Part shown: positions 1 through 47,902 of the stretch, piece after piece
Layout of the letters: the number at the start of each line of letters is the position of its first letter
How positions within the stretch are numbered: position 1 is the first letter of the stretch
Translations under genes and position numbers: made by a program
The notes under the pieces: model-generated
Told to the model about the DNA's origin: nothing
Seen by the model: the letters and a program-made list of their open reading frames with translations, nothing else
Database searches by the model: none
From: a virus
Reading direction: 5' to 3' (one strand)
Length of the DNA: 47,902 nt
Virus record (IMG/VR): IMGVR_UViG_3300019881_000001
Span: 1 to 47,902 of that record

Positions 1-89
1 CAATCAGCCTCTTGCCGTTCGACCTTCTCGAGCGAGCCGTCCGGGGCGTAGCTGAGGCGGCAGTAGATGCCTGCGCTTTGAGGATCCAT
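1..89 (-). CDS. int: Serine integrase, 5' fragment duplicated by the circle overlap
   Basis: This is the amino-terminal part of the integrase whose complete copy lies at 46413-47864. The ATG complement is at 87-89 and the reading frame runs off the left edge of the window. It is not a second gene; on the circle it is the same locus. Confidence 0.9.
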   Translation of the reverse strand, partial: MDPQSAGIYCRLSYAPDGSLEKVERQEAD

Positions 90-95
90 GGGTTG

Positions 96-101
96 AGTAT
101 A
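96..101 (-). promoter_or_regulatory. Integrase promoter -10 element; leaderless start
   Basis: Read on the minus strand, TATACT lies six bases before the integrase ATG (87-89), with no Shine-Dalgarno sequence between. This spacing places the transcription start at or next to the A of ATG, which is the leaderless arrangement common in actinobacteria. The -35 is weak (TTGGCT, complement of 117-122, 15-base spacer). The same layout occurs before the RHH gene at 28998. Confidence 0.5.
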
Positions 102-150
102 CGTGACCGCTTGACAAGCCAACCGCGCATCCGCAAGATGGCACGTATAC
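97..150. other. Candidate attP of the serine integrase
   Basis: GTATACGTG (97-105) and CACGTATAC (142-150) are perfect 9-bp inverted repeats. Inside them CTTG (110-113) and CAAG (134-137) also pair symmetrically, as do C107/G140, A117/T130 and C120/G127. The centre is 123-124 (CC), a non-palindromic dinucleotide. Large serine recombinases use attP sites of roughly 50 bp with imperfect dyad symmetry around a central dinucleotide, usually beside int; this interval abuts the integrase start codon. The alternative is a regulator site between the two divergent promoters. The window edge at 127 splits the second copy, so only this copy is complete. Confidence 0.55.
111..139 (+). promoter_or_regulatory. 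Candidate promoter of the Ltp operon
   Basis: TTGACA (111-116) is a perfect -35 and CAAGAT (134-139) lies 17 bases downstream as a weak -10. A second -10-like TATACA occurs at 146-151. The downstream gene has a clear ribosome site, AGGGGGAA (161-168), before ATG 175. The putative attP centre lies between the -35 and the -10, so integration would separate the two elements. Confidence 0.45.
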
Positions 151-174
151 ATTCTTCTACAGGGGGAACCCAAC

Positions 175-807
175 ATGTCTGACTTCAACAGCAACCAGCC
201 GTACCAGCAGCAGCCGAATCAGTTCGACCCGCAGGGACTCCAGCCGCCCGCGCCGAAGAAGCCCCGCACCCACCGCGTCCGCAACACCCTGCTCGGTATC
301 GGTGCGGGGTTCGTCGTCCTGGTCGGTGCAGCGGTGGCGTTCGGTGACACCGGCGTGGAGGCCCCCGTTGCTGTCACGAGCAAGGCCGGTACGCCTGTCG
401 ACAACGGTCCCACCCCGGACCCGGTCGTGACGCCGACGAACAAGCCGAGCGTGGCGAAGACTACCCAGCCGGTAAAGACCACCGCACCGAAGCCTTCGAT
501 GACCGCGAGCCAGGAGCAGGCCATCGGCTCGGCGGAGTCGTACCTTTCGTTCACCGCGTCCAGCCGCAAGGGTTTGATCCGGCAGCTGTCGTCCGATGCG
601 GGCGAAGGGTTCTCGGTGGCGGATGCGACCTACGCCGTGGCCCACATCAAGGTCGACTGGAACGAACAGGCCGCGAAGTCCGCGCTCAACTACCTGCAGA
701 TGACGCACTTCTCGCGTCAGGGTCTGATCCACCAGCTCGAATCGAGCGCTGGTGAGGGCTTCACCCACCGGCAAGCTGTGTACGGCGTGACCAAGGCTGG
801 CCTGTGA
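175..807 (+). CDS. ltp: Ltp-type superinfection-exclusion membrane protein
   Basis: The 210-aa protein has a Gln/Pro-rich cytoplasmic head (about 1-35), one transmembrane helix (about 40-58, NTLLGIGAGFVVLVGAAVAF), a Thr/Pro linker, then two copies of the host-cell-surface-exposed lipoprotein (Ltp) repeat at about 109-160 and 161-210. Each repeat carries the signature S-R-x-G-L-I-x-Q-L-x-S-x-x-G-E-G-F. In Streptococcus phage TP-J34, Ltp blocks DNA entry of related phages. No lipobox Cys is present, so this form is held by its helix. It is the first rightward gene next to int and attP, the usual place for genes expressed by a prophage. Function in exclusion is inferred from the family. Confidence 0.85.
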   Translation: MSDFNSNQPYQQQPNQFDPQGLQPPAPKKPRTHRVRNTLLGIGAGFVVLVGAAVAFGDTGVEAPVAVTSKAGTPVDNGPTPDPVVTPTNKPSVAKTTQPVKTTAPKPSMTASQEQAIGSAESYLSFTASSRKGLIRQLSSDAGEGFSVADATYAVAHIKVDWNEQAAKSALNYLQMTHFSRQGLIHQLESSAGEGFTHRQAVYGVTKAGL

Positions 808-1025
808 TGAGCCAGCAGCAGTTCATCCCGCCTCGCAGCTACGCCCCGCCGGGTACGCCCGCGTGGCAGTCGCTGCCGTCCGCGGATGACTCGTTCGTCG
901 CGGGGTTCCTGCTGGCGGCGATGGAGACGCTGACCGTGTGCGGTGAGGAGTCGGCGCAGGAGTACGCGCGTCGTCATCTGGCTGCTCTGGTGGAGCTCGG
1001 GTATGTGGAGGAGGTTAAGTCGTGA
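807..1025 (+). CDS. Hypothetical protein (72 aa)
   Basis: The family is not recognised. ATG at 807 overlaps the stop of the Ltp gene as ATGA, which indicates translational coupling; a GTG one codon upstream is also possible. The protein is soluble, with a Pro-rich start and a helical, acidic C-terminal half. It overlaps the next gene as GTGA. Confidence 0.65.
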   Translation: MSQQQFIPPRSYAPPGTPAWQSLPSADDSFVAGFLLAAMETLTVCGEESAQEYARRHLAALVELGYVEEVKS

Positions 1026-1360
1026 CCCGGTCTGTGGAGATCCCGGACGCTGCGGTGGAAGCGGGGGTTGAAGCCTGGGCAACTGCGGGAGCGATCGCGT
1101 CAGTTCAGATCCGCGCCGCTCTCGTGGCGGCTAGGCCGTACCTGATGCCGACGGCTGAGCAGATCGCGACGGAGCTTCAGGCACACTACCTCCGGACTGG
1201 GATGGTGGTGGCTAGCGGCGTCACCTGCGAGTGCGGGTACTGGAATGGCATCGAGAGCCCCGGCAAGGATCGTCCTGTCGGCGCGCAGGGGCGGGACGGC
1301 TTGAACTGGCATCGCGCTCAGATCGTGAGCGCTCTGCTGAACGGAGAGACCGATGCCTGA
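1022..1360 (+). CDS. Hypothetical protein (112 aa)
   Basis: Starts at GTG overlapping the previous stop. The N-terminal half is Ala-rich and helical, followed by a segment common in actinophage small proteins (PTAEQIATELQAHY), then a Cys pair (CECG). No known domain is recognised. It overlaps the next gene by 8 bases. Confidence 0.65.
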   Translation: MTRSVEIPDAAVEAGVEAWATAGAIASVQIRAALVAARPYLMPTAEQIATELQAHYLRTGMVVASGVTCECGYWNGIESPGKDRPVGAQGRDGLNWHRAQIVSALLNGETDA

Positions 1361-1703
1361 CACCGAAGTCTACGGCGAGCTGGTCGGCCGGAACGTCATG
1401 GTCGGGAGCGTGCACGCAGTTATCTGCGACTACAACCGCTTCAATCGGCCGCCATTCACCTGGAAGTACGCCGTCGATGGCGAAGAGGGATTCGGGTGGC
1501 GGGAGAACTTCTACCTGCTGCCGACACGGGAGCAGATCGCGCAGGCGCTGCACGAGCACGAACTCGGCGACCCCTGGGACGACGAAGGCTGCAACGACCT
1601 CGGCGACGACGGCGAGTTCGCACCTTCCTGTAAGCAGACCTACCTCGAGCGCGCCGACGCCGTGCTGGCTCTTCTCTCAACCAGTGGGGAGGAGGAGTCG
1701 TGA
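1353..1703 (+). CDS. Hypothetical protein (116 aa)
   Basis: ATG 1353 lies inside the end of the upstream gene. The product is acidic, with an aromatic N-terminal half that looks beta-rich and a PTREQIAQALHEHEL helix like that of its upstream neighbour (PTAEQIATELQAHY), which hints at a shared small domain. Function unknown. It overlaps the next short gene as GTGA. Confidence 0.65.
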   Translation: MPDTEVYGELVGRNVMVGSVHAVICDYNRFNRPPFTWKYAVDGEEGFGWRENFYLLPTREQIAQALHEHELGDPWDDEGCNDLGDDGEFAPSCKQTYLERADAVLALLSTSGEEES

Positions 1704-1819
1704 ACACATGTGAGCAGGAGGACTGCCCGTTCTGGGATGGCCACGGCTGCCCGTGCGAAGTGCTGGATATCAGCGAGGAAGCCCGCGAGCAGGCCAAGCG
1801 TGATCTGGATGCCTACTGA
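1700..1819 (+). CDS. Cys-rich small protein (39 aa)
   Basis: GTG at 1700 overlaps the upstream TGA. The product has four Cys in its first 19 residues (C4, C9, C17, C19 with H15 between), which could bind a metal, followed by an acidic helix. It ends just before a hairpin. No family is recognised; support comes from the GTGA coupling and composition. Confidence 0.55.
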   Translation: MNTCEQEDCPFWDGHGCPCEVLDISEEAREQAKRDLDAY

Positions 1820-1822
1820 TTG

Positions 1823-1865
1823 ACCAGCATCGGACCCATCCCTCCCCCGGGTCGGGTGTGCTGGT
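1823..1865 (+). terminator. Hairpin after the first accessory operon
   Basis: ACCAGCA (1823-1829) pairs with TGCTGGT (1859-1865), and GACCC (1833-1837) with GGGTC (1849-1853) inside. There is no T-run, as is usual in GC-rich hosts. The position between the 39-aa gene and the secreted-protein gene fits a terminator or attenuator. Confidence 0.4.
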
Positions 1866-1896
1866 TGCTCAGGGTGGGTGACCTGAAAGGGAGATC

Positions 1897-2538
1897 GTGA
1901 ACATCAAGTTCCTGAACACCAAGCGGCGTCTCGCGGTAGCGTCCGTCCTCGCGGCCGGTCTGCTCGGCGGCGGTGTCGCTGTGGCGAACGCTGCGGGCGG
2001 TACCGGCTGCGCGACCTTGACCTACCCGTTGTGCCAGCGGTCGGTAGCATCGGGTCAGATCGTCGACAACGCGATCATCAGCAACGACCTGAGCCCGGCA
2101 CTGCGGAATGCGATCAACGCGCCGGACACGAAGGGCGCTGCCGAGCCGCTGTTCGTCAACGCGACACCGAAGGTCATCACGAACATCGGTGGCACGTTCT
2201 CGACCCGCCACACGGAGGTCGGCTCGTTCGTTCTACCGAAGGGGATGTGGCTGGTGAACCTGCAGGCCAAGTTCAACCGTGCGACCGCTTCGCCGGCAGG
2301 TGACCCGGAGGTGCAGCCGATGCTTCAGCTGGTCGGTGACGGCAACTACGTGACGGTGATGGGGTCGTCCATCAGCCCGGGGCTGGACGCGGACCTGACC
2401 GGTTCGGCTGTCAGCCTGGTGACGGTGACCGCGGACACGACGTTCACGGTGAACGCGTTCGGCTACAACTCGGCGCGTGGGTCGCAGGGTTCGGGTGAGA
2501 TCACGGCTCAGGCTGTCGTGGTCGCGGTCCGCGCCTAA
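1897..2538 (+). CDS. Secreted protein with Sec signal peptide
   Basis: The 213-aa product starts at GTG behind AAAGGGAGA. Residues 1-32 form a classical signal peptide: a KFLNTKRR positive patch, a hydrophobic core LAVASVLAAGLLGGGVAVA and an ANA-A cleavage site. The mature part has two Cys near its start (GCATLTYPLC) and a beta-rich, Thr/Val-rich C-terminal domain of about 130 aa resembling a C1q/TNF-like jelly roll, though this is only inferred from the strand pattern. It stands alone between hairpins, as morons expressed from prophages do. A lysogenic-conversion role is plausible but unproven. Confidence 0.75.
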   Translation: MNIKFLNTKRRLAVASVLAAGLLGGGVAVANAAGGTGCATLTYPLCQRSVASGQIVDNAIISNDLSPALRNAINAPDTKGAAEPLFVNATPKVITNIGGTFSTRHTEVGSFVLPKGMWLVNLQAKFNRATASPAGDPEVQPMLQLVGDGNYVTVMGSSISPGLDADLTGSAVSLVTVTADTTFTVNAFGYNSARGSQGSGEITAQAVVVAVRA

Positions 2539-2547
2539 GTAGTACCG

Positions 2548-2581
2548 TGTGGGGTGGCTGCCTGTATGGGGTCACCCCACA
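2548..2581 (+). terminator. Terminator hairpin after the secreted-protein gene
   Basis: TGTGGGGTG (2548-2556) and CACCCCACA (2573-2581) form a perfect 9-bp stem with a 16-base loop, starting 10 bases after the stop codon. A short A-rich stretch follows instead of a T-run. Confidence 0.65.
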
Positions 2582-2591
2582 AACGAAAAGA

Positions 2592-2623
2592 GCACGCCCC
2601 AGCCTGTCGGGGCTGGAGCGTGC
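2592..2623 (+). terminator. Second hairpin, terminator or leader attenuator
   Basis: GCACGC (2592-2597) pairs with GCGTGC (2618-2623) and CCAGCC with GGCTGG inside, across one mismatch. It lies 11 bases behind the first hairpin and 29 bases before ATG 2653. It could be a second terminator or part of the next gene's leader. Confidence 0.5.
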
Positions 2624-2652
2624 GAGTCAGACTGACGAAGGAGTCCGACGAG

Positions 2653-2892
2653 ATGAACGATAGCAAGCAGGCGGCGGCGCGCTACTTCCTGACGCGACCA
2701 TGTACCTGCCCGGACAGCCCCGTCGAGCACGAGGTGTCGAAGGCTGACTACGTGTCCGCCGAGCGGGAGGTTGGGTTCTACAACACTCTCGGGCGGCCGA
2801 AGGAGCCAGCCACCGGGAGCTTCTCCAGCACCAAGTCAGGCGTCACCATCTCTGGCCGGATCTCAAACGAGTCACTCTTGGACCAGCCGTGA
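2653..2892 (+). CDS. Hypothetical protein (79 aa)
   Basis: The chosen ATG follows GAAGGAG at a good distance; a longer frame from 2554 would read through the terminator hairpins and is rejected. It contains CTCPDSPVEHEV, a Cys/His pattern, and a Ser/Thr-rich tail. Function unknown. It couples to the next gene by GTGA. Confidence 0.6.
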   Translation: MNDSKQAAARYFLTRPCTCPDSPVEHEVSKADYVSAEREVGFYNTLGRPKEPATGSFSSTKSGVTISGRISNESLLDQP

Positions 2893-3110
2893 CCGATAGC
2901 AAGACAGTGGTAGAGGATCTGGCAGCCGGCGATTTCGACGGCACCTACCAACTGCGGATGATCATGGCGTACCCGGTCATCTCGGATATGAGCCGTGATG
3001 AGTTGATGTTCGCGGACCCAGACGAGAAGCGTGCCGCGTTTGAGCGCATCCTCGCTGCGAAGAACCTGCGGCGCACTCATGAGATGTATCTCGCTCGGTG
3101 GATTCGATGA
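2889..3110 (+). CDS. Hypothetical protein (73 aa)
   Basis: GTG start overlaps the upstream stop. The protein is small, soluble and acidic, with a helical C-terminal half. No domain is recognised. It overlaps the next gene as ATGA. Confidence 0.6.
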   Translation: MTDSKTVVEDLAAGDFDGTYQLRMIMAYPVISDMSRDELMFADPDEKRAAFERILAAKNLRRTHEMYLARWIR

Positions 3111-3409
3111 CGACTGAGCGGCGGCAGGATCTGGCAGTGTGGCGCAAGATCACCTGCGAAGAGCGGGAGGTGATCGTGCGGGAGCGCGGCTACTACTACC
3201 CGGACAAGTGCACTGGCGGTCTCTGCGTGCATTCTGCTCTGACCGACCACTACGGTCAGTACGGTCTGCCGAAGGTCTTCACCGAGTGGGGTACATACGA
3301 GGATGAGCCTGTTCTGCGGGATGTCCGTCACCCTGCTTTGGACTTGGAGCACAACCCCGGCGCGAAGGACCGGCTGCCTTGCGAGCACTACGCCTGGGGG
3401 TCGCTATGA
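3107..3409 (+). CDS. Hypothetical protein (100 aa)
   Basis: ATG 3107 overlaps the upstream TGA and is preferred over the GTG three codons upstream. The N-terminus (RRQDLAVWRKIT) is similar in position and sequence to the start of the next gene (PAEDLAAWLTRIW), which suggests related helical heads. Three Cys occur in the body. Function unknown. Confidence 0.6.
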   Translation: MTTERRQDLAVWRKITCEEREVIVRERGYYYPDKCTGGLCVHSALTDHYGQYGLPKVFTEWGTYEDEPVLRDVRHPALDLEHNPGAKDRLPCEHYAWGSL

Positions 3410-3813
3410 CCGAGATGCCTGCCGAGGATCTGGCAGCGTGGCTCACCCGGATCTGGGATGAGGAAGAGCGGCTAGCGAGAGAGGTCGCGGACCGCTACCC
3501 CGCACCTTGGGTAGGTGCATTCAAGCAGGTGACCTCAGAGGGCGGCAGCATCGAGGAAGTGGCGAGCACCGAGGCTTCGTGCATCAGCCACCACATCGAG
3601 CGCTACGATCCTGCTTCGGTGCTGGCCCGGATCGCGGCCGACCGGAAGATCCTCGCACTGCACGGATCGATCGACAACATCTACGGACGGCTCGAATGCA
3701 CGAGCTGCGGGATCGCGGGCGAGTTCCCCGTCAGGTGGCCTTGCCCCACGCTGCGACTGCTGGCTTCCCCATACGCTGATTCGCCTGGATACCGCGAGGA
3801 GTGGAAGCCGTGA
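3406..3813 (+). CDS. DUF6221 family protein
   Basis: The 135-aa protein has the features of the DUF6221 family seen in actinobacteria and their phages: a helical start (EDLAAWLTRIWDEEERLA), a central HIERYDPASVLARIAADRKIL segment (helix after an invariant His/Asp-Pro), a CTSCG pair, and the closing signature CPTLRLLASPYADSPGYREEW. The family has no assigned function. It couples to both neighbours by four-base overlaps. Confidence 0.8.
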   Translation: MTEMPAEDLAAWLTRIWDEEERLAREVADRYPAPWVGAFKQVTSEGGSIEEVASTEASCISHHIERYDPASVLARIAADRKILALHGSIDNIYGRLECTSCGIAGEFPVRWPCPTLRLLASPYADSPGYREEWKP

Positions 3814-4034
3814 TCGGCACGGACTGGCGCCCCATCCCCGGATGGGAAGACCGGTATGAGATCACGGCAGCCGGCCAGGTGCGCTCCTTACTGCGCCGGG
3901 TGCGTATCGGAAGAGGGAAGACCCGGCCAGTGAGGGGGCGGTCCTCAGCACGCCTCTGGATAGCCACGGCTATCCGTGTGCGGCCCAGGCTATCTCACGG
4001 ACAAGGGGAGTCGAATGGTGAACGAGTCAGCTAA
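3810..4034 (+). pseudogene. NUMOD4-type homing endonuclease relic, frame broken
   Basis: The N-terminus DWRPIPGWEDRYEITAAGQV followed by RSL is a clear NUMOD4 motif, the DNA-binding head of many phage HNH homing endonucleases. After RPVRGR (about 3940) the frame degenerates. The -1 frame instead reads VLSTPLDSHGYP, matching the usual continuation of such proteins, and ends at TGA 4019-4021 overlapping the next gene. The HNH domain is missing altogether. This looks like a decayed endonuclease with one frameshift; a sequencing indel cannot be excluded. Confidence 0.65.
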
Positions 4035-4278
4035 GCGACCACTGATCGGTATCCCGGTCGAGTCACAGATCGACCACCGCAACGACCCGCGACCCGGTGA
4101 CGACATCGAGCCAGGGTTGCGGGTGAAGTCCAGCGACTACGGCACGGGGACTGTGGTGGCGGTGCTGGGGATCGGGATCCAGATCTACTGGGACACCACG
4201 TTGGTGGGGACTGTGGACTCTCATCTGCTGGTTCATGACCGGTCGTATGTGATGAGACTGGAGCGGTTCTGCCGCTAG
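4015..4278 (+). CDS. Hypothetical protein (87 aa)
   Basis: ATG 4015 (or GTG 4018) follows AGGGGAG. The product has a Pro/Asp-rich start and a compact beta core (GTGTVVAVLGIGIQIYWD) with the G-x-V-V...I-x-W-D spacing of small SH3/KOW-like barrels; this is a resemblance only. It is the last gene of the rightward accessory operon. Confidence 0.6.
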   Translation: MVNESAKRPLIGIPVESQIDHRNDPRPGDDIEPGLRVKSSDYGTGTVVAVLGIGIQIYWDTTLVGTVDSHLLVHDRSYVMRLERFCR

Positions 4279-4313
4279 GTTCCGCATCCCTGGCATGGTC
4301 TCCCCTGAAACGA

Positions 4314-4357
4314 AGCAGCGGCCCCCCACCTCGGCGAGAGGTGAGGGGGCCGCTGTT
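4314..4357. terminator. Strong bidirectional terminator
   Basis: The arm 4314-4332 pairs with 4338-4357 over about 19 bp with a five-base loop (GGCGA), one bulged A (4344) and one G-T wobble near the base. The strand reading right is followed by TTGCTTGG. It separates the rightward accessory operon from the leftward late operon, so it can serve both. Confidence 0.85.
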
Positions 4358-4420
4358 GCTTGGCCAAAAGCAACGTCACATGATGCCGGGTCGGGCTAAT
4401 CATGTACGAGGCTCAGCGTA

Positions 4421-4573
4421 CTACAGGCTGTTGACCAGCTGGCAGAGGAACACCAGCGACAGGGCGCTGAGCGCGAAGCTGGACCATCTGCCGTCCCGGG
4501 TGACACCGCCGACCAGCGCGAGCACCACGGACACGATCAGCAGGATCAGCAGCAGGAGCTCGAAGCCGGTCAT
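4421..4573 (-). CDS. Small membrane protein, holin-like (50 aa)
   Basis: Two hydrophobic segments (about 4-23, LLLLILLIVSVVLALVGG, and 34-47, FALSALSLVFLCQL) are separated by a short polar turn, TRDGRW. Its ATG overlaps the stop of the upstream membrane gene. It sits directly after the endolysin and first holin candidate and is the last late gene. The short two-helix form fits a holin or antiholin. Confidence 0.6.
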   Translation of the reverse strand: MTGFELLLLILLIVSVVLALVGGVTRDGRWSSFALSALSLVFLCQLVNSL

Positions 4574-4737
4574 TGGTCGGCCGGCTGGTTCGGGATCTGG
4601 AACGTCGCGATCGCGGTGACGATCACCAGAGCGAACGCCACGTACACCTTGGCGCCGTCCGGGATGATACCGGTGGTCGCCGACAGTGCGGTCAGGATGG
4701 AGCCGACCAGGGCCGCGTAGGCCTTCGCGTAGCTCAT
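4570..4737 (-). CDS. Putative holin (55 aa)
   Basis: Starts two bases after the endolysin stop. It has an amphipathic N-terminus (MSYAKAYAALVGSILTALSA) and one longer helix (about 31-46, VYVAFALVIVTAIATF), ending in IPNQPADQ. Actinophage holins next to amidase endolysins often have this form, with a central P-D-G turn and a closing P-N. Holin function is inferred from gene order and topology. Confidence 0.6.
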   Translation of the reverse strand: MSYAKAYAALVGSILTALSATTGIIPDGAKVYVAFALVIVTAIATFQIPNQPADQ

Positions 4738-4739
4738 GG

Positions 4740-5603
4740 TCAGACCTTCGCAGCGATGGCGGCAGCAAGCGCCTTGAGGGCGTCGGTCTGATCCTTCATC
4801 GCGGCCAGGACATCAGTGCGATACTTGACCTCCTGCGCGTGGTAGATCCCGCCGGTTCCCTTGTCGCTGTAGAACCTGCTGTTGTACGCGTCGATGCCGT
4901 CTTCTACGTCCTGTGCGGACATGCCGTCCTCCGTGGGTGGTGGTGTAACAACTGGGGGTTTGACCGGGGGGGTCACCGGTGGCTTGGTGGGTCCCGCCTT
5001 GAGCAGCGCGGCCACGGTGGAACGGAACTGGTTCATGGGGCAGTGAGCCGGGTCGGGTTTGCGGAGTGTCCACTCGCGGTGCCCGATGACACTGAGCGCG
5101 GACCAGCCGTGATGGTGGCAGACCGCAGCCGCCCACCTCGTGGCCGCGGCGTACTGCTTCGCGGTCATCGGCTGGCCGCCGTCGTAGCGGACCTCGTTGC
5201 CGTAGAAGTGGGCGTTGCCGTCGGTGTTGTCCGGACCCGCCTTCAGTTCGTGGACGAACCCGGCGTAGTCCTCGTTGACCACGTGGGACAGGACGCCACT
5301 CGAGCCTTCACCTGCGTGGTTGGCGCGGCCCTGCGCGATCAGCCACAGGTCACCGTCCATGTCCGTGGACACGTTGCACAGCGGCGCCGGCAGGTCGCCT
5401 CTACCGTCGACAGCCAGGAACTTCAGGTAGCTGTCGGACTGGATGTCGGAGCCGGTGTGGTGGATGACGATCCCGTTCACCGGGCCGAATGGCCCGTGCT
5501 CCGGGTCCCGGCCTCGGGTCTTCCAGCCGGAGTACTCCCGGTACGGGACGCCCCAGAGCTTCATCGCCGCCAGCGTCTCGGCGGCGGTCATTGGTGTAGC
5601 CAT
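4740..5603 (-). CDS. lysA: Endolysin: N-acetylmuramoyl-L-alanine amidase
   Basis: The 287-aa protein carries an Amidase_2/PGRP-like zinc amidase at about 40-200. Visible ligands and catalytic motifs are HHT (48-50), the central Trp/Asn-His stretch RANHAGEG (93-100) and GHREWT (174-179) followed by a Cys-Pro (188-189). It cleaves the bond between muramic acid and the stem peptide. A Pro/Thr hinge (about 203-222) leads to a C-terminal region (about 223-287) that may bind cell wall. No signal peptide is present, so release depends on the holins next door. No lysin B neighbour was found. Confidence 0.9.
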   Translation of the reverse strand: MATPMTAAETLAAMKLWGVPYREYSGWKTRGRDPEHGPFGPVNGIVIHHTGSDIQSDSYLKFLAVDGRGDLPAPLCNVSTDMDGDLWLIAQGRANHAGEGSSGVLSHVVNEDYAGFVHELKAGPDNTDGNAHFYGNEVRYDGGQPMTAKQYAAATRWAAAVCHHHGWSALSVIGHREWTLRKPDPAHCPMNQFRSTVAALLKAGPTKPPVTPPVKPPVVTPPPTEDGMSAQDVEDGIDAYNSRFYSDKGTGGIYHAQEVKYRTDVLAAMKDQTDALKALAAAIAAKV

Positions 5604-5659
5604 GTCAGGTCCCCGTCTTCACTTGGTGGGTTTCAGGGTCTGGGCCTGCAGCGCCCCGG

Positions 5660-6088
5660 TCACTTCCCTTCCAGGACGCTGATCTTGGCGTTCGCCTTGG
5701 ACAGGTCGATCTGGAGTTTCACGATCACCTTGTTGAGGCGCTCGTTCTCCTTGCGGAACTCCTCGACCATCTCGTTGCTGCGGTCCTGCGCGTCTACCGC
5801 CAGTTGGGTGTTGTACCGCTGGACTTCGGTGATCTGCGCGGACCGGGAGGTACGTTCGCTGGAGAGTTCGCTGCGGACCTTCTCGAGCTCCTCGAACGCC
5901 CGCTGAAGTTCGGCCTCCAGACGGAGGACCTGTGCGTTGGCCGCGGTGACAACCACCGAATCGGATTCGGTGTTGGTCTTGCGGAGGTCGGACTTCTTGA
6001 ACGCCAACCGGAGGATCAGCTGTACGCTGCCGCCTCCCAGCAGGACGGCGAGGACCTGCAGAACGAACCTGGTTGTGGCGTCATTCAT
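5660..6088 (-). CDS. Single-helix membrane protein with long coiled coil
   Basis: Of 142 aa, one transmembrane segment lies at about 8-30 (VLQVLAVLLGGGSVQLILRL), followed by an uninterrupted charged coiled coil of about 100 residues. ATG 6088 overlaps the upstream stop; the longer frame is rejected. Its place in the lysis cassette and its topology suggest a spanin-like or holin-regulating role, but no family was recognised. Confidence 0.65.
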   Translation of the reverse strand: MNDATTRFVLQVLAVLLGGGSVQLILRLAFKKSDLRKTNTESDSVVVTAANAQVLRLEAELQRAFEELEKVRSELSSERTSRSAQITEVQRYNTQLAVDAQDRSNEMVEEFRKENERLNKVIVKLQIDLSKANAKISVLEGK

Positions 6089-6662
6089 CAGGCCCCCGAT
6101 CTCCCCAGTTGGCAGCGTTCTCTGACCTGTCGGCCGAGTCGCTGGATTCCTGCGCGGACTGCTTCGCCTCCTCGGCACTCACAGACGACCGTTCGGCGGA
6201 AGCGCTGGACTCCTGCGCTGAAGCCGTCGCTGCGTCGTGGTGGGACGCGGCGTTCAGTTTCGCGTCCGCGAGGATGCGGTGTGAGCGGTACCAGCATCCC
6301 CCGGTGTAGGCCAGCGCCAGAGTGCCGGACACGATCCCGCCGAGGCCGAGGCCGATGTAGCAGCACACCGAGTAGAACAGCAGCCCGAACGCCATCAGTT
6401 GTAGGCCGACGTACTCGCCGAGCCAGGAACCGCGGGCGATACCGAGCAGGGTGGCGGCGCCGGCCACAGCCAGGAGTCCGCCCCACAGGTGGGGGATCGG
6501 TTCGCCTTCGAGGACGTTGGTGATCGCCTTGGATACTTCGCTGCCGAAGACCGCGCCCGTGGTGCCGACGAGGACGGCGGCCACCGACAGGAACAGTGAG
6601 AACGGCTTGTCGTCCAGGCGCGCTTGCCAGCGCACCAGCCACAGCTTCCGCTTCATGGTCAT
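6081..6662 (-). CDS. Polytopic membrane protein with Ser/Ala-rich tail
   Basis: The product (193 aa from ATG 6662, behind GGGGAT) has about four hydrophobic segments in its first 125 residues and a cytoplasmic-type tail of Ser-Ala-Glu repeats (SAQESSASAERSSVSAEEAK) that probably forms a coiled coil. An upstream frame extension to 6758 overlaps the previous gene and lacks a ribosome site. Unknown function; it may be part of a multi-component lysis or tail-tip membrane complex. Confidence 0.6.
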   Translation of the reverse strand: MTMKRKLWLVRWQARLDDKPFSLFLSVAAVLVGTTGAVFGSEVSKAITNVLEGEPIPHLWGGLLAVAGAATLLGIARGSWLGEYVGLQLMAFGLLFYSVCCYIGLGLGGIVSGTLALAYTGGCWYRSHRILADAKLNAASHHDAATASAQESSASAERSSVSAEEAKQSAQESSDSADRSENAANWGDRGPDE

Positions 6663-6678
6663 CTCATCCCCACAGCTT

Positions 6679-6882
6679 TCAGTCAGGTGGCTCGCCGTCG
6701 GCGGGGGCCCGGCCGGTGCGAGGTGGGTCAGGTAGCCGGCGCACGGTGTATACGACAACGAGTGCGTTCAGTGCACCCTCGATCGTGCTGGCCGTTTCTC
6801 TCAGGTCAGCGATCTCAGCTTGGAGTTCAGCAACCGCGGACCTGAGTTCAGCCAGCTCGGCGGTGGGCTGGGGCGAGTCCAC
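6679..6882 (-). CDS. Small coiled-coil protein (67 aa)
   Basis: GTG start follows GAGGGGG. A Leu-zipper-like segment (LAELRSAVAELQAEIADLRE) is followed by a short hydrophobic patch (ALNALVVVYTV) and a Pro-rich tail. It lies between the deacetylase and the membrane protein. No family assigned. Confidence 0.6.
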   Translation of the reverse strand: MDSPQPTAELAELRSAVAELQAEIADLRETASTIEGALNALVVVYTVRRLPDPPRTGRAPADGEPPD

Positions 6883-6894
6883 CCGGTCACCCCC

Positions 6895-7740
6895 TCAGCC
6901 ATGCCACAAGTTGGCAACGGACGCGGCGGGACCGAAGTTGCTGTTGAACTGGCTGACCACCTGGTGGTAGCCGAGACCGTAGGCGCCGGCCGCAGGGTTC
7001 CATGCCCTGTACGGGACGATGACCTTGGTCCGCAGCCACGCATCGAACTCGGCTTTGCGAGCGCCGGAGTAGTTGAACCAGGCAAGGGTCCCGTTCGCAG
7101 CAGCCAGCACGTCGGCGGGGTACAGGCCGTCCGGCTGAGAGAGACCCCAGTAGAGACGGCTCACGAAGAATCGAGGGTCGCCAAGCAGGGTCGGGTTCTC
7201 AGCCTTGATCTGCCGCAGCGCGTACCCGCAGGCCGCGTGATCAGGGTGGTGATCGCTCTCGCTCATCGTGTAGTGGAACGAGTTCGGGTAGTCCTGAACG
7301 AACGGCAGGATCACAGCCTTCGCGGCGGCGATTCCTTCGGGAGTGACGGGTGCCGTGGATGATGCGGCACCGTTCGCGCCGTACATGTCGGGCAGATTCG
7401 CGATGTGGTGCGTCACCGTGCCAGGCGTTACCCCGGGGCTGGGTGGGATCATCGCCATCGCACCGAAGGCAGCGCGCGCCTCGAAGATCCGCGCTGCAGC
7501 CACGGACTCGACGGTGAGTGGCGCGTACCCTTCCCGCTCGGGGTTGTGGGTGTACGGGTGATCCGCGGGGGTCGAGCAGGCAGACAACCCGTTGACGGTG
7601 TTCGCTACACCCAGTGCGCCGCCGTTGTTCATGGAGACGAGGTGCACGTAGAACCCGGCTGCGATGTAGTACAGCATCGCCACGCCCATAGACAGCGTCT
7701 CGTCGTCCGGATGTGGCGCGTAGAAGAAGACACTCGGCAT
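6895..7740 (-). CDS. PIG-L/LmbE-family deacetylase
   Basis: The 281-aa protein shows the family's metal motifs: APHPDDE (8-14; H10, D12, D13) and a distal HHPDH (164-168). LmbE/PIG-L enzymes are zinc amidohydrolases that remove N-acetyl groups from GlcNAc-containing substrates. It has no signal peptide and lies between the Gly-rich fibre and the lysis genes, so it may be a virion tail enzyme acting on host surface sugars, or a lysis accessory. Mycothiol-type metabolism is an alternative for cellular homologues but does not fit this position. Confidence 0.82.
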   Translation of the reverse strand: MPSVFFYAPHPDDETLSMGVAMLYYIAAGFYVHLVSMNNGGALGVANTVNGLSACSTPADHPYTHNPEREGYAPLTVESVAAARIFEARAAFGAMAMIPPSPGVTPGTVTHHIANLPDMYGANGAASSTAPVTPEGIAAAKAVILPFVQDYPNSFHYTMSESDHHPDHAACGYALRQIKAENPTLLGDPRFFVSRLYWGLSQPDGLYPADVLAAANGTLAWFNYSGARKAEFDAWLRTKVIVPYRAWNPAAGAYGLGYHQVVSQFNSNFGPAASVANLWHG

Positions 7741-7755
7741 GGGGCCATCCCCCAG

Positions 7756-8430
7756 TCAGACGTAGGTTGTGACGATCACTGCACCGGTGGCTCCACTGCC
7801 ACCCGAGCGGGGTGTCGAAGTCGGGCCACCGAATCCGCCACCGCCGCCTGCGCCGAATCCGCCGGCCGTATTGCCGTTACCCGCGACTGCACGAGCGCTG
7901 CCGCCAGTCCCGAGCGGGGTGTCTCCACCGCGGCCAATCAACGCCGACAAGCCAGAATAGGTATGTCCCGCCATCCCGGCTTGTCCCGGAATGTTGATGT
8001 CCCCACCAGACGCGGTACCTCCCGCGCCTCCCGCGATGTAGACGGTGCTGGTCGTATTCCCAGCCCCGATCCCGCCACCGCCGCCTGTGCAGCTGACAGT
8101 TTTGAACGTCGTCGTTCCGCCGGTACTGCCGGTGTTCTGCCCGGCCGCGCCACCGGCTCCCGCAGCGCCGACCGTCACGGTCTCCGTGGATCCGAGCTCG
8201 CTTGCCTGGAACAGCTTCTTGGCATAGCCTCCGGCGCCTCCGTAGCCGGCTTCTCCCTGGCCGGTGCCCGTCTCGTTCACGCCGCCGCCACCGCCGCCTG
8301 CGCCGACGACCTCGACGATCGCGGCCCGCAGGCCAGCTGGCTTGGTCCACGTGCCGGATGAGTTGAATACCTGCACGTTCGGAAGGCCTGGCGCGGCGGC
8401 ACGGTCTCCGGCATTGAATCCAACAGCCAC
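7756..8430 (-). CDS. Glycine-rich tail fibre/tip protein
   Basis: Of 224 aa, residues about 17-60 form a conserved head (FNSSGTWTKPAGLRAAIVEV) typical of the glycine-rich domain of phage fibres. The rest is runs of Gly with Ala/Thr, ending in SGATGAVIVTTYV. Such domains fold as poly-glycine helix bundles in receptor-binding tips. It follows the large LamG tail protein and fits a receptor-contact role. Confidence 0.78.
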   Translation of the reverse strand: MAVGFNAGDRAAAPGLPNVQVFNSSGTWTKPAGLRAAIVEVVGAGGGGGGVNETGTGQGEAGYGGAGGYAKKLFQASELGSTETVTVGAAGAGGAAGQNTGSTGGTTTFKTVSCTGGGGGIGAGNTTSTVYIAGGAGGTASGGDINIPGQAGMAGHTYSGLSALIGRGGDTPLGTGGSARAVAGNGNTAGGFGAGGGGGFGGPTSTPRSGGSGATGAVIVTTYV

Positions 8431-8442
8431 TTCTACCTCTTC

Positions 8443-10578
8443 TCAGAGTGCCCAGGTGGGGCTGTCGAACAGGCGGACATCGGTCCCTGCGGTGTGGGCT
8501 TTCGCGACGCCGTTGATGGACCGGGTGACCGGGCTGAAGGTCTGCGGGCTTGAGCTGCCGGAAATGCCTCCCACCCGCATACGCTCACCGCCGACGAGGA
8601 TGTCGAAGGGGAACGCGTCACTGTCGGTCGTCCACAGCGAGGTCGCGCCCGTTGACCGCTTGACCGAAAGGGATGTCGTGGTCGAGGTCGCGCTGCTGTT
8701 CAGTTCACTTCCGTCCGTGTCCCAATGGAACGAACCCACGGTGGAACTGGTCGCCCACGTCACGACCGCGTAGGGCTCTGCGGGCATGCAGTTGAAGGTG
8801 ATCGTGTGCACGAACGGGTCGATCGTCTCGGTGTAGCCGATGATGATCAACTTGACGTCGTCGTAGATGAACGCCTTCTGCATCCCGGTGATCGTGAAGC
8901 AGTCGCCGACGTCGGCGGTCTTGATCGCGTTCCTCAGAGTCGAGCTGATCCCAGGCACTTGGAGGTTCACGGTCACCGAAGGCCAACGGGCCTCGTCGAG
9001 AGTTCCGATGTTCGCGACCCATGAGGCTACGTTAAGCAGCTGTCCATCGGTCTCGACGTTCACCGTTAGATCGGTGTCGTAGCGACCCACACCGTCCGGT
9101 GGGTCCAGTGTGGACAGCGGCCCGGTATCGACCGTGTACCGGTCCGAGCCCCCGTCGCGGCGGGTCGCTGTTACATCGTTCTGGGTGTACCGGTCGTCGT
9201 CGACCGGCTCCAGCGGGGGCACAACCTGACCAGCGTTGTAGGCCAAGGTGAACGCTGCCGTCTTGTTGTACAGCGCAGTCCTGGACACATACCGCAAGCC
9301 TGTGCCGTTGCGCTGCTCGTGAAGGATCCCCATGTCGGCGGTTTCACAGTCACGGATCTGCTCGAGGCGGGTCTCAGTGAACTGCGGCCCCATCACCGTT
9401 GACTCAACCGCGGTGCCCACGGTGGTGATCGGGATCCCGCCATCGCCTGCGACTCTGACGATCCGGTCGATCGCGGTCTCACCCGCATACGCGAGCGCTG
9501 CGGCGTAGTAGTCCCCGACGGCCGGGATGTTCGCTGCGGTGTTGTCGGCCCAGAAGGCGAGGTGCGCCATGTTCATCACGGTCTGGTTCGCGAACCGCGA
9601 GTAGTGGAACCGGAAGAACGGGCACTTGGTGATCATCTGGGTCAGCCCCAGGCTGTCGTTGTTGATCAACTGTCCGTCGATGTAGACGAACCACTCGACC
9701 GTCGGGCCCGCAACACTGTGGAGCTCGAACCGGCAGGTATGCAGCAAAGTGTCCTGCAGCGCAGGGATAGCCCCGGTGGCGACAGCAGTGATGATGCCGC
9801 CGTCACCGTCGTTCCAGGACACCTGTGCGGTTCCCGCGTCGGCTGACGTGTTCAGTCGCAGCGTCCAGATCTCATCCAGACCCGGCCAGATCTCCACGTC
9901 CAAAACGCCGAGTCCTGGGGACTGGAACACGAAGTCCAGCGCGACGTTCGTGCCGGCGCCGTCGATGATGCCTTCCATGAACGGCACGTCACCGGTGGCG
10001 TTGAGCTCCATGCCCGTGTCGAGCCACGGAGAACCCAGGTCGGCGCCATAGGTGAACGCGGCTCCGGCGGATCCGCGAAACACCCCGGTCTTGCCGGGGG
10101 CAAGGTTCTGCGCGTAGCCAGTGTCCGTGCCACCGGACAGCGGGTAGTACGCCGCCAGTGTCGGCTGTGCGAGGACATAGTCCTTCAGCGCCGCCGAGAC
10201 CGGCGACTGACCCTGCCCTAGCCGCCGCAGGATGCCGTACGCCTCGACCTCGACGTTGTGGTCGGAGTGCGACACGTCCCACAGCGGCGACAGGTCCGGG
10301 ATCTCACCGTAGAACCGGACGAACGAACCGCTGTCGATGGTGAACCGGACGGGGATGTTGCGCTTGACCTTCCCGAACAGCGGGGACAGCGGGTTCCGGG
10401 GGGAGAACCTGCCATCCCTGTTGTCGAGCGTGAACGAAAAGACCTGCGGAGACGCCTGCGACTGCCGATCGCTTAGGCCGCGGGTGATCGTCACCGTGTC
10501 CCGCTGATATAGGTATTGAGAGATGTCGGTCCATACACCGCTGGCGGTCTGGATCTCCAGCGTCCCTTGTGTCGTCAC
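8443..10578 (-). CDS. Minor tail protein with LamG-like domain
   Basis: The 711-aa product starts at GTG overlapping the tape-measure stop (GTGA). The first 120 residues resemble distal-tail/baseplate hub proteins (VTITRGLSDRQSQASPQ, then TLDNRDGRFSPRNP). A concanavalin/LamG-like jelly roll spans about 140-370, and the C-terminal part returns to tail-hub-like sequence. Position directly after the tape measure marks it as the distal tail or tail-tip protein; the LamG insert probably binds host sugar. Confidence 0.8.
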   Translation of the reverse strand: MTTQGTLEIQTASGVWTDISQYLYQRDTVTITRGLSDRQSQASPQVFSFTLDNRDGRFSPRNPLSPLFGKVKRNIPVRFTIDSGSFVRFYGEIPDLSPLWDVSHSDHNVEVEAYGILRRLGQGQSPVSAALKDYVLAQPTLAAYYPLSGGTDTGYAQNLAPGKTGVFRGSAGAAFTYGADLGSPWLDTGMELNATGDVPFMEGIIDGAGTNVALDFVFQSPGLGVLDVEIWPGLDEIWTLRLNTSADAGTAQVSWNDGDGGIITAVATGAIPALQDTLLHTCRFELHSVAGPTVEWFVYIDGQLINNDSLGLTQMITKCPFFRFHYSRFANQTVMNMAHLAFWADNTAANIPAVGDYYAAALAYAGETAIDRIVRVAGDGGIPITTVGTAVESTVMGPQFTETRLEQIRDCETADMGILHEQRNGTGLRYVSRTALYNKTAAFTLAYNAGQVVPPLEPVDDDRYTQNDVTATRRDGGSDRYTVDTGPLSTLDPPDGVGRYDTDLTVNVETDGQLLNVASWVANIGTLDEARWPSVTVNLQVPGISSTLRNAIKTADVGDCFTITGMQKAFIYDDVKLIIIGYTETIDPFVHTITFNCMPAEPYAVVTWATSSTVGSFHWDTDGSELNSSATSTTTSLSVKRSTGATSLWTTDSDAFPFDILVGGERMRVGGISGSSSPQTFSPVTRSINGVAKAHTAGTDVRLFDSPTWAL

Positions 10579-13500
10579 GTGCCGAACGCTTTCTGCACAT
10601 CGCCTCCAGCGCTGACCTGCACGTACCTGCGGATCATCTCGGCCAGCCACTGATCCGCGCGGCCACCACCGGTCTCAACTTTCAGAATCACCGTCATCGG
10701 CGAACCGGACGCTGGGCGTACGCCCCGGCCGTTCGGCACTGCAGTACGTCCGGCACCCACCCGCCGGGCCGCGTTACCCATGCCTGCGCTGGCCTTCGCG
10801 ACCAGGCCATACTCACCCTCGATACCACGGGCGAACCCCTGGCCGGCCATCGAGCCGTGCCATTCCAGCACCCGAGAGGGTGAGTGGATGCCGAGGGTCT
10901 TCCTGATCTGCGCGACGATCTGATTGGCCAGCTTCACAGCAGCGGCATTGAGCGCCTTCGTCTTCGCGAGCAGGCCGTTCACTAGGCCCTGCGCAGCGTC
11001 GACTCCGGCCTTGTACATGTTGTCTGTTGCAGTGTTGCCGAGACCGGCCGAGGCGTTCGCGATCTGCCTCTGCAGGTCGTTCGCCGCGGCGACGGTGCCC
11101 TTGCCGCCTTGTAACAGCGCCTGCGCTGTTGCTCCGCCTGCATCCACCCCAGCTTCGGCGATCTGCTTGTACAGATCACTGCGGAGACCGAGCTTCTTCA
11201 GATTCGCCAGGTTGGTCGCGAACGCCTTCGTCTTGGCGAGGGTGTTCTGCATGCTCTCGAGAATGTCCCGCCCGATCAGCGTCTTACCGTCACCCGGCTG
11301 GATGTTGGTGATCGCATTGAACGAGAGCGCCGCGTCGGTGATCTGCTGCCGGAACTCGTTACGCACCTGGATCGCAGCAGCGAGCTTCGCCTGCGCCGCC
11401 TTCAACGCGGTCGCGACCTTGGCCCGCGCGATCGTCGCCGCTTGGAGAGCCTTGTTCTCCATCTGCAGCATCCGCAAGATCCGGCCCTGCTTCGCGCTGC
11501 TGTACCCGATGCCAACGACCTTCGACATCAGCGAGGACATCGCCGACTGGATACTCGTTGTCGAGCCACGGATGCCACGATTGAAGCCTTGCGCGATGTA
11601 CAGCGCGATCTGCGTGAACTTCTTCGACGGTGAGGAGATACCGAGCACGCGGTTCGCCGAGGCGATGACAGCGTTGGCCATGTCGGCCGCCGCTGAGATC
11701 GCCGAGGAAGTGCCGCCCTTGATCCCGCCGGCCAGACCTTGCGCAACGCTCGAGCCCATCGCCATGCTCGGCACCTTGGGGATGATGGTGCCGTTCTGGT
11801 CTGGCACGAACAGTTCAGGGCGCTTCTCGCCGACGATGTACGGGACACCCTTGCTGACCGGTCCACCGCTTGCCCTTGCGTCAGGGTTGATGTGGCCACC
11901 GCCAGAACCGGAACCACTGCTGCGGCTCCCGATGGTTGTGTACTTCGTGACGACGTTGGTGGTGATCGTGGTCGACTTCGACCCCGGGAGCCTCGCCAGC
12001 ATCCCGTTGATGGTCGCGATACCCGACTTGGCGTTCGCGATGTTGGCGGTGAGTGTGGCCTTCTTCGTGGCCGACAGCTTCGGGCTCGCCAACAGCGCCT
12101 GGGCCGACTTGATCTTCGCTTCGAGGTCGGCCTTGTTCGCGAGCAGTTTCGCTGTCCTGCTCTGCGGCAGACTCGCCAGCAGCGCCTTCGACGTGGCGAT
12201 CCCGGACGTCAGGTTCGAGATCGTCGCCTCGAGCTTCGCCTTCTTGGTGGCCGTCAGGTGCGGACTCTTCAGCGCTGCCTCAGCCTTGGCGAGCTTGCCC
12301 TGCAGATCCGTGATGTTCGCCTGCACATCCACGCGCTTGACCGCGGGGAGCGCGATCAGTTGCGTGGCCATCGCCGCAGCCTGGGTCTTGGAGTAACCCA
12401 TCTGCACGGCGAACCTGGCGTAAGCGGCGCGCCCTATCTCGGCGAACTTGGCCGCCTTCAGGTTGCCGTCGTTGGCGCTCATCATGGCGTCCCGCTGGGT
12501 CTTCACCGACTGCGTCAGCGTGTCCAGTTGGGTCTGGTTGTCGCGGCCCTTCTGGGTGAGGAGGTCGTGCGTGTGGCCATTCGCCTTGATCGCCGCAGTC
12601 GTGTCGGCCACGGCCTGCTGGTAGGCGATCTGTGCGCCCGACAGGCTCAGTAGCTTGTCCGACATGCGATTAAGTGCGTTGATCGCATTCTGTGTAGCGG
12701 CGGCCTGACGGTCGTACGCACCAGCAAGCAGCAGCGCGGCAGCATTCGCCGCGTGGGTCTCGTGAGCCGACCGCGCAGCAGCGCCGGCCTGCTTGTCCAG
12801 ACCCCCGGCCGCGGCGGCAGCAGCCTGGCCATAAGCGGAAACCGCTGCCCCCGACTTTCCAACGATGTCGGCCAGCTGCTGACTGTTCACCGTCGACCCG
12901 GCAAGCAAGTCGTCGACCTTCGAGATCGAAGTGAAGATCGCGTCGAAGCTGCCCTTGACCGGGGAGAGCTTACCGGGCAGGCCGGTGAACACCGAGAATC
13001 CACCGGGGATCTTCTTGAGCACCGAGTCCAGATCGTTCAGGACGGAGATCGTCTTCAGGGTCCCGTCCGTGACCGATATGAGCGCGGACGTCATATCCCT
13101 CAGCCCGTCAGGGTTCCTGCTCACACTGTTCGACAAGTTGATCAGCTGGTTCGACAGATTGCCGATGAGGTCCGGCAGCGCACCACCCAGTGACTTCAGC
13201 GCCGCGGCAGCCGCATCGGACAACGGACCGAGAGCCGGTGCTAGCCGGCCGAGAGCCTTGCCGAGCTGGTCACCGAACAAGGTGAAGCTAGGAGCCAGGG
13301 TCTTGAACGCCGTGTCCAGTTGGGGCTTGAACGTCGCGAAGGTCCGCCGTGCCACACCGGACATGGACAGCAGCGTCGCCTCGAACGGCTTGGACAGGAC
13401 CTTCATGTCCGCGGCCATCGACCACAGGGTGCGGTTCCACGAGTTCTTCACCGCGACGCTCTTCGCGGCGAACACGATGCCCAGAGCACCTAGCCCGACA

Positions 13501-14105
13501 CCGAACCCGGTGACGATTCCGGCAGCGGCGATCGCGCCCACCACAGGCAGAGCTGTGGCCACAGCGCCACCGACACCGGCGATGATCGCCGGACCGAGAA
13601 CGGGGGTCTTCAGCGCGCCCGCGATACCGGACCCGAACACGGTCCCGCCGTCCTGACCGACCTGCTTGAAGACGGACTTGCCGTCGCCGGTGAACCACTT
13701 CTTCAGCCCGGACCCGAGGCCCTTGCCGGCTTTCTTGCCCTCAACATCGAGAGCCGACCCGAGATCCTTCGCGGCCTTCTGCGCTGTGTCACCAGCGACA
13801 GCGGCGTCACGACGCGCCTTCGCTAGCGCCTTCTCCGCAGCAACGACCTGACCGGTCTTCGCCTTGGAGTTCGAGCGGACATCAGCCAGACGCGCCTCAG
13901 CGACCTGGACCTTGTCCAGCGCGTCGGTCTCGGCGTTGTGCGCCTTCGTCAGGTTCGCCGAAGCCTTGGCGGCGTCGTCGCTGATCTTGCTGTTCTTCTT
14001 CGCGGCGACGCCGGTCTTGTCGAGGGCGCGCTCCACCTTGGCGAGGACGGCCGTAGCGCCGTCGTCCCTTGCCATGATGTCGAAAGCGAGTCGGGAGTCG
14101 ACCAT
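10575..14105 (-). CDS. Tail tape measure protein
   Basis: At 1176 aa this is the longest gene. It has an Ala/Lys-rich helical start, a long hydrophobic stretch (about 170-215, Gly/Ala/Val-rich), extended coiled coils and a C-terminal Gly-rich domain. Two copies of a roughly 56-residue unit with a shared SP-x-L-[TS]-ATKKA core lie at about 597-710. By the usual length relation for tape measures it implies a tail of roughly 170-180 nm. It follows the frameshifted chaperone gene, as in nearly all siphoviruses. Confidence 0.92.
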   Translation of the reverse strand: MVDSRLAFDIMARDDGATAVLAKVERALDKTGVAAKKNSKISDDAAKASANLTKAHNAETDALDKVQVAEARLADVRSNSKAKTGQVVAAEKALAKARRDAAVAGDTAQKAAKDLGSALDVEGKKAGKGLGSGLKKWFTGDGKSVFKQVGQDGGTVFGSGIAGALKTPVLGPAIIAGVGGAVATALPVVGAIAAAGIVTGFGVGLGALGIVFAAKSVAVKNSWNRTLWSMAADMKVLSKPFEATLLSMSGVARRTFATFKPQLDTAFKTLAPSFTLFGDQLGKALGRLAPALGPLSDAAAAALKSLGGALPDLIGNLSNQLINLSNSVSRNPDGLRDMTSALISVTDGTLKTISVLNDLDSVLKKIPGGFSVFTGLPGKLSPVKGSFDAIFTSISKVDDLLAGSTVNSQQLADIVGKSGAAVSAYGQAAAAAAGGLDKQAGAAARSAHETHAANAAALLLAGAYDRQAAATQNAINALNRMSDKLLSLSGAQIAYQQAVADTTAAIKANGHTHDLLTQKGRDNQTQLDTLTQSVKTQRDAMMSANDGNLKAAKFAEIGRAAYARFAVQMGYSKTQAAAMATQLIALPAVKRVDVQANITDLQGKLAKAEAALKSPHLTATKKAKLEATISNLTSGIATSKALLASLPQSRTAKLLANKADLEAKIKSAQALLASPKLSATKKATLTANIANAKSGIATINGMLARLPGSKSTTITTNVVTKYTTIGSRSSGSGSGGGHINPDARASGGPVSKGVPYIVGEKRPELFVPDQNGTIIPKVPSMAMGSSVAQGLAGGIKGGTSSAISAAADMANAVIASANRVLGISSPSKKFTQIALYIAQGFNRGIRGSTTSIQSAMSSLMSKVVGIGYSSAKQGRILRMLQMENKALQAATIARAKVATALKAAQAKLAAAIQVRNEFRQQITDAALSFNAITNIQPGDGKTLIGRDILESMQNTLAKTKAFATNLANLKKLGLRSDLYKQIAEAGVDAGGATAQALLQGGKGTVAAANDLQRQIANASAGLGNTATDNMYKAGVDAAQGLVNGLLAKTKALNAAAVKLANQIVAQIRKTLGIHSPSRVLEWHGSMAGQGFARGIEGEYGLVAKASAGMGNAARRVGAGRTAVPNGRGVRPASGSPMTVILKVETGGGRADQWLAEMIRRYVQVSAGGDVQKAFGT
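12000..12330 (-). repeat. Tandem duplication inside the tape measure gene
   Basis: Two adjacent coding units of about 56 codons share D-L-x-x-K-(L/I)-x-x-A-x-A-L-L/K-x-SP-x-L-(T/S)-ATKKA and then SGIAT...LA-x-LP. The copies differ at many positions, so the duplication is old. Boundaries are approximate. Confidence 0.65.
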
Positions 14106-14108
14106 CAG

Positions 14109-14503
14109 TCAGCCCCCTTTGTTCGCGTCGAGTTCGGCTAGGACTTCCTCGTACGTGTAGAGCGTTTCCCAGTCCTCATCGAGGAGGACGGCGTACGGGA
14201 TCTGGGTCAGGAGGGCGAGTCGGACGAGGTATCGGCGGACTGAACCTCTGGGGTAGGGTCCACCGGCTCTTCGTAGTCCTCGACGTCGTCGATCGTGTTG
14301 AGCCAGGTCTCGAAGTCGACCGTGATCTTCCCGGTTGACTGGAGAGCCGCCCATCCGAGGTGGAATGTGGCCGCGATCCCGTTGGTCGCGGTGAATCCGC
14401 CGAAGTGCTGCTCGGTCATCACCTGCGCACGGGGGAGGACCTTCACAATCTCTTCCGGGCGGCTGTTGTCCTGATAGGTGATCTTGACCTTCTTTGATGC
14501 CAT
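14109..14503 (-). CDS. Tail assembly chaperone, -1 frameshift product
   Basis: The frame used by the upstream chaperone ends at 14207, but the -1 frame is open from about 14354 to 14109 and encodes a convincing C-terminus (YLVRLALLTQIPYAVLLDED, then WETLYTYEEVLAELD) with no start codon of its own at a ribosome site. Siphovirus tail chaperones are made as a short G and a long G-T form by programmed -1 slippage at this point before the tape measure. Candidate slip codons are the prolines CCT (14257-14255) or CCA (14251-14249), each of which can re-pair with CCC one base back. The exact site is not proven. Confidence 0.7.
14207..14503 (-). CDS. Tail assembly chaperone, short form
   Basis: The 98-aa product starts at ATG behind AGGAG. 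It has a mixed alpha/beta body and an acidic end (VEDYEEPVDPTPEVQSADTS) before TGA 14207. It guides tape-measure assembly and is not expected in virions. It shares its first part with the frameshifted long form. Confidence 0.8.
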   Translation of the reverse strand: MASKKVKITYQDNSRPEEIVKVLPRAQVMTEQHFGGFTATNGIAATFHLGWAALQSTGKITVDFETWLNTIDDVEDYEEPVDPTPEVQSADTSSDSPS

Positions 14504-14536
14504 TGCTACTCCTGACCGTCCTGACCGTGGGTATGG

Positions 14537-14572
14537 CAGCGGACCCGTCCGGTCAGGGAAACGGGGCCGCTG
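14537..14572. terminator. Intergenic hairpin before the chaperone gene
   Basis: CAGCGG (14537-14542) pairs with CCGCTG (14567-14572) and CCCGT (14544-14548) with ACGGG (14561-14565), giving an 11-bp stem with a single mismatch and a 12-base loop. It may attenuate late transcription before the chaperone and tape measure, or act as an RNA-processing site. Confidence 0.5.
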
Positions 14573-14581
14573 GACTTGCTT

Positions 14582-15019
14582 CTACGCGATCTCGCGCGCG
14601 ATCTTGTCGAGCGCCTTCTTCAACTCCGCACGCACCTTCGGAGCACCCGCCCGGATCGGCTTGCCGAACCAGTCCAGCGCCTTCGGGATCATCTGGCCCA
14701 CCCACGTGCCAGGCTCCCCGTACACCGGATGGCGGACCTGACCCTCGTTCGTCAGCTTCAACTGAGTGATGCCGCGAGCAATGATCCGGATCCCGCCGGC
14801 TCGCCGCTGGTGGCTCATTCCAGCCGAGGCGACGATGGCGTTCAGGCCACCGCGCTTCGGCAGGTTCGCAGCAGCCGAACGAGTCGCAGCGCGCTCCAGG
14901 GGAGGCGCTGCACGCTCGAGCGCATCGATGAGCTCGTGCGGCAGTTCGCCGTTCGCCCTGCGCATCCGGGCGGCGGCCTCTTTGAACTGGTCGCCGCCGC
15001 GGATCTGAATGCTGGCCAC
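14582..15019 (-). CDS. HK97 gp10-like head-tail/tail completion protein
   Basis: The 145-aa basic protein has the gp10 pattern: G-x-D-Q-F-K-E-A-A at the start, a long helix, a Leu-Pro-Lys-Arg-Gly-Gly turn (NLPKRGGLNAIVASA), a strand with the H-P-V-Y-G motif (RHPVYGEPGTWVGQ) and a final lysine-rich helix. gp10-like proteins lie in the head-tail joining block. Here it follows the tail tube gene, a shuffled but known order. ATG 15019 overlaps the upstream stop. Confidence 0.75.
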   Translation of the reverse strand: MASIQIRGGDQFKEAAARMRRANGELPHELIDALERAAPPLERAATRSAAANLPKRGGLNAIVASAGMSHQRRAGGIRIIARGITQLKLTNEGQVRHPVYGEPGTWVGQMIPKALDWFGKPIRAGAPKVRAELKKALDKIAREIA

Positions 15020-15444
15020 TAGGAAGTGGGGTAGGTCATGCCCGTGTTGCCGCTGTTCTTGAAGGTGCAGGTGGTCGTCGGGACGTCGCCCACGCTGGCA
15101 TCCAGCGGCTTGTAGTCGAACATCAGAGCTGTGGCCAGCAGGTGGGCCGGGTTGGTCACCGAGCGAGCCGCGGACGTCGCCCGGACCTCCACGGCGACGG
15201 TGGTGTTCGAGCTGATCAGCGGCGAGATGGTGGCGTGGGTCTTGCCGGCGGAGTAGTCCTGGAACAGGACGATGTCCATGGACGCCTCACCGAGGCCCTT
15301 GAGGCTGGACTTGCTCGTCGCGCCGAAGGCGGTGGCGTCCTTCTCTTCACGGCTGTCGGTGATGGTCACCTGGTTCGCGTGATCGGACAGGGTGACGCCG
15401 TTGATGATGATCAGCGCGTCGGTGAGTGTGAACGGTCCGGCCAT
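15019..15444 (-). CDS. Major tail (tube) protein
   Basis: The 141-aa product has the tail-tube signature of actinophages: a start such as VTLSDHANQVTITDSREEKD, then TAFGATSKSSLKGLGEAS and FQDYSAGKTHATISPL. The rest is beta-rich, as in the gpV-like tube fold. Clear ribosome site GAGGA. Position just before the chaperone genes supports the call. Confidence 0.82.
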   Translation of the reverse strand: MAGPFTLTDALIIINGVTLSDHANQVTITDSREEKDATAFGATSKSSLKGLGEASMDIVLFQDYSAGKTHATISPLISSNTTVAVEVRATSAARSVTNPAHLLATALMFDYKPLDASVGDVPTTTCTFKNSGNTGMTYPTS

Positions 15445-15447
15445 GGG

Positions 15448-15762
15448 TCAGTCCTCTTTCTTCTGCTGCTTGGCCGCAGGCTTGGGCTCAGCGGGGGTTT
15501 CCTTGGGCGGGTCGACTCGCTCGATGTGGCCACCCGAGATGAGAGCCGCCTCGTTCTCGACGGGGAACGCGCCATCGAAGGTCTCGCCTTGGGGTGCGGC
15601 CGTGTAGTTGTCCGAGAGGACCCGGTACTTGCGCGGCACGATCTCCAGGTGGCCACCGCTGACCTCGCTGTGCTCGTCGTACGGGGACAGGTCGAGGTCG
15701 ACGACACCATCGCCGTACTGTGACTTGGCGAGGACCGAGAGCGCCTTGTATGTGTTGGTCAT
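15448..15762 (-). CDS. Hypothetical head/tail region protein (104 aa)
   Basis: The first 85 residues are mixed, with two similar SGGH-x-E segments (VSGGHLEIV and ISGGHIERV), and the tail is rich in Lys, Pro and Glu. Start and stop overlap both neighbours closely. No family is recognised; it is probably a minor virion or assembly protein. Confidence 0.6.
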   Translation of the reverse strand: MTNTYKALSVLAKSQYGDGVVDLDLSPYDEHSEVSGGHLEIVPRKYRVLSDNYTAAPQGETFDGAFPVENEAALISGGHIERVDPPKETPAEPKPAAKQQKKED

Positions 15763-16103
15763 CAGATTCCGTTCGGGTACAGCTTGTACGTCACCGTCGT
15801 GGTGAACGTGTGGGTGACGGTGATCACGAGGGTTGTCGGGTTCACCTGCGTCGGGCTGATCAGGAAGATCTGCGACGTTCCGGCTGTGACGATGTCGCTC
15901 GGCGGCGTGGCGGCACTTCCGGCAGGCGTGAGGCCGGCATCCGAGATCGTCACCGTGTCAGGCGAACCACCCGCGTTGATGATCTCCAGGAACAGGCCGC
16001 GAGGGCCGATCAGCGCCTGGGCGATCGTGTCGGTCGACGCAACCGCGGCGCCAGTGCTGGCCGTCCCGGTGGAGGTCGGGGTAATGAGGGCTAGTGCGCC
16101 CAT
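15762..16103 (-). CDS. Small beta-rich structural protein (113 aa)
   Basis: The product is rich in Thr, Ala and Val with alternating strands and no Cys, typical of an Ig-like or decoration domain. It starts behind GAAGGAG. Context within the head-tail block suggests a virion protein; the family is unknown. Confidence 0.6.
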   Translation of the reverse strand: MGALALITPTSTGTASTGAAVASTDTIAQALIGPRGLFLEIINAGGSPDTVTISDAGLTPAGSAATPPSDIVTAGTSQIFLISPTQVNPTTLVITVTHTFTTTVTYKLYPNGI

Positions 16104-16118
16104 GGTTGCTCCTTCGAG

Positions 16119-16580
16119 TCAGATTTGGCCCTTGTAGGTGACCGTGAACACGATCCGGACTTTGCCGGCCTGCTGTGTTTGGACCGGGGAGTACCGGTGG
16201 TCCGAGACGAACGAATCCATCACCAGACCGCCGAGTTGCGGGTCTGCGCGGAGTGCGTCCTCAGCGGCCGACACGAACCCGTACGCACGCGCCCGGATCG
16301 CAGGAACACCGGTGTCGCCGCTCACGGACACGACAGCGCAGGTGATCTGGCCGTCTTCCTGCTTCACCCGCTGGAACGCCATCCGGGACTGCTGAGCCGT
16401 CGCGCCCTCGTTGAACTCGTCCGGGGTCGCGCCGTTGTACCCGACGAACAGCCAGTCCACCGAAGGGTCACTGTTCACCTGGGGGCCGTCGGCGACCTGC
16501 AGCCCCGTGAGGGTTGTGGTTGTCAGGGCCTGCCACATCGAGGTGAGGTACAGGATCACCGCGTCCGTCTGGGCGCTCAC
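16119..16580 (-). CDS. Tail terminator/completion protein
   Basis: The 153-aa product has the alpha/beta pattern of tail terminators: an N-terminal helix, VADGPQVNSDPSVDWLFVGY, a middle domain with a switch from QED to a CAVVSVSGD strand, and a closing KVRIVFTVTYKGQ strand. It lies directly after the connector gene (ATGA overlap) and before the tube gene, the usual place for gpU-like terminators. Confidence 0.65.
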   Translation of the reverse strand: MSAQTDAVILYLTSMWQALTTTTLTGLQVADGPQVNSDPSVDWLFVGYNGATPDEFNEGATAQQSRMAFQRVKQEDGQITCAVVSVSGDTGVPAIRARAYGFVSAAEDALRADPQLGGLVMDSFVSDHRYSPVQTQQAGKVRIVFTVTYKGQI

Positions 16581-17374
16581 CCGAATTCACCGACCGAGTC
16601 CGGGTCGAGCAGCGCGATCACCCGAGGCGAGACCATGTTTCCCACGTAGCCACCGTCGTCACCTTGGATGCTGGGAAGATTCCCGAGCTTCGTCTGCCAC
16701 AGGTGCTGAACGATCAGGCTCGCCGCGAGGACCCAGTTGGCCTTCACGTACGACTGGCCCACCGTGTAGGTGATGTCCATGTCGTTGTAAGGGAAGATCC
16801 CGCCAGGGGTCTTGAAGGACACGATCCCGGTCGTCGGATCGACAGTGAGAGAGGTAAGAGCGATCGGGGTTGACCCGTCGGAGACGAGGGTGAGGCCGGT
16901 GATGGCGGTCACGTTCGTGTGGGGCAGGTGAATGTAGCGGCGGTAGCGCATGTTGACCCTGCGCGTGAAGCTGCGGGTGACGATCGGCCCCACGTAGGAC
17001 TCGACGATCTCCGTCGCTGATTCGAGGTACCCGCGCAGCTCGTCGTCGGATGCCGTGTTGGTGATCTTCAGCTGTGTTTTCGCATCCTGCAGCGACAGGA
17101 GCGACGTCGATGCGGCGCCGCGGACGTCGAACACGTCCCCATAGGCGGTGTTCGGGACTGTAGTGACTGCGCCCCACGTATACCGACCCTTGACTGCCGG
17201 AACGTAGGTGACGCGATACTGTCCCGCGACTGCGGGCGTGGGCACCGTTGGTGCGGTGGTGGTCCCATCCGGAAGGGTTATGGTCAGCACCGCAGTGAGG
17301 GCGGTGACCAAGGTGCCGCTGGCGTCCTCCACGTCCCACGCGATCGGGACGGAATCGGCGATGTCGTAGGTCAT
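16577..17374 (-). CDS. Head-tail connector (gp6-like) with N-terminal Ig-like domain
   Basis: Of 265 aa, residues about 90-265 match the gp6-like adaptor of HK97 phages (SLLSLQDAKTQLKI, then TASDDELRGYLESATEIVES and YVGPIVTRSF). The first 85 residues (AWDVEDASGTLVTALTAVL, ending GDVFDV) form a separate beta domain resembling a bacterial Ig-like fold. Extra Ig domains on phage structural proteins are thought to aid weak carbohydrate contacts. ATG follows the upstream stop directly. Confidence 0.78.
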   Translation of the reverse strand: MTYDIADSVPIAWDVEDASGTLVTALTAVLTITLPDGTTTAPTVPTPAVAGQYRVTYVPAVKGRYTWGAVTTVPNTAYGDVFDVRGAASTSLLSLQDAKTQLKITNTASDDELRGYLESATEIVESYVGPIVTRSFTRRVNMRYRRYIHLPHTNVTAITGLTLVSDGSTPIALTSLTVDPTTGIVSFKTPGGIFPYNDMDITYTVGQSYVKANWVLAASLIVQHLWQTKLGNLPSIQGDDGGYVGNMVSPRVIALLDPDSVGEFG

Positions 17375-19477
17375 CTACCCTCCAGTCGCTGTAGGAACGG
17401 TCATAGCCCCGGATGAAGCTGCAGGTGCAGAGCTGGAGCCGGATGACGCGGAGGCCAGCACGGCGGACCCGGCATTCGCTGAAGGTGTAGCTACTGCCGC
17501 GGCTGAAGCTGCAGGTGCTTGGCCCGTGGCCGCACTCGCCGTTCCGAAGGAGACGAGTGCCGTGAAGGTCCCGACCGCGACCACTGTCTGGTTCGCTTGC
17601 ACTACGGCTGCGGTGCCGGTGATAGGACCGCTGACGACTCCCGTAGCGGTCGCAATGTCCGCAGCTTCAACGACAGCGGCTGTTCCGGTGTATCGGAGGA
17701 TGCCGTTGGCGATGGAGAACTGGTTCGCCTGCACCGGCGAGGCGGTTCCCGTGACCGGGTTTACCACTGTCCCCGAAGCGGCGGATGTGTTGTTCGCCTG
17801 CGACGGTGCCGCGGTGCCGCTATACCCGAGTTGGCCGGATGCGGCGCCGGTCTGGTTCGCCTGGGTGACTGCGGCACTGCCGGCGAACGATCCACCAGCA
17901 GTGAAGGTGCCGGACGCGGAGGCGGTCTGCGCTGCCTGGCTCGCCGACGCGGTCCCGGTGTAGCCGAGTTGCCCGCCTGCGTTCGAGGTCTGCGCTGCCT
18001 GTGTTGCAGAGCCAGTTCCTGAGTAGCCGAGTTGGCCGGATGCGGCGGATGTGTTGGCAGCTTGCGTGACCGCCGCAGTTCCGGTGTACCCCAGTTGCCC
18101 CGAGGCGGTAGACGTCTGGTCGGCCTGGGTGGCGGTGATCGTTCCCGTGAACCCGCCACCGCCGGCTATCGGGGTCGCCATATCGGTGCTGATCTGGGCA
18201 GTGCTCAGCGCACCGTCGTAGATTCGGGTCTCGCTGACGAAGGTTCCGGAGCCGCCGTTGTCGAAGATGCGGTAGTCGTCAGCGTCCTGGATCGACGTCA
18301 AAGCGGTGTCGGACCCGACCTGGGTTCCGTCCTTGTACAGCCGAAGGACTTTGCCGTCAGCAACCAGCGCCCAGTGATGCCAGTTCGCGCTGTCGGGCGT
18401 GGCGGTGATGTCGACCGGTGAGCCACCGGAGTCTTTGGCCCGGCCGCTGAATGAGCCGGACAGTTCAAGGTAGCCGTAGGTGCCGGTGTCGCCGGTGGTC
18501 TTGTGGTGCATCAGGAACCAGCCGGGGTCGTTGAGTCCGGCGCCCTTGACCCAGGACATCACCGTACGGGCAGGGGTGTTCAACCCGGTGATGCTGGGAC
18601 CTTGCTGCACCTGCCCGGACGTGCCCTGCGAGATGGCCTTGACGTTCGGCTGCGCCCCACTGTAAGTGTACCCGCCACCGGCCGATGTTCGAGACGCAGT
18701 GGTGAGCGTGAAGGCACGGCTGTTACCGGACTGGTCGACCACATCGCCGCTGGCCTCGCCGTAGTTGTACGACGCAAGCAGGACCGGTGCGGGTGCGATC
18801 TCCAGGATGATCCCGCCGGCCCGTGAACTGGTCGCCCAGGACGAGGAACCTGCAGTGTCGGTCCCTGCGATGTACTGGGTCTCGACCGAAGCCAGGGACA
18901 CGGTGTTCACGTCGGCGAGTTCGGTCCAACCCGACCTCGGAGTTTTCGCTTCCTGGACCTGGTGACCCCACGCGGAATAGCCGGCGCTGGTAGACCTCAT
19001 CGTCGTTGCGTAGTTGACGCTCGCCAACGTCGCCGCCGATCCGAGGGTGACCCCGGTGGACTGGACAACCGCACCCGCGCCGTTGGTTCCGGAGGTGTTG
19101 ACGTCCGCAGTCGACTGGTCGACAGCCCATTGGATCCGGGTCTGCGAGACAGCCCCGAACGAGATCGTGATCGCGCCTGACGTCGGTGACGCGGACATGC
19201 CGCGGAACACCCACATCGTGGCCCGATCGGTGCCCGCAGTGTCGACGTCCTGCGCCTTCACCAACGTGTAAGTGATGCCGTTGCCTGTGACCGAAGGGGT
19301 GGCGGGCTGCACTGATCCGGTGGAGATGTAGGCGTGGACCGTGACGAGGACCAGACAGTCTGCGGTTGGACTGACCGATGCCGTCGTGGTGGACGTCGAT
19401 GACGCGACTCCACCGCCGGTCAGGTTGGTGAACGCAGTCACGCTGCCCCCAGACACGGACTTGAGTAGCAGGAGCAT
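17375..19477 (-). CDS. Large LamG-containing virion protein with tandem C-terminal repeats
   Basis: This 700-aa protein has an N-terminal beta domain (about 1-225), a concanavalin/LamG jelly roll (about 230-435, with the family's HHWALVADGKVLRLYKDGTQ motif), then about nine degenerate repeats of 21-25 residues (about 443-640), and an Ala/Ser tail. Each repeat has T-G-T-A-x-x-x-Q-A-x-x-T-x-x-A-S-G. It lies between capsid and connector genes, so it may be a head-attached fibre rather than a tail protein. Sugar binding is inferred from the LamG fold. Confidence 0.72.
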   Translation of the reverse strand: MLLLLKSVSGGSVTAFTNLTGGGVASSTSTTTASVSPTADCLVLVTVHAYISTGSVQPATPSVTGNGITYTLVKAQDVDTAGTDRATMWVFRGMSASPTSGAITISFGAVSQTRIQWAVDQSTADVNTSGTNGAGAVVQSTGVTLGSAATLASVNYATTMRSTSAGYSAWGHQVQEAKTPRSGWTELADVNTVSLASVETQYIAGTDTAGSSSWATSSRAGGIILEIAPAPVLLASYNYGEASGDVVDQSGNSRAFTLTTASRTSAGGGYTYSGAQPNVKAISQGTSGQVQQGPSITGLNTPARTVMSWVKGAGLNDPGWFLMHHKTTGDTGTYGYLELSGSFSGRAKDSGGSPVDITATPDSANWHHWALVADGKVLRLYKDGTQVGSDTALTSIQDADDYRIFDNGGSGTFVSETRIYDGALSTAQISTDMATPIAGGGGFTGTITATQADQTSTASGQLGYTGTAAVTQAANTSAASGQLGYSGTGSATQAAQTSNAGGQLGYTGTASASQAAQTASASGTFTAGGSFAGSAAVTQANQTGAASGQLGYSGTAAPSQANNTSAASGTVVNPVTGTASPVQANQFSIANGILRYTGTAAVVEAADIATATGVVSGPITGTAAVVQANQTVVAVGTFTALVSFGTASAATGQAPAASAAAVATPSANAGSAVLASASSGSSSAPAASSGAMTVPTATGG
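17560..18150 (-). repeat. Nine-unit coding repeat in the LamG head protein
   Basis: Consecutive units start at (T/S)G(T/S)(A/I), carry QA or EA at positions 8-9 and A-S-G near position 16, and are separated by QLGY or similar linkers. The central units are most alike; the last three diverge. Boundaries are approximate. Confidence 0.7.
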
Positions 19478-19479
19478 GT

Positions 19480-20100
19480 CTACTCGACCGAAAAGACGCC
19501 GATAACACTCCAGCTGTAGGAGCCGCCGGTGATGTTCTGAACGACCAGGCCCTCACCCTCGCGGAGGACGTAGTCAGACACGATGTCGCCGTCGTTCGGG
19601 AGGATGTTGAAGAACGGCGCCACCCCCACCGCCGGAAGGGTCTCCTCCACCGACAACGGGATCTCGAAGTACGTGAACGCCTGTGTCCCGCCCGCGGTGT
19701 AGGAGCGGGCTGCGGTGATCTGCGAAGGGACTGCCGCGTCGGCTGAATCGTGCTGGCGGATCGTGACCGCCGTGTTTCCCGTTGTCCCCACCGCGGACGT
19801 CTTGGCAACCCGCCATGTCTGCGCGGCGAGAGCGTTCACCGCCTGCGAAGGCTGGATGAACACCTTCCGCATCTTCACGACCTTGCCGGACCCTGTCGCG
19901 TTGAACACGTGCAGGTACGGCAGGTTCGCCGATGCGGTGACGGCACCCGACCACGCCGAGTAGGTGGGGATCGTGCCGACCAGGTTCCCGTTCGGGTTGG
20001 CCGTCATCACGACCTGGTACTCCTTGGAGCTGACCGTGTGAGTAGCCACGGTCGCGCCCGTGCCCGGGGTTACGTCGATCGAGTCGTTGGGTAGGGCCAT
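19480..20100 (-). CDS. Virion structural protein, putative (206 aa)
   Basis: The product is beta-rich and low in Cys, and begins MALPNDSIDVTPGTGATVAT. The C-terminal half (LREGEGLVVQNI) resembles trimeric head-decoration or fibre-base folds. It lies between two other likely structural genes, with an RBS-like GAAGAGG. No exact family recognised. Confidence 0.6.
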   Translation of the reverse strand: MALPNDSIDVTPGTGATVATHTVSSKEYQVVMTANPNGNLVGTIPTYSAWSGAVTASANLPYLHVFNATGSGKVVKMRKVFIQPSQAVNALAAQTWRVAKTSAVGTTGNTAVTIRQHDSADAAVPSQITAARSYTAGGTQAFTYFEIPLSVEETLPAVGVAPFFNILPNDGDIVSDYVLREGEGLVVQNITGGSYSWSVIGVFSVE

Positions 20101-20146
20101 CGAGGGAACCTCTTCGGGCTAATCCCCAGGACGGACAGAGCAGGTG

Positions 20147-20548
20147 CTACGCGTTGCCGGCGGTGATGGCGAAGCCGGTCTCGGCGACCGAACCACCGGC
20201 CGTGAAGGAGGTGCTGTTCATGTTGAGGTCCGAGCCCGAGGTTCCGACGTTGCCGTCCATGACGAACGTGGTGGTGTCGGACTTCACGATCCGGAACCAG
20301 GTCGCCGTGCCGGTGGCGTCAGCTGAGGAGTCCGCGGAGATCGCATTCAGGGTCAGGACACCGCCGGACGCCGCGGGGGCGAGGGTCGCGTTACAGGTCA
20401 GCTCGGCGAGCTTGACCTGCGATGTGATCGCGACGCCGGTGGCAGGACGGGTGCCGTCATAGAAGCGCAGCAGGGCCGACGCGCCAGCCCGCGTGGTGAT
20501 GGCGTCCAGCTGCGCGTTGCGGATCGAGACGTCGTATGCGAGCGCCAT
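20147..20548 (-). CDS. Virion structural protein, putative (133 aa)
   Basis: The head MALAYDVSIRNAQLDAITTR and the following ALLRFYDGTRPATG are typical of a small beta-sandwich protein found beside capsid genes in many siphoviruses. It probably decorates the head or joins the head fibre. ATG touches the stop of the upstream gene. Function not established. Confidence 0.65.
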   Translation of the reverse strand: MALAYDVSIRNAQLDAITTRAGASALLRFYDGTRPATGVAITSQVKLAELTCNATLAPAASGGVLTLNAISADSSADATGTATWFRIVKSDTTTFVMDGNVGTSGSDLNMNSTSFTAGGSVAETGFAITAGNA

Positions 20549-20760
20549 CAGTCACCAGACTTCCGGGTCTCGGCCTTCTTGCTCGGCACGGCCTTCTCGG
20601 TCTTGTCCTCCACCACCGGCTCCCCGATGCCGGAGGCGCACATGTCGGCACCGACGTTGTCCTCGACCTCGAGCACCTCACCGGCATCCGGCCAGTCGTG
20701 GCCGTTCAGCAGCCCGGTCGGGCGATTGACGATTCGAACCTTCATCAGGTCCATCCTCAT
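20548..20760 (-). CDS. Small head-region protein (70 aa)
   Basis: A short beta N-terminus (MKVRIVNRPTGLLNGHDWPD and on) is followed by a Lys/Glu-rich tail. ATG 20760 overlaps the glycosyltransferase stop; internal ATG codons at 20754 and 20745 are also possible, the latter with better ribosome-site spacing. Probably a head-assembly or connector accessory protein. Confidence 0.55.
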   Translation of the reverse strand: MRMDLMKVRIVNRPTGLLNGHDWPDAGEVLEVEDNVGADMCASGIGEPVVEDKTEKAVPSKKAETRKSGD

Positions 20761-21413
20761 TTCTCTATTGCGGGCAGCAGCTTGTAGTAGTCGGCTTTGC
20801 GTGATCGACGCTCCGGAGAGCGTTCGTGCTCGCGGTGGTGTATCCGTAGGTCGAGCGGTTCGGCCGGGTCACAGATCAACAGATCTGGATCGGACAGACG
20901 CGCTGTCCTGCCGTCTGCTTCGCCGAGCACCCGGCAATGCGAGCCCTCGATACGGAGACCGGGAAGCGCCCGGTAGAGCCGACGGATCGGGTAGATAGAC
21001 CAGCCGGCTGGTAGCCAGGACGGGACCTGCAGGTACTCGAACTCGCACGTGGCAACGTGATGGGGCGTACCGGCGAGCCGTTCCCGCAAGTTGCCCGGCA
21101 CCACGGTCACGAGCTCGTCGGCATCGATCACGAACACCCAGTCGGCGCCCGAGGCAACAGCCAGTTGGATCGTGTAGTCCCGCTTCGAAACCTCGCCATC
21201 CCATGGCTCCGGCTGGACGTGCACGGTGGAGCCCGGCCAGGCCCCCCGGATCGCTTCAGCTTGATCCGGGGGGCTGGACGGGTTGTCGTGCGGGAACGCC
21301 GCGTAAGGACCATCGACAGCTATCAGGTGGTCACAGAACCGGGCGCTGGCCACGCATTCACGCAGCCAGTCGACCGGTTCGTCGTACCACGACAAGACCG
21401 CGACGATCCTCAT
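20757..21413 (-). CDS. Glycosyltransferase, GT-A fold
   Basis: The 218-aa product begins MRIVAVLSWYDEP, a Rossmann-like strand and loop, then has IAVDG and the nucleotide-sugar/metal motif VFVIDADE (DAD), as in family-2 type glycosyltransferases. The second ATG (21413) is preferred because AAGG is seven bases upstream of it and touches the first ATG. It lies in the late operon immediately after the capsid gene, so its acceptor may be a virion protein or the host surface; neither is shown by the sequence. Confidence 0.75.
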   Translation of the reverse strand: MRIVAVLSWYDEPVDWLRECVASARFCDHLIAVDGPYAAFPHDNPSSPPDQAEAIRGAWPGSTVHVQPEPWDGEVSKRDYTIQLAVASGADWVFVIDADELVTVVPGNLRERLAGTPHHVATCEFEYLQVPSWLPAGWSIYPIRRLYRALPGLRIEGSHCRVLGEADGRTARLSDPDLLICDPAEPLDLRIHHREHERSPERRSRKADYYKLLPAIEK

Positions 21414-21461
21414 CAGCATCCTTAGGTGACGAACGCGGTTAGCAGGTAACTGCGTTGGTGC

Positions 21462-22718
21462 TCAGGTTGCGTTGTTCTGGAAGAACTTGACCGCGTTGGG
21501 ATCGACCGTGACCGCGCCGGTGCGCACCAGCGTGCGGAACGCGACCTGGTCGTTGCCGAAGGCAAATTCGTTGCTTCGCTCGAACCGAAGGCCGCCCGCG
21601 ATGCGGACCTTCAGTGCCGACATCTCACCGAAGTAGATCGGCTTCGCGCTCGCAGCCATCGACGGCAGCTGCGGAACGACGTAGGCCGGCTTGCCGAGGA
21701 TCGTGTCCGGGTCGCCCGCAGTGAGGGCCTGCTGCCAGATCGGAGCCCCATTCGGGGCTCCCTTCAGGTTCCGGATCGCCGCGAACGACGAGTCCGACAT
21801 GACCCAGGCCGAGTTCGTCCGGTACTCCGGGAGAACCGAGTGGAACAGGTTGACCAGCAGATCGGTGCCCATGCCGACCGTAGCCTGCGCGCCGAGGCTG
21901 GTTGCGGTGCCGACCGGACCGAGCACGCCCTGCGTGGTGAATCCGGCGATCAGGGCGGTCGTGCCGATGTACGACAAGGTGCGGGCGAGTTCACGACCGG
22001 CCGCCTGGGAAATGTAGCCCTCCAGGTTGAAGTTGGTGTCCTGCACCAGCTCCGACGGGACGAGGGTCAGGTAGCCGTACTTGGAGACCGACAGGTTGAC
22101 CGTGGTCACCGTCGCGTCGTTCAGGGTGATCTGACCAGATGCGGCAATCGCGGCTGGGGCGGCGGCGTTCGACGTACCGGTCGTGGCGTGTGCCGTCGCG
22201 ACCGGCAGCGGCAGCGTGTTCCCGTCGGTGGTGTTGAGGATGTCGACCCCGGACTGCAGGAGCTGCGACCCGGCGACGGCGTACTGCCACAGCTGGCCGT
22301 ACACGCCATCCGGGGCGACACCGCCGGTGGCCGACATGGCGCGGGTCTCAGCGCCACGGGTGGCGATGGCGCGCCGCTCCGCACCCGGCACCGCGTCCAC
22401 CACGTAGTGGTCACCGACGCGGGCCTCACGAGCCCACTTGCCGAACGCGTCGTCGGTCTCGGCCTGGCGCTGCTCTTCCGGCTTCTTGCCGGTGACCGCG
22501 CGGAAGGACTCGTCGAGCTCCTGTCCGCGCTTCTCGCCGTCGGCGATGGCCTTGGCGCGCTGCTGGAGCTTCTCGGCTTCGGCGAACATGCCGTCGAAGG
22601 CGGACTGCTCCTCGACGGACAGGTCGCGGCCCTCGGTCACGCCCTGCTGGGCGATCTCCTGAGCCTTGGTGATGAGCGCCTTGCGGCGCTCCATCAGGCT
22701 GTCAGCAATGCTGGACAT
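21462..22718 (-). CDS. Major capsid protein, HK97 fold
   Basis: The 418-aa product has a helical N-terminal delta/scaffold domain (about 1-105, many Glu/Gln/Lys) removed by the prohead protease in this family, then the capsid body with APDGVYGQLWQY, a P-domain helix (EGYISQAAGRELARTLSYIG) and an A-domain near the end (PAYVVPQLPSM, IYFGEMSALKVRIAGGLRFE). A strong ribosome site, AAAGGGG, lies eight bases before ATG. It is preceded by a structured 129-base intergenic region. Confidence 0.92.
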   Translation of the reverse strand: MSSIADSLMERRKALITKAQEIAQQGVTEGRDLSVEEQSAFDGMFAEAEKLQQRAKAIADGEKRGQELDESFRAVTGKKPEEQRQAETDDAFGKWAREARVGDHYVVDAVPGAERRAIATRGAETRAMSATGGVAPDGVYGQLWQYAVAGSQLLQSGVDILNTTDGNTLPLPVATAHATTGTSNAAAPAAIAASGQITLNDATVTTVNLSVSKYGYLTLVPSELVQDTNFNLEGYISQAAGRELARTLSYIGTTALIAGFTTQGVLGPVGTATSLGAQATVGMGTDLLVNLFHSVLPEYRTNSAWVMSDSSFAAIRNLKGAPNGAPIWQQALTAGDPDTILGKPAYVVPQLPSMAASAKPIYFGEMSALKVRIAGGLRFERSNEFAFGNDQVAFRTLVRTGAVTVDPNAVKFFQNNAT

Positions 22719-22737
22719 GGGTTGTGTCCCCTTTCAT

Positions 22738-22844
22738 GGGACTCGGGTGGTGGTCGTACTGAGTCCCGGTGGGGTCGCCCTGCCGGAATTACTGGTGTTG
22801 CGCCACTTGATCAGCGGGTGGGGTCGCCCTACCCGCCTAAGTGG
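22738..22844 (-). promoter_or_regulatory. Three hairpins between protease and capsid genes
   Basis: Hairpin A pairs 22738-22744 with 22761-22767. Hairpin B pairs 22766-22774 with 22778-22786 through a three-base TCG loop. Hairpin C pairs 22803-22808 with 22839-22844 and 22814-22819 with 22831-22836, capped by the same GGG-TCG-CCC tip as B. They fill nearly the whole gap and end 20 bases before the capsid ATG. They may stabilise a processed capsid mRNA or terminate upstream transcription. Confidence 0.6.
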
Positions 22845-22847
22845 TTG

Positions 22848-23690
22848 TCAGAGGGTCGCGTCGGGGTCCAGCAGCGCGATGGCGGCGAGAGCAGCCGCAG
22901 CAGAGTGGCGCTGGGCCTTCGGGTCGATCGAGTCGGTGCGCTTGAAGAACTTCGTCAGTTCGTTCTGCGCCGCCATCGACCGGACCTCTTCCAGGTCCGC
23001 GCCGAACTTCTTCGCCAGCGACCGGAGCCCGACCGACGTGTCCTCGTAGGCGGGGGTGTTCACCGGCGCCACGTCCATCAGCCGGCCGGAAACGAGGGTG
23101 CGAAGGGGGAATCCCTGGTCGCTGGTGGCCCAGTCGTCCTCGAACGCGACGAAAGCGAACGACGACTGCCGCACGTCGCCGCGCTGCACCAGCTCGAACA
23201 CGTCGCCGCGGGACTGCGGGAGATCGACCTCGTAGGTGAGGCCGACGTCGTCGATGCCGAGGCGCAGCGTCCCGGCGCCCATGGTGCCCAGAAGCATGTT
23301 GTCGTCGTGGTTGTAGCGGGCAATTACGCCCGGCCAGCCGTCGCCGCGGGACTTGTTGAAGAACGAGGGTGCGATCCGCTCGACGAACCCACCCAGGTTC
23401 TGGCTCATCCGCTCGAACTTGGCGGCGTAGCCACCGATGGTGCTCTTGTCGGAGCCGGCGCGGATCTCCACCGGGACCGACGTGAAGCGCCGCTCAGCGT
23501 CGCTCATGGTGTTCTCCTCTTGTTGATCCCCGTCAAGGGCGTTGGATTCGCTGGCGTAAAGCGCAGCCATCTGTTTCTGCGCAGCCGTCTTGGTGGGATG
23601 GCAACCCGCGACGCTGCCGTCTGCGTTCTTGACCACGGCGAACGGTTTCGACGAGGGACACGTCTCGCTGGACCCGATGTGCCAGGGCAT
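22848..23690 (-). CDS. HK97-family prohead protease
   Basis: The 280-aa product has the S78-type protease core from about residue 66: strand-rich start (RRFTSVPVEIRAG), the catalytic-type His in ARYNHDDNMLLGT (H128) and the Ser in VRQSSFAF (S176/S177). It trims the capsid N-terminus during maturation. Residues 1-50 form a separate Cys-containing head (CHPTKTAAQKQMAALYASE). An internal ATG (residue 62, position 23507) has its own AGAGGAGAA site, so a shorter protease may also be made. ATG overlaps the portal stop. Confidence 0.87.
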   Translation of the reverse strand: MPWHIGSSETCPSSKPFAVVKNADGSVAGCHPTKTAAQKQMAALYASESNALDGDQQEENTMSDAERRFTSVPVEIRAGSDKSTIGGYAAKFERMSQNLGGFVERIAPSFFNKSRGDGWPGVIARYNHDDNMLLGTMGAGTLRLGIDDVGLTYEVDLPQSRGDVFELVQRGDVRQSSFAFVAFEDDWATSDQGFPLRTLVSGRLMDVAPVNTPAYEDTSVGLRSLAKKFGADLEEVRSMAAQNELTKFFKRTDSIDPKAQRHSAAAALAAIALLDPDATL

Positions 23691-24850
23691 CAGGACTCCT
23701 CTTGGCTCCGAACACCCTTCGGGCGATCGATCGGTGCGTGAACTGTGTTCGCGATGTCGTGCGGGATGTTGTGGAAGTCGCCACCAGGAACAGGCGCGTT
23801 GTCGTCGAGTGCACGGGCCTCGTTCACCGACAGCCGGCCGTCGAGGATCTGCGCACCAACGATGTCGGTGCGGGTCTTGATGTCGGTGCGGATCGTCGCG
23901 TCCACGTTCAGCTTGATGTACTGCCGGTCCGGCAGTAGGCGGTTGAACGCTTCCTCCAGTCGCACGATGTACGGACGCATGTTGTTCGCACGGTTCAGCG
24001 ACCGGGACTCATCCGTGGAGTACGTCAGCGACTCGGTCTTGTCCCCGCCGATCTCTCGCGGGTCCACACCGTAGATCGCGGCGATCTGGTTCGCGGTCAG
24101 CTTCAGCGTCTCGATGAACTGGACATGGTTCGGGGGGATCGTCGTCAGCGACAGGTCCCAGTCGGACCCGGTGACGAACGGCTTGCCCGACGCGAACGCC
24201 GACATGGCCCGATCCCTGGCCGTAGCCGCCTGATCGCCCGTCAGGACCTTCGCAGTGTTCTTCAGGACCGTCGGCGGCAGGCCGCCGCCCCTGCGTACGT
24301 CCGCGTACTCCTGCGCCGACAGCCCCGCGTTGACGATCGTCGCGTAGTGCTCGATCGGCGATAGGCCCAACGTGTGGCCGATCGGCACGATCCACGGCAC
24401 ATGCACCAGCTGTGACGACGGAACAGGGGCCCCGTACACGTACCACTGCTTCGAGATCTCGTCGAACGACCACGCCTCGCGCTTCAGCCAGTTCACCACC
24501 GCCGGAAACCCGAACGAATCGGCTTCTGTGATCCATCCGACCGCGTTGCCCTGTGTCGCCATCCCGTACGCGGCCTGGCCGAACCACTGACCGACACCCT
24601 GCCGACCCGGTTCATTCTGGTTGCGGAACATCAACGGCAATAACGGCAGTTCAACGCGGGCACCGCTCTTGTTCATCTGGTACGTATCCAGCGGCAAAGT
24701 CGAGATGAAGTCGACAATGTGCCTGATCGCAGCGAAAACAGGGGCCAAATGCACCGCATTAGCGACCGTGACCGCGCGCCGGTCGTAGTCGGGGTCAGTG
24801 TTGAACCACTGGTCCATCGTCCGCTTCTCGCCGCGGAAGAACAGGCTCAC
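23690..24850 (-). CDS. Portal protein, HK97 family
   Basis: The 386-aa product begins at GTG overlapping the stop of the small membrane gene. It has the family order: an N-terminal helix with VANAVHLAPVFAAIRHIVDF, the WLKREAW region, VHVPWIVPIGHTLGLSPIEH, and the C-terminal stem helices with PREIGGDKTESLTYSTDESR. It forms the dodecameric ring for DNA entry. A second start at ATG 24817 is possible. Confidence 0.92.
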   Translation of the reverse strand: MSLFFRGEKRTMDQWFNTDPDYDRRAVTVANAVHLAPVFAAIRHIVDFISTLPLDTYQMNKSGARVELPLLPLMFRNQNEPGRQGVGQWFGQAAYGMATQGNAVGWITEADSFGFPAVVNWLKREAWSFDEISKQWYVYGAPVPSSQLVHVPWIVPIGHTLGLSPIEHYATIVNAGLSAQEYADVRRGGGLPPTVLKNTAKVLTGDQAATARDRAMSAFASGKPFVTGSDWDLSLTTIPPNHVQFIETLKLTANQIAAIYGVDPREIGGDKTESLTYSTDESRSLNRANNMRPYIVRLEEAFNRLLPDRQYIKLNVDATIRTDIKTRTDIVGAQILDGRLSVNEARALDDNAPVPGGDFHNIPHDIANTVHAPIDRPKGVRSQEES

Positions 24851-25020
24851 CGGGTGTCACCACTCTTCGGGTGGGCGGCGATCGCCGAACCCCCAAGAAC
24901 GAGCACGCCGGCCACCGCCAGACAGGTCCAGCCGATCCACCGGTAGGTGAGCGCCGCCATTCCTGCCGCGAACAGCAGCAAACCGAGCACATCGAGGGCC
25001 GTGGTGAGGTATCCGCGCAT
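24847..25020 (-). CDS. Small two-helix membrane protein (57 aa)
   Basis: ATG 25020 lies nine bases after the terminase stop with GGAGGG before it. Two hydrophobic segments span about 9-25 and 30-50 and the tail is polar (HPKSGDTR). It overlaps the portal start as GTGA. A membrane peptide between terminase and portal is unusual; function unknown. Confidence 0.6.
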   Translation of the reverse strand: MRGYLTTALDVLGLLLFAAGMAALTYRWIGWTCLAVAGVLVLGGSAIAAHPKSGDTR

Positions 25021-25028
25021 CAGCCCTC

Positions 25029-26456
25029 CTAAAAGATCGAGTCGAGCACGTCGTATTCGCCTGAGATCAGCCAGTCGGCCAAAACCGCGCCCTCCAAGGG
25101 CGACACATCACTCGCCGACGTACGCCGGCCTATCGCCCACCGGTCACCGACCGGGCGACGCTGAGCGCCGCGTACCGCGTCCTCGAGCTCGGGGTGGCTC
25201 ATGTGCGCGATCACCGCGGTCTGCACCTTGTCGAAGAACGACGCCGAGGCGTCCTGCACGTCAGAAGTCTTGGCCAGATCAAGAACCGCGCCGGCTTCCT
25301 TCATCGGATCGATCAGATCGGCCGCCGGACCCCGCGAATCGACGGCCACCTTGCAGTCGTACTTCCGCTGCAGCTCCACGACTCTCTCAACGAGCCCCTG
25401 AGTGCCGCGCTGCCTGTGCACCAGCCCCACGAGCTCGCGGCCCGGAAGTGGGACCGCTGCGGAGATCGAAGACCAGGCGCGGTCCACCGACACCGCTACA
25501 CCCAACGCGATACCCGCTGTCGGCGGTTCCGTCTCCGGAATGGCGCAGCGAGCCCACTTTTCGGCCCCGAAGATGTGCTCGACCTGTCCAGGGTCGTCCC
25601 ACCAGCCCAAACGCTCGCGGGCGAACTCTTCCGGGGGTAGGGCGCGCCGCTCGTTACGGATCGTGTCCACCAGGATGCGGCGGCCCATCTGCGGGTTCGC
25701 CATCTGCCAGAAGTCCTCATTGTCGAGAACACACCCTGGAGTCTGCGGATCGTGGATGCACTGCGGATTGACGCACGCTTCCTTCGGTGCGCACCACTCC
25801 ACGTAGACCATCGACGGCGAACCCTTGCGGCCACGGTCCCGGACACCCCGGAGGACCGCGGAATCCGCATACCCAGCCGACGAGCCGTACCAGACCTGTG
25901 GTTCCGTCTGCGCGGACAGGAGAGGCAGCAGTGAGCCCATATGCACCGGCTGAAGCGCGAACGCCTCATCCAACACAACACGCTTACCCGACAGGCCCTT
26001 ACCGCCGGACTTCGTGCGGGCCTTGAACTTGATGCGGCAACCGTTCAGGAGCTCGATCGCCTCGTCGCCGTTACCGCGGTGGATGTGCTTGATCTCGCGG
26101 TCAAGGTCCGGTGAGGACTCGATCAGCTCCGACAAGTCCCGGAAAGCCTCCTGGGCGGTCGGAAACTCGTGCGCCGACCACACCAGCAGCGGAACCTCGC
26201 AGATGAACGCCTCACCCAGCGCCGCGATCTTGAAGAGACCCGTCTTAATATTTTGACGGGCTCCCACGACGGCTACCTCGAACGCGACCCTTCGGCCGCC
26301 GCGGTCCAGGCCGAACATCGCGTCCAGCACCAGCCGCTGCTCCGGGTCCGCCGCAAAGCCGACCATGTCAGCCAGATCAGCGACTTCCGGGCCGAGAGAG
26401 CTAGTGAAGTCCGGGAACGTGAAGAACGCCGGCTCAACCAGCGTTGCGCTTGGCAT
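25029..26456 (-). CDS. terL: Terminase large subunit
   Basis: The 475-aa packaging motor has an ATPase domain with a divergent Walker A (GARQNIKTG, 65-73, in place of the usual R-x-N-GKT), Walker B/catalytic acid VVLDEA (160-165), and a C-terminal RNase-H-like nuclease with acidic residues in AVSVDRAW and KVAVDSRGP. Start ATG 26456 lies inside the small-subunit gene with GAGGAAG upstream. Length and order match HK97-like cos or headful phages; the packaging mode cannot be decided from sequence alone. Confidence 0.93.
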   Translation of the reverse strand: MPSATLVEPAFFTFPDFTSSLGPEVADLADMVGFAADPEQRLVLDAMFGLDRGGRRVAFEVAVVGARQNIKTGLFKIAALGEAFICEVPLLVWSAHEFPTAQEAFRDLSELIESSPDLDREIKHIHRGNGDEAIELLNGCRIKFKARTKSGGKGLSGKRVVLDEAFALQPVHMGSLLPLLSAQTEPQVWYGSSAGYADSAVLRGVRDRGRKGSPSMVYVEWCAPKEACVNPQCIHDPQTPGCVLDNEDFWQMANPQMGRRILVDTIRNERRALPPEEFARERLGWWDDPGQVEHIFGAEKWARCAIPETEPPTAGIALGVAVSVDRAWSSISAAVPLPGRELVGLVHRQRGTQGLVERVVELQRKYDCKVAVDSRGPAADLIDPMKEAGAVLDLAKTSDVQDASASFFDKVQTAVIAHMSHPELEDAVRGAQRRPVGDRWAIGRRTSASDVSPLEGAVLADWLISGEYDVLDSIF

Positions 26457-26829
26457 CGCGGCGCTTCCTCAGTTCATCCAGCCCACTCGCGGCCGGCGCG
26501 ACCTTCAGAGCGTCCGCCATCACTGACCGGAGCTCCTTGCTGATCGGCGCCACGCTCAGACCCATAGCACGCGGGTCCGACATTCTCCGGGCCAGCTCGA
26601 TCGCCTGCTGCCCGAGAGCAGTGTCAGCCACGCCGGCTTCCTCGAGCTCGCGCTTGGTAGCGGCGAGCAGGGGGGCTACAGGAGCAGATTCGTCCGAAAC
26701 AGGCTGATCAGGGAGCGGAATGACATCGCCGGAGCGACTGCCGCGCTTACGGCACGTGTCGTCGTGGTACTTCGAGTTCGGCCGCTTCGCCTCGTACTCG
26801 ATCCCGCAGGAGTTGCAGTTCCGCTTCAT
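26434..26829 (-). CDS. terS: Terminase small subunit, zinc-finger type
   Basis: ATG 26829 follows a TTGGGGG site; an extension to 26853 has none. The N-terminus holds a C-x2-C...H-x3-C-x-K-R zinc finger (CNSCGIEYEAKRPNSKYHDD, then TCRKRG), followed by a linker and a helical domain ending in a basic tail (LRKRRDAKRN). It is expected to recognise phage DNA and feed it to TerL. The zinc finger in place of a plain HTH is seen in some actinophages. It overlaps terL by 23 bases. Confidence 0.75.
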   Translation of the reverse strand: MKRNCNSCGIEYEAKRPNSKYHDDTCRKRGSRSGDVIPLPDQPVSDESAPVAPLLAATKRELEEAGVADTALGQQAIELARRMSDPRAMGLSVAPISKELRSVMADALKVAPAASGLDELRKRRDAKRNAG

Positions 26830-26859
26830 CGCAACCCCCAAGTCACGGGACACTCAGCG

Positions 26860-26922
26860 TTGGGATAGGGATGCGACCTGAACTGGCGGGTCATGGCGCG
26901 TGATAGTAAAAAATTTTCGACG
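26860..26922. other. AT-rich gap between HNH and terS; possible packaging or promoter site
   Basis: This non-coding interval contains an unusually AT-rich run, AAAAAATTTT (about 26908-26917), in a GC-rich genome. On the minus strand TACTAT could be a -10. A cos or pac site is often located between HNH and terminase genes, but no direct sign of one was found. Confidence 0.35.
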
Positions 26923-27228
26923 TCAGAGTGCCCATCGTCTGGGTGCTGACCGTGGCGCATCCTGCTTGGCTCTGCCCCTACGCGCACCATCCACCTGGTT
27001 GCAGCACTTGCCGCAGGTGGGGCAGCGGCTGCCGTGGGAGAGGCCCCTGTACTGGTCGGTGCCGGGGATATGGTCGGCGTGCAGGCTACTGGTGGGTGGC
27101 CACATGGGGTGTCCGCAGAGGCAGCACAGGTCGCCGGCCGTGAAGGCTGCGATCAGTCTCTTGCGTGCTGCTTTGTGCTCAGGGGTGCGATAGACCTGAG
27201 CTGAGCCACTGCGCTTGGTCCACGGCAT
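26923..27228 (-). CDS. HNH endonuclease, packaging associated
   Basis: The 101-aa basic protein has a zinc-binding pair CCLCG, the HNH core H-A-D-H (LHADHIPG) and a second Cys set (CPTCGKCCNQ). Small HNH proteins beside terminase genes (HK97 gp74 type) are needed for DNA maturation by TerL. Its start codon lies at the edge of an inverted repeat whose loop holds the ribosome site. Confidence 0.85.
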   Translation of the reverse strand: MPWTKRSGSAQVYRTPEHKAARKRLIAAFTAGDLCCLCGHPMWPPTSSLHADHIPGTDQYRGLSHGSRCPTCGKCCNQVDGARRGRAKQDAPRSAPRRWAL

Positions 27229-27252
27229 GCGTCATCACCTACCTATGACGCA
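27228..27252. promoter_or_regulatory. Inverted repeat around the HNH ribosome-binding site
   Basis: TGCGTCAT (27228-27235) and ATGACGCA (27245-27252) are perfect 8-bp inverted repeats with a 9-base spacer. On the transcribed strand the spacer reads AGGTAGGTG, which contains the ribosome site for the HNH gene, and the 3' arm runs into its ATG. It may be a translational control hairpin or a DNA-binding site. Confidence 0.5.
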
Positions 27253-27256
27253 GTAG

Positions 27257-27475
27257 CTAGTGGGTTGGTGCCGCGTACGCTCCGACGTAGGTGAGTGTGA
27301 CGCCGAGTTGGCCGAGTGCCTGACGGTACTGCTCGACCAGCGTCTTCTCTTCCTTGATCTGCTCGTCAACCTGCGCGCATTGGGTGAGCAGTCGTTCGCG
27401 TTCTGCCTCACAGCGCTCGATGCTGCGCTCTAGCGTCTTGATGCGGTTCTTCATCTCGTTCTTCAGTTCTTGCAT
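27257..27475 (-). CDS. Coiled-coil protein (72 aa)
   Basis: ATG 27475 follows AAGGAG. About 50 residues form a charged coiled coil (ELKNEMKNRIKTLERSIERC and on), ending in a short hydrophobic tail. A longer frame lacks a ribosome site. Found near the terminase genes; function unknown. Confidence 0.6.
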   Translation of the reverse strand: MQELKNEMKNRIKTLERSIERCEAERERLLTQCAQVDEQIKEEKTLVEQYRQALGQLGVTLTYVGAYAAPTH

Positions 27476-27498
27476 GGTCTTGCGCTCCTTGCTGGGTC

Positions 27499-27630
27499 TT
27501 ACTGAGATGCGGGTGCCTCGTGGTCGTGGCATACCAGCTCTACCACTGGGTCACCGTGGTCGGTGGGTACGGGACGCTCAGTGTCGGCGGGCTGAGGGCA
27601 GCCAGGCTCGATGCACACTGGTTCGCTCAT
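27499..27630 (-). CDS. Zinc-knuckle small protein (43 aa)
   Basis: The start ATG lies behind GGGGAT. The product has C-x4-C at its start and ELVCHDHE near its end, giving a possible Cys/His metal site. No family is recognised. Confidence 0.5.
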   Translation of the reverse strand: MSEPVCIEPGCPQPADTERPVPTDHGDPVVELVCHDHEAPASQ

Positions 27631-27676
27631 CGGTTCATCCCCTGTAGTTGCTGGTCGGTCAGGTGCTCGACATCGA

Positions 27677-27970
27677 TCAGCACATCGGAAGCACCAGGCC
27701 GCATCCGTCACAGACGAGGATGCGGTGCCAATCATGGGATCTGAGACTGCGATGGGTGCAGTATGCCTCACGCTGAGCCTGCTCTGCCTGGGACTCAATG
27801 TAGTCCGCTGGCAGTGGCTGGTAGCAGCCGATGCACACGCACGCTACGAGTTCGCCTGTGGTGAGGATGACAGGCTCGGCTTGCGGGTGACGGCAGCGCT
27901 TCAGGTCCGCTACGAACGTCGCCTCTACCAGTACGCCGAGGTCGTACGCCTTCGCGCTAGGACTCTTCAC
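27677..27970 (-). CDS. Hypothetical protein with Cys pairs (97 aa)
   Basis: GTG 27970 overlaps the upstream TGA. There are three Cys groups (CRH; CVCIGC; CDGCG), which suggests zinc ribbons. The C-terminus reads HDWHRILVCDGCGLVLPMC. Function unknown. Confidence 0.55.
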   Translation of the reverse strand: MKSPSAKAYDLGVLVEATFVADLKRCRHPQAEPVILTTGELVACVCIGCYQPLPADYIESQAEQAQREAYCTHRSLRSHDWHRILVCDGCGLVLPMC

Positions 27971-28158
27971 GATCCCGCCTGGATGATCCATGGCTGCGTG
28001 TAGGTGGGGTTCTCAGGACGGCCAACAGGGGCGTCGTCCAGTGTCCCTGTCATCTCAAGGTGCGGGTGGGCCTCGATGCAGGAGCGGCACCAGGTGTCGG
28101 CGTGCCAGCCGTACAGCGTGCCGTCTTCACGGTCGCAGTACTCGCAGGCTTGGGTCAC
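27967..28158 (-). CDS. Zinc-finger protein (63 aa)
   Basis: GTG start overlaps the MmpS-like gene stop. C-x2-C (CEYC) and C-x2-C (CRSC) flank a His/Trp segment (YGWHADTW), a typical small treble-clef or ribbon. The tail contains NPTYTQP, which at DNA level resembles the start-associated motif of the early region. Function unknown. Confidence 0.6.
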   Translation of the reverse strand: MTQACEYCDREDGTLYGWHADTWCRSCIEAHPHLEMTGTLDDAPVGRPENPTYTQPWIIQAGS

Positions 28159-28661
28159 GCGATCTTCCCTTGGCAGGTGGCGATGGTGTACCCACCGGTC
28201 GAGGTGTTCTCGCTGACCACCACGCCATCGACCGTGATACGGCAGGTCACCGAACCTAGCGCTTGGCCGTTCTGGACCGAGACGTACACGAAGTCACCGG
28301 GGTGGAAGTTGGCGAAGGTGGCTGTCATCGGCAGGAGACCGGCGCCTTGGCTGGTGCCGCCCTCGGTCTGCATCGTGACGGTACCTGTGCGGCCTGACCC
28401 GTACGCTGCGTCGGCCTCTACCCGGTACACCACAGTGTGGGCGGTGGTGTAGTCGGGGAGTCCGAAGTAGTGGGCGTAGGCGATGAGGCCGGCGAGCACG
28501 GGAGCCAGTGCGCCGAGCGTGATCCACAGCCAGAGCTTGGAGCGCTTCCGCGGGTGGCGTCCTGGGTACGGGAGCAGCGGTCCGTCAGGCGTCCACTGCT
28601 GCTCGCGCTGCCCCGGATCCGGAAGCCGCGGGGTGGGGCGGGGTCTCTGCTGCTGCGTCAT
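28155..28661 (-). CDS. MmpS-like membrane protein
   Basis: The 168-aa product has a Pro/Arg-rich cytoplasmic head, one transmembrane helix (about 43-62, LWLWITLGALAPVLAGLIAY) and an outer beta domain. That domain resembles the MmpS transport-accessory fold: V-Y-R-V-E-A at its start, a middle strand after an LPMT turn, then G-S-V-T-C-R-I-T-V-D-G and a closing ATCQG, giving a Cys pair. In mycobacteria MmpS proteins assist MmpL exporters. A phage copy might alter host envelope transport, but that is inference. Confidence 0.6.
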   Translation of the reverse strand: MTQQQRPRPTPRLPDPGQREQQWTPDGPLLPYPGRHPRKRSKLWLWITLGALAPVLAGLIAYAHYFGLPDYTTAHTVVYRVEADAAYGSGRTGTVTMQTEGGTSQGAGLLPMTATFANFHPGDFVYVSVQNGQALGSVTCRITVDGVVVSENTSTGGYTIATCQGKIA

Positions 28662-28869
28662 GGCTGCGCCTCGTCATACAGCTCGATGAGCACAAACCCA
28701 TCCTCAGGATGCAGTTCGTCTCGCCCTGTCCGCCAGGACTGCCGTCGGAAGCTGCGCCTCCGTCACCGCCGCGCACGCAAGCCCTGATCGACTGAAGCCA
28801 CGGGTAGTCGGCCTTCAGGAACTCGCCGCCTGGAGATGCGTAGGTGATGATCTCTCGCGGTTGGTTCAT
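28585..28869 (-). CDS. Hypothetical protein, possibly frame-shifted
   Basis: ATG 28869 lies behind a near-perfect AGGGGGAG site, so the start is real. The open frame continues to 28585, deep into the MmpS-like gene, with an unlikely Cys/Ala/Arg-rich end. In the -1 frame, between about 28760 and 28659, the sequence reads RDELHPEDGFVLIELYDEAQ and stops exactly at the MmpS-like ATG (ATGA). A frameshift near 28720-28760 would give a normal coupled gene of about 69 aa. It is the first late-operon gene. Confidence 0.55.
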   Translation of the reverse strand: MNQPREIITYASPGGEFLKADYPWLQSIRACVRGGDGGAASDGSPGGQGETNCILRMGLCSSSCMTRRSHDAAAETPPHPAASGSGAARAAVDA

Positions 28870-28938
28870 GTCTCCCCCTGTTGATCGGGGAGTTAGACGC
28901 GCGTCCTGACCGGGCCGGTTCCTTGGCTCCCTGATCGG

Positions 28939-28944
28939 AGTGTA
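28939..28944 (-). promoter_or_regulatory. Possible late-operon promoter
   Basis: On the minus strand TACACT (complement of 28939-28944) is a good -10 about 70 bases upstream of ATG 28869. The left arm of the large palindrome overlaps it, so a bound repressor would block it. A -35 is not obvious. Confidence 0.4.
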
Positions 28945-28968
28945 GCGCGTGTGTCACAGACGCGCTAC
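28942..28968. promoter_or_regulatory. Operator-like palindrome 1
   Basis: GTAGCGCGT (28942-28950) and ACGCGCTAC (28960-28968) form a perfect 9-bp inverted repeat with a 9-base spacer. It lies between the divergent late operon and the RHH gene and is the right size for a dimeric or tetrameric regulator. Confidence 0.65.
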
Positions 28969-28990
28969 GTGTATCACCTGTGCGATACAC
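28969..28990. promoter_or_regulatory. Operator-like palindrome 2 over the RHH promoter
   Basis: GTGTATC (28969-28975) and GATACAC (28984-28990) are inverted repeats directly next to palindrome 1. The right arm overlaps TACACT (28986-28991), a -10 that lies six bases before the RHH ATG (leaderless layout). Binding here would repress the RHH gene itself. Confidence 0.6.
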
Positions 28991-28997
28991 TAGACCC

Positions 28998-29171
28998 ATG
29001 AGCGGGCCACCGAAGAAGCGCACCGAGACCATCCACGTTCGGCTGACCGAGGAGGGCGTCGCCAAGCTCGACGAGCTGCGGCGCACCGAGTCCCGGAGTG
29101 CCTACATCCGGCGTCTCCTGAAGGTCGGCATCACCCAAGAGATTCGCGGGCCGAAGGAGGCTGACCTGTGA
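28998..29171 (+). CDS. Ribbon-helix-helix regulator
   Basis: The 57-aa basic protein matches the RHH/CopG fold: strand RTETIHVRLTEE, helix GVAKLDELRRTE, turn SRSAYIRRLLKVGI. It begins at ATG 28998 without a ribosome site, six bases after TACACT. RHH proteins bind palindromes as dimers of dimers, and two palindromes lie just upstream. It is well placed to regulate itself and the divergent late operon. An antitoxin role is an alternative. Confidence 0.75.
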   Translation: MSGPPKKRTETIHVRLTEEGVAKLDELRRTESRSAYIRRLLKVGITQEIRGPKEADL

Positions 29172-29365
29172 GTGACCTAGCGATGGCCGCCATGACTGGG
29201 GTGTGCACTGAGCTGCTGAAGGGCCAGTACAACGCGGCTGAGATCGCGCTCGACTTCGGAGAGTTAGAGGAACTGCTGGCCAAGCTCATCATCGGCGTAG
29301 CGCAAGACGTTCAGTACGACGCGGCTACCGGTCGGCTCATGCTGGTATTCGTCCGCGAACCCTGA
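29168..29365 (+). CDS. Hypothetical protein paired with RHH gene (65 aa)
   Basis: GTG overlaps the RHH stop (GTGA). The product is acidic and mostly helical (AAEIALDFGELEELLAKLII), with a strand-like end (GRLMLVFVREP). No toxin family was recognised. It may be a co-regulator. Confidence 0.6.
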   Translation: MSDLAMAAMTGVCTELLKGQYNAAEIALDFGELEELLAKLIIGVAQDVQYDAATGRLMLVFVREP

Positions 29366-29455
29366 TCTACAGCTTGCCCACCATCTCCGCTGCTCACGAG
29401 CGCCAGTACGGCTGGTTTCCCAGGTTTCCACGAGCGGCCAGGTTGGTAGGTAAGT

Positions 29456-29536
29456 GGGGCGAGGCATCCAGGGACTTGAACCCTGCGCAGGCAACGCCGC
29501 GCGAACGCTACTGCGGACCTGTACGAGCCTCGCCCC
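29456..29536 (-). ncRNA. tRNA-like RNA, probably degenerate or non-canonical
   Basis: On the minus strand an 81-base segment is closed by a 10-bp stem (GGGGCGAGGC with GCCTCGCCCC) and contains a perfect T arm: stem CAGGG/CCCTG with loop TTCAAGT (29469-29485). A central hairpin with CGCAG/CTGCG can form, but no D arm or clear anticodon arm is visible, and three bases separate the T arm from the closing stem. It may be a decayed tRNA or a tRNA mimic. Confidence 0.4.
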
Positions 29537-29558
29537 TTCAGTGATCTTACGCGCCGGC

Positions 29559-29780
29559 TCAGTCTTGGTGGGGCGGTGTCTGCCTCTTGTCAGCCTTGGC
29601 CAGCGCGGTGACCACACGATGTGCCACCACCCTCAGCCGGATGAACAGGTTGGGTCGTGGTCGCACATGGCGGCCTTGCATTGCCACACCCCCAGTGTGG
29701 TTACAGGTAGTGATCAGACGAGGCGCAGTCGGCTGCCGCTCGGGCCACTCAGCACAGGTGCATCGTGCGTCGCTGTGCAC
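29559..29780 (-). CDS. Possible small Cys/His protein (73 aa)
   Basis: GTG 29780 follows GGGAG; a shorter form from ATG 29681 has GGGGG before it. The long form has C-T-C and T-T-C-N-H, a possible zinc site, and a basic C-terminal helix (NLFIRLRVVAHRVVTALAKA). It is isolated from the operons, in an otherwise sparse 778-base interval, so its reality is uncertain. Confidence 0.4.
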   Translation of the reverse strand: MHSDARCTCAEWPERQPTAPRLITTCNHTGGVAMQGRHVRPRPNLFIRLRVVAHRVVTALAKADKRQTPPHQD

Positions 29781-29820
29781 CGCTCCCGGATGAACCGGGG
29801 TGGCGGGCCTCGTCCTCTTA

Positions 29821-29887
29821 CCCGCTCGTCAGCGGGAAGTTGCATACCGAAGGCCCGGCTACTCAGGTGGGGTAGCCGGGCCTTCGG
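29821..29887. terminator. Strong tandem terminator between early operon and RHH operon
   Basis: CCCGCT-CGTC-AGCGGG (29821-29836) is followed by a 16-bp perfect stem: 29847-29862 with 29872-29887 (CCGAAGGCCCGGCTAC and its complement, 9-base loop). It lies between two converging units, the leftward early operon and the rightward RHH pair, and should act in both directions. The interval from here to 30143 shows no further gene. Confidence 0.85.
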
Positions 29888-30143
29888 GTGATCAGGTCCC
29901 GTTGGGGCACCGAGGTGCTCGCGGGACAGCTCCTGCTGAGCGATGGATCGCCACCCTGCCGACGGTATGTACGTTCTCGTTGCGATCGTCACGGATCGGC
30001 TGCGGGAGTCAGACCAGGAGGCTCACCAATCCCGGAGGATGGTGGGCAGCATTCGCGGGGTGTAGATATAGCTCCGCACCCACTGAACCCTGACAGTACA
30101 TAGCGTGGGTACCCATAGACAAGCGACACGCTCAGTGCTACGG

Positions 30144-30992
30144 CTAGCCAGCTTGCTTCTGGTTCTCCGACGCTTGCACCAGCGCTGCCACGTCCCCGAT
30201 GCGGTAGATCGGAACCTCGCGTCCACGGTAGGTGACATGACCCCGCTGAGTGAGGCGCTTGCGCTCGACCCACTTGTAAATCCGGTCCGCTGTGATCGGG
30301 GTCTGACCCAGCCATGAGATCGCGCGGGAGATCTCGGCTGCGGTACCGAGTTGGTCCTGCGCCTCTACCCACATGGAGTCACGGGTGGCCTCCACATCGA
30401 AGGTCTTCTCGCAGCCTGTGCACTTGACCTGAGGCGCTCCGATCTTGGCGTGCAGAGCGAGGTCGCAGTCGGTGCAGTAGCCGACGAACAACTTGTCGGC
30501 GGGTCGGTCTACCATGCGCCGCAGCTGAGCCTCCAGATCGTCGAGTTCGTCCAGGATCTCCGGTGCCCAGTCCTTGGTGCGCATCCAGTCGGCATGCCCC
30601 AGCAGGTAGCGACAGCAGGACCCGACCGTATCCGCCGGCCAGTGGGATCTGCGCACCGTCGAACAGGTGACATGCAGGCAGGCAGGGTGAACGGGACCTC
30701 GCAGAACCGGCTTCTCCTCCATGACGATCCGGGTCCACGTCGAGATGGTGTTCTTCACCGCGTCCTGCAGGATTGAGCCGTCCTCGTAAGCACCGAGGAA
30801 GCGTGCATCCACAGGTAGTGGCTTCTCGGCGCCGCGTCCGCCTAGCCCGCCGTAGCGGGTGTGGCGACCCTTGACGTTGTCTAGGTCGGCCCAGTAGCTG
30901 GAGATGTTCCCGAGAGCGATCTCCAAGGCTCTGGTGCAGCTTGAGCAGATGAACCCACCGTTAGTCGGGCGGCCACAGGCGCAGTCGCTCAT
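30144..30992 (-). CDS. Zinc-finger and helix-turn-helix protein
   Basis: The 282-aa product begins with a zinc ribbon (C4/C6 and C16/C19: CACGRPTNGGFICSSC), has a second Cys set in the middle (YCTDCDLALHAKIGAPQVKC, then TGC) and a C-terminal HTH (EISRAISWLGQTPITADRIY, then KWVERKRLTQRG). This layout is common at the end of actinophage early operons. It is probably a DNA-binding regulator. ATGA overlap with the preceding gene. Confidence 0.72.
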   Translation of the reverse strand: MSDCACGRPTNGGFICSSCTRALEIALGNISSYWADLDNVKGRHTRYGGLGGRGAEKPLPVDARFLGAYEDGSILQDAVKNTISTWTRIVMEEKPVLRGPVHPACLHVTCSTVRRSHWPADTVGSCCRYLLGHADWMRTKDWAPEILDELDDLEAQLRRMVDRPADKLFVGYCTDCDLALHAKIGAPQVKCTGCEKTFDVEATRDSMWVEAQDQLGTAAEISRAISWLGQTPITADRIYKWVERKRLTQRGHVTYRGREVPIYRIGDVAALVQASENQKQAG

Positions 30993-31150
30993 TCGTCACC
31001 CCATCCATTCGCGTGGTGGCGGCAGACCAACTCGACAGCGATGACCGCTTCGCCGTCGATCAGTTCACCCTCGCCGAAGACGCCCATCGGTCGCTCTCGT
31101 TCGGCTAGCCGGCCACAGCCGTCAGCGCAGTACACGGGATCAAGGGTCAC
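30989..31150 (-). CDS. Small Cys/His protein (53 aa)
   Basis: GTG 31150 overlaps the upstream TGA. The product has C8, C12 and LVCRHH near its end, with an acidic middle. It is likely a small zinc-binding protein. Both ends are translationally coupled. Confidence 0.6.
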   Translation of the reverse strand: MTLDPVYCADGCGRLAERERPMGVFGEGELIDGEAVIAVELVCRHHANGWGDE

Positions 31151-31368
31151 GGTGTGTCACCCGCGTGCTCTCCGATGAACCCGATCATTTCGGCCCATTC
31201 CTCGCGGCTGAGCGACACCAACACCTCATCGCCTGACCCGTCACCGAATGGCCGTACGAGCTCTACCGGGGCATCCGGGTCTTCGGTCTTGGTGGTCGCG
31301 ATGACGTGGATGTAACGACCGCCGCTCTTGTACTCGCGCCAGAAGGCGATGCTTCGTGAGGTGGTCAT
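31147..31368 (-). CDS. Hypothetical protein, paralogue A (73 aa)
   Basis: ATG 31368 has GGAGAG upstream. It is clearly paralogous to the product of 32428-32682: both contain SRSIAFWR, VIATTKTEDP, GDGSGDEVLVSL and IGFIGEH. The fold seems to be a small beta sheet followed by a helix. Unknown function. Confidence 0.7.
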   Translation of the reverse strand: MTTSRSIAFWREYKSGGRYIHVIATTKTEDPDAPVELVRPFGDGSGDEVLVSLSREEWAEMIGFIGEHAGDTP

Positions 31369-31736
31369 GGAGTGCTCTCCTCGGCGCACGGGCGGGTTGG
31401 GTGACCACAGGGCTCCTGCGGGCTTCTCGCGGCCTCGGACACCTCCGAGTGCCTGGGAACCCCTGAAGTAGCGTCAGAGGTGCCGCCAGAGGCTTGTGAG
31501 GACGTCTTGGCGGCCAGGAGCAGGCGCCATGTGCCCCAATCCGTCTGCAGCGTCACGAAGCCGATGCGCGGGTCGTCCTGCTCGGCACCCATCTCGTCTG
31601 CGATCTCCGTCAGCGCGTCCTTGCGGCCCAGCCCGTAGGCCACCTTGCTGGCTGTCTCGGTGAGTACCTTCACCTCAGCAGCGGTGTACGTGTGACCCCT
31701 GCCGCGACCTTCTCCGGTGCATCCTTCGTCGCTCAT
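31365..31736 (-). CDS. Hypothetical protein (123 aa)
   Basis: Residues 15-80 form a mixed domain (TYTAAEVKVLTETASKVAYG, then GFVTLQTDWGTWRLL). The last 45 residues are disordered and Ser/Pro-rich. It overlaps both neighbours by four bases. No family recognised. Confidence 0.6.
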   Translation of the reverse strand: MSDEGCTGEGRGRGHTYTAAEVKVLTETASKVAYGLGRKDALTEIADEMGAEQDDPRIGFVTLQTDWGTWRLLLAAKTSSQASGGTSDATSGVPRHSEVSEAARSPQEPCGHPTRPCAEESTP

Positions 31737-31918
31737 GAGGCCTCCTCCTCGACATGGCGTATCGCCAGTTCGGCGAGCACGTTCAAGGCGACCAGATCCT
31801 CATCCGCGACGAGGCTCATGGGCATGCGGGCAATGGCGTTGTAGAGGTCCCGAACGATGGCCTTGCGCGCCCGGATCCTGGCCTCGCCTGTCAGCGGTGC
31901 CATCAGCAGCGCGGTCAT
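31733..31918 (-). CDS. Hypothetical helical protein (61 aa)
   Basis: All-helical by composition (RIRARKAIVRDLYNAIARMP, then DEDLVALNVLAELAIRHVEE). Coupled by ATGA on both sides. Function unknown. Confidence 0.6.
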   Translation of the reverse strand: MTALLMAPLTGEARIRARKAIVRDLYNAIARMPMSLVADEDLVALNVLAELAIRHVEEEAS

Positions 31919-32190
31919 TCGGGGTCCCTGCTTCCGATCTCACGGGCGAGTAGTGCGGCATCGCGAAAGGCCGACGAGCGAGCAAGGACTACGAGCCGAG
32001 ATGGTTCGCCGACTGATGCGTCATCCGTCGGGAGCGAGTCCAGCAGCTCCTGCTCAGCCTGGAGCGCCAGCGCGATTTCCTCCGCTACGGCCTTGCGGAT
32101 GGCTCGTGCCTCTCGGGTCTCATGCCGCGCCTTCAGGCCATGCTCGCGGCGCTCCTGCTGGGCCTCGCGGAAGGCGTCTCGGTCACTCAC
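31915..32190 (-). CDS. Hypothetical helical protein (91 aa)
   Basis: GTG 32190 overlaps the upstream TGA and is chosen over a longer frame with no coupling. Two charged helices (REAQQERREHGLKARHETRE and IRKAVAEEIALALQAEQELL) are followed by a Ser/Asp linker. Function unknown. Confidence 0.6.
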   Translation of the reverse strand: MSDRDAFREAQQERREHGLKARHETREARAIRKAVAEEIALALQAEQELLDSLPTDDASVGEPSRLVVLARSSAFRDAALLAREIGSRDPE

Positions 32191-32435
32191 GGCTTGGCCG
32201 CCTTCCGAGCGCACTTGGTGCACGGCGGCATGTCGGTGATGCGGGTGCGATGGCCGCGCGGCTTCGTGGACCACTTCGCTGCCCACTCGTCCATCTCGGC
32301 TTGGTCGAACGCTTCCGCGTTGCAGAGCGTTTGCGCCACTTGGCGACCGAAGCGCTTCCCTGCGCCGAGGTTGATCGAGAGGTGCTGCAGGCGGTAGCTC
32401 CACGTCGTGCACGCTTCAGGCTTCTCGTCAGCCAT
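32187..32435 (-). CDS. Hypothetical protein with Cys pair (82 aa)
   Basis: ATG 32435 sits inside the end of paralogue B. The product has a helical body with W residues and a final CTKC, possibly half a zinc site with C9 and C46. Unknown. Confidence 0.6.
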   Translation of the reverse strand: MADEKPEACTTWSYRLQHLSINLGAGKRFGRQVAQTLCNAEAFDQAEMDEWAAKWSTKPRGHRTRITDMPPCTKCARKAAKP

Positions 32436-32682
32436 TGGTTGTCTCCTTGAGGTGTTCACCGATGAAACCGATCAATTCGCTCCATTCCTCAGGGGTCAGC
32501 GAGACCAGCACCTCGTCTCCCGATCCGTCGCCGTACGGCCTGATGAGTTCGATCGGCGCTTCAGGGTCTTCGGTCTTGGTGGTTGCGATGACGTACGGGC
32601 GGCGCCTGTCGTAGCTCCGCCAGAACGCGATGCTGCGGCTAGCTGTTGCTGGGTCTCCCACTCGCACGACGCGATCGCTCAC
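32428..32682 (-). CDS. Hypothetical protein, paralogue B (84 aa)
   Basis: GTG 32682 overlaps the upstream TGA. About two thirds of the aligned residues match paralogue A (31147-31368), with extra residues at the N-terminus. The pair arose by duplication about 1.2 kb apart, with four genes between them. Confidence 0.7.
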   Translation of the reverse strand: MSDRVVRVGDPATASRSIAFWRSYDRRRPYVIATTKTEDPEAPIELIRPYGDGSGDEVLVSLTPEEWSELIGFIGEHLKETTNG

Positions 32683-32879
32683 TTGGTTGTCTCCTGTTCG
32701 GTGTAGGGGGTGGCTGTAACGCCCACCGAATTCAGTTCTTCGACGAGCCCCGATGCGATCGCACTCACGTCCTCGACAGCCATGTAGTCGCGCCATGGGT
32801 GCAGGGCCTCAATCAGGTAGTCGTAGACCTCGCCGCCGATAGCCTCGGCGAGATCCTCCAGGCGCTTCCGCTCGCTCAT
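32679..32879 (-). CDS. Hypothetical protein (66 aa)
   Basis: Helical (RLEDLAEAIGGEVYDYLIEA) and acidic. Its end (ATPYTEQETTK) is encoded by the start-associated motif CCTACACCGA plus AGGAG, which forms the ribosome site for the next gene. Confidence 0.65.
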   Translation of the reverse strand: MSERKRLEDLAEAIGGEVYDYLIEALHPWRDYMAVEDVSAIASGLVEELNSVGVTATPYTEQETTK

Positions 32880-33232
32880 TCGGTCTCCTCGGTGTAGGGG
32901 CCTGCGAGATGCGTGAACACCCGGCTGTTGGGGTTGATGGTTCCGCGCCTATTGGCGAGCGCCCTGCCCCACATTGCGGCGTTCTCAGCCTTGGCCTGCC
33001 AGTCGTCCAAGCCGCAGTGTTCGGCTACCCGCTCAGCCGCCTCAGGGTCGATGCGCCGAAGCGTTTCGAGCGCAACGACGGTGCAGTAGGCGTAGACGTT
33101 CGTTAGTGCCTGGAGCGCGTCGTACCGGGCCTGCTGGGAGTGCTTCTCGTCCGGCTTGAAATTGACGTACCGCGTGGCCTCTGCAAGAAGCTCTGCAGCT
33201 GTTCGCAGAGTGCTTTCGATTTCCTCGCTCAT
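32876..33232 (-). CDS. Hypothetical helical protein (118 aa)
   Basis: Mostly helical, with a tetratricopeptide-like feel (ARYDALQALTNVYAYCTVVA). The C-terminus LAGPYTEETE is nearly the same as that of the neighbouring methyltransferase (LAGPYTDPEDAQ), because both are encoded by the repeated start-associated motif. Function unknown. Confidence 0.65.
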   Translation of the reverse strand: MSEEIESTLRTAAELLAEATRYVNFKPDEKHSQQARYDALQALTNVYAYCTVVALETLRRIDPEAAERVAEHCGLDDWQAKAENAAMWGRALANRRGTINPNSRVFTHLAGPYTEETE

Positions 33233-34377
33233 TGCGCGTCCTCAGGGTCGGTGTAGGGGCCTGCGAGGGTGGGTGCGAAGTCAAGCGCTGCTTGCTGGAG
33301 ACGGGTGCGCAGCGACAGGTCGAGGTAGTCGGCATTGAGGTCGATGCCGACGTACTTGCGGCCGTGGCGCTGGGCAACCATGCCTGTGGTTCCGGAGCCG
33401 CTGAACGGGTCGAGAACGGTCCCGCCCGGCTTGCAGCCCGCGAGGACACACCGCTCGGCCAACTCGGCCGTCATCACCGCGAAGTGCGCCTCAGTGAACG
33501 GTTGAGTTGCGATCGTCCACACGTCCCCCGGGTTTCGGCCCCGGATACCAGAGTCCGTCTGCGCCGATGAAGCCGCACCCGTCGCAGAACGGGCGTCCTC
33601 CGCAGTCCTCGGCATGCCATTGGTCCATGTCTCGTCACTCCTTCTTCCGTAGGTGTTGGGCATTCCGCCAGCAGTCCGATAGGAGCTGCCGATCTTGCCT
33701 TCGCCGCTCAGCTTCCCGCCGAACACGCGCGTGCCGTCGGCCGCTTCTGGGTGGGCGAGGGGCTCGCGGATGGGGTCCAGATCGAACCAGTAGCGGCTGG
33801 ACTTGCTGAACATAAAGACGTGCTCGTAGACGTTGTTGAGCCGGTCGGTGACACTGCTCGGCATCGGGTTCGTCTTCTTCCACACGATCGCGTTGCGCAG
33901 GATCCAGCCGTCATCTTGGAGCGCGAAGGCGACTCGCCAGGGGATGCCGAGCAGGTTCTTCTCTGGCACGCCCGCATCGATGCGACGAGCCTTACCGCTA
34001 CTTTGTCGTTGAACTGAGCGAGCGATTCCTTCTGGACTGATGGCGTGACCACCGCTTGCCGCGCCGAGGGTGGACTTAGCGACGCCACCCAGAGTCCCCT
34101 TGGTTGGGGTGGAGTAGGAGTCGCCGAGGTTCAGCCATAGCGTTCCGTCGTCGGCGAGCACACGGCGTACCTCGGTGAACAGGGTCCGCATTGTCTCGAC
34201 GTACTCGGCGGGTGACGCCTCAAGCCCGTACTGGCCTTCCTCGCCGTAGTCCCGAAGGCCGAAGTAGGGCGGAGATGTGACGCAGCTGTTCACCGAGCCG
34301 TCCGGCAGGGTGCGCAGGACGTCGAGCGCATCGCCGTGATGCAGCGTCAACCCGTCGTCGGCATAGTAGGGGGCCAT
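33229..34377 (-). CDS. DNA methyltransferase, beta class (SPPY)
   Basis: The 382-aa enzyme has motif IV TSPPY at 34-38 and, much later, motif I DPFSGSGTTG at 323-332 followed by G-I-D-L, the order of beta-class N4-cytosine or N6-adenine methyltransferases. SPPY is more often N4-cytosine. The central 150 residues include a specificity region. No restriction enzyme partner lies nearby, so it is an orphan enzyme, probably protecting phage DNA. It lies two genes from the helicase and three from the Mom-like gene. Confidence 0.88.
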   Translation of the reverse strand: MAPYYADDGLTLHHGDALDVLRTLPDGSVNSCVTSPPYFGLRDYGEEGQYGLEASPAEYVETMRTLFTEVRRVLADDGTLWLNLGDSYSTPTKGTLGGVAKSTLGAASGGHAISPEGIARSVQRQSSGKARRIDAGVPEKNLLGIPWRVAFALQDDGWILRNAIVWKKTNPMPSSVTDRLNNVYEHVFMFSKSSRYWFDLDPIREPLAHPEAADGTRVFGGKLSGEGKIGSSYRTAGGMPNTYGRRSDETWTNGMPRTAEDARSATGAASSAQTDSGIRGRNPGDVWTIATQPFTEAHFAVMTAELAERCVLAGCKPGGTVLDPFSGSGTTGMVAQRHGRKYVGIDLNADYLDLSLRTRLQQAALDFAPTLAGPYTDPEDAQ

Positions 34378-34427
34378 TAAGCGTCCTCAGGGTCGGTGTA
34401 GAGGACTGCGTAGTCAGCGGCGGTCAC
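34377..34427 (-). CDS. Tiny coupling ORF (16 aa)
   Basis: GTG 34427 overlaps the stop of the zinc protein gene, and TAA 34377-34379 overlaps the methyltransferase ATG. The peptide ends YTDPEDA, the same end as the methyltransferase, from the start-associated motif. It probably serves to pass ribosomes to the methyltransferase start. Confidence 0.4.
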   Translation of the reverse strand: MTAADYAVLYTDPEDA

Positions 34428-34618
34428 CACGTCACGTCGCAGTCCTGGCAGCCAGTCAGTAAGCCGCCGCCTAGCCGAATCGATGTGGTGTTGATGTGCC
34501 CGCACTTCCCTTGGTGTTCGTTGCACTCACAGCACCTACCGGCACGTCCTCGGTGGCTGTGCCAGATCACCGGATGGCGGCACCCATCGCAGTACTCGAT
34601 GCCTTCTTCGTCGGTCAC
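34424..34618 (-). CDS. Zinc-ribbon protein (64 aa)
   Basis: Cys/His-rich: CDGCRHP at 10-16, CCECN, KCGH and CQDC. Two zinc sites are likely. It overlaps the helicase stop by four bases. Likely DNA- or protein-binding; family not assigned. Confidence 0.65.
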   Translation of the reverse strand: MTDEEGIEYCDGCRHPVIWHSHRGRAGRCCECNEHQGKCGHINTTSIRLGGGLLTGCQDCDVTW

Positions 34619-35826
34619 GCGAACTCCCTCTGTGTGCGTTGCCAGTCCTCATCGCTTGCCTTCGGGTCGATCGCCGTCCACGGCCACAACCCGCCCCGCT
34701 TGATCCGCTGCGGCCAGTTGCGTTCGTCGCGGTCGCCGCGCCACGCGACCATGTCGACGTCGCCGACCTCGTTCCACCGCAGGCCGTAGCCGAACTCGGG
34801 CCAGCCCATGAGCGCCGCCGAGCCTCTAGGGCGCATGTTGCGTTCGTCGCCCTTCGTGGTGGCGTGGCCGGCGTGAGCCTCCAGCACCAACGTGATCCCG
34901 CGCGCCCGGATCGAGTCCAAGGCGCTGATCACCGGAGCGACATGGTCGTCGGTCTGCAAGGCCCTGGGGGCGAGCTTGTACAGCGGCCCGATCACCAGCA
35001 GGTCCGGTTGGGTCGCGTCCAGGACCCGGTTGATCCACGACAGGTCCTTGTCCTTCACGATGTCGATCCCGGCCGGGCGGCAGTCGATGGACACACCGTC
35101 AGACGGGTCCTTGCCCTGCGTCTTGGCCTGCAGCCACATCGCGTGGAGTTGACGCTTCACATGTCGCTCGGTGTTCTCGAGGTCGATGATGTGGGCCCGG
35201 ATCGGCTTCATCGGCTCACGGGAGAACGGATGGATCCCCGCGGCCCCCATGAGTGCCAGCTGCCGCAGGAAGACGCTCTTGCCCAGGCCTTCCTCGCCGG
35301 TGATCACCAGACGGTCCATGCGTTCCAGCAGCTGCGGGATCACCCAGTCGTACGGCTCCTCGGGTTTGCTCATCAGCTCACCGAGGGTCTGGGTCTCGAT
35401 ATCCGGCGCACCCAGGTCACGGATCTTGGTGAGCGCGTTGACGGTCTCCGATACCAGCGACTGCGGGTCGGTCTCGAGGTCCTCGGCGCGTTGCCGCATC
35501 CGGATCGCCTGGTTGATCACCTCACGCCGCCGAGCGAACCCATGGACTGTGGATGCGTACTGCTCCACCGAGTCCGGGATCGCCGGGTTGGTGGCGATGG
35601 TCAGATGCACGCTCATCAGGTGCTTGTTGCCGTTCAGAGCGAGTTGTACCGCCATCGCGTCGGTGGCCTTGCCGTCGGCCTTCAAGCCCCGCAGAACGCT
35701 CCACAGCTTTTGGTGAGCGAGGTTCGCGAAATCGGCGGCCGTCAGGATCCCAGCTGCACGCTCCAACGCCAGAGGGGACTGGTAGCAGCAGGACAGGACG
35801 ATCTGCTCGGCGAGGTCGTCGTTCAT
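34615..35826 (-). CDS. DnaB-type replicative helicase
   Basis: The 403-aa product has a DnaB N-terminal domain (about 1-130: EQIVLSCCYQSPLALERAAG, F-x-N-L-A-H-Q-K-L) and a RecA-like ATPase with Walker A GEEGLGKS (177-184), Walker B after LLVIGPLYKL and a H-x-G-H sensor region. The ATPase is closer to the RepA/AAA_25 type than to classical DnaB. ATG 35826 overlaps the Mom-like stop and has GGGGAAG before it. Confidence 0.85.
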   Translation of the reverse strand: MNDDLAEQIVLSCCYQSPLALERAAGILTAADFANLAHQKLWSVLRGLKADGKATDAMAVQLALNGNKHLMSVHLTIATNPAIPDSVEQYASTVHGFARRREVINQAIRMRQRAEDLETDPQSLVSETVNALTKIRDLGAPDIETQTLGELMSKPEEPYDWVIPQLLERMDRLVITGEEGLGKSVFLRQLALMGAAGIHPFSREPMKPIRAHIIDLENTERHVKRQLHAMWLQAKTQGKDPSDGVSIDCRPAGIDIVKDKDLSWINRVLDATQPDLLVIGPLYKLAPRALQTDDHVAPVISALDSIRARGITLVLEAHAGHATTKGDERNMRPRGSAALMGWPEFGYGLRWNEVGDVDMVAWRGDRDERNWPQRIKRGGLWPWTAIDPKASDEDWQRTQREFA

Positions 35827-36476
35827 GAGACTTCCCCAAGGGGTGGCATGTTCAGGCTGCGGCGAGCCCACTTCAGTTCGACCTCTGTAGCCCGTTGCCG
35901 CCAGTACCGGACCGCAGCTGCGTCATCGATGGCCAGCGCTAGGCGCTGGGAAGGATCAGGTTTCACGCAGAAGACCCACCGGTCCTTTACCTCTTGCCGA
36001 CCGGTGCCCCAGTCACCGCTACCGGTCGGCGGTGGTCGAAGCCGATGCCATGTTGGCGCCCACCGCCAATTGCAGGCTCGGTACAGGGCGCCGGTGTGCC
36101 CATGGGCCGGGTCGCTGTAGGACACCAGTGTCGTCGCCTCCGGGAGGTGCTCGCGAATCAGTCGAAGGCTCCATCGGTGCATGCGGCTTCCGGCGTTCTC
36201 GCCCGCCCCAGCGGTGAGGCACCATCGGGAGAGCTCCAGCCACGAACCGTCATTCGGAAGGCGTCGAGATGTCGGACTGCGCCACATCATCGCGGCGACC
36301 AACTCACCAGCGCGCGAACCGATGACCGTCAGGCGAGCACCGGAGCGCAACGGACCGAGGTAGTGGTGCCTAGCGAGTAGGTAGTTGGCCTCCCAAGGTT
36401 GGCCTAGCCTCCACATCACGCCATCGGCATCGAGAAATCCATAGAGGTCCAGTAGTAGTCCGAGATCGCCGCTCAC
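35823..36476 (-). CDS. mom: Mom-like DNA modification protein (GNAT fold)
   Basis: GTG 36476 overlaps the replication initiator stop; a longer frame is not supported. The 217-aa product has features of the Mu Mom family: an N-terminal H-Y-L-G segment, ELSRW (81-85), a helix with S-R-x-x-x-x-x-S-L-R, then LVSYSDPAHGHTGALYRACN (117-136), matching the Mom core V-S-Y-(A/S)-D-x-x-x-G-H-x-G-x-(I/L)-Y-x-A-x-N-W. Mu Mom converts adenine to N6-carbamoylmethyladenine and blocks many restriction enzymes. Same activity here is inference. Other GNAT transferases are the main alternative. Confidence 0.72.
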   Translation of the reverse strand: MSGDLGLLLDLYGFLDADGVMWRLGQPWEANYLLARHHYLGPLRSGARLTVIGSRAGELVAAMMWRSPTSRRLPNDGSWLELSRWCLTAGAGENAGSRMHRWSLRLIREHLPEATTLVSYSDPAHGHTGALYRACNWRWAPTWHRLRPPPTGSGDWGTGRQEVKDRWVFCVKPDPSQRLALAIDDAAAVRYWRQRATEVELKWARRSLNMPPLGEVS

Positions 36477-37243
36477 TGGAACCTCGCCCGCACGTCGTCC
36501 TTGGCGTACCCGTTCCGCGACGCAGGGGAAGCCGCGTCGGGGGAATCGTCCTGGGCCTTCAGCAACCAGTTGCGCCACGTGGCGCGCCAGTCCGTCTTGA
36601 CGCCCTTCGCGCCGGCCAGAGCAGTCCAGTAGTTGACGAAGCGTTCGGTCTGACGCATCACCCACTGCGGCTGCATGCTGCGTTCGACGGCCCATTCCTT
36701 CATTGCCTCATCGACGGTGAAGGGGTCCGGGATGCGTGTGCCCTTGGTCGTTGCCCGCGGGATTTTGGCAGCCCCGCGAGGGGCAAGAGTGCTTACGTTA
36801 GTAAGTACTTCTTTCTCTGTCTCTGTCTCTGGTACAGGTTTGCTACCCGTTTGCTTGAGCTCTTGCTTAGCACTTGCTTTAGCACTTGCTAGGTTTTTGC
36901 TACGCGCCTTGCCACCCAGCGACCCAGCCTCGCGGCGGCTTTCTCGCAGGTCAGAGACCTCTTGAGCGCTCCGCTGGTGGTCCAGGTAGTCGTGGAAGGA
37001 CGCGTCTCCTGTGTCGGAATCCAGGTAGACGAGACCTTCACGGACGAGCTCGTCCCGAGAGCGCTTGTTACCTTTCCGTGACCACACTTTTTCGGGGATT
37101 CGCCCATCGGTGAGGTACCGGGAGCAGTAGCACCAGCCGGTGACGAGCAGGCGGAATGCGGCGTCAGAGAGCGCGTCGATCTTCGGGTGGTCGGGCATGC
37201 CATCATGCACCCGGATATAGGTCCGCGTGTCCTTCTCCGCCAT
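36473..37243 (-). CDS. Replication initiator-like HTH protein
   Basis: The 256-aa product starts behind a perfect AAGGAGGTGA. Residues 5-95 form a winged-helix domain as in phage replisome organisers (YIRVHDGMPDHPKIDALSDA, then LVREGLVYLDSDTGDASFHD). A Lys/Ser/Ala/Thr/Glu-rich linker precedes a helical C-terminal domain (VNYWTALAGAKGVKTDWRAT). Place before the helicase supports initiator or helicase-loader function. Confidence 0.75.
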   Translation of the reverse strand: MAEKDTRTYIRVHDGMPDHPKIDALSDAAFRLLVTGWCYCSRYLTDGRIPEKVWSRKGNKRSRDELVREGLVYLDSDTGDASFHDYLDHQRSAQEVSDLRESRREAGSLGGKARSKNLASAKASAKQELKQTGSKPVPETETEKEVLTNVSTLAPRGAAKIPRATTKGTRIPDPFTVDEAMKEWAVERSMQPQWVMRQTERFVNYWTALAGAKGVKTDWRATWRNWLLKAQDDSPDAASPASRNGYAKDDVRARFQ

Positions 37244-37409
37244 CGGTCACCTCCTTCTTGGTGGGGAACTGCAGGACTGTCGCGTCCCTCGGGACAGCGG
37301 TGACACCCCGGCGCAGCAGGTAGGCACGCTTCGCCCGCTGCAGCTTCCGCGCCTGTTCGTACATGCGCCGGCCGGGGTTGGCCATGGGTGAGGAAGGGTC
37401 AACGTTCAT
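37203..37409 (-). CDS. Small basic protein (68 aa)
   Basis: ATG 37409 lies inside the previous gene's end. A basic helix (RRMYEQARKLQRAKRAYLLR) follows a Pro/Ser start. It overlaps the initiator gene by 41 bases in another frame, which is longer than usual here. DNA or RNA binding is possible. Confidence 0.55.
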   Translation of the reverse strand: MNVDPSSPMANPGRRMYEQARKLQRAKRAYLLRRGVTAVPRDATVLQFPTKKEVTDGGEGHADLYPGA

Positions 37410-37551
37410 GCACATCACCCGGATAGTCCTGCTCGTCATGGCAGTCGCAAAAGCAAGTCTCGGTGTCGAAGTCGTCCTCGGTGTAGCCGCTGCAGTGGAT
37501 GTGGTCGCCGACGTCGCAGTACGACTGGTCTCGGGTTGGCTCTCGCGTCAT
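37399..37551 (-). CDS. Acidic Cys/His protein (50 aa)
   Basis: ATG 37551 overlaps the HNH stop. The product is strongly acidic with CDVGDHIHC and CFCDCHDE, a likely metal site. Function unknown. Confidence 0.6.
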   Translation of the reverse strand: MTREPTRDQSYCDVGDHIHCSGYTEDDFDTETCFCDCHDEQDYPGDVHER

Positions 37552-37919
37552 GCGCTCGCCTTCCCTGTGTAGGGGTGACGAGCGCCAGCCGCGTCGAGGG
37601 TGTGCCAGCCGTCGTGCATGTCCACCGGGATCTCGGCGGGGTCGAGTGAGCGGGACACGATCCAGCCGTGGTTCCGCGCCCACTGCGGATTCCCGTGCGC
37701 CTTCCCGTGGCAGAGATCCTTGTTGCCGCGTCCGCACAGGGTGACGAGGTTGGCGGGTGACTCGAGCAGCGCCGAACCACCCATACCCTTCGGGGTGCGG
37801 TGGTGTACTGCGCCGTTGCCGTCGGTGATGTAGAAGCCGCACATGCAGCACCTGCCTTGGTCGCGTTCGTGGACGACGCTTCTAGAGGCATCCACAACTG
37901 CGCGGCTAGCTTTCGGCAT
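37548..37919 (-). CDS. HNH endonuclease
   Basis: The 123-aa product has a zinc pair (CCMCG), the HNH His region AVHHRTPKGMGG, the N residue in ESPANLVTLCG and a second Cys/His set (CGRGNKDLCHGKAHG). Many actinophages keep such an enzyme in the replication region; it may nick DNA for recombination. Its end (HPYTGKASA) is encoded by a variant of the start-associated motif. Confidence 0.82.
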   Translation of the reverse strand: MPKASRAVVDASRSVVHERDQGRCCMCGFYITDGNGAVHHRTPKGMGGSALLESPANLVTLCGRGNKDLCHGKAHGNPQWARNHGWIVSRSLDPAEIPVDMHDGWHTLDAAGARHPYTGKASA

Positions 37920-38220
37920 GCGCCACCTCCGGGGAGAAGTGAGGCGCAATCCGCTTCACTGAGTCATCGATGCCACCGAAGTGGACGAGCGCGATCCCGA
38001 CGCACTTACCGCACCAGCGGTAGGGCAGACCAAGGACTGGCGGGCTGTCGAACCAGATGGCGGGCGCCTTCCATCCGTCCCATGCCTGCGTTCCGCACAG
38101 GCCCACAGGGGACGCTGAGCGGGCGTACGAGGCGAGATGGAAGCCGGGTAGGTAGAGGTGCAGCACGGTGCCTTTGAAGGCTCTGTAGATTCCTGGCTGG
38201 GCGCGTACGGGGCCTGCCAT
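37906..38220 (-). CDS. Hypothetical protein (104 aa)
   Basis: Mixed alpha/beta with a Cys pair (WCGKC) and an aromatic middle (AWDGWKAPAIWFDSPP). Start abuts the upstream stop. No family recognised. Confidence 0.6.
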   Translation of the reverse strand: MAGPVRAQPGIYRAFKGTVLHLYLPGFHLASYARSASPVGLCGTQAWDGWKAPAIWFDSPPVLGLPYRWCGKCVGIALVHFGGIDDSVKRIAPHFSPEVAHAES

Positions 38221-38606
38221 TAGACCCCCTCGTGCTGGTTGGTACCGGACAGCGCGTACGCGGTCGAAACAGAGCGCAGAAGGGCCATGACCACCATCGA
38301 CGTGTCCCGAACCGTCTGCAGGTGATCGCGTGCACCCTCACGCCGTGCTACGGCGATGTCGTAGGCCCTCTGCTGGTCGGCGCACTGGTCGTCTACCCAC
38401 ACCTCCCGGTCGGCTACGGTGTGGCCCCCACGGGTGGGTTTGGGGCAGTCGGCGGACAGGAACGCGCGGCGCTTGGCGGCCTCGTAGTCGTGCTTCCGGT
38501 CCACCTCGGCGTCACGTGCGTTGCGCAGTTCTGTCTGTGCCTGTGACATCTGGGTAACGAGGTTGCGCAGCTTCCGCTCGCACTCGATGGGGGTGAGGTC
38601 TTCCAT
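38220..38606 (-). CDS. Coiled-coil protein (128 aa)
   Basis: ATG 38606 shares bases with the upstream TAA. Two long helices flank a Pro/Gly loop (CPKPTRGGHTVADREVWVDD), a pattern seen in proteins near Erf-type recombination genes. It may be a recombination accessory protein. Confidence 0.6.
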   Translation of the reverse strand: MEDLTPIECERKLRNLVTQMSQAQTELRNARDAEVDRKHDYEAAKRRAFLSADCPKPTRGGHTVADREVWVDDQCADQQRAYDIAVARREGARDHLQTVRDTSMVVMALLRSVSTAYALSGTNQHEGV

Positions 38607-38764
38607 TAGTTCTCCGCCTCGGCATCGTCGGTAGTCCCTGCGGAGACCGAGACCTGCAGCCCCTCGAGCGCCAGCCCAGCAGCGCAGCGAGCGAGAGCCT
38701 CGAAGGTGCGGGTCACCTGCTCGGCGCTGTCTGAACTGACCGTCAGTGAGATATAGACGCTCAT
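38606..38764 (-). CDS. Hypothetical protein (52 aa)
   Basis: ATG 38764 overlaps the previous stop. The first strand MSVYISLTVSS, a helix (AEQVTRTFEALARCAAGLAL) and a second strand (LQVSVSAG) suggest a tiny ferredoxin-like fold. Function unknown. Confidence 0.55.
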   Translation of the reverse strand: MSVYISLTVSSDSAEQVTRTFEALARCAAGLALEGLQVSVSAGTTDDAEAEN

Positions 38765-38958
38765 GACTCCCCCAGGAGAACGGACATGGCGTGCGTGGAG
38801 ACTTGTCCAGTTGGCCATTGCACGGTCGCAACAGGCTTGCTTGTGGGCGAACTAAGAGGTGTCACCCATGTGACCTCGCCCGTTCCGAGCTCGGGGTACA
38901 GACGATGGCGGACCCTGTCTGTCTTGCTGAACCTGCCAAGCAGCGCGTACTTGCTCAT
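38761..38958 (-). CDS. Hypothetical beta-rich protein (65 aa)
   Basis: Short strands with G and P turns (GEVTWVTPLSS, PVATVQWPTGQ) suggest a small barrel. Overlaps the SLOG gene stop by four bases. Function unknown. Confidence 0.55.
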   Translation of the reverse strand: MSKYALLGRFSKTDRVRHRLYPELGTGEVTWVTPLSSPTSKPVATVQWPTGQVSTHAMSVLLGES

Positions 38959-39473
38959 CCGAGATCACCCGGCTCACAGTCGTCGGACAGCACGCGCTCG
39001 TACGGTCGCTCCAGCCGGTCCAGTTCGGACTGGAGGTTGTCTGCAGCTACCCCCTCGACCGGTGGCGGCGTGCAACTGATCACCCGAATGCCGGGTGGCT
39101 GTGCCCCCTCGCTGGTTTCGAGGAACCGCCGCACTGGGATGCCAGCCTTCTCAGCGAGGTCAGCGGTGTGCGTGGCACCCTTGCTGCCGTTGCGGATGAA
39201 GGCCAAGCAGAGGTCCGCTCCGAGTGCCACCATCTCCGCATTGCGGCGGTACCCCGCACTGCCCTTGTGCCTCTTCCAGTCGGCCGGGTGGCGCTCGTTG
39301 ATGAACGCGTTCTGCTGAGCCCAGAGATCCGCTACGGCATCCACACCTGTCGGACAGGCTCCGTGCACCACGGTCAGGTGGTTGTTGGGTTCGATCAGCT
39401 TCGCCAGTTCGTTGCGCACCAGATGGATGTCGAGCCAGTCTCGGGAACCGGTGACGAGCACGCGCCTAGCCAT
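38955..39473 (-). CDS. SLOG/DUF2493 family protein (YspA-like)
   Basis: The 172-aa product starts RRVLVTGSRDW and has VVHGACPTGVDAVADLWA, ERHPADWKRH, the AG-x-x-RN-A-E-M motif (SAGYRRNAEMVALGADLCLA) and THTADLAEKAGIPV. This is the DUF2493 branch of the SLOG fold, a Rossmann-like group that binds nucleotide-derived ligands. The last 45 residues are an added linker. Phage copies may sense or handle NAD- or ADP-ribose-type signals; this is inference. Confidence 0.82.
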   Translation of the reverse strand: MARRVLVTGSRDWLDIHLVRNELAKLIEPNNHLTVVHGACPTGVDAVADLWAQQNAFINERHPADWKRHKGSAGYRRNAEMVALGADLCLAFIRNGSKGATHTADLAEKAGIPVRRFLETSEGAQPPGIRVISCTPPPVEGVAADNLQSELDRLERPYERVLSDDCEPGDLG

Positions 39474-39738
39474 GGCGGTTCACCTCTGCCTCCATCTCGC
39501 CGTGCACAACCCGCGCCATGACCTCACGCAGAGCCTGCGTGGCTCGGTGCTGCTCCCTGCCGGGGACGTACCCGGAAGCGATAGAAGCGGCAGCGACGTA
39601 CAGGATCCGGAAGCAGTCCTGGTAGCGGGTCGGGTCGTCCCAGGGGCGGCTGTTGACGGCTTGCAGGATCAGGTCGGCTTCGTCTTCCTGAAGGGGTTCG
39701 GCGCGCTGGGCGAACGGATCTACCAACTCGGTACTCAT
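39466..39738 (-). CDS. Hypothetical protein (90 aa)
   Basis: ATG 39738 has GGGGAGAG upstream; the longer frame crosses a hairpin and is rejected. Helical, with a central aromatic part (SRPWDDPTRYQDCFRILYVA). It overlaps the SLOG gene by 8 bases. Unknown. Confidence 0.6.
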   Translation of the reverse strand: MSTELVDPFAQRAEPLQEDEADLILQAVNSRPWDDPTRYQDCFRILYVAAASIASGYVPGREQHRATQALREVMARVVHGEMEAEVNRHG

Positions 39739-39750
39739 GAACTCTCCCCT

Positions 39751-39771
39751 TTTCCCTGGTTCCGGGAAAAA
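39751..39771. promoter_or_regulatory. Hairpin or operator after the XRE gene
   Basis: TTTTCCC (39751-39757) and GGGAAAA (39765-39771) are perfect inverted repeats with a 7-base spacer, directly between the HTH gene and the next ribosome site. A T-run on the minus strand makes it terminator-like; it could also be the HTH protein's own site. Confidence 0.5.
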
Positions 39772-39790
39772 GCCTGGTCCAGCCCGGCAC

Positions 39791-40135
39791 TCATGAAGCC
39801 GCCGCCTTTGCTGTCTGTGCAATGCCAGCCAGGAGCCCACGCAGGTGCGCATTCTCTGCTGCTAGCAGGGTGTTCTGCACACGCTGATCATCGGGAGACA
39901 AACTGACGAGCATCTCGTCCATCAGGAAATCTGCAGGGAGCGCACCGAGGACGTCCGCCAGTACGACGAGGTCATCGACCGTCGTAGGACGCGCACCTCT
40001 CTCCAGTTTGGCGATGGTCGTCTGGTGGGCATGGAACCCGCGCGCAGAGCAGGCCACCGCTAGTTGGTGTTGACTCAGCCCCATGTCTTTGCGGCGCGCC
40101 TTCACCTGCGCACCCACGACCTCGCTGGCCTTCAT
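39791..40135 (-). CDS. XRE-family HTH regulator
   Basis: The 114-aa product has a Cro/C1-type HTH at about 8-66 (RRKDMGLSQHQLAVACSARG, then TTIAKLERGARPTTVDDLVV), a P-A-D-F turn and a C-terminal helix that may dimerise. It lies in the early operon after Erf and may tune early or recombination gene expression. Confidence 0.8.
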   Translation of the reverse strand: MKASEVVGAQVKARRKDMGLSQHQLAVACSARGFHAHQTTIAKLERGARPTTVDDLVVLADVLGALPADFLMDEMLVSLSPDDQRVQNTLLAAENAHLRGLLAGIAQTAKAAAS

Positions 40136-40770
40136 GCTCCCGCCTCACTCTTCAGGTGGTCGGCGTACTGGTAGAGCCGGTCAGCGGTGGCATCCATCAG
40201 CACCTCACCGTCCGACCAATGGCTGAACGACTTCTCCACAGCGGCAGCGGCGAATGAACCGTTGTTGGCTTCCCATGCGGTCTTCACGGCCACGCGCGCC
40301 ACCGTCACGGGGTCGACCTCGGCAGGCTCCTCCATGGGAGCCCGCTCGTAGGTCTGTGCGTCCGGTTCCGGCTCGTCCGTGGGCAGCATCAACGCCTGCA
40401 GCAACGCGGTCCGTAGAGCCACGCTCATGGCCTTCGGGGTGGCCTTGTCGCCACTGTCGAAAGCCTCGCCGGCAGCTGCGGCGGAAGCGGATGAGCCATC
40501 TTCGGCGGACGTGAAGGTGTACTCCACGATCACCCGTGCATGTCCCATCGGCTTGGACTGGCTGCCCTTGCCGACGTCGATGGTCGAGTAGTCGTACTGC
40601 AGCACCTTCGGCTGCACCGTCACCTTGTGCTCAACCAGTGCCGGGTAGACCGCGTTCACCACCGCGTCGACGCCACGGAACATGAAGTTCTGGAAGTCGT
40701 TGCGGTCGTTCTTCTTGACCGCGCCAACGTCTCTCATGACGTTGTTGAGTGCGGTGTGGATCTGGGTCAC
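40132..40770 (-). CDS. erf: Erf-family ssDNA annealing protein
   Basis: The 212-aa product has the Erf core: an N-terminal helix (ALNNVMRDVGAVKKNDRNDF), F-M-F-R-G-V-D, then VVEYTF-type strands and the helix ATPKAMSVALRTALLQALML-P. Erf proteins anneal single strands for recombination, genome circularisation and repair. The C-terminal 60 residues are an acidic linker and a helical tail, perhaps SSB- or DNA-binding. Overlaps XRE gene by ATGA. Confidence 0.85.
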   Translation of the reverse strand: MTQIHTALNNVMRDVGAVKKNDRNDFQNFMFRGVDAVVNAVYPALVEHKVTVQPKVLQYDYSTIDVGKGSQSKPMGHARVIVEYTFTSAEDGSSASAAAAGEAFDSGDKATPKAMSVALRTALLQALMLPTDEPEPDAQTYERAPMEEPAEVDPVTVARVAVKTAWEANNGSFAAAAVEKSFSHWSDGEVLMDATADRLYQYADHLKSEAGA

Positions 40771-41129
40771 GAGACCTCTCCTAGATATTCGATGTCGATC
40801 GGCCTGAGACCCTTGAGGCGTGCCTGACGCCGCTGCCGTTTCAACTCCAGCGCCCGCTGCTTCTGCTCAGGCGTCAACGGCTTCCGCATCTCGTTCTTGC
40901 AGGTCCGGCACTGACGGCCATCCCGCGTGGTGATCGTGGACTCTTCGGTGTACAGGTGGTTCCGTATGCAGGCGGTCTTCTCGCGGTTGTGGCCGCTGTC
41001 CCGATGCGGGTCGTGGATAGCCGTGTGCACCCAGATGCCGTGGCGGTTCTTCTCCCACTCGATCACCGGTTCATTGGCGGCTATCTGGGCGTCGTACTCG
41101 GCGCGGTAGGAGGTGGGGAAGTCCTTCAT
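40767..41129 (-). CDS. HNH-like zinc protein (120 aa)
   Basis: ATG 41129 overlaps the WhiB stop. The middle (CIRNHLYTEESTITTRDGRQ, then CRTC) is the C-x3-H...RDG-x-x-C-x2-C pattern found in small actinophage HNH-type or zinc DNA-binding proteins. The C-terminal part is a long basic helix (KQRALELKRQRRQARLKGLR). It probably binds DNA. Confidence 0.62.
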   Translation of the reverse strand: MKDFPTSYRAEYDAQIAANEPVIEWEKNRHGIWVHTAIHDPHRDSGHNREKTACIRNHLYTEESTITTRDGRQCRTCKNEMRKPLTPEQKQRALELKRQRRQARLKGLRPIDIEYLGEVS

Positions 41130-41380
41130 GCCGCCTCCTGTGTGGCCAGCCACTCGGCTTCGTATCTCCTGCGCTGACTGGGTTTCAAGCCGCCGAAGAT
41201 CCCGAACCGGTGCTTGGTGGGGCGGCCGAGCTCCAGGCGCATCGCGAAGTCCAAACAACGCAGGCGCACCGGACAGATGCGACAGACATCGATCCCGACC
41301 GACCAGGTGTCACCCTTCTCGGGGTAGAACGGCGCGGGTCCAACAGACCGGCAGTCCGCGTAGTCGGTCCAGTCCTTCAT
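41126..41380 (-). CDS. WhiB-family iron-sulfur regulator
   Basis: The 84-aa product has the four Fe-S cysteines C10, C33, C36, C42 (C-x22-C-x2-C-x5-C) and the turn GIFGGL (60-65) before a basic tail, all typical of WhiB/Wbl proteins, which occur only in actinobacteria and their phages. Phage copies such as that of TM4 bind the primary sigma factor, down-regulate host whiB2 and can cause superinfection exclusion. It lies in the early operon, fitting host takeover. Confidence 0.88.
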   Translation of the reverse strand: MKDWTDYADCRSVGPAPFYPEKGDTWSVGIDVCRICPVRLRCLDFAMRLELGRPTKHRFGIFGGLKPSQRRRYEAEWLATQEAA

Positions 41381-41784
41381 CACTCCACCTCCGAGAATTT
41401 GAACGTGATGTAGCAGGCGATTCCGGGGGTCCTGAGACGGTGCACCGAGGGACGGATGCTGCCGATCTGCAGGTGCTTGTCGGAGTCCGAAGGCAGCAGG
41501 TTGTAAGACACTGACTGCGGCTTCGAGTCCCCGATGATGCCGTCGAAACACGCTTTGAAGGTCGGCTCAAGATTCAAAACATCGCGTTCGCGGTTGTCCG
41601 GCCAGGTGACCTCGATGTCACACCTGGCGGCAGGCATCTTCTGCAGGCGGTGGCCGCGGCACCACAGGTAGGCGAGTTCCCGGATCGCCTTCGTGCGCCT
41701 GTACTTGGCCTGCCAGCCGAGCCTGTGATTGCTGGTGAGGAGGAGGTCACGCGAGATCGCTACATGGATGGTGGCTGTCTTCAC
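41380..41784 (-). CDS. RusA-like Holliday junction resolvase, putative
   Basis: The 134-aa product has an N-terminal strand/basic helix and W-P-D-N-R-E-R-D-V-L-N-L-E-P-T-F-K-A-C-F-D-G-I as a run matching the RusA pattern D-x-D-N-(L)-x-K-x-x-x-D-x-L/I, though the first Asp pair is shifted (RERDVLN). Placement beside Erf supports recombination. GTG start overlaps the preceding small frame. Confidence 0.5.
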   Translation of the reverse strand: MKTATIHVAISRDLLLTSNHRLGWQAKYRRTKAIRELAYLWCRGHRLQKMPAARCDIEVTWPDNRERDVLNLEPTFKACFDGIIGDSKPQSVSYNLLPSDSDKHLQIGSIRPSVHRLRTPGIACYITFKFSEVE

Positions 41785-41879
41785 GGCTTCACTCCTCGAA
41801 GGTCGTTTGGTGTAGAGGCCTGCTCCCCAGCAGCAGGCGGGCGGTGGATGGTTGTCAGAGGCTCACCACTCCCAGCCAC
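41781..41879 (-). CDS. Possible small ORF (32 aa)
   Basis: GTG 41879 opens a frame that ends as TGA overlapping the GTG of the RusA-like gene, the coupling seen throughout this operon. The peptide is Pro/Ala-rich and its end is encoded by a variant of the start-associated motif followed by GAGGAG. It may exist only to place ribosomes. Confidence 0.35.
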   Translation of the reverse strand: MAGSGEPLTTIHRPPAAGEQASTPNDLRGVKP

Positions 41880-41886
41880 GCTTCAT
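41863..41886 (-). CDS. Seven-codon leader-like ORF with perfect ribosome site
   Basis: GGAGGTGA (41893-41900) lies six bases before ATG 41886, which overlaps the previous stop. The frame encodes MKRGWEW and stops. Two tryptophans in seven codons recall attenuation leaders. It overlaps the 32-codon frame. Confidence 0.35.
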   Translation of the reverse strand: MKRGWEW

Positions 41887-42059
41887 TCGGAATCACCTCC
41901 CAACTCGCACTGGCACCCGCTGTTGCACTCGGGTGGATGACGTAGGCCGGCGACCCACTGACGCATCGCGGCCGTGCTCGTGGTGTCCTCGTCGACCTCC
42001 GGCCACGGCGCGAGGAACTCGCGGACAGCGGTGCGGAGGTCCCGCAGGATGTTCCTCAT
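41883..42059 (-). CDS. Hypothetical protein (58 aa)
   Basis: ATG 42059 overlaps the stop of the membrane peptide gene and has AGGTGG upstream, so it is preferred over GTG 42071. Helical start (RNILRDLRTAVREFLAPWPE) and a Cys-rich end (CNSGCQCE). Function unknown. Confidence 0.6.
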   Translation of the reverse strand: MRNILRDLRTAVREFLAPWPEVDEDTTSTAAMRQWVAGLRHPPECNSGCQCELGGDSE

Positions 42060-42181
42060 CGCCGGGACCACCTAACGAACGTGATCGTCGCCACCGCTAC
42101 GAGAAGGACGCATGCCGCGATCATCGATAGCGCGAGCACGGTCAGGACGAGGTAGCCGAGAGCGTCGGTGCAGGCGTTCAT
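42056..42181 (-). CDS. Membrane peptide (41 aa)
   Basis: One long hydrophobic helix (LGYLVLTVLALSMIAACVLL) with a basic end (RWSRR), giving a likely N-out or C-in orientation. Coupled by ATGA at both ends. One of five tiny early membrane proteins. Confidence 0.6.
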   Translation of the reverse strand: MNACTDALGYLVLTVLALSMIAACVLLVAVATITFVRWSRR

Positions 42182-42687
42182 GGCAGGAGCCTGGTGATCA
42201 GGCCGGTCATCACGTCGTACGCGTTCTGGCGTTCAGCCGTGAGAGCCTCGGATCGCTTCAGCTGCAGGGTGTCCAGCATCTTGGCGCGGAAGTCCTCGAC
42301 ACCTGCCCTGTAGTCCTCGGTGGACTCAGGGAGTACGTCACCTCGGGCGTCCCCGATGCCTACACGTAGGACCTCAACGTCAGTGAGGTCCGACCAGACA
42401 TCAACGACACCGGTTTCGGACTCCCAGTAGTGCTTGCTGTCTCCGTATGAGCGCTGCCACAGCTGATGCTCGCTTCCACCTAGGCAGACGGCGCGCACGA
42501 TGGAGCCGAAGCCTTCCGGCTCTTCGACTGCTGGCTTTACCTGCTCCTCAATGGAGCGGCGAAGGTCCAGCAGACGCTTCGCGGTCGGGCTGTCCCAGAA
42601 CGCCGACGCCTTCAGTACGTTGAGAGCGTCCTGTAGCGCGAACACATCAGCAGCGCCGTCGTCGCGGGTGATCGTGTAGTCGGTCAT
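42178..42687 (-). CDS. Hypothetical protein (169 aa)
   Basis: ATG 42687 overlaps the upstream stop. Helical N-terminal half (VFALQDALNVLKASAFWDSP), a middle part with aromatic and acidic residues (YGDSKHYWESETGVVDVWSD), and a helical end. No known family. Confidence 0.62.
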   Translation of the reverse strand: MTDYTITRDDGAADVFALQDALNVLKASAFWDSPTAKRLLDLRRSIEEQVKPAVEEPEGFGSIVRAVCLGGSEHQLWQRSYGDSKHYWESETGVVDVWSDLTDVEVLRVGIGDARGDVLPESTEDYRAGVEDFRAKMLDTLQLKRSEALTAERQNAYDVMTGLITRLLP

Positions 42688-42875
42688 CAAAGTGCGTCCT
42701 GTTCGTACTGGTGGGTGGTGTCGTGCAGTAGCGAGTCGAGGATCTGCGCGGTCCGCTCGGCGTCCCGCTTCTCACGTGCACGCCAGTACGACATGACAAC
42801 CGGCAGGACGAAGACGCTGATGACGAAGAACCAGAACGCGACGTCGAACAGGTAGGCGAGCAGGTGGCCGATCAC
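42687..42875 (-). CDS. Membrane protein (62 aa)
   Basis: GTG start. One helix (about 5-28, LLAYLFDVAFWFFVISVFVL) followed by a charged cytoplasmic tail (WRAREKRDAERTAQ). Function unknown. Confidence 0.6.
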   Translation of the reverse strand: MIGHLLAYLFDVAFWFFVISVFVLPVVMSYWRAREKRDAERTAQILDSLLHDTTHQYEQDAL

Positions 42876-43078
42876 GACACAACTTCCACGACGACCTTGA
42901 AGGGGGCCGGCGGGACGACTGCACGCAGACGGTCACGGGCCTGCTCGAACTCGGACAGGACCAGGGCTGCGTCGACCGGGATCTCAGGGTCCGCGGCGCG
43001 GCACAGTTCCTGCATGCGGGCTACGGCGTTCTCGTAGCGGCCTTCGCGGAGAAGGTCTGCCACGGTGAGGCTGGTCAT
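42872..43078 (-). CDS. Hypothetical helical protein (68 aa)
   Basis: Helical repeat-like (VADLLREGRYENAVARMQEL) with a strand end (FKVVVEVVS). Coupled at both ends. Function unknown. Confidence 0.6.
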   Translation of the reverse strand: MTSLTVADLLREGRYENAVARMQELCRAADPEIPVDAALVLSEFEQARDRLRAVVPPAPFKVVVEVVS

Positions 43079-43470
43079 GAGCCACTCGCGAGCTTGACCT
43101 TGCCGGACTCGATCACGTCAGCGATCTGAGCGAAGGTGTACCCGGCGTGGTCATTCAGACCGATCAGATGTTCCTGTCCTTCGACCTCGTCAAGCAGGAA
43201 ACCGCTCCGACTCGATAGTCCCAGCCACTTCCTGATCGAGTCCGGCAGTTCCTGATCCCAATCACCCGCAGTCTCGTAGGCAGGGAAGCCTTCCTCGCGG
43301 CCTTCACGGATCGCGAGGACACAGGCGACCCCGAGACAGCAGTAGCTCTGCTTCCCGTCGGTGTCGGGTTCCGTGAACAGGACTTCCTTCGCCTGCTCGA
43401 ACTCGCCGGATCGCAGCGCGGCGATCCATTTGTCCCTGTTGGCCTTCTGCTGCTCAGGCGTGTACGTCAT
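43075..43470 (-). CDS. Conserved phage protein, W-x-x-A-L...YCCLGV type (131 aa)
   Basis: It has a recurring actinophage layout: N-x-x-K-W-I-A-A-L-R-S-G-x-x-x-Q, then SYCCLGVACVLA, a G-D-W segment, LPDSIRKWLGLSS, LIGLNDHAGYTFAQIADVIE. Such proteins occur widely in phages and remain without function. The double Cys may bind metal. Confidence 0.7.
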   Translation of the reverse strand: MTYTPEQQKANRDKWIAALRSGEFEQAKEVLFTEPDTDGKQSYCCLGVACVLAIREGREEGFPAYETAGDWDQELPDSIRKWLGLSSRSGFLLDEVEGQEHLIGLNDHAGYTFAQIADVIESGKVKLASGS

Positions 43471-43718
43471 CCCCGGTCCTCCCGGTCGAAAGTGGTTAGT
43501 GGGTGCTCGTCCAGCCAGCGGCAGACGGTCGAGCCTTCGTGCCCGTGAACGGCGAGGATCGCGTCGACACCGCCAGGCCAGTGGACGAACGTTTCCCAGT
43601 CCGTCATCCAGTGCAGGTGCGCCGAACCGCCTGTCAGGGATACGCCTTCGGCGATGATGCCGAGCCCGCTCCTGCCGGTGACGTCCTCGCTGCGCACCAA
43701 CACGAAGCGGCGCATCAT
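43467..43718 (-). CDS. Hypothetical protein (83 aa)
   Basis: ATG 43718 overlaps the upstream stop and starts Met-Met. Beta-rich with aromatic residues (HLHWMTDWETFVHWPGGVDA) and an end CRWLDEHPL. Function unknown. Confidence 0.6.
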   Translation of the reverse strand: MMRRFVLVRSEDVTGRSGLGIIAEGVSLTGGSAHLHWMTDWETFVHWPGGVDAILAVHGHEGSTVCRWLDEHPLTTFDREDRG

Positions 43719-43891
43719 GAGGGCACCCGGTCCACTGGCCGACCCCACGCGTTCAGCACGCGGGGCAGGATCCGCTCCTGATCGGTGGTGTAGCCGGTGC
43801 AATCCGTGCAGGGCAGGCGGCCGGGGAACTGGGCGTTGGTGCAGTCGTCGCAGGTCCACCGGGCGTAGACACCTAGGCGTGCGTGGGTCAT
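43715..43891 (-). CDS. Zinc-ribbon protein (58 aa)
   Basis: Clear GGAGGT before ATG 43891. CDDC and CTDC form a four-Cys site separated by 13 residues. The N-terminus of the longer frame is not supported. Likely a small zinc ribbon. Confidence 0.62.
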   Translation of the reverse strand: MTHARLGVYARWTCDDCTNAQFPGRLPCTDCTGYTTDQERILPRVLNAWGRPVDRVPS

Positions 43892-43971
43892 GAGGGACCT
43901 CCGCTGGACCAGAGCATCCACAGGAAGCTGACGAAGGCGATGGCGATCAGGGTGTAGAGCAAGCCCTTCAT
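43888..43971 (-). CDS. Membrane peptide (27 aa)
   Basis: Coupled by ATGA at both ends. Nearly all of it is one transmembrane helix (LLYTLIAIAFVSFLWMLW). Very short, but composition and coupling support it. Confidence 0.5.
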   Translation of the reverse strand: MKGLLYTLIAIAFVSFLWMLWSSGGPS

Positions 43972-44087
43972 GACGCACCCGCGATCAGCTTCAGCACGGC
44001 ATCGGCGTAGTGACCGAGAACCCTCTGGCAGTCCTCGCAGGCGATCCAGGCCTCGTAGTCACAGTTGCCGCAGATCAGCTCGCTCAT
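43968..44087 (-). CDS. Zinc-knuckle protein (39 aa)
   Basis: ATG 44087 overlaps the upstream stop. CGNC and CEDC form one zinc site; a helix follows (HYADAVLKLIAG). Function unknown. Confidence 0.6.
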   Translation of the reverse strand: MSELICGNCDYEAWIACEDCQRVLGHYADAVLKLIAGAS

Positions 44088-44275
44088 GACTCTCCATCCA
44101 GCACGTGGAAGGCGGGCTTGCCGTAGGTCATCCTCGTGACCCAGGCCTTCGCCTCTTCGATGCACTCAGGCAGGTCACAGACGTAGGTCGTGGCATGCGA
44201 TGGCATCGAGAACGAGCCTGGCTCGGGGTGGCTGGTGACGATGCCGGTACGCGGGTGGGTGCACGGGGTGGTCAT
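44084..44275 (-). CDS. Hypothetical Cys/His protein (63 aa)
   Basis: ATG 44275 overlaps the upstream stop. CTHP and YVCDLPEC suggest a zinc site as in small actinophage zinc fingers (C-x-H...C-x4-C). Followed by a helix (EEAKAWVTRMTYG). Confidence 0.6.
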   Translation of the reverse strand: MTTPCTHPRTGIVTSHPEPGSFSMPSHATTYVCDLPECIEEAKAWVTRMTYGKPAFHVLDGES

Positions 44276-44580
44276 GCGGGCACGCCGCCGAGCAGGGGCC
44301 TGCGGACCGTGACCCGCAGGTGATCGGCTTCGAGAACGTCGGCCTCGTCCAGGCCGTACTGCGTCGGCACGAGAGCCGTGGTGTGGGCATGCTCGGGGAT
44401 CGCTCGGGACCAGCGCATCAAGACACCCGCGGTCCCCATGCAGGAGACCTCCACGCTGCCGTTGTGGCTGATCGTGATCGACTGCGCGGCAAGGTCTGGG
44501 TGGTCCTTGAAGATGCCGCACAGAGTGCCTACCGCCTTGTAGACGAGGGCCGTGTTGCCCATCCCCCCAGGCGCGTTCAC
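44272..44580 (-). CDS. Hypothetical protein (102 aa)
   Basis: GTG 44580 overlaps the upstream stop (GTGA), so it is preferred over ATG 44562. Beta-rich, with two or three similar strands (ITISHNGSVEVSC, LRVTVRRPL). Function unknown. Confidence 0.6.
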   Translation of the reverse strand: MNAPGGMGNTALVYKAVGTLCGIFKDHPDLAAQSITISHNGSVEVSCMGTAGVLMRWSRAIPEHAHTTALVPTQYGLDEADVLEADHLRVTVRRPLLGGVPA

Positions 44581-44777
44581 AGGACCCACCCCATAGCGTG
44601 ACCGGCGAAGACACTCAGGCCGGTGAGCACAGATGCGCCGACGATCAGCAGCAGTGCGCACCCCTGACCGCCTGCCTTCTTGGCGTTGTTGCGCTTGCCG
44701 TACGCGTCGCCGCCGGACCTACTCTTGCCGTTGGCGCTCGTGGACCAGAAGGTCGGTTCCTTCTTCTTGCCGGCCAT
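44577..44777 (-). CDS. Membrane protein with basic head (66 aa)
   Basis: A Lys/Gly/Ser-rich N-terminus (about 1-36) precedes one helix (CALLLIVGASVLTGLSVFAG) and a short end. Positive-inside rule places the head in the cytoplasm. Function unknown. Confidence 0.6.
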   Translation of the reverse strand: MAGKKKEPTFWSTSANGKSRSGGDAYGKRNNAKKAGGQGCALLLIVGASVLTGLSVFAGHAMGWVL

Positions 44778-44778
44778 G

Positions 44779-44937
44779 TCAGCGCACCACCCTCAGCGCG
44801 CGCTGGTTGTCGGCTTCCTCGACCGGCCGCGGGGTCCGCTTGATGCCACCCACGACAACAGCCCACCCGATGGCCATGATGATCGACAGCCCGAACCACC
44901 CCGCTGCGATCAGTCCCGCCCACTTCAAGATCTCCAC
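44779..44937 (-). CDS. Membrane protein (52 aa)
   Basis: GTG 44937 lies nine bases from AGGGGAG and is preferred over ATG 44946, which touches it. One helix (AGLIAAGWFGLSIIMAIGWA) and a basic, then acidic tail. Function unknown. Confidence 0.55.
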   Translation of the reverse strand: MEILKWAGLIAAGWFGLSIIMAIGWAVVVGGIKRTPRPVEEADNQRALRVVR

Positions 44938-44964
44938 TGGTAACATCTCCCCTTGTAATCGGTT

Positions 44965-45003
44965 GGGGTCAGACCTCGTCTTTGCGGATGGGGGTCTGGC
45001 CCC
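44965..45003. terminator. Hairpin inside the early operon
   Basis: GGGGTCAGACC (44965-44975) pairs with GGTCTGGCCCC (44993-45003) across one T-G wobble, 11 bp with a 17-base loop. It lies in the 146-base gap between the first four early genes and the rest, so it may be a terminator that early antitermination or read-through must pass. Confidence 0.6.
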
Positions 45004-45083
45004 TTCTTCCTGTGTGCTGTGAAGTTTTGGAACCGGATCCACGCCGAGAGCAGGGGGGCAGCTCGATCGACGCGGACCCGGGC

Positions 45084-45230
45084 TTAGGAGGCTTCCGCCT
45101 CTACTCGTCGCAGATGCGGACCGTGCAGTGCGACGAGTTGCTCGATCTCTTGCTGGGTGAGTGGCTTGTCGCCGTCGCCGTCTTTCAGCCCGGCGGCGAA
45201 GCACTCCTCAGGCGTGCGGTAGGTGGTCAT
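45084..45230 (-). CDS. Conserved actinophage small protein (48 aa)
   Basis: The product MTTYRTPEECFAAGLKDGD followed by KPLTQQEIEQLVALHGPH has a pattern common in actinophage early genes (Y-R-T-P-E-E-x-x-A-A-G...P-L-T-x-x-Q-x-x-x-x-V-A-L-x-G-P-H). No function is known. ATG 45230 overlaps the next upstream gene by ATGA. Confidence 0.65.
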   Translation of the reverse strand: MTTYRTPEECFAAGLKDGDGDKPLTQQEIEQLVALHGPHLRRVEAEAS

Positions 45231-45340
45231 TTCGGCGCACCCTTCGCACCTTGCTTGCTGCCACCCTTGGGCGGCTTTTTCCCCTGCGGCTTCTGTGTCG
45301 GCGGCGGCTGGTTCTTCCTGCCGAAGTTGAAGACGCTCAT
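45227..45340 (-). CDS. Small basic Lys/Pro/Gly-rich protein (37 aa)
   Basis: The product is highly basic with many Lys, Pro and Gly (KPQGKKPPKGGSKQGAKG) and should be disordered. It may bind nucleic acid. Overlaps both neighbours. Confidence 0.5.
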   Translation of the reverse strand: MSVFNFGRKNQPPPTQKPQGKKPPKGGSKQGAKGAPK

Positions 45341-45486
45341 CAGGCCGCTCCCCGTCCCCACGCCGTGGCCTTCCGTCCGCGCCCCTTGCCAGCGACGATC
45401 CGCGTGAGCCGGGTCTTGCGGTGCATCCTGTGACCGGCGTGCTTGCGGCGAGTCGTGGCGCGTGTGTTGCCGTCGTGGCGCGGCAT
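45340..45486 (-). CDS. Small Arg/Lys-rich protein (48 aa)
   Basis: Very basic (RATTRRKHAGHRMHRKTRLT) with a second basic block (GKGRGRKA). ATG touches the excisionase stop. Nucleic-acid binding is likely, function unknown. Confidence 0.5.
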   Translation of the reverse strand: MPRHDGNTRATTRRKHAGHRMHRKTRLTRIVAGKGRGRKATAWGRGAA

Positions 45487-45671
45487 CAGCTGGCCGCCTT
45501 GACGGACTTGGTCATCGCGTCGAGGTCGGCGCGGTTGATGCGCAGCAGGCGGGGCCCGACGCGATGTGCGGGGAGCAGGCCCCTGTAAATCCAGCGCCTG
45601 ATCGTGGAGGTGTCCACCTTCATGTAGGTGGCCGCTTCAGCGGGGCTGAGTTCCTGGGGTTCTGTGCTCAC
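45486..45671 (-). CDS. Excisionase-like/MerR-type HTH protein
   Basis: The 61-aa product has LSPAEAATYMKVDTSTIRRW-I-Y-R-G-L-L-P-A-H-R-V-G, the winged-helix motif of the excisionase/AlpA/MerR-like group. It is the first gene of the leftward early operon and faces the repressor. It could be the recombination directionality factor for the serine integrase or a Cro-like regulator. GTG 45671 lies at the predicted transcript start, so it may be leaderless. Confidence 0.75.
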   Translation of the reverse strand: MSTEPQELSPAEAATYMKVDTSTIRRWIYRGLLPAHRVGPRLLRINRADLDAMTKSVKAAS

Positions 45672-45679
45672 AAGATGTA

Positions 45680-45708
45680 AAGCTAGGCGTAGGTCGACAC
45701 GATGTCAA
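45680..45708 (-). promoter_or_regulatory. Early leftward promoter
   Basis: On the minus strand, TTGACA (complement of 45703-45708) and TAGCTT (complement of 45680-45685) are separated by 17 bases. The start point would fall at about 45673, next to the GTG of the excisionase-like gene. The first GCGTAGGTCGACA repeat lies in the spacer. Confidence 0.6.
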
Positions 45709-45778
45709 CACCAGAACGTGCCTAGATACGCACAATGTCACCTTTGCACAGATGTGCCTAGACATGCGTAGGTCGACA
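45687..45778. promoter_or_regulatory. Immunity-region operator repeats
   Basis: The 106-base gap between the divergent early operon and repressor holds two direct repeats of GCGTAGGTCGACA (45687-45699, 45766-45778) and two copies of GTGCCTAGA followed by (TA or CAT) and GC (45718-45731, 45754-45767). The outer copies lie over the early promoter and at the repressor start. This is the layout of a repressor-controlled switch. Confidence 0.6.
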
Positions 45779-46146
45779 TGGCACGATGGATCTCGATGGG
45801 TACACCAGAGCAGGTCCGCCTCGGCCAGCTGATCAAGGAACGGCGAGAGTTCCGCGGGATCTACACCGTGAACGAAGCCGCCCGGCAGTCAGAGATCAGC
45901 CGCGACACATGGGCGAAAGTTGAGAACGGGGAGCCGGCCAAGCCGGTCACCTACCGGAAGATCGAAGACACCCTGCTGTGGGCACACGGCTCATGCGGGG
46001 CGATCCTGGCAGGCGGGGACCCTGCGCCTCTGCTGCAGCCCGCGTCGCCCCTCCCGGAGTTGGATAGAGACCAGCTCCGGGAGGCTCTGCGGCGGTTCCG
46101 CCAGGCCGCGGACGACCTGGAAGCCTTGATCAATCGGGAGCTGTAG
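45778..46146 (+). CDS. XRE-type immunity repressor
   Basis: The 122-aa product (or 116 aa from ATG 45796) has a Cro/C1-like HTH at about 10-75: VRLGQLIKERREFRGIYTVN, EAARQSEISRDTWAKVENGE, and a TYRKIEDTL helix. The C-terminal part has LLQPASPLPEL and a coiled helix for dimerisation. It faces the early operon across repeated sites and lies next to the integrase, the usual place of a maintenance repressor. No Shine-Dalgarno sequence is visible. Confidence 0.75.
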   Translation: MARWISMGTPEQVRLGQLIKERREFRGIYTVNEAARQSEISRDTWAKVENGEPAKPVTYRKIEDTLLWAHGSCGAILAGGDPAPLLQPASPLPELDRDQLREALRRFRQAADDLEALINREL

Positions 46147-46393
46147 CCCTCGCGATCACTTCATTCACCCGCTCCAGTGCGGCCAGGATCTCCGCTCTGA
46201 TCCGCAGCAACTCCCGCACGTCTTCCCCCACCCTGTAACCCACTAGTAACTCACCGTTCCCCGCCTCGTTGTATCGGACGGCGGGTGTCGGCGGCTTACG
46301 TAACCCCGTGGTTGTCGACACCCGTCCCATCGCTGGAACGGTCCAAACGTTTCGGCCGCGACCACAATTCACCGGGTACCGGACAGTCACCAT
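46130..46393 (-). CDS. Hypothetical protein downstream of int (87 aa)
   Basis: The frame starts 20 bases after the integrase stop and overlaps the repressor end by 17 bases on the opposite strand. The last 45 residues form a helical segment (VRELLRIRAEILAALERVNE). The first part is less convincing and a start at ATG 46330 is possible. No family recognised. Confidence 0.4.
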   Translation of the reverse strand: MVTVRYPVNCGRGRNVWTVPAMGRVSTTTGLRKPPTPAVRYNEAGNGELLVGYRVGEDVRELLRIRAEILAALERVNEVIARATAPD

Positions 46394-46412
46394 GAATATG
46401 GGGGCGTTCTAC

Positions 46413-47864
46413 CTATACCGGTTTCCGGCGCTCCACCTTTACGCGTGATGGATCGAAGCCCGGCCCACGCGTCTCCACCGGTAACACCGTGATCTTGAAC
46501 AAGGCGCTCACGGTCGCAGACCGCACGTCGATGGGTTCCGCATCCCATTGCTCCCGGGTGATGCCGGCCATCCGTGCAAGCATCCGCTTCTCGGTGCCCG
46601 TGGCCAACTGGGCGCGCAGCTGCTCGATCTTCCGGTCGAAGCTCACCATCGACTTCACCAGCCATGCCGGGTCCACATCCGGGTGTTCGGCGAGCTCATC
46701 CAACGTCACTCTGACACCATCCCTGCGGCGCTCGAGACTGACGATCTCCGCGCCCATACCTGGCCGCTCGGACTCGGCGTAGATGGCGTCGATGAACGCA
46801 GGCTCGTTCAGTCTCCGCAGGGTGCGGCCGATGACGTACTCGTCCAGGAGCCGGATGTTGCGGGACACCCGGTTCGGGCAGTCCCGGTTGTTGCAGTAGT
46901 ACTGCCGTGCCTTCGCCGACCGGCCAACGATTGGCTTGGTCCACAGTGGGCCAGCGCACGAACTACACTTCGCATCCCCGCTCAGCAGATGCACGCGCTC
47001 CCGGCCATGGGAGGGGAACAGTTCCGTCTTCCGCTTCAGCAGAGCCTTCAGATCCTCCCAATCCTCGCGGGGGATGATCGGCTCCCACCCGGCGTCGAGC
47101 AACTGCACCGGGGAGTCCCTGGTCTCCTTGTACGCGATGAGTCCGGCGATCCTCGGGGTCAGCATCCACTGCCGGAACCCTGACGGGGTCCACTTGTTCC
47201 CGTTCGTGGTGGTGGACACCGTGTTCAGCCAGGCGATCACGCCGCCCTGCGATTGGCCGGCCAGGAATCTGGTGATGGCCTCGCGTCCAGCAGATGCCTC
47301 CTCCTCGACGATCTGCGACAGATCGAACAGCGGCTTGCCTGTCACCCCGGTCTCACCCGTGGGGATGCCGTAGCCGAACGGACGGTTGCCACCACCGGTC
47401 GGCCTGCCTGCCTTGGCGCGGGCTTCGTTGGCTCGCTTGACGCGACGCGAGGTGTCGGCGGACGCCTTGCATGCCTGTGCGACTTCGATGCGCAGGATGA
47501 ACCGGTCGTCCTCACTGTTCAGGTCCCTCGTGCCTTGCGGTGACGCCATCGGGAAGTGCTTGTCGTCGGCGAGCTTAAGCAGCAGTTCGAGATCCCAGGG
47601 CTGCCGGATGAGCCGGTCGCCGTGGTACACAAGGATCCCGTCCAGCTTGCCGGTCTCGATGTCGGTCAGCATCCTGTCCCATGCGGGGCGTTTGCGGTCC
47701 CGCTTCCACGCGGAGCGGGAGTTGTCCGGGTAGACCTCGCGGATCCTCCAGCCCAGACGCTCAGCTAGCGCGCGGCAATCAGCCTCTTGCCGTTCGACCT
47801 TCTCGAGCGAGCCGTCCGGGGCGTAGCTGAGGCGGCAGTAGATGCCTGCGCTTTGAGGATCCAT
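46413..47864 (-). CDS. int: Large serine integrase
   Basis: The 483-aa product (from ATG 47864) has a serine-recombinase catalytic domain: GIYCRLS with nucleophile S13, ERQEADC, and H-G-D-R-L-I-R. A recombinase domain (about 170-270, RPFGYGIPTG) follows, then a zinc ribbon (CSSC...YYCNNRDCPN) and a coiled coil (SLERRRDGVRVTLDELAEHP and on), the layout of phage integrases such as those of phiC31 and Bxb1. A TTG extension of 11 codons would begin 33 bases upstream, but TATACT six bases before ATG favours the leaderless ATG. It directs attP x attB integration. Confidence 0.95.
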   Translation of the reverse strand: MDPQSAGIYCRLSYAPDGSLEKVERQEADCRALAERLGWRIREVYPDNSRSAWKRDRKRPAWDRMLTDIETGKLDGILVYHGDRLIRQPWDLELLLKLADDKHFPMASPQGTRDLNSEDDRFILRIEVAQACKASADTSRRVKRANEARAKAGRPTGGGNRPFGYGIPTGETGVTGKPLFDLSQIVEEEASAGREAITRFLAGQSQGGVIAWLNTVSTTTNGNKWTPSGFRQWMLTPRIAGLIAYKETRDSPVQLLDAGWEPIIPREDWEDLKALLKRKTELFPSHGRERVHLLSGDAKCSSCAGPLWTKPIVGRSAKARQYYCNNRDCPNRVSRNIRLLDEYVIGRTLRRLNEPAFIDAIYAESERPGMGAEIVSLERRRDGVRVTLDELAEHPDVDPAWLVKSMVSFDRKIEQLRAQLATGTEKRMLARMAGITREQWDAEPIDVRSATVSALFKITVLPVETRGPGFDPSRVKVERRKPV

Positions 47865-47902
47865 GGGTTGAGTATACGTGACCGCTTGACAAGCCAACCG
47901 CG
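47776..47902. repeat. Terminal direct repeat, right copy (circle overlap)
   Basis: Exact copy of bases 1-127. It ends four bases past the centre of the candidate attP, so the attachment site is complete only at the left end. Confidence 0.93.

Follow-up and report, generated by a model that had tools for sequence, protein, structure and literature searches.

The window, a 47,902-nt stretch, is a phage record whose 127-bp direct terminal repeat indicates a circular genome, with a unit of 47,775 bp (Table 1). Near the record start, a 54-bp interrupted dyad lies between the divergent genes for a large serine integrase (int) and for a superinfection-exclusion-type protein. The dyad straddles the end of the terminal repeat, so only 97–127 is present twice. 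The int ATG occupies 87–89 (minus strand) in the first repeat copy and 47862–47864 in the other, 7 bp from base 97, which bears out the description in a first-pass annotation of the palindrome as directly upstream of int.

Table 1. Features of the integrase end of the window and of the putative attachment site.
Feature	Position	Strand	Basis
Large serine integrase (int), 483 aa	46413..47864	-	PF00239 + PF07508
Direct terminal repeat; ends inside the dyad	1..127, identical to 47776-47902		
TATACT, probable int -10 element of a leaderless transcript	96..101	-	Start codon spacing, for a putative promoter role
Predicted attP, 54-bp dyad	97..150	- (int strand = minus)	Symmetry, conservation, pattern match
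Predicted crossover dinucleotide, CC on +, GG on int strand	123..124		Columns 27-28 in 10/10 relatives' attL/attR
Outer arm, int side (P' arm), probable zinc-ribbon-domain motif	97..105		Conserved columns 46-54; contact predicted from LI integrase structure
Outer arm, far side (P arm)	142..150		Conserved columns 1-9
Superinfection-exclusion-type protein, other side of attP	175..807	+	phrog_15667, phrog_4980

The integrase has a Resolvase catalytic domain followed by a Recombinase domain, both matched above cut-off, and an alignment of three integrases showed conserved Cys, candidate zinc-ribbon ligands. Querying the phage collection with it matched 351 records, all below 60% identity and at ∼30% among the matches listed; plasmids gave 19 records, again all below 60%. 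The first two viral contigs found encode integrases 81% and 62–63% identical to it. No direct DNA match to window positions 1–3000 was found among phage records. Elsewhere in the window, 35823–36695 (minus strand) matches the Mom-like DNA modification family phrog_1384 and adjoins the replication genes, and a 700-aa ORF among the virion genes (17375–19477, minus strand) has no PHROGs match.

The dyad is built as the first-pass annotation had described it, with perfect 9-bp arms (9/9 outer pairs), an inner pair of CTTG at 110–113 and CAAG at 134–137, and CC at the centre. Overall 16 of 27 pairs match about the central dinucleotide, in keeping with the size and symmetry that had been claimed for this class of attP. 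Symmetry by itself is weak evidence, being near chance genome-wide: the window genome has 10 perfect 9-bp inverted repeats of 40–60 bp span, and 21 centres with at least 16/27 pairs, the same as the mean of 21 in 200 Markov-1 resamples. Requiring 9/9 outer pairs as well as at least 16/27 overall left two centres in the 47,775-bp circle, the dyad and 45513–45566; the resamples averaged 0.125 (maximum 2). It is its position and its conservation in relatives that make the dyad more than a chance repeat. A 54-bp family pattern, composed with the window's own site in view, had a single match in the window, at the dyad with 0 mismatches where up to 2 were allowed, and none in 100 shuffles; across viral_contigs it picked out only five stretches, in the records behind L004, L009, L015, L020 and L030.

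The second symmetric centre falls inside a 61-aa ORF (45486–45671, minus strand) that by eye resembles a small helix-turn-helix excisionase, a candidate directionality factor or regulator.

Related viral contigs carry counterparts of the site. L003 and L004 each have a counterpart of 54 bp that keeps the register, placed between int and an ORF homologous to the superinfection-exclusion gene, at the equivalent place. Besides the window, 15 of 26 viral loci have a full 54-bp dyad beside the related integrase. Two more (L019, L027) resemble, by eye, attL hybrids with reverse tadA sequence, five (L008, L011, L017, L022, L028) start within 25 bp of int, and in the other four (L023–L026, integrases 38–43% identical) no dyad was found. 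Across 26 sites, namely the window, the 15 viral ones and 10 rebuilt from prophage ends, 11–20 of 27 pairs match, with 5–9 of 9 outer pairs. Most of the information content lies in columns 1–9 and 46–54, and columns 27–28 vary. Conservation of the int-side arm is partly by construction, because its end was chosen by motif; the opposite arm, at a fixed distance, is the independent part.

Prophages related to the window were sought in genome databases. An earlier scan of genome_contigs with a single integrase gave 31 pattern matches, none of them a relative. A scan with an integrase alignment gave 63 loci, and the int upstream region was read in 15 of them (L031–L045). Nine of the 15 are lysogens in tadA (L031–L034, L036, L037, L041, L042, L044). 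L035 has a full dyad and is apparently the same contig as L021, the two agreeing in length and in upstream sequence; the int upstream regions of L038, L039, L040, L043 and L045 showed no dyad. Integrase searches in 390, 345 and 384 genomes brought the new lysogens G270, G808 and G1064, and none nearer the window integrase than L041 and L031; G982, with an integrase 42% identical, had no dyad. Twelve prophages, with integrases 49–67% identical to that of the window, sit in a split TadA/CpaF-type ATPase gene (PF00437), which encodes a motor protein of pili or secretion. A fragment of tadA that ends at the usual break point, with a Gln CAG codon, also lies mid-record in the viral record of L017 (L148; G695:C1:36367-36609), perhaps marking a second element at the tadA target.

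Both ends were read for 10 prophages, in Phytoactinopolyspora, Planotetraspora, Acrocarpospora, Herbidospora, Spongiactinospora, an Actinophytocola MAG (ends on two contigs), two Streptomyces, Actinomadura hibisca and G270. The first-pass annotation had proposed looking for the core shared by attL and attR; in these relatives attL and attR agree, in 10 of 10, at columns 27–28, right in the middle of the 54-bp register. Joining the host flanks restores the tadA frame, open through the motif GEVRGxE...LNTGH, again in all 10. Registers came from the arm motifs alone in six of the prophages; the left-arm register was set by hand in the other four (Phytoactinopolyspora, Actinophytocola, G270, A. 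hibisca). The common attL/attR block was exactly GA in 4 of 8 pairs compared. In the attL and attR hybrids of eight lysogens only 4–10 pairs match, 1–5 of them outer, and intact or rebuilt attPs pair well; such symmetry loss is the outcome expected of recombination at the dyad centre. The junction is as in the other tadA lysogens for G808 and G1064, where only attL was read, with cores GA and AT by the 54-bp rule. The two Streptomyces prophages and that of A. hibisca are inserted in reverse; their cores, TG and GT, are complementary to the first two bases of the His (CA) and Thr (AC) codons. The A. hibisca half-site does not directly adjoin the int match, from which it is ∼230 bp away. Junctions downstream of int, the finding that would have counted against the original proposal, occurred in none of the 10 relatives, all of which recombined at the dyad upstream of int. 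Because attL and attR of the relatives share the central dinucleotide and the host tadA is restored in frame, 97–150 is very probably the attP of the adjacent integrase, with a predicted crossover at 123–124, and the proposal gains this much support from sequence comparison.

The host target of the window phage can be approached through the integrase tree, in which the window, L003, L007 and L004 branch together within a group of 19 rows; this group contains 10 lysogens, all of them in tadA. The group's own fork has support of 85/79, and several inner forks are weakly supported. Integrases of four Streptomyces lysogens (L038, L039, L040, L043; 45–48% identical) fall outside the group and lack the dyad in the region read, so what holds for the group does not extend to the wider integrase family. 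The actinobacterial tadA prophages (the nine listed above, L138 and others) share with the window the integrase group, the 54-bp register and the predicted central junction, and differ from it in having cores GA, TC, TG or GT instead of GG. By these relationships the window phage probably uses a tadA-type gene or a paralog.

It is possible, though we think it unlikely, that the dyad is attP but the crossover of the window's clade is off centre, or that its target is a gene unrelated to tadA. What raises this prospect is the core: it is GG in the window (on the int strand), CC in L003, L007 and L009, and CA in L004, whereas among 98 Actinomycetes genomes the tadA motif was found in 59, with cores counted by eye as 55 GA, 2 GC and 2 CA. 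A search of 296 genomes turned up none with GG at the tadA codon; an S-S dinucleotide occurred in 3 of 394 (two GC, one CC), the CC, or Pro, version being that of L216. No lysogen was found for the window phage, L003, L004 or L007, and attL patterns for a Pro-codon target had no match in viral_contigs in either orientation. With no lysogen of its own found, and a GG/CC core that matches no common tadA codon, an attB in tadA remains a candidate for the window. Yet the arms keep the 54-bp register, tadA is the target of the nearest lysogens (L031, L041) and of L044, the sister of L009, the family core is variable anyway, and TadA-type genes with a Pro codon do exist, Pro being found at the motif position also in paralogs. 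Our guess is that the window attB lies in a TadA-type gene of some unsampled host, one encoding Pro or Gly at this point.

We also considered a purely regulatory role, in which the dyad would be an operator or promoter region, occupied by a regulator or by the integrase as its own repressor, and attP would lie elsewhere. Its place between divergent genes is as expected of such an element. The int-side arm contains TAYAC-T, and in 23 of 25 sites the start codon comes 7–9 nt past the TAYAC end of the dyad, a count that caught an earlier ATG/GTG triplet in L007 and L031; beside the other arm there is likewise an outward TATACA. In most sites, those of L004 and L009 for example, no TATA-like element is present in the far arm, and the prophage junctions described above swap one half of the dyad, exactly at its centre, for host DNA, making this explanation highly improbable. 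A promoter role of the dyad for int would be compatible with its role as attP: the int-proximal arm probably also carries the −10 element of a leaderless int transcript. This putative −10 element would be in line with actinobacterial promoters. That the dyad is a mere chance inverted repeat, for all the abundance of comparable repeats and centres in this genome, has next to no probability, given that 15 relatives and 10 rebuilt sites show it at the identical place with identical spacing.

Taking the dyad as attP, we propose that an integrase dimer would bind both half-sites, its zinc ribbon domains probably on the conserved outer arms. Crossover would take place at the central dinucleotide, with attP pairing with a host attB of the same dinucleotide, and strand exchange would insert the circular phage genome. 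After integration, the two hybrid sites would be flanked by int and by the superinfection-exclusion gene, respectively. The latter gene, thus at the prophage edge, may be expressed in the lysogen. For the relatives, attB would be one codon of the TadA/CpaF-type ATPase gene, entered in either orientation with disruption of the gene. Conservation of the site, the junction position and the target are seen in the relatives' sequences; from these we infer that the window has the equivalent junction and target, that the protein contacts are as proposed, and that the window integrase is the catalyst.

A near parallel is Listeria phage A118 with its LI integrase. For that system PMC3783163 describes an attP like the window site in layout: about 50 bp, two half-sites, a 9-bp distal motif and a central crossover dinucleotide, used by a large serine integrase. 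Half-sites in the LI structure are 25 bp, with the distal 9-bp zinc-ribbon motif at 16–24, and a model has this motif shifted 5 bp inward in attB (PMC3783163). The half-site of the window family is 27 bp and its conserved arm covers about 18–26; with the outer arm ∼2 bp further out, the family fits the LI scheme at that offset. All 20 half-sites of the 10 attBs have GT at the +5 place; this is only suggestive of the inward shift, since of 32 shifts +5 has the second-best matrix score, after −1. The two attB arms are alike, and this may be why insertion occurs in both orientations.

Serine integrases with an attP are also described in actinobacteria for phiC31, phiBT1, R4, SV1, phiJoe and Samy, as named in PMC12924846 and in other literature; Samy integrates in a radical SAM gene, unlike the tadA relatives (PMC12924846). 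A search of open-access literature found no description of tadA as a serine-integrase attB. The gene tadA is not known to be the target of phiC31, phiBT1, R4, SV1 or phiJoe, and we take the host of A118 to be of a different phylum from that of the window phage.

A broader reading, on which as a whole we are evenly balanced, is that a serine-integrase group across Actinomycetota has come to target a single codon of a TadA-type ATPase gene, with attP arms conserved and the core following the codon's first two bases: GA for Asp/Glu, TC for Ser, CA for His, AC for Thr and perhaps AT. Either orientation would be used because attB is roughly symmetric, and the window phage, like L003, L007 and L009, would represent the CC/GG version, suited to TadA genes whose codon there is for Pro or Gly.

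If so, a lysogen would have its TadA ATPase switched off and would keep the superinfection-exclusion gene. For an uncharacterised integrase group, attP is here placed, as a prediction, to the base pair. With core dinucleotides that vary naturally at a single target, the matching of core to attB can be tested directly, and a conserved actinobacterial attB in tadA could be used as a landing site in genera for which few genetic tools exist.

Follow-up and report, generated by a model that had tools for sequence, protein, structure and literature searches.

The minus-strand repeats in the early operon of this virus, analysed here in a window of 47,902 nucleotides that is the whole stretch of DNA studied, are most probably conserved gene-boundary sequences that act as short homologous joints for the gain, loss and replacement of genes in a variable block of that operon, a reading to which we give a probability of about 0.7. 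The same stretch joins different genes in at least nine related viruses and therefore looks like a standard joint for swapping. A distant helicase homologue (45%) in an Actinomycetes MAG and the presence of a WhiB gene point to an actinobacterial host for this uncultured virus.

The repeat in the window is real. The sequence CAGGCCCCTACACCGA occurs on the minus (coding) strand exactly at 32889-32904 and at 33248-33263, with two mismatches at 34393-34408 and with three at 32698-32713. At three mismatches or fewer the window holds five matches, these four early-operon copies and one at 41807-41822, against a mean of 0.69 expected from shuffles, none of 100 of which reached five. Three of the copies sit within a chain of overlapping genes at 32.6-33.3 kb and the fourth directly before the methylase gene at 34.39 kb. 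As a sequence-only reading had proposed, a ribosome site follows the motif: every one of the four early-operon copies has a Shine-Dalgarno-like GGAG or GAGGA and then a start codon 9-15 nt past the core. The two copies said to share 20 identical bases are those at 32889 and 33248, which, read directly, have CTCGCAGGCCCCTACACCGA in common; the copies at 33248 and 34393 share 21 bases, CTACACCGACCCTGAGGACGC. The motif scan found the core not equally frequent away from starts, with all four window copies lying 45 nt or less upstream of one. The claim that the repeat ends at least four genes stands as to a real repeat in four copies, but at 34393 the copy terminates no more than a small ORF, 49 codons long or 16 if counted from a nearer GTG, which sits between the helicase and methylase genes and is absent from the gene caller's calls. 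Two further variants proposed at that stage fall away, since at 37565 the sequence encodes the C-terminus natural to a family of HNH endonucleases, with homologues ending in PYLGE, PYIGE, PYTGE and similar, and the one at 41808 is not conserved upstream of any RusA-like homologue. The features of the locus are as follows.

34355..34426 (core 34393-34403), minus strand: junction A, GCCGCTGACTACGCAGTCCTCTACACCGACCCTGAGGACGCTTAATGG, directly before the methylase start; arms LA (left) and RA (right)
33229..34377, minus strand: N6/N4 DNA methylase gene, the cassette between A and A' (Pfam PF01555, E=3e-49)
33236..33265 (16-mer 33248-33263), minus strand: junction A', at the methylase gene 3' end with tail LAGPYTDPEDAQ; exact 16-mer; arms LM-RA
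32876..33232, minus strand: 118-aa protein, the cassette between A' and B
32872..32915 (16-mer 32889-32904), minus strand: junction B, tail LAGPYTEETE; right arm RB; exact 16-mer
32679..32879, minus strand: 66-aa protein, the cassette between B and C, where each relative mostly has an unrelated gene
32672..32714 (16-mer 32698-32713), minus strand: junction C, GCCACCCCCTACACCGAACAGGAGACAACCAAGTGAGC, tail ATPYTEQETTK; arms LC-RC
32412..32447, minus strand: junction D, AGGAGACAACCAATGGCTGA, a further boundary with sequence like the right arm of junction C
31912..31947, minus strand: junction E, of CCCGTGAGATCGGAAGCAGGGACCCCGCATGA type (REIGSRDPx stop/start), a conserved boundary of different sequence
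40132..40770, minus strand: Erf-family single-strand annealing protein (Pfam ERF PF04404, E=2e-19; PHROG 155, E=5e-33)
41380..41784, minus strand: RusA-like Holliday junction resolvase (PHROG 34, E=1e-10)
37548-37844 and 40767-41129: HNH genes

Junction A, with the methylase start 15 nt past its core, forms an isolated patch of similarity to G002 (89%) and to G003, and junction A', which overlaps the start of the 118-aa gene, is 97-100% identical over 30 bp to junction A of the same two records. Junction B has a GAGGAG ribosome site and an ATGA overlap with the 66-aa gene, and matches G001, G002, G003, G004, G006, G007 and G011 over 33-44 bp at 93-100%; junction C, with a GTGA overlap with the 84-aa gene, matches G001, G002, G003, G004, G005, G006 and G011 over 32-43 bp at 97-100%, and G007 at 87%. 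Isolated patches of 23-36 bp at 94-100% link junction D to G001, G002 and G006, and junction E is 92-97% identical over 33-40 bp to G001, G002 and G003. By gene order, G002 and G003 carry a methylase at the same place as the window and are without the 118-aa gene, their methylase terminating directly at junction B; no homologue of the 118-aa protein was found in the relatives, Pfam or PHROGs. A paralogous gene pair lies nearby (31147-31368 and 32428-32682, 76% over 194 bp), with the motif at the end of neither.

The element recurs in nine other IMG/VR records, giving 22 copies in ten records with the window included, all compared records being metagenomic or prophage contigs and several of them fragments. 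There are one to four copies per record, confined to one locus, and each of the 22 lies directly upstream of a start codon with a ribosome site. The core, CCCCTACACCGA, is located upstream of the ribosome site, its end 9-18 nt before the start, and in most copies it falls within the 3' end of the ORF ahead of it, where the genes overlap. It is read in a single frame (P-Y-T or close variants) in all copies, across about 11 unrelated gene bodies, and in 16 of the 21 copies measured the stop that terminates this frame has a 4-nt overlap with the next start. Each joint stands out as an isolated patch of 29-44 bp with an identity that is mostly 93-100%, against an average of 73.9% for alignments longer than 200 bp. 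The genes on its two sides are mostly unrelated, and those between joints are unrelated in nearly all pairs of records. When all pairs are taken together, a gene start falls within 60 of the 135 isolated short patches, where 7.4 are expected (300 random placements, maximum 16); 30 of these 60 come from the 82 patches without the motif. Matches in L014, L015 (G012), L143, L008, L010 and L011 were counted as chance because their context differs or the open frame continues through the core. G012 is the least certain of these exclusions, as its copy also precedes a start. A search of 50,697 phage records gave no convincing match in named phages to the 44-bp or 40-bp joint sequences.

The arms of the joints are reassorted. 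With the arm classes set by eye on the 22 copies, and the automatic labels weak fits for the window copy at 32889 and the second copy of G007, the combinations comprise LA-RA (three copies), LM-RA (one), LM-RB (two), LA-RB with a true LA arm (five, in G001, G004, G006, G007 and G011) and, in L141, LA-RC. All four combinations of {LA, LM} with {RA, RB} exist, LM-RA being the fourth, so past crossovers fell in or beside the core, and the reassorted arms indicate recombination at the boundaries between genes, an explanation absent from the sequence-only reading. Recombinant joints, consisting of the left of one copy and the right of another, are present in relatives without the intervening gene; phages that lack a methylase here carry LA-RB, as deletion between the two methylase-flanking joints would be expected to produce. 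Both G007 copies have the variant CCATACACCGA, found elsewhere only in L141, and its occurrence in both hints at homogenisation within one genome. The C-terminal tail goes with the junction and not with the protein. Gene 82 of G003 and gene 66 of G005 are 87% identical and end AGPYTDPEDA and ATPYTEQETTK, and gene 9 of G004 is 82% identical to gene 60 of G010, a phage without the motif whose homologue has no tail. The earlier proposal that selection acts on DNA or RNA is borne out to the extent that the signal lies at the DNA or RNA level and not in the protein, tails differing or vanishing between these close homologues.

We propose the following mechanism of how exchange might take place. A joint of about 30-45 bp runs from the last codons of the upstream gene (with CCCCTACACCGA) through its stop and the Shine-Dalgarno sequence to the overlapping start of the gene that follows, and the pairing partners would be co-infecting phage or prophage genomes, or two joints within one genome. 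Because the joints have a common core, a gene between them could be exchanged, added or deleted by homologous pairing and, with stop, ribosome site and start all supplied by the right-hand part, a newcomer would end in frame and hand ribosomes onward to the gene after it. Conserved joints, unrelated genes between them, arm reassortment at the core and junction-specific tails together demonstrate, at the level of sequence comparison, a history of recombination, while the enzyme responsible and the selective benefit of the joints are what we infer. Pairing may be carried out by phage annealing proteins, Erf in the window and Rad52-like or Sak4-like proteins in relatives, which makes the Erf-family protein a candidate exchange agent and the RusA-like resolvase its candidate partner. 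Erf is present in the window, G002, G006 and G009, G011 has a recombinase / DNA repair family protein and G003 a Sak4-like protein; G005, G007 and G011 gave no ERF or RecT family match, several records being fragments. Red-beta requires about 30 bp, and Rad52-like phage recombinases, including Erf, use short or diverged homology (PMC3945230). The gene overlap probably provides translational coupling, and the identity of the joints may be kept by selection, by repeated exchange or by both. A bolder and improbable extension would make the locus an array of cassettes with a standardised connector. It would be a phage-borne and integrase-free counterpart of the integron, in which a selected joint (stop, ribosome site, start) lets genes from a shared pool be plugged into the early operons of many phages, perhaps with the aid of a dedicated annealing protein or nuclease at the core.

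Constraint on a translational or regulatory signal is another possible source of the near-identity of the joints, with arm reassortment as a by-product. The core would then be a start-associated element, bound by a host or phage factor or acting in the mRNA, whose identity is selected through expression of the next gene. We consider this possible but unlikely. It accords with the placement of all 22 copies directly before starts with a ribosome site and with the repeated start-proximal motifs of cluster K, EC, EF and EI phages (PMC3203893, PMC7302621). Furthermore, less structure is predicted for 19 motif start regions than for 646 others (-11.7 against -16.3 kcal/mol, p=2e-5), in keeping with a role in translation, though these copies cannot be counted as independent. 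However, the position-specific variants differ in the ribosome site and spacer themselves, different arms join across the core, other boundaries of unrelated sequence are conserved likewise and the core lies inside the preceding ORF. The joints gave no promoter-like site and no Rfam match. Pairing of the core with 16S rRNA was rejected, as its match near position 680 of the E. coli molecule (CAGGTGTAGCGG) is equalled by shuffled 12-mers (p=0.27). A role in translation may coexist with recombination.

It is very improbable that a phage HNH endonuclease cutting at or near the core drives conversion of the cassettes. The window does carry two HNH genes, and the 3' ends of three HNH homologues are the non-member start regions closest to variant B (17 of 25 positions; mean over all starts, 8.4), but this likeness is barely above the next best (16) and is largely a shared Pro-Tyr codon pair plus ribosome site, and in most of these phages the core neither adjoins nor sits inside an HNH gene. 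Derivation of the joint from an HNH gene 3' end, resting on the same 17 of 25 positions, is too weak to claim. Harder still to credit is a C-terminal peptide tag (GPYTEETE, TPYTEQETTK, GPYTDPEDA) with a function at the protein level such as localisation or turnover. The constant frame of the core would suit a tag, but the copies would be expected to share it in any case, since no other frame runs into the overlapping stop codon; moreover, the tails switch between homologues, one 82%-identical homologue has none, and in G002, G006, G007 and the window the sequence terminates only a tiny ORF, such ORFs being 15-16 codons long, after the previous gene. Chance and plain whole-gene duplication can be set aside, the former by the match counts and the recurrence in nine other records, the latter because the motif-ending genes have no similarity to each other, the nearby paralogous pair, which might have favoured duplication, ending in the motif in neither member.

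The closest precedent for joints of this kind is genes 67/68 of Island3 compared with Brujita, and the joints are not a cluster K start-associated sequence. In Island3, neighbouring genes likewise have a common 3' end (60 bp, 18 residues), and the relative without one gene has a single recombinant copy, made of the upstream part of 67 and the downstream part of 68, a logic that parallels LA-RA plus LM-RB against LA-RB in the present phages. Whereas that case concerns one gene pair in two close relatives, the present family has one to four joints per record and recurs in ten divergent phages; its arms occur in at least six combinations, and the genes that separate the joints are mostly unrelated. 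The suggested resemblance to cluster K mycobacteriophages extends to a short asymmetric repeat in one orientation, upstream of starts in a non-structural region and before diverse gene families (PMC3203893). There, however, the 13-bp sequence GGGATAGGAGCCC is itself the ribosome site, lies 3-7 bp from starts and is found 11-19 times within the non-structural half, usually ahead of genes with gaps that exceed 50 bp, and about half of the copies have an imperfect 17-bp inverted repeat upstream, the ESAS (PMC3203893). Copy number, position, gene gaps and ribosome-site identity all differ: CCCCTACACCGA lies ahead of the ribosome site and stops 9-18 nt short of the start, mostly at overlapping genes of a single locus, in position-specific variants flanking interchangeable genes. 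Inspection by eye of the stretches ahead of the cores showed no inverted repeat. Microbacterium phages of clusters EC, EF and EI have 12, 10 and 5 motif copies per genome at gene boundaries, those of EC being 21-30 bp upstream of starts and, as here, upstream of the ribosome site. In the part of that account available, the motifs, unlike the present joints, occupy small intergenic regions genome-wide, and arm reassortment is not described (PMC7302621). Relaxed recombination by Rad52-like proteins including Erf, through short or diverged homology, is a proposed source of mosaicism similar to the exchange envisaged here; it has been demonstrated in E. coli phages (PMC3945230).

How the genes of mosaic phages come to be joined, by illegitimate recombination at random or through homology at conserved boundaries, has long been debated, since no such homology can be detected at most borders of the mosaics (PMC3029335). 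At the locus described here, ten phages between them carry several recombinant joints. These confine the crossover region to roughly a dozen bases and have compatibility with translation built in, which makes the boundary model directly testable.

The window operon shares with its relatives isolated stretches of similarity that sit exactly on gene junctions, as patches of 29–44 bp that are mostly 93–100% identical; the mean identity of alignments longer than 200 bp is 73.9%. They lie within the 30–46 kb region, where the gene order is overlapping and most genes are on the minus strand. The sequence-only reading had proposed a repeated start-associated motif here, and CAGGCCCCTACACCGA is indeed found at four operon junctions, 9–15 nt upstream of a start codon in each case:

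34393, junction A: copy with 2 mismatches
33248, junction A′: exact copy
32889, junction B: exact copy
32698, junction C: copy with 3 mismatches

At up to three mismatches, five matches occur in the window against 0.69 expected. Two variants counted in that reading drop out. Members of an HNH endonuclease family normally end in the sequence seen at 37565, and the variant at 41808 is without conservation at homologous places. In the HNH family (window 37548–37844), the 3′ ends in three related records (G002, G003, G004) resemble joint variant B at 17 of 25 positions, and it is conceivable that the joint derives from the end of an HNH gene.

The genes between these boundaries are mostly not shared. 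No homologue of the window's 118-aa, 66-aa and post-junction-C 84-aa genes was found in the relatives, where other genes occupy their places. Across all genome pairs, a gene start, as called by a simple script that may misplace individual starts, lies inside 60 of 135 isolated short patches (expected 7.4; maximum 16 in 300 runs of random placement). Since this includes 30 of the 82 patches without the motif, conserved boundaries are, on this comparison, a general habit of the phage group, and the largest families among them are those formed by this motif. A further conserved boundary of the GTACGCCAAGGACGACGTACGGGCGAGGTTCCAGTGA type (36473–36518), at the 3′ end of a 256-aa replication-initiation-like gene, is 98% identical to G011 and 95% to G004, with different genes following. 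The same variable block as the joints holds a duplication of small genes (31147–31368 and 32428–32682; SRSIAFWR...VIATTKTEDP...), 76% identical in DNA across 194 bp.

When IMG/VR was scanned for the motif and variants of it, nine additional records proved to have true copies (G001–G007, G011 and L141, a short contig), giving 22 copies in 10 records with the window included; several records are fragments, and the copies share kinship, so that counts are not independent trials. No convincing match to the joint was found in the named phages searched. To the right of the shared core there are three versions, RA (CCCTGAGGACGC), RB (GGAGACCGAATGAGC) and RC (ACAGGAGACAACCAA), which keep the operon order A, B, C. 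Left arms, classed by eye, are LA (GCCGCTGACTACGCAGGC), LM (the methylase end), LC (GCCACC) and a few private ones. The observed pairs are LA-RA, LA-RB, LA-RC, LM-RA, LM-RB and LC-RC; because all four combinations of {LA,LM} with {RA,RB} are present, the exchanges, judged from the arms, must have been located in or adjoining CCCCTACACCGA. Phages lacking the methylase at this locus carry LA-RB, just what would be left after recombination between the two methylase-flanking joints. The window has the additional 118-aa gene between LM-RA and an RB-ended joint; at that position G002 and G003 carry just LM-RB. In G010 (helicase 68% identical) a diverged LA is followed by an unrelated right side. One base change common to both copies in G007, and found elsewhere in L141 only, suggests homogenisation within a genome.

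The protein tail follows the junction rather than the gene body. G003 gene 82 and G005 gene 66 are homologous (87% identical), yet each has the tail belonging to its junction; the tail is also present in G004 gene 9, whose 82% homologue in G010 stops short of it. The first joint of G002, G006, G007 and the window terminates only a ~15–50-codon ORF after the preceding gene. From these three observations the C-terminal tail is, we infer, a by-product of the junction. The window example (34377–34427) is a tiny ORF after the helicase gene with the joint at its end, and the 14- to 16-codon ORFs of G006 and G007 overlap neighbours on both sides, as though the body of a gene had disappeared, leaving its end alone. 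One reading frame runs through the core in all 22 copies, across about 11 unrelated bodies; of the 21 copies measured, 16 have a stop that shares 4 nt with the next start. The common frame probably reflects the need to end in frame at an overlapping stop, that is, coupled translation.

We propose that the joints mediate homologous exchange, both within one genome and between genomes, and that the enzymes would be phage annealing proteins. Erf is found in the window, G002, G006 and G009, and a Sak4-like protein in G003; in G011 there is a protein with matches to recombinase and DNA repair families. A search for RecT found none. Red-beta requires ~30 bp, and Rad52-like phage recombinases, including Erf, act on short or diverged homology (PMC3945230), needs that joints of 29–44 bp would fit. 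The near-identity of the joints may stem from selection on translation signals, from repeated exchange, or from both. Predicted structure is lower at motif start regions than at other start regions, and a translational part is therefore plausible.

The window record (47,902 bp, G+C 64.6%) also encodes a serine integrase, a WhiB-like gene and a RusA-like resolvase. It carries an exact 127-bp terminal direct repeat (1–127 and 47776–47902), so the genome is probably complete, and either circular or circularly permuted. A terminator-like inverted repeat (AGGCCCGGCTACCCCACCTGAGTAGCCGGGCC) at 29838–29890 is 98–100% conserved in G003, G006 and G011.

The likeness to the start-associated sequences of cluster K does not extend to identity, as consensus, copy number and placement all differ (PMC3203893), and the joint is likewise distinct from the EC/EF/EI motifs (PMC7302621). 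The same joint logic has been described for Island3 genes 67/68 compared with Brujita, a case termed the first of its kind in mycobacteriophages (PMC3029335). The present joints extend that logic from the Island3–Brujita case to a family of interchangeable joints across ten divergent phages.

Follow-up and report, generated by a model that had tools for sequence, protein, structure and literature searches.

Mom itself is a protein of GNAT fold. Its activity is the methylcarbamoyl modification of DNA adenine, in a chemistry that for Mom of phage Mu involves acetyl-CoA/iron, and the Mu com gene, which overlaps mom upstream, encodes a Zn-finger translational activator. Mu mom has an anti-restriction role; early expression makes its product toxic, and control over it is tight (PMC4461284). 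In jumbo phages, Mom is found fused to endonucleases (PMC7824862).

Here we describe a Mom-like gene in a viral DNA of 47,902 nucleotides (hereafter the window; IMG/VR record IMGVR_UViG_3300019881_000001). Mycobacterium phages have the large terminases closest to that of the window, which also encodes a serine integrase; the sequence supports assignment of the window to a phage of Actinobacteria. Mom-like genes in such phages are already annotated in the Corynebacterium phages Stickynote and Darwin, so the novelty that an earlier, sequence-only reading had attached to Mom in an actinobacterial phage is lower than claimed. The Stickynote and Darwin proteins are 34% identical to the window's across 41% of the protein, group in our tree with Mom proteins of Enterococcus and Staphylococcus phages outside the window's clade and, unlike the window's, are not encoded beside an initiator and a helicase. 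As in the jumbo-phage fusions, a Mom domain would here serve phage DNA modification, but the window's protein has no fused nuclease domain and no restriction component was seen.

On the minus strand, the genes run in the order initiator, 217-aa Mom-family protein, DnaB-type helicase, 64-aa Cys-rich ORF and SPPY methyltransferase (Table 1); the positions given for the Mom-like gene and the methyltransferase in the sequence-only reading are right. The listed helicase ORF begins at a GTG at 35871, although its likely start is the ATG at 35826. The Mom start overlaps the initiator stop by 4 nt (GTGA) and the helicase start overlaps the Mom stop by another 4 nt (ATGA), which implies co-expression of initiator, Mom and helicase. 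Because the 64-aa ORF intervenes, Mom is the only one of the two modification genes directly adjoining the helicase.

Table 1. Genes at the putative Mom locus
Feature	Positions	Strand	Basis or comment
Replication initiator	36473-37243	-	PHROG 3926 replication initiation protein (5.3e-28); upstream border of slot
Putative Mom-family DNA-modification enzyme	35823-36476	-	217 aa, GTG start; PF25680, PHROG 1384, 8bv8 by sequence and fold
Replicative helicase, DnaB N-terminal domain and AAA_25	34615-35826	-	PF00772 (3.2e-11), PF13481 (4.8e-18); downstream border of slot
Cys-rich ORF, 64 aa, between helicase and methyltransferase	34424-34618	-	No Pfam or PHROG match
Beta-class DNA methyltransferase with SPPY, 382 aa	33229-34377	-	N6_N4_Mtase PF01555 (3.3e-49), motif order

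Family, fold and conserved residues of the 217-aa protein

Sequence profiles, the predicted fold and conserved residues together support membership of the 217-aa protein in the Mom family. It matched the Pfam Mom profile PF25680 (E = 8.7e-15; score 55.3 bits, curated cut-off 27.1) and PHROG 1384, 'Mom-like DNA modification protein' (8.6e-19). Mu Mom (8bv8) was the sole PDB match both in a phmmer search (E = 0.003) and with a profile built from 24 relatives (5.9e-5). An AlphaFold model of the protein (pLDDT 87.3, pTM 0.84) was compared to the PDB with Foldseek, where ranks 1 and 2 were 8bv8, the S124A mutant of Mu Mom, at E = 1.3e-9, about three orders of magnitude ahead of all other GNATs (next 3.9e-6). 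The TM-score to Mu Mom was ~0.55-0.56 compared to ~0.5 for other GNATs, so that TM-score alone discriminates weakly. In a viral structure library, a Salmonella phage protein named Mom ranked second.

Mapped onto Mu, the putative active-site residues H38, R84, S97, D122 and Y132 correspond to H58, R111, S124, D149 and Y159, and the Mu S124A mutant is described as inactive in its PDB title. H38, R84, D122 and Y132 are invariant across the 24 compared sequences of the window's clade, nearly all of them from metagenomic viruses, and of these, H38, R84 and Y132 also occur in Mu and in the remaining phages of the comparison. The two proteins thus appear to share a family profile, a GNAT-type fold and these residues; they differ in that the window's protein carries a conserved 'WAPTWHRLRPPPTG...KDRW' block where Mu Mom has its own C-terminal part.

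The protein could instead be a GNAT acyltransferase that no longer acts on DNA, its substrate now being a small molecule or a protein, whether of the host or of the phage, and its likeness to Mom reflecting common descent only. Mom being a GNAT, the model's 262 PDB matches at E ≤ 0.001 include hundreds of GNATs, and overall identity to Mu Mom is just 17%. However, Mu Mom was clearly the best structural match, all 24 subfamily members (24/24) match Pfam Mom and no other family, the putative active-site residues are kept, including the equivalent of Mu S124, and the gene sits in a slot that otherwise holds DNA methyltransferases. We therefore regard this alternative as unlikely. The Mom core that the sequence-only reading had recognized stands, and the fold resembling small-molecule GNATs that it named as its refutation was looked for, with Mu Mom coming first.

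Contents of the initiator-helicase slot

We compared the interval between initiator and helicase in nine contigs, the window included, whose helicases are at least 66% identical, a small sample consisting of metagenomic contigs. One further contig from a DNA pattern scan (L081) is not a helicase relative and was excluded. Mom was present in the window alone, four contigs carried a PF01555 methyltransferase (285, 419, 216 and 501 aa in L050, L051, L055 and L068), and in the remaining four (L052, L053, L054 and L069) the initiator directly joined the helicase. Nucleotide identity between L050 and the window was 77-97% up to the initiator stop, fell to ~30% in the slot and returned to 70-90% from the helicase start; in L051 and L055, homology likewise broke exactly at the initiator stop and the helicase start. 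Among more distant relatives, L061 and L062 have a C5 methyltransferase in this slot, and it is empty in the annotated phages Rousseau, Schmidt, Hum25 and Pam4. Gene content is thus exchanged at this site within a retained gene order. Since the slot alternates between Mom, methyltransferase and nothing, Mom appears to be anti-restriction cargo that can be exchanged, and it probably belongs to a set of shields that can stand in for one another against the restriction enzymes of the host.

Enterococcus phages are a separate case of alternation between Mom and methyltransferase. There, the slot is flanked by the DNA polymerase and thioredoxin genes, and holds Mom in Alamo, a methyltransferase in phiSHEF11 and RG1, a glutaredoxin-fused methyltransferase in IME-EFm5 and an HNH gene in IME196; it is empty in AUEF3. 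As in the window, Mom of Alamo and its relatives occupies a replication-adjacent slot and alternates with adenine methyltransferases, but the slot is a different one and the proteins belong to another Mom clade.

Neighbouring genes and the SPPY methyltransferase

The sequence-only reading had joined Mom, methyltransferase, helicase and initiator into one replication-linked DNA modification block. Around ~30 Mom relatives, no neighbour was shared with the window and none recurred between relatives except Mom itself; neighbour groups of 3-4 loci comprised a C5 methyltransferase, an SF2-type helicase and an uncharacterised protein, and the other clusters were overlapping reading frames and one trio of near-identical contigs. 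Because these relatives have other neighbours, a conserved modification operon is not supported. In the methyltransferase, TSPPY at residue 34 (motif IV) precedes DPFSGSGTT at residue 323 (motif I, FxGxG), which together with the PF01555 match bears out its earlier assignment to the beta class. It is 62% identical to that of Rhodococcus phage Mbo4, and orphan beta-class enzymes of Rhodococcus, Gordonia and Mycobacterium phages are 55-62% identical to it. These phages, unlike the window, have no detectable Mom, and the family is common in Mycobacterium and Gordonia phages, which likewise speaks against a conserved block.

A machine in which all four proteins act jointly at the fork is accordingly very improbable: the overlaps do imply that initiator, Mom and helicase are co-expressed, but the neighbours are not retained around relatives of Mom, a PF01555 methyltransferase was detectable in just 2 of 16 other long Mom-bearing contigs (14 had none detectable), and helicase relatives lack Mom or have an empty slot. 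Least probable of all is a neutral or decaying passenger caught by recombination at the junction and conferring no protection, since, despite its single occurrence in the helicase group, the Mom gene has an intact frame, all putative active-site residues and both coupled junctions in frame, and its nearest relative (L018; 64-66% identical) is equally intact.

The two ORFs adjoining the methyltransferase had no Pfam match, and three small proteins near it had no PADLOC match. No partner nuclease was thus seen beside the enzyme, and as far as these neighbours go its earlier description as an orphan is compatible with the sequence. The 64-aa ORF was not found beside Mom relatives or helicase relatives; with no Pfam match and an insignificant BLASTP alignment to Mu Com (E = 0.054 across 24 residues), it is unsupported as a Com equivalent. 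Upstream of the window's Mom lies the initiator, where no overlapping com of the Mu type was found, and no Com homologue was detected. Whereas Mu mom belongs to a late, Com-controlled operon, the window's gene stands in a replication operon with no evident Com-like regulator; set beside the tight control of Mu Mom, this counts against the role proposed below.

Across the genome, observed/expected ratios were 0.96 for four-base palindromes, 0.87 for six-base palindromes and 1.00 for non-palindromes. Had protection left a footprint, restriction sites might show relief; these figures give no sign of it, and are not decisive. Some six-base palindromes are still under-represented, and full restriction protection is for this reason not evident.

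Proposed role and significance

We consider it likely (probability about 0.82) that the gene, in a temperate siphophage of Actinobacteria, encodes an enzyme of the Mom family that modifies DNA adenine, and that it is carried as exchangeable cargo between initiator and helicase, independent of the SPPY methyltransferase. The 217-aa protein would most likely place a bulky group on the exocyclic amine of adenines in newly made phage DNA, at short, loosely defined sites, so that host restriction enzymes could not cut the modified DNA. The gene may have been gained in the exact slot where sister phages have a DNA methyltransferase or nothing, and translational coupling through GTGA and ATGA would have it expressed with the replication proteins; the methyltransferase beyond the helicase would be a second, independent modification enzyme, making m4C or m6A. 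We infer Mom activity, its target base and chemistry, an anti-restriction role and early timing, and relatives of Mom could transfer another acyl group or modify another base.

More tentatively, and at somewhat under even odds, tailed phages may keep dedicated slots in their replication operons where modification enzymes of unrelated chemistry, namely those of Mom-type acyl transfer and the m6A/m4C and m5C methyltransferases, are swapped gene for gene with translational coupling kept. The window's Mom subfamily would be expressed early, alongside the replication proteins, in contrast to the late and tightly repressed Mu mom, perhaps with another acyl group or a narrower target making early expression harmless.

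In two unrelated groups of phages, Mom takes the place of methyltransferases at the same coupled slot, and these genomes thereby provide evidence for a DNA-modifying function of Mom homologues outside Mu. The swaps also supply matched sister phages in which to compare what each modification protects against, and they raise the testable question of what allows a replication operon to harbour a gene whose early expression is toxic in Mu. If the window's Mom is active, bulky adenine modification would extend to temperate phages of Actinobacteria, with a bearing on host range and on why some phages resist restriction.

Family and predicted fold of the Mom-like protein

The window, a complete IMG/VR virus record (47,902 bases; G+C 65%), is best read as a temperate phage of an actinobacterium, since its large terminase has 42% identity with Mycobacterium phage terminases, it carries a serine integrase, and its methyltransferase shares 55-62% identity with counterparts in Rhodococcus, Gordonia and Mycobacterium phages. 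Gene order together with Pfam, PHROGs and PDB matches confirmed the layout and identities that the sequence-only reading had assigned to 33229-36476. On the minus strand an initiator is followed by the Mom-like gene, a helicase, a 64-aa ORF and a methyltransferase, with the Mom-like gene overlapping the initiator stop (GTGA) and the helicase start (ATGA). The 64-aa ORF had no family match and was not found in relatives. The early region also encodes a YAcAr/SLOG-family protein, a relative of which lies ~4.5 kb away from Mom in comparison contig L019.

The Mom core proposed for the 217-aa protein was borne out by Pfam (Mom, PF25680; 8.7e-15, with bits at twice the curated cut-off), by PHROGs ('Mom-like DNA modification protein', 8.6e-19) and by a PDB sequence search in which Mu Mom (8bv8) was the sole match (profile search, 5.9e-5). 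Structure comparison with Mu Mom points the same way: a confident AlphaFold model (pLDDT 87.3, pTM 0.84) matched Mu Mom ahead of all other GNATs, as Foldseek placed two Mu Mom chains at the top (1.3e-9 and 3.4e-9) and the remaining GNATs at 3.9e-6 or weaker. Residues H38, R84, D122 and Y132 map to Mu H58, R111, D149 and Y159, and S97 maps to S124, the position named in the title of the Mu Mom PDB entry, an inactive S124A mutant. Equivalents of the mapped residues, in a shorter Mu numbering, have been reported to be important for Mom activity.

Two scans of viral contigs recovered ~30 Mom relatives, and scanning genomes yielded one in an actinomycete MAG. Across 24 aligned subfamily members 34 columns were invariant, among them H38-Y39-L-G, E81, R84-W-C, S119-Y-S-D122, G126-H-x-G, Y132 and the distinctive block WxxxPT...P...G..W...K.RW, and each of the 24 matched Mom and nothing else in Pfam. 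These formed a single clade (support 98/96) in a phylogeny of 31 Mom proteins, separate from Mu, Paenibacillus and an Enterococcus/Corynebacterium/Staphylococcus group; Mu sat on a long branch and its precise placement is unsure. The window gene adds a member to a known family, and annotated Mom-like genes are already present in Corynebacterium phages, which are phages of Actinobacteria.

Neighbourhood, function and timing

The sequence-only reading had joined initiator, Mom, helicase and methyltransferase into one replication-linked block. If such a block were real, Mom relatives would be expected to keep it. This was not seen: the genes for initiator, helicase and methyltransferase did not adjoin Mom in the ~30 relatives, and a PF01555 methyltransferase occurred anywhere on the contig in only 2 of 16 long Mom-bearing contigs, window excluded. 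In one Mom-bearing contig, L003, a DPPY methyltransferase lies directly 3' of Mom, unrelated to the window's and of a different kind. The beta-class assignment of the window methyltransferase did hold, as it matches N6_N4_Mtase and its SPPY precedes the SAM-binding motif. SPPY is common among N4-cytosine enzymes, and solved relatives include adenine as well as cytosine-N4 enzymes. This methyltransferase probably adds a second, site-specific modification layer.

Mom uses an acyl-CoA type donor and modifies adenine in DNA (PMC7824862), and by homology the window protein would do the same. It would be translated alongside the initiator and helicase, and would act on freshly replicated DNA, ahead of packaging. 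This proposed timing differs from that in Mu, whose mom gene is expressed late and elaborately controlled because premature expression is toxic (PMC4461284; PMC12707154); either the window Mom is less harmful than Mu's, or its expression is limited by means not visible. Mu mom gives an anti-restriction phenotype (PMC4461284). Restriction avoidance seems to persist in the window despite Mom, as six-base palindromes are rarer than expected (observed/expected 0.87; CCCGGG 0.39, AGGCCT 0.46 and AGATCT 0.53).

Exchange at the initiator-helicase junction

We compared this junction, hereafter the slot, in nine contigs, the window and eight others chosen by a helicase 66-96% identical to its own. Mom occupied the slot in the window only (1/9), and DNA-modification genes accounted for all five fillings, each retaining short overlaps with both neighbours. 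Between the window and L050, nucleotide identity was 77-97% as far as the stop codon of the initiator, fell to ~30% in the slot, where the sequences are unrelated, and was 70-90% at the start codon of the helicase and beyond. L051 and L055 shared these slot-side breakpoints, although DNA-level resemblance of their initiators to that of the window was confined to the part near the end. Among more distant relatives, initiator and helicase are directly adjacent in Brevibacterium phage Rousseau, Gordonia phage Schmidt, Arthrobacter phage Hum25 and Pseudanabaena phage Pam4. The filling of the slot by DNA-modification genes should be read as a strong pattern and not as a statistic, because the sample is small and consists of metagenomic contigs.

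A second variable position lies upstream of the initiator, where sister phages carry C5-cytosine methyltransferases; this family (PF00145) was not found in the window. The L055 helicase is split between two frames (residues 1-184 and 180-403), through a frameshift or an assembly error.

Features of the window and contents of variable positions in comparison phages
Sequence	Position	Content	Coordinates	Strand	Remark
Window		initiator	36473-37243	-	
Window	slot	Mom-like gene	35823-36476	-	
Window		helicase	ATG 35826, stop 34615	-	
Window		64-aa Cys-rich (CxxC) ORF	34424-34618	-	4-nt overlap with helicase stop
Window		methyltransferase	33229-34377	-	N6_N4_Mtase, beta class
Window	early region	YAcAr/SLOG-family protein	38955-39473	-	Pfam 2.5e-20
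Window		serine integrase	46413-47897		
L050	slot	285-aa methyltransferase			
L051	slot	419-aa SPPY methyltransferase			
L055	slot	216-aa DPPY methyltransferase			
L068	slot	501-aa DPPY methyltransferase			
L052, L053, L054, L069	slot	nothing			
L061/L062	slot	C5-cytosine methyltransferase			more distant relatives
L054	upstream of initiator	C5-cytosine methyltransferase	1472-2629		
L055	upstream of initiator	C5-cytosine methyltransferase	1429-2181		
L068	upstream of initiator	C5-cytosine methyltransferase	1250-1891		weak match, below family cut-off
L069	upstream of initiator	C5-cytosine methyltransferase	2824-3600		
L055		helicase	4034-5241		two frames
L003	directly 3' of Mom	DPPY methyltransferase	8617-9273		
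phiSHEF11	DNA polymerase-thioredoxin	N6_N4 methyltransferase			
RG1	DNA polymerase-thioredoxin	D12-class adenine methyltransferase			thioredoxin-domain gene separate, adjoining
IME-EFm5 (L083)	DNA polymerase-thioredoxin	D12-class adenine methyltransferase	2538-3482		fused to C-terminal glutaredoxin domain
IME196	DNA polymerase-thioredoxin	HNH gene			
AUEF3	DNA polymerase-thioredoxin	nothing			

We found no published report of the exchange slot; literature coverage was incomplete, and its novelty is therefore not established. In Enterococcus phages, Mom instead lies between the DNA polymerase and a thioredoxin-like gene, a position with varied contents in relatives of these phages (phiSHEF11, RG1, IME-EFm5, IME196 and AUEF3). 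Taken with the initiator-helicase slot, this means that Mom and methyltransferases are exchanged for each other in two groups of phages that are unrelated. The exchange slot is of more interest than the Mom gene itself.
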